A DNA stretch of 33,066 nt. Origin: a virus. Positions 1 to 33,066 of the stretch are shown piece after piece (positions within the stretch are counted from its first letter, which is position 1; each line of letters starts with the position of its first letter). The translations under genes and the position numbers were made by a program. The stretch is from positions 7,505 through 40,570 of IMG/VR virus record IMGVR_UViG_3300030430_002772, one strand, 5' to 3'. Below the pieces are notes generated by a model, which did not search any database, was not told the origin of the DNA, and saw only the letters and a program-made list of their open reading frames with translations.

Positions 1-490
1 TTTTACTGTCAGACTTATAGTGAGCGTGGGCAACTCGTCTACTATAAGATATGTTTTCACCTGTTTTAGCAAAAGCTGATTTAGCTTTAGGGTATTTATC
101 ACCTAATACTTTAGCTATTAATATACCTTGAACAGAGTGACCTGAAGGATATGAAGGTGTCTTCATTGAAGACATCTCATAATCTTTCATTTTTATATTC
201 ATTTTTTTAGCTAATACCTTTGGTCTTGGCCTATTAAAATGTTTTTTTAATTCTAATATTATTGGCGCTGACTCTCTAATGAGTTTTGCTGGTATTGTTT
301 TATCGTAATCTTCTACATTATTATCTTTAGCTGTTTTAGCAAATGCAGACTCTATATTATCAAACTTTTTTACAAACTCTTTTTTTAAAGGTATTTTAGC
401 AAGTGCTTTAATTTCTTGTGAAGTATCAAATGTATTATCACCTGGTGGCTTCATTTTTTTAAAACTTGATATGTTAAAATCTTTAAACAT
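1..490 (-). CDS. PAP2-type phosphatase, 3' end cut by window edge
   Basis: This minus-strand gene starts with ATG at 488-490 and stays open to the left edge, giving 163 residues without a stop. It carries the three phosphatase motifs of the PAP2 / vanadium haloperoxidase superfamily: a K-x(n)-RP element with K82/K83 and R87-P88, PSGH at 115-118, and S150-R151-x5-H157-x3-D161. These residues bind phosphate and supply the catalytic histidines. I see no signal peptide or membrane helix in the visible part, so a soluble acid-phosphatase-like enzyme is more likely than a membrane lipid phosphatase. Its start overlaps the upstream basic gene by 8 bases, which suggests translational coupling. The substrate is unknown; a nucleotide, a phosphorylated envelope precursor or phosphate recycling are all possible. 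The family assignment is firm and the role is inference. Confidence 0.86.
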   Translation of the reverse strand, partial: MFKDFNISSFKKMKPPGDNTFDTSQEIKALAKIPLKKEFVKKFDNIESAFAKTAKDNNVEDYDKTIPAKLIRESAPIILELKKHFNRPRPKVLAKKMNIKMKDYEMSSMKTPSYPSGHSVQGILIAKVLGDKYPKAKSAFAKTGENISYSRRVAHAHYKSDSK

Positions 491-938
491 TTTTTCTTGC
501 TTTTCTTATTGCTTCTTTACCACGTTTAAATATTGCTGCAACTTGTGTTTTTTTCATTACCTTTGCTCTCTGCTCTCCTACAGTCAATATTTGTATTTTA
601 CGTGCGTAAGGCTTATTTATTCTTTTTACTTTAGCTACGGTCTTCCTAGCATCACTAGGCGTAGCAAATTTAATACGTACAGTATCTTTAGGATTTTCAT
701 CAGTGTATAAACGTCTTCCACTACCTTTTGGTTTTTTACCAGTACCAACTACAGGATCTTTACGTTTAACAGGTGAAGGTCTATTAGTTTGCATATTAAT
801 AAACCAATTACATAGTTGTTTATCTCTAGCAGTAGCGCTTCTTCTAGCTTTTAAACGCCTGCATTTATTTATAGTTACATCTCCACCATAAATTTTATTA
901 ATTCTAGCTTTTAAAACACCTCTATATGCTTTACTCAT
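483..938 (-). CDS. Small basic phage protein, DUF5824-like
   Basis: The product is 151 residues, very rich in Lys and Arg, with no signal peptide or membrane segment. The C-terminal half has a short predicted alpha/beta stretch (an RIKFAT segment, then DARKTVAKVK and KIQILTVGEQRAK) that I associate from memory with DUF5824, a domain found in viral proteins. The N-terminal third has two cysteines (C26 and C43) among basic residues. It is the third of four consecutive small basic genes, overlapping its upstream neighbour by 8 bases and the PAP2 phosphatase by 8 bases. The charge suggests nucleic-acid binding or DNA condensation, but no catalytic motif is visible. The DUF assignment is tentative. 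Confidence 0.8.
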   Translation of the reverse strand: MSKAYRGVLKARINKIYGGDVTINKCRRLKARRSATARDKQLCNWFINMQTNRPSPVKRKDPVVGTGKKPKGSGRRLYTDENPKDTVRIKFATPSDARKTVAKVKRINKPYARKIQILTVGEQRAKVMKKTQVAAIFKRGKEAIRKARKNV

Positions 939-1209
939 CTTTCTTTTTACCTAAACGTTTTCTAACTATATTCATAGTAGTTTTCATTTTAGCAGCATAA
1001 CTAGGGTTTTTACCTCTATTAAAAACAACTTGTTGGTTTAAACTACTTATTATTCTAGACAAGTTACCTTTACGAGACTTAATCATCCAACTTGCTAAAG
1101 CAGATGGTGATAAACTTTTAAATTTACCTTTAGCATCTGGCGCGTCTGAGTGTTTAAATTTACCCATACGCTTTTTAAATGGATTATTACTTTGCGTATA
1201 CATTAGCAC
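931..1209 (-). CDS. Small basic conserved phage protein, 92 aa
   Basis: The product is 92 residues and strongly basic. The start is ATG at 1209; a second Met at residue 3 could also serve. The central part (LSPSALASWMIKSRKGNLSR, then NQQVVFNR and NPSYAAKM) has the pattern of a small helical domain that I recall from hypothetical proteins of other marine phages, without a known function. There is no signal peptide or membrane helix. Its start overlaps the end of the 81-aa gene by 7 bases and its end overlaps the next gene by 8 bases, so it belongs to a tightly coupled group of four basic genes. The charge suggests DNA or RNA contact, but this is inference. Confidence 0.75.
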   Translation of the reverse strand: MLMYTQSNNPFKKRMGKFKHSDAPDAKGKFKSLSPSALASWMIKSRKGNLSRIISSLNQQVVFNRGKNPSYAAKMKTTMNIVRKRLGKKKDE

Positions 1210-1448
1210 TTACCTTGTCTCTGCGTTTTAGCAGCCCACATATTAGCATACGCAGATGGATAAACTTTAAATTTTCTTTTTGCTGCTGCTTTACAACTAG
1301 CACTTAGTTTTTTTAAAGCAGGTGATCTTTTTATTTTTTTCATAGGCATTGCTGATATTATTCCGTCTATTTTTTTAGCTTGACTAGCATGTGCCTTACT
1401 AGCTTTTTTTAATTTACCGGATATTGTTTTTAATTTTTGTTTACTCAT
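1203..1448 (-). CDS. Small basic protein with YPSAYAN motif, DUF5872-like
   Basis: The product is 81 residues and mostly Lys, Ala and Ser. The C-terminal segment KRKFKVYPSAYANMWAAK is a recognisable short domain that I associate from memory with DUF5872, seen in phages and large DNA viruses. The protein ends in a cysteine. The N-terminal half is a Lys-rich helix. No enzymatic motif is present. It lies 11 bases downstream of the 131-aa gene and overlaps the 92-aa gene by 7 bases. A nucleic-acid-associated role fits its charge, but nothing in the sequence proves it. Confidence 0.76.
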   Translation of the reverse strand: MSKQKLKTISGKLKKASKAHASQAKKIDGIISAMPMKKIKRSPALKKLSASCKAAAKRKFKVYPSAYANMWAAKTQRQGKC

Positions 1449-1459
1449 AATTTATTATT

Positions 1460-1855
1460 TTAACACCTCCATCTACGTCTTGCTGCTAAACCTCTTTCAC
1501 TTTTCCAGTTTCTTGATCTAGCGCAAAAAGATTTACGTCTAGCAGCATCTCTTTTAGAAGGGTTTTTAGTAGTTACTGCTGTTCTTAATTTACTGCCAGG
1601 ATTTTTACGTCTATATTCTCTTACGCCTTTTTCAGTCATACCACCACCAGCAGCGCCACCTCTTGCTTTTTTGTTTTTAGACACTTTGTTAAAGTTTTTA
1701 CCTCTACCTATTGTTCTACGAGGCTCAGCTTTAAAAAGTGGCGAACCAGTATTTCTACGTCTACCACAACTAGTTACCGGTAAAGGATTACCTCTTTGTT
1801 TAAAATCTAAAGGCGATGCTTCAAACATGTTATTTTGTCTTTCTGATCCTGGCAT
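1460..1855 (-). CDS. Small basic protein, DUF6321-like C-terminus
   Basis: The product is 131 residues with extreme Arg/Lys content. The C-terminal part, from a Gly-rich patch (RGGAAGGGMTEKG) through YRRKNPGSKLRTAVTTK and RRKSFCAR to a terminal RRRWRC, matches a compact pattern I recall as DUF6321, common in phage and large-virus hypothetical proteins. Cysteines in CAR and at the C-terminus could pair or bind a metal. The N-terminal half has Pro/Arg-rich segments and looks disordered. It is the first of four consecutive basic genes, starting one base after the stop of the beta-barrel-like gene. A DNA-binding or packaging-related function is plausible but unproven. Confidence 0.78.
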   Translation of the reverse strand: MPGSERQNNMFEASPLDFKQRGNPLPVTSCGRRRNTGSPLFKAEPRRTIGRGKNFNKVSKNKKARGGAAGGGMTEKGVREYRRKNPGSKLRTAVTTKNPSKRDAARRKSFCARSRNWKSERGLAARRRWRC

Positions 1856-1856
1856 A

Positions 1857-2906
1857 TTACCTTATTATATAATTAATACCTGTTTTAAAATCATACCACT
1901 CTCTGTTCCAGTATTTATTGTATTTGCCTTCAACAAAAATACCTAATTGTTTACTTATTTTCTGGCCAAATATTAAACCACCAGAATAATCATACCATTG
2001 GCCATTTACATAATTATGATAATTAAATTCACCGCCATCATCATAGTGATATGGCATTAAATTAGCCCAAGTATGTATCCAAAAGTTTTTATTATAATAA
2101 TAATAATCAAAACCTAAAACAATAGAGTGCTGTATAATTCTATCTAACTCGTTTCTTTTTTTCTCTGTGTAATTAGCTAATACTTGTGGTATAACCACTT
2201 CTTTCCAAACTTCAGAGCTATTAGCAACGGTTGTTCCGCTTGGGTCTTTATACTCACTATTATACACGTCAATAGTATAACCTTCTTGTATTGCTAAGTA
2301 AGTGTAATGCAAATTGCCATTATCCAAGACCCATTGTTCTAGCGGATCGTAACCGTAAGGCTCTGACAAACGTTGAGCAGCGCCAATATTAAAACTTAAT
2401 TTACCTATAGTATATCTATATCTTTGTGATGTTTCAAAATATTCTACGTCAGCAAAACCATCTTTTAAATATTCAGCTTTAGCTAACCAAACACTATCAA
2501 CATATCTTATAAAATGATGTTGATCTAAATACTCTACGCCTTCTTGTCTTTTATAATCTACTTGAAACAAAAACTCTACACCATCTCTTTTACCAATAGT
2601 AGCACCGTCACTATAATTAGACTCAGTACCATCATAAAACGTGTTAGCTCTGTTTTCATAACCAAATCTAGCTATTTTACGCACACCTAACGTTAAATTA
2701 TAATCATAAGGCGTTCGTACAGTTTCTACACTTAAACCATCTGTAACACTATAAGTTTCTACATCTGATATAGAAGTACCACCGTTAACAGCAGTGTAAA
2801 ATGTAGAAAATTTAAATATATCTTTTATATTATCTTGACCACAACATTTTTTAGGTACTGAACAAGAAAATAAAACAACTACTATTATTAATAATATTTT
2901 TTTCAT
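1857..2906 (-). CDS. Exported outer-membrane beta-barrel-like protein
   Basis: The product is 349 residues. The N-terminus (MKK followed by a run of Ile, Leu and Val) is a clear Sec signal. It ends in LFSC at 12-15, a weak lipobox, or in a signal peptidase I site near CCGQ at 21-24. The rest is rich in alternating aromatic and polar residues, for example around YYYYNKNFWIHTW and FVEGKYNKYWNREWY. The final strand-like FKTGINYIIR is what an outer-membrane barrel shows, although the last residue is Arg rather than the usual aromatic. Its ATG overlaps the TGA of the T9SS-signal gene (ATGA), so the two are probably translated together. It could alter the host surface or block further phage adsorption. 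The barrel is inferred from pattern; no family was recognised. Confidence 0.72.
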   Translation of the reverse strand: MKKILLIIVVVLFSCSVPKKCCGQDNIKDIFKFSTFYTAVNGGTSISDVETYSVTDGLSVETVRTPYDYNLTLGVRKIARFGYENRANTFYDGTESNYSDGATIGKRDGVEFLFQVDYKRQEGVEYLDQHHFIRYVDSVWLAKAEYLKDGFADVEYFETSQRYRYTIGKLSFNIGAAQRLSEPYGYDPLEQWVLDNGNLHYTYLAIQEGYTIDVYNSEYKDPSGTTVANSSEVWKEVVIPQVLANYTEKKRNELDRIIQHSIVLGFDYYYYNKNFWIHTWANLMPYHYDDGGEFNYHNYVNGQWYDYSGGLIFGQKISKQLGIFVEGKYNKYWNREWYDFKTGINYIIR

Positions 2907-4816
2907 TTTATAAATTTCTTTTCAACGTTTCCATCGTCATATATAAACAATAACAATTTGTTTTTAATTATTTTACTTGGTCTACCTAATAAATCTGTTA
3001 CACTAATTAAATTTGCAATACGTTTAGGTATTGGTCCTACCCAAGTTCCTTCGCAATAATCATAAGTTAACTGACATGTATTGTCCCACTCATTTTCACA
3101 GCAATAGTCATCTACTTCTATTACCCAAGCATAACAAGGATCGTTTAACCAATATGGATTACCAGGTCCTGTTATACAATCCGCCGCATACAAGCATGCC
3201 AAGGTATCGTAAACGTTAGCGGCAATATTATAATTCCAAGCGTCTTGATCCATGCACCCGACAACAACTTCAATACACGAGTTATTATCAGTATTAGCAA
3301 GTGAGTCGTAATTAATAGCAGTACTATCAGTGCACCCGTAAATAAATGGTATGCAACTGAAATTTTCTGTGTTAGCGTCAGCTTGGTAGTTAAACATACT
3401 CGGATCAGTACAACCGTATATATAAGGAACGCAAGGATTATTATTGTCTTCAGCATTAGCAAGTGGATTAAAGTTAAACATTGTTGAGTCCATACAACCA
3501 TAAACAAATGGCTCACAACTTCCATCATCAGTATTAGCTAAACTATCATAGTTAAACATTGTACTATCAGTACAGCCGTAAACGTATGCTATACACGTAT
3601 CTGGCGTATTTGCTAACGGATTATAATTTAACGCTAGACTTTCCATACATCCAGTTACAACAGGTATACAAGAACCTTGTATTTCTAAATTAGCATCAGG
3701 ATTATAATTAAAAGCAGTTGAATCCATACAGCCAAGTACAACTAAAGTAGCGCAGCTACCGTCATCATAATCAGCTAGAGTATCATACTCTAAATAAATA
3801 GGGTTCATACAGCCTGGATTATAATAACAAGTACTATCATCAGTATTAGCTAGTGAATCATAGTTTATAGCTACAGTATCTGTGCAACCAAATATTTTTT
3901 CTATACAAGTATTACCACAATAAGGTTGACCTGTTACGGGGAAAAACGGTGGTATAGGATTTACAAAACCACCCTCAATATCTATAGCTACATAATCTTC
4001 TGAATATAAGCTGTAACCGCATTGTACAGCTGTAAAATCAGACTGTTGTGTTATTTCAAAAATAGCTCTAACAGGATAACCTGCTACTAAATTTATAAAA
4101 AATGTTGTATCAAAACCATCTATCAATGTGTATGTACCTATGTTTTGATAATTAAATGGTGGTACTAAACTTGTTGCTTGTGATAATTTTAAACTAGAAC
4201 CAGCCCAACCATTACCAGCTAAATCTGTTAACTCTAGCTCGTGTAAACAACTGTCTATATCTATATCTGTATTAGCACTGTCTACGTAGTTGTATGCTAA
4301 TGAATCAGTACAACCATATATTTTAAGAGTTAAACACATACCTGTATCTACTGTAGCCGCTGGATTAAACTCTACATAGTTAATATCCATACAACCAAAT
4401 ACAGGCGGTGGTGGTGGGCAGCCAGACGTGTAAATTGTATCATATATTTGATAACCAAAATCAGCAACAGGCAACTCCCATATAGTGTCACCGCATTGCT
4501 CTATGTATACAGAACCATCATTACCACCCCACAAACTACCCGCAACACCATCTCCGTATAAATCATTTATAACAATATAAAAACTGTCTATAGGTGCACA
4601 AGCACTAGCGTATTGTGGTTCATAATCTATTATGTTAGTGTAAGGACCACCGTGCATAAGTGTATCACCAAAAAAATCCATTATATACCAAGAAGTTTCT
4701 TCTGGATATTGATCTGGATTTATAGTAACGTTTAAACTCCAAGTACCAGGTGAGCATTGTGAGTATACTGTATTTATTGAAAATAAAAATATAAATATAT
4801 AAAGTAGTTTTTTCAT
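2903..4816 (-). CDS. Secreted GCTD-repeat protein with T9SS sorting signal
   Basis: The product is 637 residues. Residues 1-20 form a Sec signal peptide ending in a YSQ site. Residues 22-130 and about 190-298 are beta-rich segments; the first has a D-x-YGDG loop, the second a similar GNG loop. Eleven copies of a cysteine repeat of the form GC(T/M)D-x4-NY-x3-A-x(n)-C lie at 141-190 and about 309-545. A Cys-rich stretch at about 560-590 (CCENEWDNTC) follows. The C-terminus, about 601-637 (VTDLLGR, then FIYDDGNVEKK), reads as a type A T9SS sorting domain. All of this is typical of Flavobacteriia surface proteins and unusual in a phage. It should be exported and then moved through the host T9SS to the cell surface. 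It sits between two other exported genes, 1 base after the thioredoxin-like gene. An adhesive or exclusion role is inference. Confidence 0.85.
   Translation of the reverse strand: MKKLLYIFIFLFSINTVYSQCSPGTWSLNVTINPDQYPEETSWYIMDFFGDTLMHGGPYTNIIDYEPQYASACAPIDSFYIVINDLYGDGVAGSLWGGNDGSVYIEQCGDTIWELPVADFGYQIYDTIYTSGCPPPPPVFGCMDINYVEFNPAATVDTGMCLTLKIYGCTDSLAYNYVDSANTDIDIDSCLHELELTDLAGNGWAGSSLKLSQATSLVPPFNYQNIGTYTLIDGFDTTFFINLVAGYPVRAIFEITQQSDFTAVQCGYSLYSEDYVAIDIEGGFVNPIPPFFPVTGQPYCGNTCIEKIFGCTDTVAINYDSLANTDDSTCYYNPGCMNPIYLEYDTLADYDDGSCATLVVLGCMDSTAFNYNPDANLEIQGSCIPVVTGCMESLALNYNPLANTPDTCIAYVYGCTDSTMFNYDSLANTDDGSCEPFVYGCMDSTMFNFNPLANAEDNNNPCVPYIYGCTDPSMFNYQADANTENFSCIPFIYGCTDSTAINYDSLANTDNNSCIEVVVGCMDQDAWNYNIAANVYDTLACLYAADCITGPGNPYWLNDPCYAWVIEVDDYCCENEWDNTCQLTYDYCEGTWVGPIPKRIANLISVTDLLGRPSKIIKNKLLLFIYDDGNVEKKFIK
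3182..3892 (-). repeat. Nine consecutive GCTD-type repeats inside the T9SS-signal gene
   Basis: This stretch encodes residues 309-545 of the 637-aa protein as nine units of about 20-28 residues. Each begins GCTD, GCMD, GCMN or GCME and ends with a cysteine, so each has two cysteines that probably form a disulfide. Two further units lie at residues 141-190, separated from the block by a beta-rich domain. The units differ in sequence, so the DNA is not an exact tandem repeat. Several units share the phrase NYDSLANTD, which points to recent internal duplication or recombination. Confidence 0.85.
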
Positions 4817-4817
4817 T

Positions 4818-5156
4818 TTAAAAATCGCTCATTATTAATTCATCAACTTCATCTTGCACTTCTTTTCTAGTAGCAGACATAGTAAAACTAAGATCTGCTT
4901 GATAACGTTTCACTTCTTCGCCATTAAAAATTATAATTGTAGGTACTACAACTATATTATATTTTTTTTGCCAGTTACCTTCGTCTATATTTATTCTTTT
5001 TACACCACAGTCTTTTAATTTACTTAACCAATCAACACTATTTGCTTTATTCCAACCAGCGTTAAACTCAACTACACATACTTCTGTCTTGCAAATATTT
5101 TGGCTATTAGCACTTACAAATAAAAACATTAATATTATTAATATAATTTTTTTCAT
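4818..5156 (-). CDS. Exported thioredoxin-fold protein lacking CxxC
   Basis: The product is 112 residues. Residues 1-19 are a Sec signal (MKKIILIILM, then FLFVSANSQ). The mature part follows a thioredoxin fold: VCVVEFNAGW at 26-35, a helix, INIDEGNWQKKYNI at 55-68, then VVVPTIIIFNGEEV with the cis-proline at P72. Where thioredoxins have W-C-x-x-C, this protein has W35-N36-K37-A38-N39, so both redox cysteines are missing. Three other cysteines remain (C22, C27, C50). It is therefore probably a binding or structural protein rather than an oxidoreductase, in the periplasm or outside. Its ATG overlaps the TGA of the upstream one-helix gene by four bases (ATGA). Confidence 0.8.
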   Translation of the reverse strand: MKKIILIILMFLFVSANSQNICKTEVCVVEFNAGWNKANSVDWLSKLKDCGVKRINIDEGNWQKKYNIVVVPTIIIFNGEEVKRYQADLSFTMSATRKEVQDEVDELIMSDF

Positions 5157-5431
5157 TGATATAGTTTTTCTTCTATTTTTTCAATAGACTTTTTTATTTC
5201 TTTCACGTCTTCTTGTGTAGTCATAATAGTTTGTCTAATCATTTGATCTTTCATGTCAAACTCCATGCGTGTAACTTCAGGATCTGGTGGCGCTGGTAGC
5301 TTTTTTGCCTCTGCAATATCAGCTTGTAAAGTGAACCACATACCAACTAAAGTAGCTATTAAAGCAGCTATGCCACCTAAAGTTTTAATGCTTATTTGAA
5401 AGCTGGTATCTTCATTTAATTCTTTAGACAT
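5153..5431 (-). CDS. One-helix membrane protein with coiled coil; holin or i-spanin candidate
   Basis: The product is 92 residues. One hydrophobic helix spans about 17-36, preceded by a short polar segment. A Pro-rich linker (LPAPPDPE) follows, then a charged heptad-like helix at about 60-91 (EDVKEIKKSIEKIEEKL). This layout suits a small phage lysis protein, either a holin or an inner-membrane spanin with its coil in the periplasm. No partner outer-membrane spanin is certain; the next genes do encode exported proteins. It opens the exported-protein cassette, 41 bases after the giant virion protein, and overlaps the thioredoxin-like gene by four bases. The topology is visible and the lysis role is inferred from layout only. 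Confidence 0.7.
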   Translation of the reverse strand: MSKELNEDTSFQISIKTLGGIAALIATLVGMWFTLQADIAEAKKLPAPPDPEVTRMEFDMKDQMIRQTIMTTQEDVKEIKKSIEKIEEKLYQ

Positions 5432-5472
5432 TGTTTTTTACTTTATATATATTATACAATCACTTGTTTTTG

Positions 5473-8400
5473 TTATTTTTTACTTTTGCTTTTGTCTTGC
5501 AGCTGTATGATTTTGTTTACTCTATCTTCTTCGTATTTTAAATCTCTTATTTGTTTTGACGATAAACCTAAATCAATTAACATGTTTACTTGATCTTTTT
5601 TATTCATTTTAAATAAATCTATAGATCTTTGCTCTTCTTTAGTAGGAACATAATCTTTAATAGCGTTAATAGTAGAGTCTATTTTTCTTTCATTTATTTT
5701 ACGTAACTTCATTATAATATTTACTCTATCAGATTCTTTTGGATATCTTTTAGGATTTAAATTATTATCTTCAAGTATTTTAATTTGCTCGTTTTTATTT
5801 AAATCAAAAACAGACTTTTCTATTATTTTTAATTTTTCTTCAGGTGTAGCTTGTTCTTCATTTATAAGCCTGTTATTTTCTCTTATAGATTTTTTAATTT
5901 CATTTATTTCATTATCTTGTATACCAACGTCCCATCTGCTCCAACCAGCTGCTACAGCTACTCTTTGCCACCATTTGTTTTCTTTATCAAGAGCGGCACT
6001 TAAGTTTTGTACTTTTCTAAGTAATCTAGCCACAGGTATATTTGTAAAACCTTCTATGTAAGCCGTGCTTATATCGTACATAGGATTATCAAGGTTATCT
6101 AAAGGTAGTTCTGAAAGCACATCTTTATTCCACTCTAAGTTTCTTTCAGCTCTAGCTATTTTTCTTATTTTAATACCAATAGGTGGTGATAACTGTAACA
6201 ACTCTTCCCAAGCTGGTGTTTTAAAAAAGCTTTTATTGTCTAAATTATCAGTTAACTTTATAGCATAGTTTTTAACTGTAGATATAACAGCACCTCCAAC
6301 ACCCATACCTTTTAACAAACTGTCTATAGTACCATTTATTACTCTTTGTTTTTTAGTATCAAAAAACTTTTTAGTTTTTTCTTCGTCTTCTTCTTCTTCA
6401 TCAAACATCATAGCAAACAAAGCATTTTGTAAAGCATTAAATATAATAGCCTGCACAGCTCCGTAATATATTATTCTTGATATATTAGCTGTATCACTTT
6501 GTACTTGATTAGTGTAACCTTTTGATATTCTTCTATTTACTAAATCTAAACCAGATTTTTTAATTATCCTAGCATATTGTGCTGTAACGTTTTGAAAAGC
6601 TAATATAACTCTACCAAGAGGTGATCTTTGCTGTTGAGAAACCATATCAGGCCTAGCAGACTGCTGCGTAGATTCAGCTAATTCTTGAAAATCAATAAAC
6701 GCTTTTGATTCTGCTTCTTTTTGTGACAAACCTTGTTTTACGTAAGTATTAACTCTATTTCTGTAAAAAGTAGAACCACCGCTAGCAATAGCAAAACTAT
6801 CCGCTAATTGTGTAGGTAAAAAACCTATGTTCAACAAGTATTTTGTAGCTGCTACTACAGGATTTTTAGAGCCTGCAACTTCTCTAGCTATTTCACTAGC
6901 GTTTACATCAAAAGCAGCGCCACTACGTCTTTGTTTTAAATAATCAGAGTTAAACAAAAACGAAAAGTCTTTCCAATATTGTTTTTGATTAGCAAATGCA
7001 GCGGCGGCTTTAAATATATTATTGTCACCAAAGTTTATAAAGTTAACTGTAGATAAAGTCTGTAGCACAGCAGATCTAGCATTAAAGAACATCGTTGCAC
7101 CAACAGAACCGTTTACCCAGTCTAAAAAATTATTAACTATACGGTGGTTACCAGTTGGCCTATTGCTACCAGTTTTATTTACATAAAGCATATCTTTTAG
7201 TGCTTCTACAAAATTATCACCAAACGCAGCTCTAATTTTATTTATGTTTTCGTCAGAAAATATTATATCTGCATTTTCTTGATATTCTGTAAAAAACTTA
7301 GCTCTACCAACTCTACCAGTAGCATCAACTAGATCATATCTAATGTTACTACCTTGCCAGCTATCACCAGGCGATACATAACCTTCTTCAACTCTTGATA
7401 TTTTACCTACTTGATCTGCGAACTGTAGTATATCAGAGTTTTCTTTAACAAAATTAGTTAAGTTTTTTAAATCAGTTTTAGTTAAACCAGGTACTTCAAA
7501 ACCAGCTTTGTCAAACAAATAAACTCTTATAGCATCTTCAACAGTATAATCACTTTTAAGTATTTTTTTACTTAAACGTTTACGCACATCTGGCATTGAT
7601 TTTATTAAAGCTCTATAATCATTAGCTATAGCTTGCTTAGCTACGTTTAACTCTCTATAAGCTCTGTTTAATGGTCTTATTAAAGCTTTTTCAAAAAAGT
7701 CTCTATGTTTGTTACCTTTTGCGCCTTTACCTATAAAGTTATATAATAAACCAACAAAATCTTCATGTGATGGTGGTATAAAAAATCTAAATCTACCTTT
7801 ACCTCTACCTCTTGCTCTACCTTTTGCTTCAGAAAAACGTTTTTTAGCATCTATACCTTTTACCTCTTCTAGTATTTTATTAAAATCTTTATTTAGTGAT
7901 TTACTAAACTTAATTTTAGCTTGTACAGATTTACCTTTAATATCTAACTGATTAATAACATCAGCAACAGCTTTTACATTAGGCAAAGCATCGTCAACAA
8001 AATATATATCATTGTAACCTTCAGAGTACTTACCAGCTATCCACATAGCTTTTGCTTCACCTGTACTATTACCTAAGCCAGTAATATTTTCTAATGGTAT
8101 GTTTATTCCTTTTGTTTTAAGCCAGCCGTGTATTGCTGTAGCGCTTTCAGCTGGTCTAGCTGTTAATATATAATTGTTTTTAGCTCCGTATTTTTTTATT
8201 CTATTTTTAAGCTTTTGTAATAGCGGCCCGTCAACACCACCTCTAACATTAACAAAATCTTTAAAATCAAAAGTATAACCTAAGTCTGTAAGCTCAGGCC
8301 CTTTTATTGGCCATTGCCCACTACTTATTCTAACCTGATCACCATCTGGACTTGTAGCTAAAATAAAGTTTTCGCCTTTATCAATTAATGTTTCGTCAAA

Positions 8401-11400
8401 ATCAAAAGCAGACATGCCTCTCGATGTTTTACTATATTTTAACGGTGATCTAGCTTTAAAAATAGTATTTTCTATATTAGAAACATTTTGTGATTTACTA
8501 AATTTCATTGCATTATCTACAGCTTCAGCAAATATTTTTGCATCTTTAGTCTCAGATAAATTTAACGGAGATTTACCTATAACCTTATTGTCTATACGAC
8601 TCATTAATCTAACGTTAGTTGTGTGCTTACCAACGTTTTGTTTAGTTTTTGGTCTTCTCGATGTACTATTTTGTGAGTATAATTTAAAGTCACCTTTAAA
8701 ATATGGAACATCTATGTTGTAATTTTGTTTTATATAGTTTTTAACTTTAGTATTAATATTATCAATAAAATCGTTACCAGTGTTTTCAAATAAAAAGAAA
8801 CCACTTTCACCAACATTTATACCACCGTTACCTTTATCTACCATACGTTTAACTACAGCTTCTTTAGTTAAAGGAACTTTTGATTCTGTCCAAAAATTGC
8901 TTAAAAGCCTTTTAATTTCAAGATTTTTATAATCTTTAGCACTGATACCATCAGAAGAGTTTGTAATAGGATCTTTTGATAATTTTATAATTTTTTCAAG
9001 TGTTTTCGCAAGATCATCTTTAATACTACTATAAGAATCTTTAGCTATTTCTAGCTCTTGTTTAGTAGATTCCCAAACTATTTTACCATTAATAATTTTA
9101 AAATTTAGTGTTTCAGAAACTGTTCTTGCTTGGTCCATTTTTATTTCAACACTATAAACATCTCCTCTTTTATTGCTAATCATAATGTCGTTTGCACCGT
9201 CAACTTCTGTTACGCTTTCATTTACTTCTATACCTAAACCTTTAATTACTTGGTTTAATATATCTAAATGTATTTGTTCATACATTTTGTAAACAGGTGG
9301 TATGTTTTTTGCTTTTTTACTTTTAAGTTTTTTGTACCTTTTTATTAGTTCTTGTAACAAAACAGGATTTTTAACATCACCAGACTCTTCAAAATATCTT
9401 TTATTATATATTTCTGTAACTATATCGTATATTACGTTAGAAGACTGTTCAAGTTCTTTTGGTTTAATATTTTCACTTGTATATTGATTTTTAATATATG
9501 ATAAAGCTTTTTCTTTAGTTTCAAAATTACTTTCTTGTTTAAGTTTGTTAAAGTATTTTCTTGCTACGTTAACTTCGTCACTAGAACTAATTGAAAATTT
9601 AAGGTTAATATCTCTATTTATAGTAGAAGCTAAAACTTGTAAATCATCACTCATTAAAACATCACCTTTTAAATCAGCAATGTCTTTTCTTTTCTGTAGT
9701 ATTTCAGGCTCTTGAGCTACTTGCATAGTTGCATCATAATTTAATGAAGCCGCTACGTATTTAGCTAATTGATCTTTTCTAGTGCCTCTTAAACCTGATC
9801 TAAGACCTGTTTTTGGATTTACTAGTGGTTGATCAAAAAACGCTACAAATTGCTCCTCTGTTGGCATTACTTTTTCATACAAACTAACAGACTGACCTTT
9901 GTCTATAGTATTTAAAGCTGATGGAGGTAAAAAATTATCATTAACAGCATCTTGAACTTCTTTTTTACTTGTAAGCTTTTTAACAAATTTAGTGAATACT
10001 CTTTCGTTGTCAGGCACGTTTCTTTCCATTTGTACTAAATCAGCTGTAAACATAGACTCTATTAAAGGTACTCTAAACTTTTTTATAGTAGGTATATATT
10101 TAGCTTTAGTACCTAACATATTTTTTACTTGTTTAAATAAATATGTTGAAGCTTCTTTTGTTAGGTCTCTTTGTATTTGTCTAGCTGTTTTACCTGCATC
10201 ATAAGCTCTTATTAATACTTTACGAGCTGTATCTAAAACAGTATTATAAGCATCGCTACCGTCTTCAATACCTATTTCTTGTCTAAGCTTTGATTTAGTA
10301 GGCTCAGCTTTTTCAGCTGCTTCTCTTTTTCTTCTAGCTTCCGCTTGGGGTGATATATCTTGCGTTTCCAAAGCTTCTAATGTAACATCTGTTTCGTCTG
10401 CTACTTGTGTTTTTATTTCACCTTCTTTTGTTCTATCATCTACGTCTCTAGCTGTTCTTTGTTCTACAGTAGTTTTATACTCTCTATTAAATACATTACC
10501 AGCTTTATTAGCTAGTTGACTGTTTATCCAACCAAATAAATTATCATTTGTTTCTGGATTAAAATTTCTAATATGATTAGTTAACTCAGTATAAACTTTA
10601 TCTACAAAATCTACAGGTACTTTATCACCTTTAAATTTAGCTGCAATTAAATCATCTAAATAATTATTTTGCTTTATCTCTGTAATAGCATTGTCAGCGC
10701 CACCTTCATCCCAAGACTTTTTACCACCCTCAAAACTATAAGTACTACCTATCTCTTTTACACTTTCAGTTATTTGTTGCTTAGCTTCTGCTGATAAAGA
10801 CTTTTTATTTATTGTTTCTACTTCTTCAGGTTTATCTAGTTTTTGAAGTTTTGAAGATTCTATACGAGCATCTAGTATTCTAGTACCCATTAACTTGCCT
10901 AATAAACCTTGTCTATTTATATTGTTGTTGTAGTTTTTAATAAATCTAACTAAGTCTTGAGCAGTTTCTATTTTTACGTCTTGCAAGCCAAAACCTAATA
11001 AAACACTGTCAAATTTATTTCTTAAACTACTAGTTCCAGCGTCACTTAAATCTATTTTTTGTTTATCAATTAAATCTGAAAAAACATTTATGTACTCTTC
11101 TAAAGCACCTTTTTTTATATTACCATTTTTGTCAGTATAATGATCGTTAATTCTTTTTTGTACTAAAGCGTATTCTTTTGAATGATTTTTTTCTAAATAT
11201 TTTTTTAAATCATCTACTAAAGGCTTCATAGAAGCGTTATCAGTTTTAAACTGCCTTGAAATCATATAATGTAAAAGCTCATGACCAACAACATTAGTAG
11301 CGCCTTCTAAACTAGCTACTTGTTTGTTTATGTATATTTGAGCTTTACCATCTTTATTTTTACCAACAAACATACCGTCAGCTTTTTCGTCAAAATTAGT

Positions 11401-12894
11401 ATCACCTTCTTTAATTAATTTATCTATTTGCTCTTGGTTTTCTAGTATTTTAACTTCTAAATCGTCTCTATTTATACCTTTTAGCTTTTTAAGTCTTTTC
11501 TCTATTATTTCAGAAGCTCTTATAGCTTCTCCCAATATTTTTTGAGTAACAATATCAGTAGCATCGTATTCTTTACCTACTAAATCAAAGTTTTCTTGTA
11601 TTAATTCTAAATTTCTAATCTCAGCGTTTTGTTGCGTAGTTGAACTGTACCTATCGTTACCTATTATATTGTTATTTTTATTTATATTATCTAAATTAGT
11701 AGCGTATTGTTTAAGTTCTTTGTCTGTTAAATTTTCAAAACTATTTACTAAATCTTCTAGTTTTTTATCTCTCTTTTTTATAAGATTATCTAACTCTTTT
11801 TGTATTACTTGTTTTTCGTTAGCAGGTGCATTTTTAACATCTTTACTAAGATCAAATATTTTTTGACCTAACTCAAAGTTTTCAACTTTCCAAGTTTTAG
11901 GTGCTATATATTGATATAAATTTTTTTTGTCTTTATCTTGAGTAATAGCACCTATAGCTCCACTTTTACCACCTAATAACAAAGCTGGTAAACTAGCGTT
12001 TATGATATTATCAATATACTTCTTTTTACTAAAGTCATCGTCATAAACAAAAACGTTAGCACTTTCTTGAATTATTGCATTTAAAGTTTCTGTTCCTGCT
12101 TCAACAAAAGCACCACCACCTACTTTTCTAATAAAACTTTCTACAAAACCTTGAGTATACTCTTTAACAGCTTTTTTATTAGTACCACCACCTGGTATAT
12201 CAATTAATCCTTTTAAATATCTACCTCCTATTAGCTCAGTTACAACTTCAGATCCACCAGCTATTACTGAGTTTAGCGCTATTTGATCTACAGTTTGATC
12301 TGGTCTATTTTTTAAGTCTTCATAATAATTACCACCGTATGTAGAAAGCCCTAATACAGCACTACCAACTTTAGGATTTATAACAGATATAACAGTACTA
12401 GGCGCTGATTTAAAAGCATTTTGTAATGTTAACTCTGCAGCATAACCGCTTTTACCTTCTCTAGTTAAATCAGCTATATCTAACTCTCTACCTGTTTCAT
12501 CTACATACTTATTAGATATTAAATCGTTTAAATTTCTTACAGTTTGAATAAATAATGGCGCTCGTAATTTTCTTAGTTCAGCATCTCTTATTTGTTCTTC
12601 TCTTGATTTACCTTGTATGTTATCTGTGATTGTAAAAAAACTATCAATAAAACCTGAAGAAATATCATCTACACCAACAATAAAATCAAATATATATGGT
12701 AAAACATATTTATCTATACCAGTTGGCATTATATCAATACCTGGTATTTTTCTTACTTCACCAACAACATCTGGTTTAATTGGGCTACCATCTATATTAG
12801 CCACTTCATAACCTGACGGTGTCATTTTAGTATACACAGGCTCGTTTGCAGAGCTAAAATTTCTACTAATTATTTGTTGTAATATATCAGACAT
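5473..12894 (-). CDS. Giant polyvalent internal virion protein (metallopeptidase, nuclease-like and HAD domains)
   Basis: The product is 2473 residues. Regions in order: an N-terminal helical part with a small Gly/Ala-rich hydrophobic stretch at about 170-230; a zincin-like motif H538-E-L-L-H542; charged helices; a PD-(D/E)XK-like core with D1236 and E1250-I-K1252; a HAD domain with D1498-F-D1500-E-T, T1578 in LTARP and D1634-D1635; an Arg/Gly-rich linker near 1691-1701; a helical region with a hydrophobic segment at about 2139-2165 followed by an acidic run; and a charged coiled-coil end. K-[FY]-S motifs at 1099, 1464, 1486 and 1662 fall at module borders. The size, mixed enzymes and position after the 645-aa gene suit a packaged protein ejected into the host, like T7 gp16 or phage polyvalent proteins. 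Start chosen at ATG 12894, 9 bases after the upstream stop. Confidence 0.82.
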   Translation of the reverse strand: MSDILQQIISRNFSSANEPVYTKMTPSGYEVANIDGSPIKPDVVGEVRKIPGIDIMPTGIDKYVLPYIFDFIVGVDDISSGFIDSFFTITDNIQGKSREEQIRDAELRKLRAPLFIQTVRNLNDLISNKYVDETGRELDIADLTREGKSGYAAELTLQNAFKSAPSTVISVINPKVGSAVLGLSTYGGNYYEDLKNRPDQTVDQIALNSVIAGGSEVVTELIGGRYLKGLIDIPGGGTNKKAVKEYTQGFVESFIRKVGGGAFVEAGTETLNAIIQESANVFVYDDDFSKKKYIDNIINASLPALLLGGKSGAIGAITQDKDKKNLYQYIAPKTWKVENFELGQKIFDLSKDVKNAPANEKQVIQKELDNLIKKRDKKLEDLVNSFENLTDKELKQYATNLDNINKNNNIIGNDRYSSTTQQNAEIRNLELIQENFDLVGKEYDATDIVTQKILGEAIRASEIIEKRLKKLKGINRDDLEVKILENQEQIDKLIKEGDTNFDEKADGMFVGKNKDGKAQIYINKQVASLEGATNVVGHELLHYMISRQFKTDNASMKPLVDDLKKYLEKNHSKEYALVQKRINDHYTDKNGNIKKGALEEYINVFSDLIDKQKIDLSDAGTSSLRNKFDSVLLGFGLQDVKIETAQDLVRFIKNYNNNINRQGLLGKLMGTRILDARIESSKLQKLDKPEEVETINKKSLSAEAKQQITESVKEIGSTYSFEGGKKSWDEGGADNAITEIKQNNYLDDLIAAKFKGDKVPVDFVDKVYTELTNHIRNFNPETNDNLFGWINSQLANKAGNVFNREYKTTVEQRTARDVDDRTKEGEIKTQVADETDVTLEALETQDISPQAEARRKREAAEKAEPTKSKLRQEIGIEDGSDAYNTVLDTARKVLIRAYDAGKTARQIQRDLTKEASTYLFKQVKNMLGTKAKYIPTIKKFRVPLIESMFTADLVQMERNVPDNERVFTKFVKKLTSKKEVQDAVNDNFLPPSALNTIDKGQSVSLYEKVMPTEEQFVAFFDQPLVNPKTGLRSGLRGTRKDQLAKYVAASLNYDATMQVAQEPEILQKRKDIADLKGDVLMSDDLQVLASTINRDINLKFSISSSDEVNVARKYFNKLKQESNFETKEKALSYIKNQYTSENIKPKELEQSSNVIYDIVTEIYNKRYFEESGDVKNPVLLQELIKRYKKLKSKKAKNIPPVYKMYEQIHLDILNQVIKGLGIEVNESVTEVDGANDIMISNKRGDVYSVEIKMDQARTVSETLNFKIINGKIVWESTKQELEIAKDSYSSIKDDLAKTLEKIIKLSKDPITNSSDGISAKDYKNLEIKRLLSNFWTESKVPLTKEAVVKRMVDKGNGGINVGESGFFLFENTGNDFIDNINTKVKNYIKQNYNIDVPYFKGDFKLYSQNSTSRRPKTKQNVGKHTTNVRLMSRIDNKVIGKSPLNLSETKDAKIFAEAVDNAMKFSKSQNVSNIENTIFKARSPLKYSKTSRGMSAFDFDETLIDKGENFILATSPDGDQVRISSGQWPIKGPELTDLGYTFDFKDFVNVRGGVDGPLLQKLKNRIKKYGAKNNYILTARPAESATAIHGWLKTKGINIPLENITGLGNSTGEAKAMWIAGKYSEGYNDIYFVDDALPNVKAVADVINQLDIKGKSVQAKIKFSKSLNKDFNKILEEVKGIDAKKRFSEAKGRARGRGKGRFRFFIPPSHEDFVGLLYNFIGKGAKGNKHRDFFEKALIRPLNRAYRELNVAKQAIANDYRALIKSMPDVRKRLSKKILKSDYTVEDAIRVYLFDKAGFEVPGLTKTDLKNLTNFVKENSDILQFADQVGKISRVEEGYVSPGDSWQGSNIRYDLVDATGRVGRAKFFTEYQENADIIFSDENINKIRAAFGDNFVEALKDMLYVNKTGSNRPTGNHRIVNNFLDWVNGSVGATMFFNARSAVLQTLSTVNFINFGDNNIFKAAAAFANQKQYWKDFSFLFNSDYLKQRRSGAAFDVNASEIAREVAGSKNPVVAATKYLLNIGFLPTQLADSFAIASGGSTFYRNRVNTYVKQGLSQKEAESKAFIDFQELAESTQQSARPDMVSQQQRSPLGRVILAFQNVTAQYARIIKKSGLDLVNRRISKGYTNQVQSDTANISRIIYYGAVQAIIFNALQNALFAMMFDEEEEDEEKTKKFFDTKKQRVINGTIDSLLKGMGVGGAVISTVKNYAIKLTDNLDNKSFFKTPAWEELLQLSPPIGIKIRKIARAERNLEWNKDVLSELPLDNLDNPMYDISTAYIEGFTNIPVARLLRKVQNLSAALDKENKWWQRVAVAAGWSRWDVGIQDNEINEIKKSIRENNRLINEEQATPEEKLKIIEKSVFDLNKNEQIKILEDNNLNPKRYPKESDRVNIIMKLRKINERKIDSTINAIKDYVPTKEEQRSIDLFKMNKKDQVNMLIDLGLSSKQIRDLKYEEDRVNKIIQLQDKSKSKK

Positions 12895-12903
12895 TATATA
12901 ATT

Positions 12904-14841
12904 TTAATTCTTTAATTTCTTTACATCACTTACTAACATTGATTTCATCCAGTTTACTAATGCACTACTTGTATCAAGATCAGCACCTCGACTCATGTTA
13001 TCAAACTCTCTTCGACCACTTCCAACACTTTCACTAAATTTAAATTTTTTACCATTTTGATCTGTGTACGTTACTTCTAACATATCGTCAACCGTACCTA
13101 CGTTTGAAAATTTAAAGCCTAAATTTTTATACTCTTTGTTTAAACTATTTACTACAGAAAATCTACTGTCATCATATTCTAAAATATATTTAGCATAACT
13201 TTTATCACCAATTTTATTACCTTTTGCAGTAATTTTTTCTATTTTTTTAAATGTTCCATCAGATCGTAAACGTTCTCGGTTTTTATTCTTAGCAAGTTGT
13301 TCTTGAGATGTTTCAGTTTTAGAAGATGCAGATATTGAAAGTTCTATTTGCTCGTCAACAAATTTTTCTATATTTTCTCTTTGATCTTCTCCATAAAAAT
13401 CTACATATTGTTTTATAGTTTCATCTCTTGACATTTGCATTTTAGATTTTTTATCGTCTGGATCAAATTGTATCATAGGCTGTCCTTTTTCAAAAGTAAT
13501 TTCTATTTTATCAGCATCAAATCTTCTTGTTTTACCTGTTGGTTTTCCATTTGCGTCATAGATAGGAAGAGTAATTGGTGTAGACGGAAGATAAGTTTTA
13601 CCATCACCATAAGTACTAGTATAATCTTCAAAACTAGATGTAGCAGCTCCGCCACCGCCATCATCATCTTGATCTTTTTTATTTTTTTTACCAGTGTTAG
13701 TGTTCTCATCATCTGTAAACACAGTTGATACATCACCACTTTTTATAAGGTTTGTAGCTTTTTGTTGCTCGTGCTCTAAAAACAATTGTCTTAAAGTTTT
13801 GTTTCCTTCTTCACCAAACTCTGCTTTATTTATACCTATTCTTTTAAGCTCGTTAAGCTTGTCTAAAAACTCTTCTGGTGTGTCTATTTCATCGCCGTAT
13901 TTCTGCTGTATAACTGTATTTAAAAATTCAGTTGTAACAGGGCCACTACCTAAAATAGGATCTAAATTGTAACCATCAAATATTAAAGAGCTTATTTTGG
14001 TATTATCAAGATTACCTAAAAATCTAAACGCGCCACCAATAATATTAGCGTAATTATAATCTTCTAATGTACCGCCTGATGCAGAGTATCCATTTATTAT
14101 AGAGTAATAATTATTGTAGTCAATAGCTGCTTGTTCATTTTTTTCTACAGGACTATCACCTATTGTAGTAAGATCAATTTTTGCACCATTAACAGGATCA
14201 ACGTAAGTTGGTTTACCATCAATTATTTGTATGTTTTTACCATTACTGCTATAAATATCATCCCACATCCTAGCCTCTTCTTCTTTCATGCTTCCACTCC
14301 AGTTCTCTCTTTCAACTTCACTGTTTCTAATACCTAAAATTTTTTTATTTAAATCGTTAAACTTAACTATTTTATCTTGGTTTTGTTCTACTTTTTTTCT
14401 TAGCTCTGCATATCTTGGATCTGTAGGATTTAAATTAGATAAATCACGTAAGTCTTTTCTTATAATATCGCTTAAGCCTTTTATTTCGTCTGTTATTGGC
14501 ATAGGAGTACCTGTTTGCTCGCCAAATATATAACTATCGTCAACTTCAGGACTGTTTTCTAAATTAGTAGCAAACGCTTCGTCTGCAGCGTTTTTTCTTT
14601 GTTTGTAAAGCTCTAACGCAGGGCCAAATACATTAGCTATATTTTTTTGTCTACGTAAAAAAGCGCCCTCACCTTTGTCTCTATACATAGCCGCTAGTTT
14701 TTCATAAACACCACCACCTTTTGCAGGTGTTGATATTTTTCTAATAGCTTCGTCTATACCACTAGTGTCTATTTTAGGTATTTCAAACTCACTTTTTCCA
14801 CTAAAAATATCTTTTATTTTATTTTCTTTTTCTTCTGCCAT
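12904..14841 (-). CDS. Probable internal virion (cargo) protein, 645 aa
   Basis: The product is 645 residues, hydrophilic and highly charged, without a signal peptide or membrane helix. The N-terminal half is largely helical; a flexible stretch with KKDQDDDGGGG at about 387-400 divides it from a C-terminal part with more beta character (ILEYDDSRFSVV, VGTVDDMLEVTYTDQNG). I recognise no catalytic motif and no named family. It lies 10 bases after the 295-aa gene and 9 bases before the giant polyvalent gene. By position and size it corresponds to a gp15-like internal core protein of T7-type podoviruses, but I see no residue-level similarity that would prove this. A tail-associated structural protein is the alternative. 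Confidence 0.72.
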   Translation of the reverse strand: MAEEKENKIKDIFSGKSEFEIPKIDTSGIDEAIRKISTPAKGGGVYEKLAAMYRDKGEGAFLRRQKNIANVFGPALELYKQRKNAADEAFATNLENSPEVDDSYIFGEQTGTPMPITDEIKGLSDIIRKDLRDLSNLNPTDPRYAELRKKVEQNQDKIVKFNDLNKKILGIRNSEVERENWSGSMKEEEARMWDDIYSSNGKNIQIIDGKPTYVDPVNGAKIDLTTIGDSPVEKNEQAAIDYNNYYSIINGYSASGGTLEDYNYANIIGGAFRFLGNLDNTKISSLIFDGYNLDPILGSGPVTTEFLNTVIQQKYGDEIDTPEEFLDKLNELKRIGINKAEFGEEGNKTLRQLFLEHEQQKATNLIKSGDVSTVFTDDENTNTGKKNKKDQDDDGGGGAATSSFEDYTSTYGDGKTYLPSTPITLPIYDANGKPTGKTRRFDADKIEITFEKGQPMIQFDPDDKKSKMQMSRDETIKQYVDFYGEDQRENIEKFVDEQIELSISASSKTETSQEQLAKNKNRERLRSDGTFKKIEKITAKGNKIGDKSYAKYILEYDDSRFSVVNSLNKEYKNLGFKFSNVGTVDDMLEVTYTDQNGKKFKFSESVGSGRREFDNMSRGADLDTSSALVNWMKSMLVSDVKKLKN

Positions 14842-14851
14842 AATTTAATTA

Positions 14852-15739
14852 TTATCTTTCTAAATAATCTGGTAAGCCAGCTATACCACCTTCGTCTGGT
14901 AAATTTACATTATAACCTGTTGAAGGACTTATACCATAACTTGGGTTAGTACCAAATGCACCACCACTTACTTTAAATAAATCTTCGCCAAGTTTACCTG
15001 ATCTAGCACCACCTGGCATGTATAAACTACCAACGCCAGCAGCAGCTTGACCTAAACCACTAAAAAACTGTGCTCTAGCTCGTTGTCTTGCTCTGTCTGC
15101 AGCTGTTTTTCTGTCTATAGCTAAACCAAATAATTTTTCTGTTCTAGCATCTTCTTGTGCTTTTCTCATCGCTTCGCCTTTAGCTTGTAGTTGATCAACT
15201 TGGAACTGACCAGCTCTTCGCATTTTATCTACACCAAAAGCACCTCTAGCAGCTAGAAGTTGGTTTTGTCTTTCTTGTTGCGCTATTGATATAGAAGCTT
15301 GTCTAGCTTGATTTGTAGCTATATTAGAAAGTGACTGCGCTAAACCAGCTACACCTGAAGCACCAGCAACACCTCGTAAATTAGTTAATAAATTAGCTTG
15401 TGATTGTTGTTGTTGTTCTTTTAAAAAGTCAGCAGCTTGTGAGTTTACAGTTAAGTCTTCATAAGGATTTTGTAAGCTTTCGTAAGGATTTTCTAAGTTA
15501 GCATAAGGATTAACATATTCTATAGCTTCAAAAGCAGCTCTAGCTTCTTTCATTTGCTTTCTAGCCTTTGCTTGTTCTCTTCTTCTCTTTTTTCTACCAA
15601 ATAAACTACCAATAGCACTTATTACTCCTGGCGCAGCAGCTAAAGCTAACTGTGCTGTTGCAGGATCTGTTATTTTCATTGGTGATTCTTTATTTGCTTC
15701 TCTCTTTTTAAAAGGTGATTTATATCCTACTATATTCAT
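14852..15739 (-). CDS. Probable internal virion protein, gp14-like, with NPY heptads
   Basis: The product is 295 residues. Residues 27-48 are hydrophobic and Ala-rich (AQLALAAAPGVISAIGSLFG), followed by a basic helix (GRKKRRREQAKARK). Three heptads NPYANLE, NPYESLQ and NPYEDLT lie at 77-97. The middle, about 108-215, is a Gln/Ala-rich helix, and the C-terminus is Gly-rich. An early hydrophobic segment, basic helix and long Gln/Ala helix suit small ejected core proteins such as T7 gp14, which form part of the channel through the cell envelope. It precedes the 645- and 2473-aa genes in transcription order, as gp14 precedes gp15 and gp16. The role is inferred from composition and order. Confidence 0.72.
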   Translation of the reverse strand: MNIVGYKSPFKKREANKESPMKITDPATAQLALAAAPGVISAIGSLFGRKKRRREQAKARKQMKEARAAFEAIEYVNPYANLENPYESLQNPYEDLTVNSQAADFLKEQQQQSQANLLTNLRGVAGASGVAGLAQSLSNIATNQARQASISIAQQERQNQLLAARGAFGVDKMRRAGQFQVDQLQAKGEAMRKAQEDARTEKLFGLAIDRKTAADRARQRARAQFFSGLGQAAAGVGSLYMPGGARSGKLGEDLFKVSGGAFGTNPSYGISPSTGYNVNLPDEGGIAGLPDYLER

Positions 15740-15779
15740 ATTATTCTATTTATGTACTTATAATTACACTTTTTGTTTA

Positions 15780-16145
15780 TTATTTACTACTTAGTGATAT
15801 TTCTGATCCAACTGTAAATAGCTCTGTTTTTTTATCTAGTCCTATGTGATTAACGTTACTTACGTCGCTAATAGTAGACATTTTTGCTTCAGCATAATAA
15901 CCTTTTATACCAGCGTTATTAAAATTAGGCTTTTTAAAACAAAAAAACAACTCACTAAAAGCAGCAGTAGGTATTGATATCGCTGGGGTATTTATTGTTA
16001 CAAAATTTTCACCTATACTACTAATTTCTCCATATTCTATTGGTGTTGGTTCTATTACACCGCTAGTAACGTTAAAAAGATAAAGTTGATCTCCAACTGA
16101 AGCTGAAACATTTATTGCATTGTCAAAAGTTATTTTATGTGCCAT
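15780..16145 (-). CDS. Small beta-rich tail or fibre-associated protein
   Basis: The product is 121 residues, mostly short beta strands with Ser/Thr/Asn-rich turns, no charge clusters, no signal peptide and no membrane helix. The N-terminal part (ITFDNAINVSASVGDQLYLF) and later IGENFVTINTP look like strands of a small beta sandwich. It lies 4 bases after the 417-aa tail protein and 40 bases before the 295-aa gene, so it is part of the tail block. A small decorating or adaptor role is likely. No family was recognised. Confidence 0.7.
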   Translation of the reverse strand: MAHKITFDNAINVSASVGDQLYLFNVTSGVIEPTPIEYGEISSIGENFVTINTPAISIPTAAFSELFFCFKKPNFNNAGIKGYYAEAKMSTISDVSNVNHIGLDKKTELFTVGSEISLSSK

Positions 16146-16149
16146 GATT

Positions 16150-17403
16150 TTATGTATGTGTTGCTAATACTACAGCTCTATCTATATCATAAAAAATATC
16201 TGTAGATATAGAAGGAAATGTACTAATTAATATTTGTCCGTTTATTAAAGCGTCAGTACTTGAACCTATTATTTTTAAAATAGTTTTATCTGATAATGTT
16301 TGAGCTCCAGTAACAGTTATAATTAAGCCGTTTGAACTTAAGCCTGTTATATGATTGTTATTATCTTTTGTATCTATACCAGCACCAATAACTATACTAC
16401 CAATAGAAACACCATTTATATTAGTAACAGTTATTTCATCACTAGCACTTGTAGCACCATTAACTTTGCAAGTAGCACCTTCACCAGGTTTTACTTCAAA
16501 ATTACTAAAACTAAAAACACCACCTGTTGACTGCCTTATTAAATCAAAACCATAAGCTCTAAACACAACAGCTTTGTTGTCAGCCCAACTATGTGCGCTT
16601 GATAAAGTTACAGTTTTAGTGTCTGTATCTATAGCTGTAATAGTAGGAAATGTAAGCACACCTAAACTACCACTAGTTGTTACAGTGCTACTTGTAATAC
16701 TAATTAAACTCATACCTACAACTAAGTTATCTATATTAGTTAAAATCATAGCTGTAGCGCTACTACCACTTCCGCTTGTTGTTTTTGATTGTGAAGTAAA
16801 AAAATCACTATCTATAGGTTGTAAGCTATCAGCTACTTTAGCAGAAAGAGTGTTTTCATTTGTTTCAAACTTATAACCAAGAGCTGTTCCATCTCCATCA
16901 TCAGATATAGTATAATTTGATATATTAATAGTTGTAGACGTAGAAATACCAGCAGGCGCAGTAACAGATCCTACATTAGTGCCTAGTCCTACAAAATTAG
17001 AAGCTGCTTGATCTGACGCTGTACTAAATCTAACTGTAACTTGCCCTTTTTGTTCAATATCTTTTTTTAAAAAAAAACTGTTTTCACCTGTAACTTCAGT
17101 GTTAAAGATAGGCTCTACAAATAATAAAAATCTATAGTTATTACCACTAAGTGACTCTGGAATATTTATACTCGATTGATAAGTGTTAGATTCTAAAACT
17201 ATATTAGAAAGCGTGTTTTCAGAGGTAAATGTGTTTGTAAAAACGTTTGTTACAAAATTGTAAAATTTATTAGGTGAAGAACTGTCTTTAATTTGTAAGC
17301 TAAAAACAGAACCAACGTCACCTTGTATTTTATAATTTAAAAAAGTAGCAGTACTTTTTAAAATTGTTTTGTTAAAACTTATTTTTCTTATTATTTTTTT
17401 CAT
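16150..17403 (-). CDS. Beta-rich tail fibre/adhesin-like protein with internal duplication
   Basis: The product is 417 residues. The N-terminus starts with MKKIIRK but has no hydrophobic stretch, so it is not a signal peptide. The protein is dominated by beta strands rich in Ser, Thr, Ile and Val. Two related modules lie at about 216-286 and 313-382, each running from an LTNIDNLVVG-like or VTNINGVSIG strand, through a TAI/TGL turn, to a TVTLSS-like or ITVTG strand and a final Phe/Ile-rich strand. Such repeated sandwiches are common in receptor-binding and fibre proteins. It lies 4 bases after the 1907-aa tail protein. A host-contacting role is plausible, but the receptor is unknown. Confidence 0.72.
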   Translation of the reverse strand: MKKIIRKISFNKTILKSTATFLNYKIQGDVGSVFSLQIKDSSSPNKFYNFVTNVFTNTFTSENTLSNIVLESNTYQSSINIPESLSGNNYRFLLFVEPIFNTEVTGENSFFLKKDIEQKGQVTVRFSTASDQAASNFVGLGTNVGSVTAPAGISTSTTINISNYTISDDGDGTALGYKFETNENTLSAKVADSLQPIDSDFFTSQSKTTSGSGSSATAMILTNIDNLVVGMSLISITSSTVTTSGSLGVLTFPTITAIDTDTKTVTLSSAHSWADNKAVVFRAYGFDLIRQSTGGVFSFSNFEVKPGEGATCKVNGATSASDEITVTNINGVSIGSIVIGAGIDTKDNNNHITGLSSNGLIITVTGAQTLSDKTILKIIGSSTDALINGQILISTFPSISTDIFYDIDRAVVLATHT

Positions 17404-17407
17404 ACTA

Positions 17408-20400
17408 TTAAATATCTTCTATGTTTGTAGGGTATCCTAAACCTTGAAAACTAATTGAGTCGTTTATTGGGGAAACTAAAACACCATTAGATAACAACTC
17501 AGTACCATTATCTACAATACTTGTAAACCATTTGTTTTCTTTGTTAATAAAATGATGTAAAGTATCACCTGTGTTTAAATCGGTTTCAATAAAATTACAA
17601 TCCCAACCTTTTTCACCGTCATAATTTAAAGTATTAAAATGTTTAACAGTAGTAGGTTCTTTATTAATTATTGTAGATATAAAAGAAACTTGCTGATCGT
17701 TGTAAAAATTATTTCTAGTTTGATTGTCATGGCTATATAAATTGCCTTCTCTAAATGTAAAATAACTATTTACACAGCTTAATCCTGATTCTAGTATAAA
17801 ACCTTTAAAACTTTCCCAACCTTTAACACTTTCTTTATAAGATACTGTTACAGAAGATAAAATATCTTTAAAATCTGCAGAATCGTCAAAGTTAGCACCA
17901 GAGTCAAATGTTAAGTTATAAGTATCTTTATTAGTATCATAACTACCTACTATATTAAAATAATCACCTTTAAATTTATCTCTAAACCAGTCTTTCATAC
18001 CAGCAGAAGACACAGGTGTTAAGCCATCCATAGATAATCTAAGTACTGCACCTCTTTGTTTATCCGCAAAATAAGCTCTATATGAAGACGATGCAAAACT
18101 TTCTGGATTTTTAGATATACCGTACTCACCAACAAAAGGTCTTGATTGGCCTAAAACTTTGTTAGAAGCTGTTAACTGAGGATTACCATCAGCATTAAAT
18201 ATAATGTCTTTATCAGCTGCTATTTGTACTACTTTATCTTCACAAAAAGCAATTAAATCACTGTCTCTAGCAAATAACTTTTGTATACTACCATAAGTAG
18301 GTTCTAACTCTTTAGTTATTTTATCAGCCATTATAAACTGATTTAAATCGTTTAAACTAGTATTTTTATTGTATATACCAGAAAATATTAAACCGCTAGT
18401 CCTATTGTCTTGTTTGTATTGTTCTTGTAAAGTTGTAGAAGCTTTTACACCATTTGTTATAAAAACTCTATTAAAGTCATCACGTATTCTATTTGACTCA
18501 ACACCGTTACCAAAGCTAAAACAATTAAAGTAAGATAAACCAACTCTTTTAACTTTAGGTTTTACTCTTATTTTAGTTATATTTGTAGCTCCAGGATTTA
18601 TTTCTATAACTTCTTCTATAGTCATCTGGACGTAACTATCGTCTATTTTATAAAATTGCACGTCTTTATCTAAATAAAGCTCTGTTTGATCAGTGAGTGA
18701 GTTTAAAGTTGCAGCAGATCCACTAGCTAGCGTATTATTAAGAGTATTAAAGCCAGGTTGTATTTCAACAATATCGCCATCCCAACTTTTAACTTTATTG
18801 TCTATATAGTTAACAGTTCCAGCGCCAAAATTTTGACTTTGTATATTAGCATCGTCAAAATTATAACACCTAACTCTATCACCTACAGCTCCTATTAAAT
18901 AACCTTTTCTATTGTCAGGATTTGCATAACCATTGCTTGTAGCTGTCGTAGTGTTCTTATCTAATTCTATTGGGTATGCTTGAGAAGCTTCGTAAAATAT
19001 ATCTAAATTTAAATTTTCTTTTGGTTCTGTTTCAAATATAGCTGGGTTATCACTTACTGGATTTACACCGTTTTCATAATTTTCTTCTATAAACTCTATA
19101 AAAGTAGATTCTACAGTAGTAGATGGTCCTGCTAAATTTTCTGGATTATTTATTAAGTTGTCTGGATTTTCATCAAGCTCTAATATGTAACAAACTCTTC
19201 TATTGTCTGGAGATGCAAAATCTTTTATTGTATCTTGTAAATCATTAAACGCATTAATTGCATCAGCATCATTGTTATTTATACAATGATAAACAAAATT
19301 ATGCCATTTATAATGTACTGTACCTGTATCTTCTTGTAAAACACTTAACTGTGGATTCCATACTATACGTTTATTCCAAGCAGTGTGATTATAAATTCTT
19401 TTTACATAAACATTTTTTATTGTAAAAACAGTATCGCTTGAATCATTAGCAAACTTAAATCTTGAACCTTGTGTTAAGTTTTCTATAAAGTCTTTATTTG
19501 TTTGGTTAAAATTACCAAGATTAGGATGTCCTGCTGGATTCCATTGGTTTTCTGTTGCTGTTGTGTTCAAACTAGAATTTTGAAGTATATTACAAACTTT
19601 ATCTTTAGGATTTGCTTGGCAATTAAAATTATCTATAGCTTGTAAATTTAGTCTCGCGTCGCTATCAGCTAATTGATTAATCCTACAGTCTGTAGAACTA
19701 CTATCGTAAAAATCTTCAACAGCTACACTACTGGCATTTAAACCTGTGCCGTTATGCAGCTGTGTGCCAACGCCACTAAAACTTAAATGCATGAAAAATC
19801 CTTGTGTACCTTGAGCGCCATAAACATCTTCACCAACACTACCAATAGGTCCAATTTGACTTCTCCAAGATTTATCTTTACCAGGGCCGTTATAATCACT
19901 ATCAGCTTCTATTATACCTTCTAAACCATCTACCCAACCACCTTGACCAGGAAGAAAATCATTATCTACAGCATTAGCTCCTCCAATACCAAAAGTAGTT
20001 TGATAACTATTATATATCCAACCATTAGTAGTAAACGTGTTAGACACAGGTGTATTAGGTGAGTGACCTGATTTTATCAAGTTACTACTAGTTGAAACAT
20101 CAAACTTTAAACCGTTTGATCCTGGTGTACCGAGTGGTTGATCAAAAAAAGCACTTAAGCTTAAATCACTAGACACAGTAGGTTGATGACTTACAAAACG
20201 AGCGCCATCTATAAACCAACCACTAGTAACAGTAGAGCCACCAAACTCAAGACTTGTTTGCCATTTAGCCTTACTAGAGTCATTATTAGTAGTATTTGCA
20301 GTAGAGCTTTGAAAAGTCTGTGGTTTTGCAAGATATAAATTAGGATCTATTAAAGAAAATAATTGATTTATTGAAATTAATATATTTTCTGTTGCACTAA

Positions 20401-23131
20401 AACCTATTTGATTTTCTAAAAATTGTGCTGTAATTAAATTTCTTAATATTTTTACAAAAAATCTACCTTGAAACTCTTCCCATTGTTTGTTTTTTGCTAA
20501 AAAAAATTGAGTTTTTAAATCAGCGTCTAAAACACCTGTACTGCTTTCTATCCAAGAATCTTGAGAAAATATAGGTGTATCTAAAGTCAAACTATAAACA
20601 TCTGTTGAAGTAATTATTTCTTCTATTGCTATCAAAGTGTATTTTCTTGATACTAGTTGTGTACTACCAGATAATTTGCTAAAACTTAAAGCAATAGTTT
20701 CTCCTTGTTCTGCTAAAGGGATTAATTCATTTACATTTTCATTTGCAAAAGCTTGTTTACTTATTGTAATTTTATTTTTTTGTTCAGCTGGTTGAGTGTT
20801 GATATCTGGGTACAAACCACCAGTGCCACTTATAGTACCTTGTCCATCTAAAGTACCAATCGATTGAAATTTTGTTCTTATAAATTCTGGTGCTTCGTTT
20901 TTAATATCTATTACTTTAAACTTATTTTCATCAGAAACTTGTTGATCAACTTCTATTGCTTTTTTTAATATTATAAAATCATCTTTTTTTATTTTATCTC
21001 TATCAGAAGAAGGAAAAGAAAGCCACAAGTTACCATCTTCTTTAGCTCTATAAATTCTATCTAAAACTAAATTGTAATACTCAGAAGCTGTTTCTTTTAT
21101 AAATATTTTAAAATATACAGGGTCAAAACCAGGTGTTTCGTTTGTAAAATTATTTATGTTTAAATCTTTTAAGTTATTTACATAAAGTCTACTTGACTTA
21201 GAGGCATTAGTAGCTCCTGAAGAATCTAAAAAAGGTATTTTTAAAGAATTATTTTCATTAGAAGTAAAAACAGGTGTTTCTCTACCATAAATATCTAAAT
21301 AAGTTATACCTGTTTGATATGTTCTTTGTGATTTTATAGATTTTTGTCCTGTTACAAAGCTGTTAGTGCTACTATCATGAAAACTTCTATTTTCTAAATT
21401 TAACCTCATAGCATTGTAGTTAACAGGGCTTAAATCTATATTTTGAATATAATTACCATATATTAATCTTCCTGCAGTAAAATCTTGCGCTTTGGCTTTT
21501 TTAGGAACATTATCGTAAGGTCTTAAAAATTGTTTTTCTGCTATTGCAGCATAAACTAAATCTGTTGTCAATTCGTAATAACCTGTGTCACTAGCAGCTT
21601 CAGTAGTATTATTGTCAAAAGTTATAGTGCTATTTGTACCATCTACAGTGTGCCAAGCAGGGTTATCTGTGCTACCATCAGCTTGTTTAGGTTTTATCGT
21701 ATCTACAGAATAAATAACAGTAGAGTTTTCAAGTTTAACTAATAAATCTATTTCTACAACTTCTTTAGGTATATCATAAGTAACAAAATCTCTTAACGTT
21801 ATTTTTCTAATATTATTTTCCATAGCCACGTTGTATGGCTCTCTAGTAGGGTGTATATTAAAAATACCAGGTAAAAAAGCAGCTTGTGTAAAAGGGCCAA
21901 AAGCAGAATATTCACCATCTTGATATTTATATCTATAAGAAAATCTAACAAAATCATTCTCATATAATATATCATCTGGGTTTTCTACTACATAGTTAAA
22001 ACTAATTTCATTTACATTAACGCCTGGATCTATAGACAATACTTCAAACTGAACTTGAGCGAAAACTGGATCATTTGAACTTTGAGTAGCTCCACTAGTA
22101 GCATCTGCAAGAAAACCTCCTTGATAAGTTATAGTAACAACTTCTAATCTAATTTGAGCATTGTTAGGTAAAGAACCAGGCGCGTTTGGGTCACTCATTA
22201 GAACTATGTCTCCTTGATTAAACGGAACGCCTTGAACCGCGTCAATTATGTTGTAAGCATACGGGTAAGACCCGCCACTTGATGTAAAATCATAAGTTGC
22301 GTTAGGATTTAGCGTGGTGTAATCTTGAGCTACACCATTAACTTGATATATAAATCCAGCGTCAACAGCTACAGCGTTTACTAAATCAAAGTCAATTGTT
22401 AAACTTGTAAGTGCAGAATTATTGATATAAGGTAAAAAAGAAAAAGGTTGCATTGTAACTAAACCGTTATCATCATAAACAACAGTAGGGGTAGTTGTAA
22501 ATTCTAAAACAGGTGGTTTAGTTGGCTTTTGTTTTATTACGGTAATATCTTCTTTTGTAAAAGCACCAACACTAACATTGTCTACAAAAAAGTTACTTTG
22601 AATAAACGCGCTATTTGTAGTGTCATATATATCTGTGTGAGAGTTTAATCTAAAATGCTCTATATTTATTTTTTTAGGCTCTGTTAAACCATCTGTAAAA
22701 AATAAAATATCATCAACTATATTTATACCTGTTATATAATTATCACTACTAAACTCTAATCTAGTATTATCACTGTCTATAACTATAGGCGTGACAGCAG
22801 TAGCAGGATCTGCTTCTACGTTATATTCTATTATGGCGCTAGCTAAATCTGCGCCACTATTAATGTCTGATGCAACCACAAACCAATAAAATCTATTTTT
22901 CTTTTCATCTGAAATAGACCCTATACAAATAAGTTCTAAGTTTGTTAAGCCGTCTAAAAAAGTACTAATTTTTGTATTACCTATTATATTTTGAACACTA
23001 CCAACGTCAGAGTCTTCTGATGTAGACACTTGTATATTTAAAGCTTCTCCATATTCACCGTTTGGAATTATTCTTTTATCAAGGTCTAAATTCATACGAC
23101 CTTTAATAAAACTATTTTTTATTTCAGGCAT
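17408..23131 (-). CDS. Large tail hub / muzzle-like structural protein, 1907 aa
   Basis: The product is 1907 residues with beta strands throughout and no signal peptide. The N-terminus (FIKGRMNLDLDKRIIPNGEY, then ALNIQVSTSEDSDVGSVQN) and blade-like segments such as NRFYWFV and DDILFFTDGLTEPKKI suggest beta-propeller folding. Near the C-terminus, VGEYGISKNPESFAS followed by YRAYFADKQRGAVLRLSMDG is a pattern I recall from crAss-like and other marine Bacteroidota phages, where the protein forms the distal tail tube or muzzle. The middle, about 960-1200, is Ser/Gly/Asn-rich and looks like added surface domains. The gene follows the ring protein by 4 bases, the order expected for tail assembly from the portal outward. 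The family call rests on memory of patterns. Confidence 0.8.
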   Translation of the reverse strand: MPEIKNSFIKGRMNLDLDKRIIPNGEYGEALNIQVSTSEDSDVGSVQNIIGNTKISTFLDGLTNLELICIGSISDEKKNRFYWFVVASDINSGADLASAIIEYNVEADPATAVTPIVIDSDNTRLEFSSDNYITGINIVDDILFFTDGLTEPKKINIEHFRLNSHTDIYDTTNSAFIQSNFFVDNVSVGAFTKEDITVIKQKPTKPPVLEFTTTPTVVYDDNGLVTMQPFSFLPYINNSALTSLTIDFDLVNAVAVDAGFIYQVNGVAQDYTTLNPNATYDFTSSGGSYPYAYNIIDAVQGVPFNQGDIVLMSDPNAPGSLPNNAQIRLEVVTITYQGGFLADATSGATQSSNDPVFAQVQFEVLSIDPGVNVNEISFNYVVENPDDILYENDFVRFSYRYKYQDGEYSAFGPFTQAAFLPGIFNIHPTREPYNVAMENNIRKITLRDFVTYDIPKEVVEIDLLVKLENSTVIYSVDTIKPKQADGSTDNPAWHTVDGTNSTITFDNNTTEAASDTGYYELTTDLVYAAIAEKQFLRPYDNVPKKAKAQDFTAGRLIYGNYIQNIDLSPVNYNAMRLNLENRSFHDSSTNSFVTGQKSIKSQRTYQTGITYLDIYGRETPVFTSNENNSLKIPFLDSSGATNASKSSRLYVNNLKDLNINNFTNETPGFDPVYFKIFIKETASEYYNLVLDRIYRAKEDGNLWLSFPSSDRDKIKKDDFIILKKAIEVDQQVSDENKFKVIDIKNEAPEFIRTKFQSIGTLDGQGTISGTGGLYPDINTQPAEQKNKITISKQAFANENVNELIPLAEQGETIALSFSKLSGSTQLVSRKYTLIAIEEIITSTDVYSLTLDTPIFSQDSWIESSTGVLDADLKTQFFLAKNKQWEEFQGRFFVKILRNLITAQFLENQIGFSATENILISINQLFSLIDPNLYLAKPQTFQSSTANTTNNDSSKAKWQTSLEFGGSTVTSGWFIDGARFVSHQPTVSSDLSLSAFFDQPLGTPGSNGLKFDVSTSSNLIKSGHSPNTPVSNTFTTNGWIYNSYQTTFGIGGANAVDNDFLPGQGGWVDGLEGIIEADSDYNGPGKDKSWRSQIGPIGSVGEDVYGAQGTQGFFMHLSFSGVGTQLHNGTGLNASSVAVEDFYDSSSTDCRINQLADSDARLNLQAIDNFNCQANPKDKVCNILQNSSLNTTATENQWNPAGHPNLGNFNQTNKDFIENLTQGSRFKFANDSSDTVFTIKNVYVKRIYNHTAWNKRIVWNPQLSVLQEDTGTVHYKWHNFVYHCINNNDADAINAFNDLQDTIKDFASPDNRRVCYILELDENPDNLINNPENLAGPSTTVESTFIEFIEENYENGVNPVSDNPAIFETEPKENLNLDIFYEASQAYPIELDKNTTTATSNGYANPDNRKGYLIGAVGDRVRCYNFDDANIQSQNFGAGTVNYIDNKVKSWDGDIVEIQPGFNTLNNTLASGSAATLNSLTDQTELYLDKDVQFYKIDDSYVQMTIEEVIEINPGATNITKIRVKPKVKRVGLSYFNCFSFGNGVESNRIRDDFNRVFITNGVKASTTLQEQYKQDNRTSGLIFSGIYNKNTSLNDLNQFIMADKITKELEPTYGSIQKLFARDSDLIAFCEDKVVQIAADKDIIFNADGNPQLTASNKVLGQSRPFVGEYGISKNPESFASSSYRAYFADKQRGAVLRLSMDGLTPVSSAGMKDWFRDKFKGDYFNIVGSYDTNKDTYNLTFDSGANFDDSADFKDILSSVTVSYKESVKGWESFKGFILESGLSCVNSYFTFREGNLYSHDNQTRNNFYNDQQVSFISTIINKEPTTVKHFNTLNYDGEKGWDCNFIETDLNTGDTLHHFINKENKWFTSIVDNGTELLSNGVLVSPINDSISFQGLGYPTNIEDI

Positions 23132-23135
23132 TTAA

Positions 23136-24623
23136 TTAATGTTTTATTTGTTTTGATTTACCTCTAAATATCTGTGTAATTTCTTCTAATTTAATATTAG
23201 ATAATCTAAGTTTAGCTTTTCTTATTTCTGCAAACCTTTCTTTTTTATATCTACGAATAATATATTCTGGCGTGTTTATTCTTGTTGAAAGTATAGCGTA
23301 AATTATACTTTTGTACATAGCTTCTTCTGCAAATTTATGAACTTGCATTTCGCTATCAGTACCTAAACTATCGCTTATATAATCTAACACAATAGTTTTA
23401 CCACTTAAATTTGAGCTAAAATGTATCTTACCTCTTAAGTTGTCTACATAATACGAGCCGTTATCTTGCGCGTGCGCAGGATCTAAACCATACCTTCTAC
23501 CAACATTGGCTTCAAATATATGATCATCGTAATCGTAGTCATGCTGTTTATTTTCACTAGGTCTATTAGATTTATAACTGCTCCAAGTAGTTGACTCTCC
23601 ACCTGATTGTAGATTATCAGAAAGAGCATCACAAGTTATTACTAGGTCATCAACTTTGTTTTCACTATTGTCTAAAGTTGTATCAGTAAAGTTTTCAATA
23701 AAACTAGTTATTAATAAATAAACAGTTGTTTCGTTACTAACATCTACTTCCGCTAATGTAGACGTAGACTCTACACCTGTACCATCGTTAAATGTTAATA
23801 AAGCACGAGTTCCACTAACTGTAAATATATCAAATATAACATCTGTATTATTAAGCGATGGTTTTGTTGTTTTGTTAGGGTTTGTTACAAAGGGATCATA
23901 ATCTGGGTATGTTAAAGTGCTAAAACCAATTCTTACTGTTCCAACACCTTTTCCTGTTGCTGCTGCTGCTGAGGTTGCAGCTGCTGAAAAATCTAAAACA
24001 TCTATATTACTAACATCTATCTCTTGATAAACAGCATAAGCCCTACTAGTTTTAGCTGTGTTAGAAGGTGGAACAGGTGAATTACTTCCGTGTGAAAAGG
24101 TTAATTTTTCGTTAACCACATTTACCGTGTCTCCAGTATACGCGTTTTTTACATACCAAGGACCATTGGCAAAGTTAAATATATTTGTACCTGCAAAATC
24201 TCCTTTAGCAACAATGTTGTCTGATGGATATATAAAGTCATAAGCTTTATTGTCGTCTTGTTTTATTTTAAAAGGATTTTGAGTGTGTTTTGTAGGATAC
24301 AAAGGTTGTTTTATACCTGCGTTATCAACACATAAAACTCTAGTATAATTAACATAATCATGAGGAAGTGGCATTGTTAACGAAGGTGGTAATTCTATTT
24401 CTTGAGATTTTATAGATTTAAACGTGTCAAACGAAAGTTCAGCTAAAGCTCTTTGTGCGTGAAAACGTATATCGGTTCTGCTAGATTTACTTATTATTTT
24501 TTCTTCACCTACGTAAACCACCATAAACTGGTTTATAATATCTTCAAGAGATGTAAATTGATAATTACCAAAAGCCGATGGGTTATTGTAATAATCGTAC
24601 TGCGACTGTTCTAGTATTGCCAT
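23136..24623 (-). CDS. Tail ring / tubular protein with beta-sandwich insertion
   Basis: The product is 495 residues. Residues 1-115 (IINQFMVVYVGEEKIIS, then FHAQRALAELSFDTFKSIKS and LPHDYVNY) and 365-495 (RRYGLDP, KIHFSSNLSGKTIVLDY, and a basic helical end) form a conserved frame I recall from tail ring or tubular proteins of crAss-like and marine Bacteroidota phages. Between them, about 138-335, lies a Thr/Ser/Asn-rich beta region with a different character, probably an inserted beta sandwich such as a carbohydrate-binding fold. The start ATG lies 4 bases after the stop of the gp4-like gene. It should form the dodecameric ring below the portal; the insertion would face outward. Confidence 0.8.
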   Translation of the reverse strand: MAILEQSQYDYYNNPSAFGNYQFTSLEDIINQFMVVYVGEEKIISKSSRTDIRFHAQRALAELSFDTFKSIKSQEIELPPSLTMPLPHDYVNYTRVLCVDNAGIKQPLYPTKHTQNPFKIKQDDNKAYDFIYPSDNIVAKGDFAGTNIFNFANGPWYVKNAYTGDTVNVVNEKLTFSHGSNSPVPPSNTAKTSRAYAVYQEIDVSNIDVLDFSAAATSAAAATGKGVGTVRIGFSTLTYPDYDPFVTNPNKTTKPSLNNTDVIFDIFTVSGTRALLTFNDGTGVESTSTLAEVDVSNETTVYLLITSFIENFTDTTLDNSENKVDDLVITCDALSDNLQSGGESTTWSSYKSNRPSENKQHDYDYDDHIFEANVGRRYGLDPAHAQDNGSYYVDNLRGKIHFSSNLSGKTIVLDYISDSLGTDSEMQVHKFAEEAMYKSIIYAILSTRINTPEYIIRRYKKERFAEIRKAKLRLSNIKLEEITQIFRGKSKQIKH

Positions 24624-24627
24624 TTAA

Positions 24628-25365
24628 TTATTGTTTTTCTTGTTGAATATTTTTTATATCTTCTGAGCTAGCTATTTGATACAAAGCGTTGTCTTTCATT
24701 TCAATTGCAGCTAACTGTAATATTTTCATAACTAGTTTTGTTTCTTCTGAAGCGTGTAACTCAAAATCTGTACCACTAGAATAAACTAAAGCATCACCAA
24801 TTGAACTACCGTTCCAAACTACATTTTCAGGTTTTCTTATATAATCAACAACTACTTTGTCTATACTGTTATTACCACTTGGATGAGGATATATTCTTAA
24901 TCTATCATCACCTGAAGAGCTGCTATATCTAATATAAAAAGGAAATTTTTTAGTTTCTCCTAACAATGAAGAAGATAAATAAGAGTCTAATTTTGTTATT
25001 TGTATTTCTTCAGCTTTTTTTATTTTGTTTTCAGTTTGGTAATCAACTCTAACTTGTGTTAACCTATAAAGTTTTGGAAAATCATTATTGAGATTAACAA
25101 TACCGTTACTACCAACTACACCTGCCAAAGCAAAGTGTATTTGAAACAAACTTATTTTTTCTTCTATTATATCTATTGGATCTGCTATTTGAGTTTGGTT
25201 ACCATTACGTCTACCAAATTGTGATCTATCATGAAAATATTGTTCAAATATATCTAATTGTGCTTGATTAGCGTATAAATTAAACTTAACAGGAGGTATA
25301 TAACCTCTTTGCTCTTTATTGGCTAAAGCTAAAACTCTTTGATATACTGTGTCTATACTTACCAT
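24628..25365 (-). CDS. Tail stabilisation protein, P22 gp4-like
   Basis: The product is 245 residues. The N-terminal helices (VSIDTVYQRVLALANKEQRG, then FNLYANQAQLDIFEQYFHD) and the following mixed beta part are typical, as I recall them, of the tail stabilisation (head-to-tail adaptor) proteins of crAss-like and marine podoviruses, related to P22 gp4. Such proteins bind the underside of the portal ring and close the head after DNA packaging. The ATG directly abuts the stop of the 50-aa gene (TAA-ATG), indicating coupled translation. Downstream comes the ring protein, as expected for this pathway. No membrane or signal segments are present. Confidence 0.78.
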   Translation of the reverse strand: MVSIDTVYQRVLALANKEQRGYIPPVKFNLYANQAQLDIFEQYFHDRSQFGRRNGNQTQIADPIDIIEEKISLFQIHFALAGVVGSNGIVNLNNDFPKLYRLTQVRVDYQTENKIKKAEEIQITKLDSYLSSSLLGETKKFPFYIRYSSSSGDDRLRIYPHPSGNNSIDKVVVDYIRKPENVVWNGSSIGDALVYSSGTDFELHASEETKLVMKILQLAAIEMKDNALYQIASSEDIKNIQQEKQ

Positions 25366-25518
25366 TTATTTATTTTTTTTATAAGGAAATACTTTGTTGA
25401 GTATTTGTTTTCTTTTATTGCAACCACAATTGTCTCCTGCCACTTTATGTACAAACTTCTTTATTCCTGTTGCGGTTGTTATTTTTTCTATAGTGTCGCC
25501 TAAGCCTTTTGATTCCAT
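25366..25518 (-). CDS. Small conserved phage protein, 50 aa
   Basis: This short gene runs from ATG at 25516-25518 to TAA at 25366-25368. The product begins MESKGLGDTIEKITTATGIK, contains the phrase DNCGCNKRK with two cysteines, and ends in a basic segment (VFPYKKNK). I recall similar tiny proteins with GLGDTIEKIT and a Cys-Gly-Cys element next to tail stabilisation genes of related phages, which is the main support for it being real. Its stop directly precedes the ATG of the gp4-like gene. A strong hairpin lies just upstream of the start. The two cysteines could bind a metal together with other residues or a second copy; the function is unknown. Confidence 0.78.
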   Translation of the reverse strand: MESKGLGDTIEKITTATGIKKFVHKVAGDNCGCNKRKQILNKVFPYKKNK

Positions 25519-25527
25519 AATAATATT

Positions 25528-25564
25528 TGTAGTTACGATCGCCCCGTAGGGCGACCGCTCTACA
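25528..25564 (-). promoter_or_regulatory. Structured RNA hairpin with UACG tetraloop upstream of the 50-aa gene
   Basis: Read on the minus strand, 25557-25536 forms a nine-pair GC-rich stem with one G-U pair and a C(UACG)G loop, a member of the very stable UNCG tetraloop class. An outer five-pair stem (TGTAG with CTACA) extends it to 25564-25528 across a small internal loop. No run of U follows, so it is not a standard intrinsic terminator. It lies between the stop of the 272-aa gene and the start of the 50-aa gene and may act in mRNA processing, stability or translation control. Confidence 0.72.
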
Positions 25565-25570
25565 GTTTGA

Positions 25571-26389
25571 TTAGTTTAACCTTTTTTCTATATTTGCGTA
25601 TATTTCCATACCTTCATCAGTTTTAAACCAATGCGCTAAAGCAGTGTATGGATGCTCGTCAAATGGTACTGTCATTATTTTTCTATCGTTAGAACCCCAT
25701 AAGAAGTTTCTTTGGTCGTTAGATAATTTAATAATACCAAGCTCAACAGCTTTAATACCAAAGTTTCTAAGTTGAACGTTATCATCAGAAGCTAATTCTA
25801 AGAACAAAGCAGGATTATTTCGTGCAAATACTAATAAATCTCTTTTAAGCTCTTTAGAACTCATACTAGACACTTCAGAACCTTTTTCTACACGCATAAT
25901 AGCTTCTACCATATCAATATCTAAATCTCTAGCTATTACTATAGCATCTGCTTCAAGCTCTAAAATTTCAATATCATCAGCGGCTTCTTTAACAGGATTG
26001 TATTCTGTATAAAGCTTGTTTTTATCTGGATGATAAAGAGACAATAGTTTTTGTAATGTAGTTTTTGATTTTTCTACAAACAAACTACCATTTCTAAAAA
26101 TTATGTGAGCTAATCTTTGCTCGCCTTTCATTTCGTCAACAAAAGGTGTGTTTTGGTTTTGACAATACTTAATTTCTCTTTCATATCCTTTTTCTTCATC
26201 AAACCAATAAATATTAGCTGATTTTATCATTCTTGATAAAGGCTTTTTGTTTCCAGTCAAATTATAAACCCTGTCTTTTATTTCCCAAGTTGGTTTTTTA
26301 GGTTCAACTTTTTTAGGTTTTGGTGTTTCAACAACAGGTGTTTCAACAACAGGTACCTCTACCTCTGTGTTTTTTGTTTTTTTTGCCAT
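25571..26389 (-). CDS. Unassigned structural-region protein, 272 aa
   Basis: The product is 272 residues. Residues 1-30 are a Pro/Val/Lys-rich tail with a doubled VVETP unit. The remainder is a soluble, mainly helical protein with Asp/Glu-rich helices (ADDIEILELEADAIVIARDL) and a C-terminal part with LFLELASDDNVQLRNFGIKA. No catalytic motif, signal peptide or membrane segment is visible. It lies directly after the capsid terminator and begins with ATGGCAAAAAA, sharing a 20-base start region with the 402-aa gene. The position between capsid and tail genes suggests a head-completion or capsid-associated role, but no family was recognised. Confidence 0.72.
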   Translation of the reverse strand: MAKKTKNTEVEVPVVETPVVETPKPKKVEPKKPTWEIKDRVYNLTGNKKPLSRMIKSANIYWFDEEKGYEREIKYCQNQNTPFVDEMKGEQRLAHIIFRNGSLFVEKSKTTLQKLLSLYHPDKNKLYTEYNPVKEAADDIEILELEADAIVIARDLDIDMVEAIMRVEKGSEVSSMSSKELKRDLLVFARNNPALFLELASDDNVQLRNFGIKAVELGIIKLSNDQRNFLWGSNDRKIMTVPFDEHPYTALAHWFKTDEGMEIYANIEKRLN

Positions 26390-26400
26390 AATATAATATA
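26381..26400 (-). promoter_or_regulatory. A/T-only start region shared with the 402-aa gene
   Basis: On the minus strand the bases before and across the ATG of the 272-aa gene are TATATTATATTATGGCAAAA. The identical 20 bases occur at 29171-29190 before and across the ATG of the 402-aa gene. There is no purine-rich ribosome site; the all-A/T leader is what Bacteroidota genes use. The repeat may give both genes the same translation rate, or may be a coincidence of low complexity. Confidence 0.45.
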
Positions 26401-26410
26401 TAATAAAATT

Positions 26411-26449
26411 AATAAAATAAAAGGCCGAGGCCGAAGCCCCGGTCTTTTT
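26411..26449 (-). terminator. Intrinsic terminator after the major capsid gene
   Basis: Read on the minus strand, a seven-pair stem CCGGGGC/GCCUCGG (one G-U pair) closes a C(UUCG)G tetraloop. Beyond one A-C mismatch the stem continues with G-C and A-T pairs. A U-rich tract TTTTATTTTATT follows directly. It lies between the stop of the capsid gene (26460) and the start of the 272-aa gene (26389). It should end or attenuate transcription after the capsid gene, keeping capsid message high relative to the tail genes. Stability was judged by pairing only. Confidence 0.88.
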
Positions 26450-26459
26450 ATAAAAATGC

Positions 26460-27950
26460 TTACTTCATTAACATAAAGTTATTAGCACCTTGAGTAATCA
26501 AACATCTCTCAGTTAAGAAATGTAGTTGCATTGCGTCTAAAGCAGATGTAGCAGCACCTACAGAACCAGTAACCCAAGTTTTCATTCTTCGGTCGTCAGT
26601 TTGTGAAGCTCTAAATCTAACGTGTAAGAAAGGACGTCTCATACTAGCTCCTACAGTTTGGTCATAAACTGAAGAAGTACCAGCAGGAATAAAGACACCT
26701 CTAATAGCGTCAGATCCAGCAACTGCGTTAATACCACCTCTTGTAGCTAAATCGTTTAAGTATCTAAAGTCAGACTTGTAGAAGTCATAAGAACCTCTTC
26801 TAAATCCTGAGAAACCTAAATTTAAAGCCATATCTTCAGAGTTATTAAATACTCCGTAAGAAGTACCACCAGCTCCGTAAGAGTTCATTGAAGCTAACAT
26901 GTCATCAATAGCTAAGCTAGTTGATCTGTTAACAAACATCATATACTCTTCAATAGCACCTTGCTTGTCAAACTCTGCAAGTATTGCATCAAACTCAGCT
27001 AAATCAGTAGCAGCGTTAACACCAGTTACACCAGAAGTTACGTTACCTCTATCAGTAATAGCATCAAATAAACCTTGAGTACCAACTAAAGTATCGTTAC
27101 CAGCTACAGGTGTTCCTAAGAAAGTGTCAACAGCATTTGTACCAGAACCTCTAACAGACTCTAACATTGCCATTTCGATGTAATCAGTGAATCTAGCTCT
27201 AGTATCAGCTTCGGCTTTTAAATACCATAAGTAACCTGATTGACCAGACTCAGTAGAAACTTCAACCCAACCAATTCTAGACGCATCAGAACCTGATACT
27301 TCGTAGTAATCTTTCATTATGATTGGTTTGTTAGTAAAAGATTTGAAATCTGGCTCGTTAGCTGTTCTTGCTTCTGTAGTAGAAGCTCCAGCAGCATTGT
27401 AACCAACACCTTTTGCAAACTCAGAACCATAAACTAAAAGAATAGTTCCTTTGTCAGCAGTGTTTCCAGAAGTTGGTATTGTAGAACCATCATAAGTTGC
27501 AACAGTAATATCAGCAGCAGTTGCACCAGATCCTAAACCTGTAACTACACCTTTAAATACTCCAGTAGGAGCAGCTACAATAACAGTATCATTTAATCTA
27601 ACACCGTGAGTTAATAAACCGTCTGCATCAAATCCATTTTCATCAATATCACACTGAACAGTTATAACGTTGTCAGCGTCAATATCACCTTTGTACGATA
27701 AATGTAATCTACCTTGCTCAGACCATACTACTTGATCAGCAGTCATAGCCTCTTCTGCACCAACTTGAGCTAAGAAACCTGAAATAGTTCTTGGTCCAAA
27801 AACTTCAGCTTCTTTTTCCATCAAGTCCGGCACGTATTGTTGTCCCCAACCTGCGTTGTCTGCAGACGAGAGATCTAGATAATTTGAAGTAAGTGTTTGC
27901 TTTACTGCAGCAGGCACACTATTCAAATTAGTTCCATTTGTAATTGCCAT
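26460..27950 (-). CDS. Major capsid protein
   Basis: The product is 496 residues, about the size of crAss-like major capsid proteins. The N-terminal part (SSADNAGWGQQYVPDLMEKE, then GPRTISGFLAQVGAEEAMT and QVVWSEQGRLHLSY) and the C-terminal FLHVRFRASQTDDRRMKTWV are patterns I recall from capsid proteins of marine Bacteroidota phages with the HK97 fold. A small beta insertion at about 85-190 has repeated Val/Thr/Gly strands. The gene follows the probable scaffold by 20 bases and is closed by a strong terminator. Its codons look less A/T-biased than those of its neighbours, as expected for a highly expressed protein. Confidence 0.85.
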   Translation of the reverse strand: MAITNGTNLNSVPAAVKQTLTSNYLDLSSADNAGWGQQYVPDLMEKEAEVFGPRTISGFLAQVGAEEAMTADQVVWSEQGRLHLSYKGDIDADNVITVQCDIDENGFDADGLLTHGVRLNDTVIVAAPTGVFKGVVTGLGSGATAADITVATYDGSTIPTSGNTADKGTILLVYGSEFAKGVGYNAAGASTTEARTANEPDFKSFTNKPIIMKDYYEVSGSDASRIGWVEVSTESGQSGYLWYLKAEADTRARFTDYIEMAMLESVRGSGTNAVDTFLGTPVAGNDTLVGTQGLFDAITDRGNVTSGVTGVNAATDLAEFDAILAEFDKQGAIEEYMMFVNRSTSLAIDDMLASMNSYGAGGTSYGVFNNSEDMALNLGFSGFRRGSYDFYKSDFRYLNDLATRGGINAVAGSDAIRGVFIPAGTSSVYDQTVGASMRRPFLHVRFRASQTDDRRMKTWVTGSVGAATSALDAMQLHFLTERCLITQGANNFMLMK

Positions 27951-27970
27951 AATTTTGTAATTTTAAATTG

Positions 27971-29179
27971 TTAATTTTTGTTTTTAATTTTAAATTTGAA
28001 GTCATTTGAATTATTACCTAACACTCTTACTTTTATTCCACCAGCTTGAACCTGACCGTTAAACTCTTGTCGTGGGTCCATACTAACGTTTTTAGATTTA
28101 GCTATACTTTCTTTTAAAGCATCAGCTTTACCTTGTTCGTAAAAGTGTTTTGCAATAGCATCAGCGTTCATTGCCGTAAACAAAGACTTGTGATAGCCTT
28201 TGGTGTCTTCCATTTCATTATTTTTATTTAAGAACTTCTTAACAAAATTATTAATGTCACTTTGATTTTCTTTAACAGAACTAGTATCTTTTATATTGTA
28301 CCTAAATCTTTTATCGCCAACGTTGTATTCAAAACCTTTGAAGTCTTTGTTGAATAATTGATTAGTTTTATTTAAAAAAGTACGAGTTTGTTTTTCAGCT
28401 ACTTCTTGCTGTTCTTTTGACTCTTTGTTGTACCTGTTGAAAAAGTCAATGGCTTTTTGCTGTTCTTTAGTTAGCTTATTACCATATTGTATTTCTTCAT
28501 AGTACTTCGTTTTTGCATCTTCTAAATGCGACTTTGCTTGAGCAACTTGCTCTTTCAAAGCTAATTTTTTTCTTTTTATATCTCTCGGCTCATCTTCTTC
28601 TTCATCAAAAGCAAAATAGTCTTCCATCATAAAATCTACTTCTTCTGAATTAAGATGTGGCTTCGTTTGTCTGTAATATTCTTTTAGTAATGAAAAATTA
28701 TCTAATTGTGAATAATCTTGATTTAACTTTACATAGTCTTCTAAACTACCGCCAGTTTCGTCCATAAAGTCTACAAGTTTTTGTATATTTTCTGGAAGTG
28801 TCTTACCAGTTTCTTGAGCTTCAGCAACAGCTTCTTCAGCTTGTTCAGTTAGCTCTTCAACTTGTTCTTTTACTTCTTCTTCTGTAACTTCTTCAACAAC
28901 GGGTTGCTCATCTTGAACGTTGTCGGTACTTTCTCCGGTAGGTTTTTCATCTGTTGTTTCGACGTTTTCTTCGAGTACTTTTTCGCTAGTTTCGGATTCG
29001 TCGCGTACAGGAACCTCATCTGTGCTTTGCTCTGGAACGGCATCTGTTTCTGTTTTTTTAGTTAAATCTACTTTGATGATATTGTCATCTTCTTTTATTT
29101 CTTTTTTACTAAGATCAACTTTTGTAACGTTGTCTTTTGTAGCTTCTTCAGCTACTTTTTCTTTTTTCTTTTTTGCCAT
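27971..29179 (-). CDS. Probable scaffolding protein
   Basis: The product is 402 residues and extremely charged. Residues 1-125 are Glu/Thr/Val-rich and look disordered; the middle, about 125-330, is dominated by long charged helices (EQVAQAKSHLEDAKTKYYEE). The C-terminus is short and basic, ending KFKIKNKN, a suitable capsid-binding tip. This composition, and a position between portal and major capsid gene, are standard for scaffolds that shape the procapsid. I see no protease motif in it. No direct family match was recognised, so the call rests on position and composition. The ATG shares a 20-base start region with the 272-aa gene. Confidence 0.7.
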   Translation of the reverse strand: MAKKKKEKVAEEATKDNVTKVDLSKKEIKEDDNIIKVDLTKKTETDAVPEQSTDEVPVRDESETSEKVLEENVETTDEKPTGESTDNVQDEQPVVEEVTEEEVKEQVEELTEQAEEAVAEAQETGKTLPENIQKLVDFMDETGGSLEDYVKLNQDYSQLDNFSLLKEYYRQTKPHLNSEEVDFMMEDYFAFDEEEDEPRDIKRKKLALKEQVAQAKSHLEDAKTKYYEEIQYGNKLTKEQQKAIDFFNRYNKESKEQQEVAEKQTRTFLNKTNQLFNKDFKGFEYNVGDKRFRYNIKDTSSVKENQSDINNFVKKFLNKNNEMEDTKGYHKSLFTAMNADAIAKHFYEQGKADALKESIAKSKNVSMDPRQEFNGQVQAGGIKVRVLGNNSNDFKFKIKNKN

Positions 29180-29190
29180 AATATAATATA
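29171..29190 (-). promoter_or_regulatory. A/T-only start region shared with the 272-aa gene
   Basis: This is the second copy of the 20-base start region seen at 26381-26400. Read on the minus strand it spans the ATG of the 402-aa gene, with only A and T from -13 to the start. No Shine-Dalgarno-like purine run is present. Both copies lie before genes whose proteins start MAKK, which explains part of the identity. Confidence 0.45.
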
Positions 29191-29207
29191 ATAATAATTA
29201 ATAATTT

Positions 29208-31634
29208 TTATCTAGGTGTAAAGCCAGACATATCAGCAGCACTTCTCCCTCCTAGTATATCATTACCTGCAGACTCAAACTTTTTAGCCGGTTGATTACC
29301 TTTTCTTTGCTCTATTAATTCTGATTGTTGACTAGCTTGTATTCTAGTTCTTTCGTCTTTACGATCTTCTTTTTCTTTTTCTCTACTTCTTAATCCTTCA
29401 ACTTCTATACCTTTTAACTGCATGTTATATTGAAACTCTAATTGCATTAGTTGTTGCTTAGCTTGTATTTCTTGCTGTAGCTTTTGTATTTCTAGTTGTG
29501 ATTTTAATTGCACAAGTCTCGCTTCTGATTGTGTTAAAGCTTGTTGTTTTTGTATTTCCATTTGTGCTGCAGCTTGTTGTTGCTGTGCATTTGCCTGTGC
29601 TTGCGCTTGCATGTTTTGTTGTTTAGCCTGTTGATCTTGTTCCATTTTCTTTTTTCTACGTATTTTAAGAACTTGATTTGCAAGCTTAACATTGTTTATT
29701 TCTCTAATATCTATAGCATCTTCTAAGTCTATAGTTTGTTGCTGTAAAGACATTTGTATGTTATTTTCAAGCATAGCTTTTTGCTCGTCATCTGGCATTA
29801 ATTCTATAAATATACCAAAATCATATAAATGTAACTCTGACATTTCTTCTAACGTAGCTACATTGTGAACACCTATACTTTGTATAAAAGCATCTTTTGT
29901 TGGAGAATATTCTATAATATCAGATATTCTAAGTGATAATTTTTCTGCAGTTTCAGCTGTTAAAAATAAACCAGCGTCTAATATATGTCTTGTAGCTGTA
30001 TTACTATTTGCAGCAGCTATTTTTTGTATACCAACTAGAGCCCTATCATCTGGCATACTACCATCTCTAGCTTCATTTAAACCGGTTACATCTCGTATCA
30101 TTTGCATATAGTAATTATAGTTACTTATAAGTGCTTGTATTTTATTTCCGCCACTACCAGATGTTATTTCTTGTATTGGTACTTTACCAGGATTTAAATC
30201 ACCGTCTTGTGTAAATGATCTACCTATAACGCTACCTGTTTGAAAAAACATATTTAAAGCTTCTTGTGGATTGTAGTTTGTGCCATTACCTAAATCTATT
30301 TCTGCTAAACCATCTGCATCTAAATAAACACCGTCAGGTATCATACGTGACATTACTTGTTGTAACTTTAAATGAGTAAGTTGTATCATGTCAGCAAAAC
30401 CAGTAGTACGTTTTACAAGTGAATCAATATTGCCTTTGTACATACGTGGCGCAACTAAACTATAGTTCATTTTAACTTTGTTATAATCACTTTTTGGCCT
30501 CATCATATTTTTAGCCATACCCCAGCTTAACAACTTGTTAGTGCCAACTACCATGGCGCCTTCATATAAAACTTCTATAATTCTATGTAGTCTTGAAAAA
30601 TTACCCTCAGCATTTTCTGGTGGGTTAAAACTATCGTCTTTTTCTATAGCTTTATCAGCACCTGTAGCTGTTTCTTTTATTTTATAAACCTCGTTCATAT
30701 AAGTTTTATAATTAAAATATAAAACTTGAACTTTGTTATTATCAAACTCGTCGTAACTACTAGCGTTTTTATAAGAGTTGTTTGTGTATAAAGATCTAGA
30801 CTGTATTATTTCTTCTAAATCAGACTCTTCTAAGTATGGGAATTGTTTTGCTAGTTCGTTTATCGGTATTGTTTTTATTTCACCTACATAATATATGTCA
30901 TCAAAATAAGGTGATTCAGTATAAGAATAAACTAAATCAGCAGGATCAACATATTCTACAGTAGCACCTTCTGAAGTTGTGTAGTTTGTTTTAACAGCGC
31001 CAATACCTAAAACTGTTAAATCTCTATAAAATCTTTTTCTAATTAAATCATATTGGCTTCCTTCTAGCAACACATTAATAGCTTGTTCTTCTGCTATTTC
31101 TACAGCTTGTTTGTAATTAAGTTGCATGTGTATTTCTAACTCTTCTTGTGACTCTGGTAAATTTAAAGGATCGTTTTCGTATAAGTTTATATTAAAGTTT
31201 TCTTCAACATAATCGTTCATTTCAACAGTGTTCATGTCGTCTATAATAGACTGCATATATTGAGTTCTTTTTTCAATACCATAAGGATCTTGTGAGTACG
31301 CTTTTATTTCATAAGATCTGTCAGCCATACCATTAACAACAATATCTACAAACTTAGGTATAATCGGCACTGGCGTCCAGTCTAAATTTAAATAGGACAA
31401 ATCACCATTTATAGATAACTCATCCTTATATTTTTGTATTGATTGATTACCCTCTGCGTACAATCTTAATCTGTGAAAGTCATTATAATTCTTATGGTAT
31501 CTATTTATACCATTGTCTTTATTAAACCACTCATGTTCTATAGCTTTTGCTACTTTTAATCCATAATCATAACTAAGCTTTTCAGCGTCACTTACCACTT
31601 GACTTGGAAAATAATTATTAATAGAATATGACAT
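29208..31634 (-). CDS. Portal protein
   Basis: The product is 808 residues. The N-terminal and central parts are mixed alpha/beta with segments typical of podovirus portals, such as NLDWTPVPIIPKFVDIVVNG near 95-115 and DVTGLNEARDGSMPDDRALVG near 510-530. The region at about 658-735 is a long Gln-rich helix (QQAKQQNMQAQAQANAQQQQ), suited to a C-terminal barrel entering the capsid as in P22. Twelve copies would form the DNA entry channel and bind terminase. The gene begins 2 bases after the terminase stop and is followed by the scaffold and capsid genes, the normal order. The call rests on size, order and recalled pattern. Confidence 0.83.
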   Translation of the reverse strand: MSYSINNYFPSQVVSDAEKLSYDYGLKVAKAIEHEWFNKDNGINRYHKNYNDFHRLRLYAEGNQSIQKYKDELSINGDLSYLNLDWTPVPIIPKFVDIVVNGMADRSYEIKAYSQDPYGIEKRTQYMQSIIDDMNTVEMNDYVEENFNINLYENDPLNLPESQEELEIHMQLNYKQAVEIAEEQAINVLLEGSQYDLIRKRFYRDLTVLGIGAVKTNYTTSEGATVEYVDPADLVYSYTESPYFDDIYYVGEIKTIPINELAKQFPYLEESDLEEIIQSRSLYTNNSYKNASSYDEFDNNKVQVLYFNYKTYMNEVYKIKETATGADKAIEKDDSFNPPENAEGNFSRLHRIIEVLYEGAMVVGTNKLLSWGMAKNMMRPKSDYNKVKMNYSLVAPRMYKGNIDSLVKRTTGFADMIQLTHLKLQQVMSRMIPDGVYLDADGLAEIDLGNGTNYNPQEALNMFFQTGSVIGRSFTQDGDLNPGKVPIQEITSGSGGNKIQALISNYNYYMQMIRDVTGLNEARDGSMPDDRALVGIQKIAAANSNTATRHILDAGLFLTAETAEKLSLRISDIIEYSPTKDAFIQSIGVHNVATLEEMSELHLYDFGIFIELMPDDEQKAMLENNIQMSLQQQTIDLEDAIDIREINNVKLANQVLKIRRKKKMEQDQQAKQQNMQAQAQANAQQQQAAAQMEIQKQQALTQSEARLVQLKSQLEIQKLQQEIQAKQQLMQLEFQYNMQLKGIEVEGLRSREKEKEDRKDERTRIQASQQSELIEQRKGNQPAKKFESAGNDILGGRSAADMSGFTPR

Positions 31635-31636
31635 AT

Positions 31637-33066
31637 TTATTTTATTATTTTTGATGTATTACCTGTATTTTGATATTTAGCAATACTTATGTTTAATTTA
31701 GGTTTTTCTATTTTTGCGTTTGGTCTATATAAGTTTCTATTACAAGCCATGATAGCAAGGCCAGAACTAATACTAGCATCAAATTTAGTTCTTTTTGTTA
31801 TATCAAATTTAGCCCAATCATTTAAAGTTTGATTAAAATATATATTACCATAAATACCATCTTCTAAATGACCTACGTGTTGCTGTATGTACATTTCAAT
31901 AGCAGCAGCGTGTGCTTGTTTTATATCTTCACTTGTATTAGGTATACCACCTATTTCCTTTTCTGATGTTGAAAGTTTATTCCAAATTTTGTCAGGTCTG
32001 TTCATGCTATAACCTCTGTAACCTCTACGTCTTAAATGATAAAGTAATCTAGGTTTATTATTCTCTGCTAGCATTGGCATGCCGTAAAATACTAAAGCCA
32101 TTAACACGTCTTCAAAAAATATCTCTGCAGTTTGTGGCCTAGATATATATTCTAAAAAAAAGTGATTTGGCGGCGCGTCTTCCATGCTAAACTTTGTTAA
32201 TCCATGTAAAGCACCGTTAGAACCTTTACCATCTACAGTTCCAGATATATCGTAACTATCACAACCAAATGCACCTATGTGTTCGTTTGCTGGGTATTTA
32301 ATACCGTTTTTAACTATTATTTTATTTTGCAAATGACTAGGTGGAAACCAACTAACATTAAATCTACCTTTTGGATCAGGATAAAATATAACTTGCGTAT
32401 CTTTTATACCGTTTACCCATTGAAAGTTACCAGTATTAACATTACCTTGCGCACCAATACCTTCATTATAATCTATTTGTTCGTATATTTTTACTAAATT
32501 AAATATACTGTTTTTAGCCTCATCTCTGAACGCGTGCTCTTCAGTTCTTGGAAATTGTCTGTAAAACTCATTTAATGCGTCTTGATCATTTTTTAAACCT
32601 TCAGCTTCGTTATTCCAGTGGTCAACAATACCGTAATCTATTAATTCACCATCAGGTCCTATCACATCTTCTTCTGGGTTATTAAAAACTGGTTGCCCGT
32701 ATTGATCTATAAATCCTTCGTAGTTCCACTCCATTGGAATAAACAACGAGTATAAACCAGATTTTGTTTGCCCGTTTTTATTTCTTTTAGTAACATCAGA
32801 GTCGTTATATAATTTTTTAAAATTATTACCTCCTTTATCTAACGAGTTACTAGTACTACCCATCATACACTTGCCAACTACTCTAGCACCTAAACGTAAA
32901 CAAGTTTTTGTTACTCGCCAATTGTTTAATATATTATCAGGTCTTTCCCACTTGCCGCTTTCATCGTGAACTAATAAGTTAAGCTTTTCTCCATCATAAC
33001 TATTGTCACCTGTGTTTTTCCAATCAATAGTAGTATCAAGTCCAACCAAGTCTTCCTGCTTTTCAT
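31637..33066 (-). CDS. terL: Terminase large subunit, 5' end outside the window
   Basis: The reading frame is open to the right edge; 476 residues are visible. An apparent TTG start at 33049 is not needed because the frame continues upstream with EKQEDL. A Walker B-like element, NLLVHDESG, lies near 32960-32985, followed by the coupling segment GKCMMGSTSN. The nuclease half has an acidic cluster in FGCDSYD near 32258, a strand with PMLAENNK, and a late Asp in KFDASISSG near 31779, as in RNase H-like terminase nucleases. The Walker A ATP-binding loop must lie beyond the window. The enzyme cuts concatemeric DNA and drives it through the portal encoded 2 bases downstream. Confidence 0.85.
   Translation of the reverse strand, partial: EKQEDLVGLDTTIDWKNTGDNSYDGEKLNLLVHDESGKWERPDNILNNWRVTKTCLRLGARVVGKCMMGSTSNSLDKGGNNFKKLYNDSDVTKRNKNGQTKSGLYSLFIPMEWNYEGFIDQYGQPVFNNPEEDVIGPDGELIDYGIVDHWNNEAEGLKNDQDALNEFYRQFPRTEEHAFRDEAKNSIFNLVKIYEQIDYNEGIGAQGNVNTGNFQWVNGIKDTQVIFYPDPKGRFNVSWFPPSHLQNKIIVKNGIKYPANEHIGAFGCDSYDISGTVDGKGSNGALHGLTKFSMEDAPPNHFFLEYISRPQTAEIFFEDVLMALVFYGMPMLAENNKPRLLYHLRRRGYRGYSMNRPDKIWNKLSTSEKEIGGIPNTSEDIKQAHAAAIEMYIQQHVGHLEDGIYGNIYFNQTLNDWAKFDITKRTKFDASISSGLAIMACNRNLYRPNAKIEKPKLNISIAKYQNTGNTSKIIK

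Follow-up and report, generated by a model that had tools for sequence, protein, structure and literature searches.

A short C-terminal tag on a cysteine-rich phage surface protein is exchanged with type A sorting domains, pointing to probable exploitation of the host's type IX secretion by marine flavophages

The DNA analysed here, a 33,066-base window taken from a virus record of 40,570 bases, encodes a 637-aa protein which, at the sequence level, consists of a signal peptide, a body of Cys-rich repeats and a tag of 38 aa whose place can be taken, in homologues, by the type A sorting domain (CTD) of the type IX secretion system (T9SS). We propose, with a probability of about 0.6, that its gene belongs to a four-gene envelope-remodelling cassette of marine flavophages. 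The surface part of the cassette would be delivered by the T9SS through this unmodelled 38-aa signal, which would also be a main export tag of small-genome marine Flavobacteriales, and which is swapped for a type A CTD, perhaps suiting the sorting machinery of the host. T9SS-dependent export of the 637-aa protein to the cell surface by the host is considered quite likely from these comparisons.

A sequence-only reading of this DNA had described a phage operon gene for a repeat protein with a Sec signal and a T9SS sorting signal, and had offered superinfection exclusion, cell aggregation or host attachment as possible roles. The gene is a single open frame of 637 codons on the minus strand, which that reading had left out (Table 1). 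The Sec signal, the eleven two-Cys repeats and a C-terminus with DLLGR and YDDG elements are all found in the translation, and the operon junctions are as described, with one base (4817) between the gene and the stop of the upstream gene and an ATGA overlap with the downstream gene at 2903-2906. By inspection the N-terminus, MKKLLYIFIFLFSINTVYSQ, is a Sec-type signal, as it is in the homologues. Exactly eleven GC[MT][DNE] repeats are present, the first starting at residue 141 and the last at residue 520, and the protein contains 35 Cys. The C-terminus is LISVTDLLGRPSKIIKNKLLLFIYDDGNVEKKFIK, in which the final VEKKFIK places the motif E lysines at the extreme end. Structure prediction of the full-length protein gave a mean pLDDT of 52. 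The repeats reached about 30, i.e. their fold is not predicted, and the tail was modelled as three strands with pLDDT of about 75–84. Whole-model Foldseek matches were transglutaminases and were dismissed as meaningless. Fold matches of the two beta-sandwiches are weak, the best (Z 6.5) being a carbohydrate-binding module and a PLAT/C2-like domain for the second. Neither the complete protein nor its tail or other segments gave a T9SS or domain match when scanned against Pfam, NCBIfam and PHROGs.

Table 1. Features of the window discussed in the text, with the basis of each assignment.
Feature	Position	Strand	Basis or remark
349-aa exported outer-membrane beta-barrel (predicted), cassette partner, 61/76 loci	1857..2906	-	predicted fold
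637-aa exported GC[MT]D-repeat surface protein gene (export predicted)	2903..4816	-	ATG start; 76 viral homologues
Short T9SS-type sorting tag (putative; TDLLGRP...IYDDGxVEKK), residues 600-637	2906..3019	-	comparative evidence
Conserved Cys-rich module CYAWVI.VD.YCCENEWD..CQ.TY.YC ahead of tail junction, residues 545-592	3041..3184	-	invariant alignment columns
Eleven two-Cys GC[MT]D repeats, residues 141-541, interrupted by second beta-sandwich	3194..4396	-	motif count
Second predicted beta-sandwich domain, residues 187-303	3908..4258	-	AlphaFold2 and fold comparison
First predicted beta-sandwich domain, residues 21-133	4418..4756	-	AlphaFold2 pLDDT about 70-85 over most
Sec-type signal peptide, codons 1-20	4757..4816	-	by inspection; MKK, hydrophobic stretch and Q in complete homologues
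112-aa exported thioredoxin-like protein (predicted), cassette partner, 64/76 loci	4818..5156	-	AGWN replaces CXXC active-site region
92-aa protein, cassette partner, 61/76 loci	5153..5431	-	one N-terminal TM and coiled-coil-like tail (inspection)
2473-aa phage protein upstream of cassette, 37/76 loci	5473..12894	-	locus comparison
Virion structural (capsid-type) protein	26460..27950	-	phrog_13704, E=7e-96
Portal protein	29208..31634	-	phrog_6547, E=2e-151

The phage origin claimed for the gene is borne out by the portal (phrog_6547) and virion (phrog_13704) proteins encoded in the same window. The portal match places the virus among podoviruses of the phi14:2/elemo type. The host is very probably a flavobacterium, since the named relatives of this portal come from phages that infect Flavobacterium (elemo), Cellulophaga, Tenacibaculum and Maribacter. 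Two further minus-strand genes lie beyond the cassette. One (2-490) encodes a soluble PAP2-family phosphatase with PF01569 above cut-off and no evident signal peptide; a phosphatase of this family occurs near the cassette in 21/76 loci. The other (1460-1855) encodes a small basic protein with a DUF6321 domain, whose relatives form the C-terminal parts of a number of large phage proteins (PHROGs 10346, 727 and 3477).

The 637-aa protein and its tail matched no T9SS sorting-domain model in Pfam and NCBIfam. For the type B and type C models (TIGR04131/PF13585, NF033708), NCBIfam gave no match up to E 10 and Pfam gave none for the tail. The sequence-only reading had staked its claim of a T9SS sorting signal on such a match, and therefore other evidence was needed. 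What upholds the claim is comparative, namely tail exchange among viral homologues and usage of the tag in bacteria.

The proposed search for homologues in phage genomes found 76 in IMG/VR. The frame reaches a stop in 75/76, the exception being a contig that ends inside the tail. The short tag is present in 55 homologues, with no variation at D, L, G, R and Y across the 41 tails compared; the number of homologues together with these fixed residues argues that the short tail is not a product of chance. The other 21 carry longer, type A-like tails with a [YW]PNP motif, joined to the body at the same junction as the short tag, after the conserved Cys-rich module. When nine homologues were scanned with the models, 7/7 long tails exceeded the curated cut-offs of TIGR04183 and PF18962, and the two short-tailed proteins matched neither. 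When 43 viral records were searched over their whole length, 30 proved to have the short tag and the other 13 a type A CTD scoring above cut-off, so that 43/43 records have exactly one tail type, none having both and none neither. The open frames matched in this search are those of the 637-aa protein family gene. The sole second tag match, at a contig start (G170), looks like a repeated contig end, and two sub-cut-off TIGR04183 matches inside very long frames look like chance. Neither tail was found in the cultured phages phi14:2 and elemoE or in the metagenomic ctfjg026. Because phi14:2 and elemoE lack both tails, not all phages of this portal type need the gene. A tblastn search of annotated phage records with the short tag and the outer membrane (OM) barrel returned zero matches, and thus none to a cultured phage there.

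A gene tree was built from the protein bodies without their tails (74 rows). It requires 12 changes of tail type, at least 9 of which are forced by well-supported branches, and no bootstrap tree puts either tail type in one clade. From sequence, the short tag and the type A CTD look functionally interchangeable. Recombination may have contributed to the exchange; recombination that keeps either tail makes the same point.

The GC[MT]D repeats had been taken for a hallmark of Flavobacteriia surface proteins. This is refuted by cyanophage records that have such repeats, among them a protein annotated as a virion structural protein. The repeat type is common to phages of very different hosts, and a cyanovirus protein (L236; MH319765, about 3586-5139) has GC[MT]D-type repeats without a sorting tag. 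Both cyanophage cases favor a reading in which the 637-aa protein is a virion component, such as a coat or tail protein that joins the particle once the cell has lysed, with a tag that is inherited but unused. However, the signal peptide is kept, each genome has one sorting tail type, this tail is often exchanged for a model-positive type A CTD, and an unused tail would decay. Moreover, virions are assembled in the cytoplasm, where Sec-exported proteins would not come into contact with them. A virion role is therefore very improbable.

A profile built from the phage tails was scanned over about 85,000 species genomes to follow the tag in bacteria. It identified 76 bacterial loci, nearly all titled Flavobacteriales or other Bacteroidota; one titled Rhodobacteraceae MAG is probably a binning or labelling error. 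The tag lies 0–7 aa from the stop in every one of the 76 loci. Complete frames mostly start with a signal peptide, and their bodies are unrelated. In ten of these genomes the number of tags ranges from 1 to 51 and is 22–51 in eight; the same ten have 31–134 type A CTDs, with SprA in 8/10. The bacterial loci (L078-L153) also suggest that annotation of small-genome marine Flavobacteriales misses part of the T9SS-dependent secretome, up to tens of proteins in each genome. Among 148 genomes of one order, SprA was found in 56/57 genomes with the tag and in 68/91 without it (Fisher P 6e-5), a weak test because many of the SprA-negative genomes are 0.6 Mb reduced genomes, so that endosymbiont-sized members of the sample confound it. 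In a bacterial sulfotransferase-like family, the short tag or a close relative of it terminates L240-L250 and L255, and type A CTDs terminate L251-L254, which share 48–53% identity with the query. By sequence comparison this family is a second, independent tail exchange, in bacteria.

The short tag was also compared with type A CTDs by profile alignment. With 120 tags against 44 type A CTDs, hhalign gave P 0.0015 and a probability of 16%, in an alignment that matches LGR with LGR and terminal lysines with terminal lysines and leaves a gap of 13 columns in the tag. The phage tails alone gave a probability of 4%, which is uninformative, and the profile relation is suggestive only. A 38-aa tag is plausible as a secretion signal by analogy, since GFP is secreted when it carries no more than the final 22 residues of the HBP35 CTD, and secretion requires the motif E lysines (review PMC10202324). 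The lack of a match to the T9SS models and the weak profile similarity to type A CTDs are what one would expect if the tail were some other C-terminal feature, for example an OM anchor peculiar to marine Flavobacteriales. This is quite improbable, as such a feature would not account for swaps with type A CTDs on both the phage protein and a bacterial enzyme family, for LGR and terminal Lys elements that line up with their type A counterparts, or for a tag that goes with SprA. A T9SS-type tag is supported because type A CTDs that the models recognise replace it on homologues of this phage protein, because many exported proteins of T9SS-bearing Flavobacteriales end in it, and because the sulfotransferase-like family repeats the exchange.

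The gene for the 637-aa protein travels with three partners, and all four genes occur together in 58/76 loci. The barrel and thioredoxin-like genes next to it had gone unmentioned in the sequence-only reading. Neighbour genes are co-oriented in 223/223 cases, the gene for the upstream 2473-aa protein included. The latter protein has no significant family match and is conserved just upstream of the cassette. Three gene orders are found (38, 19 and 1 loci), which are cyclic permutations of one another. The 349-aa protein is predicted to be an OM beta-barrel (AlphaFold2 pTM 0.64), its top Foldseek matches being nearly all OM barrels. A homologue of the thioredoxin-like protein, in L292, scores above the Pfam Thioredoxin cut-off. 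The fold has no CXXC pair, and the cis-Pro loop, a strongly conserved RFQADLSFKM..AT segment and the SDF end are kept; it is perhaps a binding rather than a redox protein.

The barrel was absent from 147 of the 148 genomes of the order sampled for SprA. The single match lies on a contig of 43 kb that also encodes gp32, an amidase and a helicase of the DnaB type, and because of these genes the contig is taken to be a T4-like phage in the bin. It carries all four cassette genes, a type A-like tail and an adjoining amidase endolysin. This contig (L292/L293; G126 contig C32), binned with a Flavobacteriales genome, shares the third cassette order and by inspection also has queuosine-type and carbamoyltransferase-like genes. 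The phi14:2/elemo-type portal was present in 25/29 viral contigs checked. Since both phi14:2/elemo-type phages and the T4-like contig carry all four genes, the cassette, on this gene content, is shared by two or more phage lineages and behaves like a single unit.

These results suggest how the cassette may work. A late-module gene of a Flavobacteriia podovirus would yield a secreted Cys-rich surface protein. Sec would take it to the periplasm, the host T9SS (SprA/PorV route) would take up the tag, and the protein body would be displayed on the surface of the infected cell late in infection. The OM beta-barrel, the thioredoxin-like protein and the one-TM protein would be functional partners, so that several envelope layers would be remodelled late. 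The displayed protein and the barrel may then mask or replace the receptor surface, preventing both superinfection and loss of progeny on host debris. This masking role is tentative. It is ranked ahead of adhesion, lysis and a virion coat because it best fits a surface protein with an OM barrel in the late module.

As part of lysis, the barrel, the one-TM coiled-coil protein and the surface protein would weaken or open the OM together with the endolysin. By inspection, one TM with a coiled-coil-like tail is the layout of an inner-membrane spanin; an M15 peptidase lies further downstream of the cassette in the window's own genome, an M15-type motif flanks 24/76 loci, and the amidase adjoins the cassette in the T4-like contig. 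Spanin models were nevertheless unmatched, the endolysin motif is missing from the flank of many loci, and we know of no lysis system with a surface-displayed Cys-rich repeat protein as a part. A lysis role is distinctly unlikely. Alternatively, the exported protein could serve aggregation or adhesion, gluing infected cells to each other or to particles and raising local host density for the progeny. Its two predicted beta-sandwiches weakly resemble carbohydrate-binding and Ig-like folds, and adhesins are often displayed by the T9SS (PMC10202324). We consider this unlikely, since the fold matches are weak (Z at most 6.5) with no usable model of the repeats (pLDDT about 30), and adhesion leaves unexplained the co-conserved OM barrel and thioredoxin-like gene and the late-module place near endolysins.

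If the proposed cassette is as we describe it, use of the host T9SS would be a common, conserved tactic of marine flavophages, beyond one cryoconite phage. A short sorting signal missed by present models would mean that counts of secreted proteins in abundant marine Flavobacteriales are too low, by as much as tens of proteins for each genome, and the natural tail exchanges would provide a test set for the minimal T9SS signal.

Several known systems resemble parts of this one. T5 Llp, a small lipoprotein that acts on FhuA, is a phage receptor-masking protein. As proposed here, an envelope protein is produced during infection and could shield progeny by blocking a receptor, but here the protein is a large surface protein with a T9SS-type tag and predicted export. 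CwpV of C. difficile is a surface protein conferring phage resistance, which sets a precedent for action against phages from the cell surface; it is a host gene of a Gram-positive without a T9SS, and the likeness drawn here is one of function (PMC4737114). The PorP/SprF barrels of type B substrates (TIGR03519; PMC12618676) likewise set an OM barrel of similar size beside a T9SS substrate. The 349-aa barrel was considered as such a shuttle and this was unsupported, there being no TIGR03519 match and an hhalign probability of 12% over 22 columns, hence no convincing profile match. Unlike PorP/SprF it accompanies both tail types, and because it is retained with both, a substrate-specific shuttle is unproven for it. 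The type A CTD (PF18962, TIGR04183) shares with the short tag its extreme C-terminal place after an exported body, an LGR-type element, terminal lysines and swappability on homologous proteins, but is about 72 aa rather than 38 and has the YPNP, the GxY segment and the model match that the tag lacks. A literature search for the tag sequence found no match.

Phage T9SS cargo is already known, having been reported once, in Cryophage (Bellas et al. 2020, PMC7468147). That single phage has three variable accessory cargo genes (endoglucanase, GH39 and PA14), for which use of the host system was likewise proposed, possibly in superinfection exclusion. Its cargo has type A sorting domains, whereas here most proteins have a short tag that the models miss, and here dozens of phages each have a single member of one conserved cargo family, encoded within an envelope cassette that is itself conserved. 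Within the literature searched, the conserved single-cargo family across marine flavophages appears new, as do the short unmodelled tag frequent in likely hosts, the repeated tail exchange and the envelope cassette.

What the first reader, a model, noticed from the sequence alone, without database searches (positions are those of the whole stretch)
7890..9600. Recurring K-[FY]-S motif at the edges of enzyme modules in the giant protein
KFSIS at 1099, KFSKS at 1464, KYSKT at 1486 and KFSKS at 1662 share a short motif, with a related RFS at 1686-1688. The PD-(D/E)XK-like module lies between the first two and the HAD module lies exactly between the third and fourth. Motifs placed at domain borders suggest linkers recognised by a protease, possibly the HELLH peptidase in the same chain, so the protein could cut itself into separate enzymes after ejection.
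Basis: partly seen in the sequence, partly recalled or inferred. Interest (0 to 1): 0.76.

Follow-up and report, generated by a model that had tools for sequence, protein, structure and literature searches.

The report
Repeated border tags in giant phage protein
A giant phage protein, probably injected into the host, carries the same short peptide at the borders of its enzyme parts; the tag recurs across more than 100 related phage proteins and its copies change together, which suggests that one partner, most likely a protease, reads them to cut the chain into separate enzymes.

Summary
K-[FY]-S alone is only modestly enriched (5 seen, 1.3 expected), but homologs show a sharper signal: h-x-[FY]-S-[KR]-[ST/D] (h = V/I/L/A/M). 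In 64 full-length giants hK[FY]S[KR] occurs 47 times between the HExxH domain and the conserved C-terminal body (2.0 expected) and never elsewhere in the chain; 45 new giants repeat this (21 against 1.2). It is absent from other proteins of these phages. Homology breaks off at the motif and modules are exchanged there. The HAD module (T4 Pnkp 3'-phosphatase-like fold, residues 1490-1661) fits exactly between KYSKT and KFSKS. Distant copies vary together within one protein (FSE/FSE, FSA/FSA, LSS/LSS, KFASK/KFASK) without sharing codons; this was replicated. So one factor probably reads all copies. Protease processing sites are the best explanation. That the chain's own HExxH domain is the protease is supported only weakly: coupling of motif to peptidase is small, and one motif-bearing homolog has lost the first zinc histidine. 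"After ejection" is untested. RFS 1686 and KYS 1622 are not copies; KFSKS 1464 may lie in a helix. No cleavage has been shown.

The parts
5473..12894 (-). Giant protein P0001, 2473 aa, probable ejected virion protein (place of N4 vRNAP in the gene order)
   Evidence: gene order compared with N4; 80 homologous loci
11065..11382 (-). Zincin-like peptidase region, residues about 505-610; HELLH 538-542 (window 11269-11283), candidate third zinc ligand E600
   Evidence: H, E, H of HExxH and the downstream E invariant in 31 homologs; Pfam only weak hits to M78, SprT-like, M90
9586..9600 (-). Site A: KFSIS, residues 1099-1103
   Evidence: seven homologs diverge at 1101-1109
8506..9585 (-). Variable module, residues 1104-1463, possibly a VRR_NUC/PD-(D/E)XK-like nuclease (weak)
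   Evidence: Foldseek 4qbn VRR_NUC prob 0.66, E 1.7 only; homolog coverage falls from 13 to 6 at its start
8491..8505 (-). Site B1: KFSKS, residues 1464-1468
   Evidence: inside predicted helix, model 945-978, falling confidence; similar upstream copies in L010, L006, L028, L023
8425..8439 (-). Site B2: KYSKT, residues 1486-1490
   Evidence: pLDDT below 50 at residues 1484-1488, just before HAD strand 1
7912..8427 (-). HAD module, residues 1490-1661, T4 Pnkp 3'-phosphatase-like fold
   Evidence: VIA-align Z 13.0, rmsd 2.3, 126 aligned; HAD catalytic residues invariant in 26 homologs
7897..7911 (-). Site C: KFSKS, residues 1662-1666
   Evidence: pLDDT below 50 exactly at residues 1661-1666; aligned across the family
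5473..7896 (-). Conserved C-terminal body, residues 1667-2473, free of full motif copies in the family
   Evidence: 0 copies of hK[FY]S[KR] in 77 bodies and 0 in 45 new ones

Best explanation
The hexapeptide h-x-[FY]-S-[KR]-[ST/D] is a protein-level recognition signal at the borders of exchangeable enzyme modules in a family of giant phage proteins, probably injected ones. Most likely it is a proteolytic processing site: a protease cuts at each copy and frees, in this phage, a peptidase-bearing N-terminal piece (residues 1 to about 1100), a variable nuclease-like piece (about 1104-1464), a T4 Pnkp-like HAD phosphatase (about 1490-1662) and the C-terminal body (1667-2473). The likeliest protease is the HExxH domain upstream in the same chain (my estimate for that step alone 0.45). 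Shown here by computation: the motif, its position, module exchange at it, and concerted change of its copies.
For: Enrichment confined to the cargo zone: 47 against 2.0, 0 before, 0 after, replicated 21 against 1.2, 0, 0. Breakpoints and module exchange at the motif; a module that starts with the motif lies before the HAD in L003 and after it in L031. HAD fold ends at the motifs. Linkers of low confidence at sites A and C. Concerted variation of distant copies, p 0.0002, holding with 11-22 representatives and replicated, 30 of 54 against 19.9 expected, none of 5000 permutations. Selection on protein, not DNA. A zincin-like signature upstream in the chain. Weak coupling of site C to the peptidase, r 0.11, p 0.008 after controls, and 31 of 34 against 15 of 34 by peptidase group, Fisher p 6e-5, kinship not corrected. 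Processing of polyvalent proteins by such domains was proposed before (PMC5512222).
Against: No cleavage data. L045 keeps three motifs although its peptidase reads EELFH. HExxH is also present in homologs without the motif, and motif number does not differ by peptidase class (p 0.29). The peptidase coupling weakens to p 0.05-0.19 when near relatives are removed. Site B lies at a helix end of high confidence in L073 and aligns to an ordinary helix in motif-less homologs. N4 vRNAP, with a similar HExxH domain, is packaged uncut (PMC5512222). Concerted variation loses significance with only 5-6 representatives.
Confidence: 0.6

Rival explanations
1. Docking or packaging signal: a short linear motif bound by one partner (capsid, portal, another ejection protein, or a groove on the C-terminal body) without any cut. 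Several copies give several anchor points, and they lie in linkers because linkers are accessible.
For: Explains concerted variation, linker position and absence from proteins outside the family.
Against: Does not readily explain why a copy stands at each module edge, why it travels with modules, or why none lies in the N-terminal part or the body.
Confidence: 0.2
2. The motif is a cut site for a protease other than the internal HExxH domain: another phage protein or a host protease. Processing could occur during head assembly or in the host.
For: L045 keeps motifs with a mutated HExxH; motif number is not tied to peptidase class; coupling to the peptidase is weak.
Against: No other protease was recognised by profile among the window genes; the gene between portal and capsid encodes an acidic, scaffold-like protein. 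Residual coupling to the peptidase after controls.
Confidence: 0.2
3. Structural feature: the motif is the last strand or helix cap of the neighbouring domains and is kept because it closes their folds.
For: Single strand residue at KFSIS and helix end at site B; site B aligns to a helix in motif-less homologs.
Against: Sites A, B and C lie in unrelated contexts, yet vary together within one protein while their flanks do not; sites A and C adjoin or fall in low-confidence linkers.
Confidence: 0.08
4. Chance, shared descent or a DNA-level junction (recombination signal or gene conversion) that happens to encode KFSKS.
For: K[FY]S alone is only mildly enriched in Q; many copies at sites B and C are inherited from one ancestor.
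Against: 18- to 24-fold enrichment in the cargo zone in two sets with control patterns far lower; Ser codons from both AGY and TCN boxes; codons do not match between sites.
Confidence: 0.02

Closest known systems
Polyvalent proteins of phages and conjugative elements (Iyer et al. 2017, PMC5512222)
   Same: Very large multidomain protein coded among virion genes, an HExxH zincin-like domain, variable enzyme cargo; processing by that domain was proposed there.
   Different: No recognised Pfam or PHROG domain here. A repeated, co-varying border motif is not described in the passages of that paper that were read.
Coliphage N4 virion RNA polymerase, gp50 (PMC12633501)
   Same: Giant last gene of the structural block, next to a 644-aa ejection protein (645 aa here), with an HExxH domain.
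   Different: RNA polymerase module not identified here; N4 protein has no motif array and is reported to be packaged unprocessed (PMC5512222).
P1 DdrB and DarA, processed internal head proteins
   Same: Packaged phage proteins reported as proteolytically processed; DdrB has HELGH.
   Different: Only chance-like single hits of the motif; one cut rather than several borders.
Polyproteins of eukaryotic viruses with co-evolving cut sites (general knowledge)
   Same: Same short sequence at successive domain borders; copies vary together between relatives, as cut sites do when they follow a protease.
   Different: Late structural-region gene of a tailed phage; cleavage not demonstrated.

Membership tests
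Phage polyvalent proteins (Iyer 2017) | single chain with several distinct enzyme domains, coded by a phage | tested here: met
   HAD fold, HExxH region, variable modules
Phage polyvalent proteins (Iyer 2017) | zincin-like metallopeptidase domain | tested here: inconclusive
   HExxH plus downstream E invariant; only weak Pfam hits; fold not compared alone
Phage polyvalent proteins (Iyer 2017) | delivered with the DNA at infection | not testable with these tools
   only gene order as hint
Self-processing polyprotein | same recognition sequence at several domain borders | tested here: met
Self-processing polyprotein | sites vary together | tested here: met
Self-processing polyprotein | sites vary with the protease of the same chain | tested here: inconclusive
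   r 0.11-0.16 overall, p 0.05-0.19 without near relatives
Self-processing polyprotein | cleavage at the sites | not testable with these tools
   needs protein or mass spectrometry
HAD phosphatase, Pnkp 3'-phosphatase type | fold | tested here: met
   T4 Pnkp best match in two models, Z 13.0 and 13.6; other HAD proteins at Z 9-11
HAD phosphatase, Pnkp 3'-phosphatase type | HAD catalytic residues (DxD, T, K, DD) | tested here: met
   D12, D14, T92, K129, D148, D149 invariant in A5
HAD phosphatase, Pnkp 3'-phosphatase type | sequence profile reaching Pnkp | tested here: inconclusive
   no PDB profile match; weak Pfam DUF2608 in 21 of 26 members
N4-type virion RNA polymerase | RNA polymerase module | not tested
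   no Pfam or PHROG match for the whole protein, but the module was not sought specifically

The most novel reading that the evidence does not exclude
Giant injected proteins of uncultured, probably Bacteroidota-infecting podoviruses are self-cutting polyproteins with a readable cut-site code: the internal zincin-like peptidase and all its cut sites co-evolve, and new enzyme cargoes are added by inserting a module together with its tag.
Probability: 0.4. Interest if true: 0.88.

Novelty: new variant of a known kind. Interest (0 to 1): 0.74.

Why it matters
Processing of giant phage polyvalent proteins was proposed in 2017, but I found no described cut-site motif. A conserved hexapeptide, its natural variants and a candidate protease give mutants and fragment sizes that can be tested directly. 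The motif is also a practical way to divide giant phage proteins into modules and to find unknown enzymes that act early in infection.

Tried and rejected
Profiles: no Pfam, PHROG or convincing PDB sequence match for P0001 and no tblastn match in 50,697 phage records. Cultured relatives found by terminase and portal (Flavobacterium elemo, Cellulophaga, Tenacibaculum phages): their giants have no motif array, so their proteomics cannot decide the question. N4 vRNAP, P1 DarA, DarB and DdrB: only isolated hits. Peptidase class against motif number: no difference (p 0.29). A first partial Mantel test on proteins selected for clear motifs looked strong (r 0.32, p 0.001) but shrank in unselected sets, so it is not relied on. 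KYS 1622, RFS 1686 and VKFSET 1248 of L073 lie inside folds or belong to another conserved element and were dropped as copies. A DNA-level signal and gene conversion were rejected by codon usage. Literature searches found no described motif, but the library is partial. Foldseek gave no match below E 0.001 for the whole model.

Full report
Observation. A fifth K[FY]S at 1622 was missed. K[FY]S by itself is weak evidence (5 against 1.29, p 0.011). A scan of IMG/VR brought 80 homologous loci, from which the sharper form h-x-[FY]-S-[KR]-[ST/D] emerged. hK[FY]S[KR] occurs 60 times in 210,607 aa of giants (4.9 expected) and not at all in 559 other ORFs of these loci (1.9 expected); control patterns stay far lower.

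Where it sits. In 64 full-length giants all 47 full copies lie between the HExxH domain and the conserved C-terminal body (2.0 expected); none lies before or after. To test this on fresh data, two further scans gave 45 giants not redundant with the first set: 21 copies in that zone (1.2 expected), none elsewhere.

Borders. Ends of sequence homology between giants cluster at the motif, 3.3-fold (ends) and 4.6-fold (starts) above expectation; random positions give 1.0 and control patterns 0.8-2.7. In Q, similarity to seven relatives ends at 1101-1109, at or directly after KFSIS. Flank clustering gives 34 separate contexts: the same upstream domain is followed by up to seven unrelated right flanks, and the HAD start is preceded by 14 different left flanks. 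One module lies before the HAD in L003 and after it in L031, and begins with the motif in both.

Structure. In the AlphaFold2 model of residues 505-1704 (57 sequences, mean pLDDT 70.8) confidence falls below 50 at 1104-1108 (right after KFSIS), 1484-1488 (overlapping KYSKT) and 1661-1666 (KFSKS). KFSKS 1464 lies in a predicted helix. The HAD domain matches T4 Pnkp 3'-phosphatase best (Z 13.0, rmsd 2.3, 126 residues, Q 1490-1661), so the two flanking motifs touch both of its edges. An independent model of L073 880-2050 (mean pLDDT 79.9) again has sites A and C in stretches below 50, while site B is a helix end of high confidence; Pnkp is again the best match (Z 13.6).

A single reader. Copies in one chain resemble each other more than copies from different chains. 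For sites A and C the permutation p is 0.0002, the floor of the test. It holds with one representative per group of similar bodies (21-22 and 11-12 representatives) and fades with 5-6. Flanking residues show little of this (one of six offsets at p 0.03). Examples: L008 LSS/LSS, L021 FSE/FSE/FSE, L057 FSL/FSL, L062 FAK/FAK/YAK. In the replication set the residue after Ser agrees between site C and other copies in 30 of 54 pairs (19.9 expected, none of 5000 permutations as high): L218 FSE/FSE, L219 FSA/FSA, L202 KFASK/KFASK, L208 FSN/FSN. Some of these proteins are kin, so the number of independent events is smaller than the number of pairs. Ser codons come from both codon boxes and match between A and C no more than expected (20 of 51, 42% expected), so selection acts on the protein.

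Which reader. A protease is the usual explanation for such a pattern. The chain has a zincin-like signature (HELLH 538-542, candidate third ligand E600; invariant in 31 homologs), and Iyer et al. (PMC5512222) propose processing of polyvalent proteins by such domains. In favour of this domain, the main peptidase group has [FY]S at site C in 31 of 34 cases against 15 of 34 in the others (Fisher p 6e-5, not corrected for kinship), and the site C sequence tracks the peptidase beyond body, HAD and neighbouring domains (r 0.11, p 0.008, n 113; the 45 new giants alone, p 0.04-0.05). Against it, the effect is small, drops to p 0.05-0.19 when near relatives are removed, and L045 keeps its motifs with EELFH. 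I therefore hold cleavage by some protease at about 0.6-0.7 and cleavage by this domain at about 0.45. Timing (before packaging or after ejection) is open.

Context. The record is a 40,570-base virus contig. Terminase and portal match phages of Flavobacterium, Cellulophaga and Tenacibaculum, which suggests a Bacteroidota host. The giant and its 645-aa neighbour lie as in N4. The homologs' cargo region includes P-loop kinases of the Zeta/AAA_33 type in 4 of 60, which together with the Pnkp-like phosphatase suggests nucleic-acid end repair as one delivered activity (inference).

Verdict. The linker-cleavage reading is the best explanation of a solid pattern but remains unproven.

Noticed in passing
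7912-8427: The HAD module has a T4 Pnkp 3'-phosphatase-like fold, and four homologs carry a Zeta/AAA_33-type P-loop kinase in the region before it: possibly an injected end-repair enzyme like T4 Pnkp.
   Followed up: partly
L045 and L062, giant protein, peptidase region: The first zinc histidine of HExxH is replaced (EELFH in L045, EELYH in L062). L045 keeps the motif; in L062 all copies changed to FAK/YAK.
   Followed up: partly
giants of L001-L080 and L091-L243: The reversed pattern [KR]S[FY].h is depleted in giants (12 seen, 44 expected; replication 4 seen, about 28 expected) but not in other proteins (33 against 30). Unexplained.
   Followed up: no
motif codons in L001-L080: The first Lys of the motif is AAG in 21 of 31 cases against 19% AAG in the giants overall. 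Unexplained.
   Followed up: no
12904-14841: The 645-aa neighbour has the length and place of N4 gp51 (644 aa), an ejection protein, and two K-F-S in its C-terminal part without the extended motif.
   Followed up: partly
7831-7839: RFS 1686-1688 belongs to a separate conserved element (KKRFS followed by E/D/A) about 20 residues after site C in much of the family. Role unknown.
   Followed up: partly
L082 and L083: The related phages elemoE 6-9C and MW202828 carry GroEL and GroES genes near the terminase.
   Followed up: no
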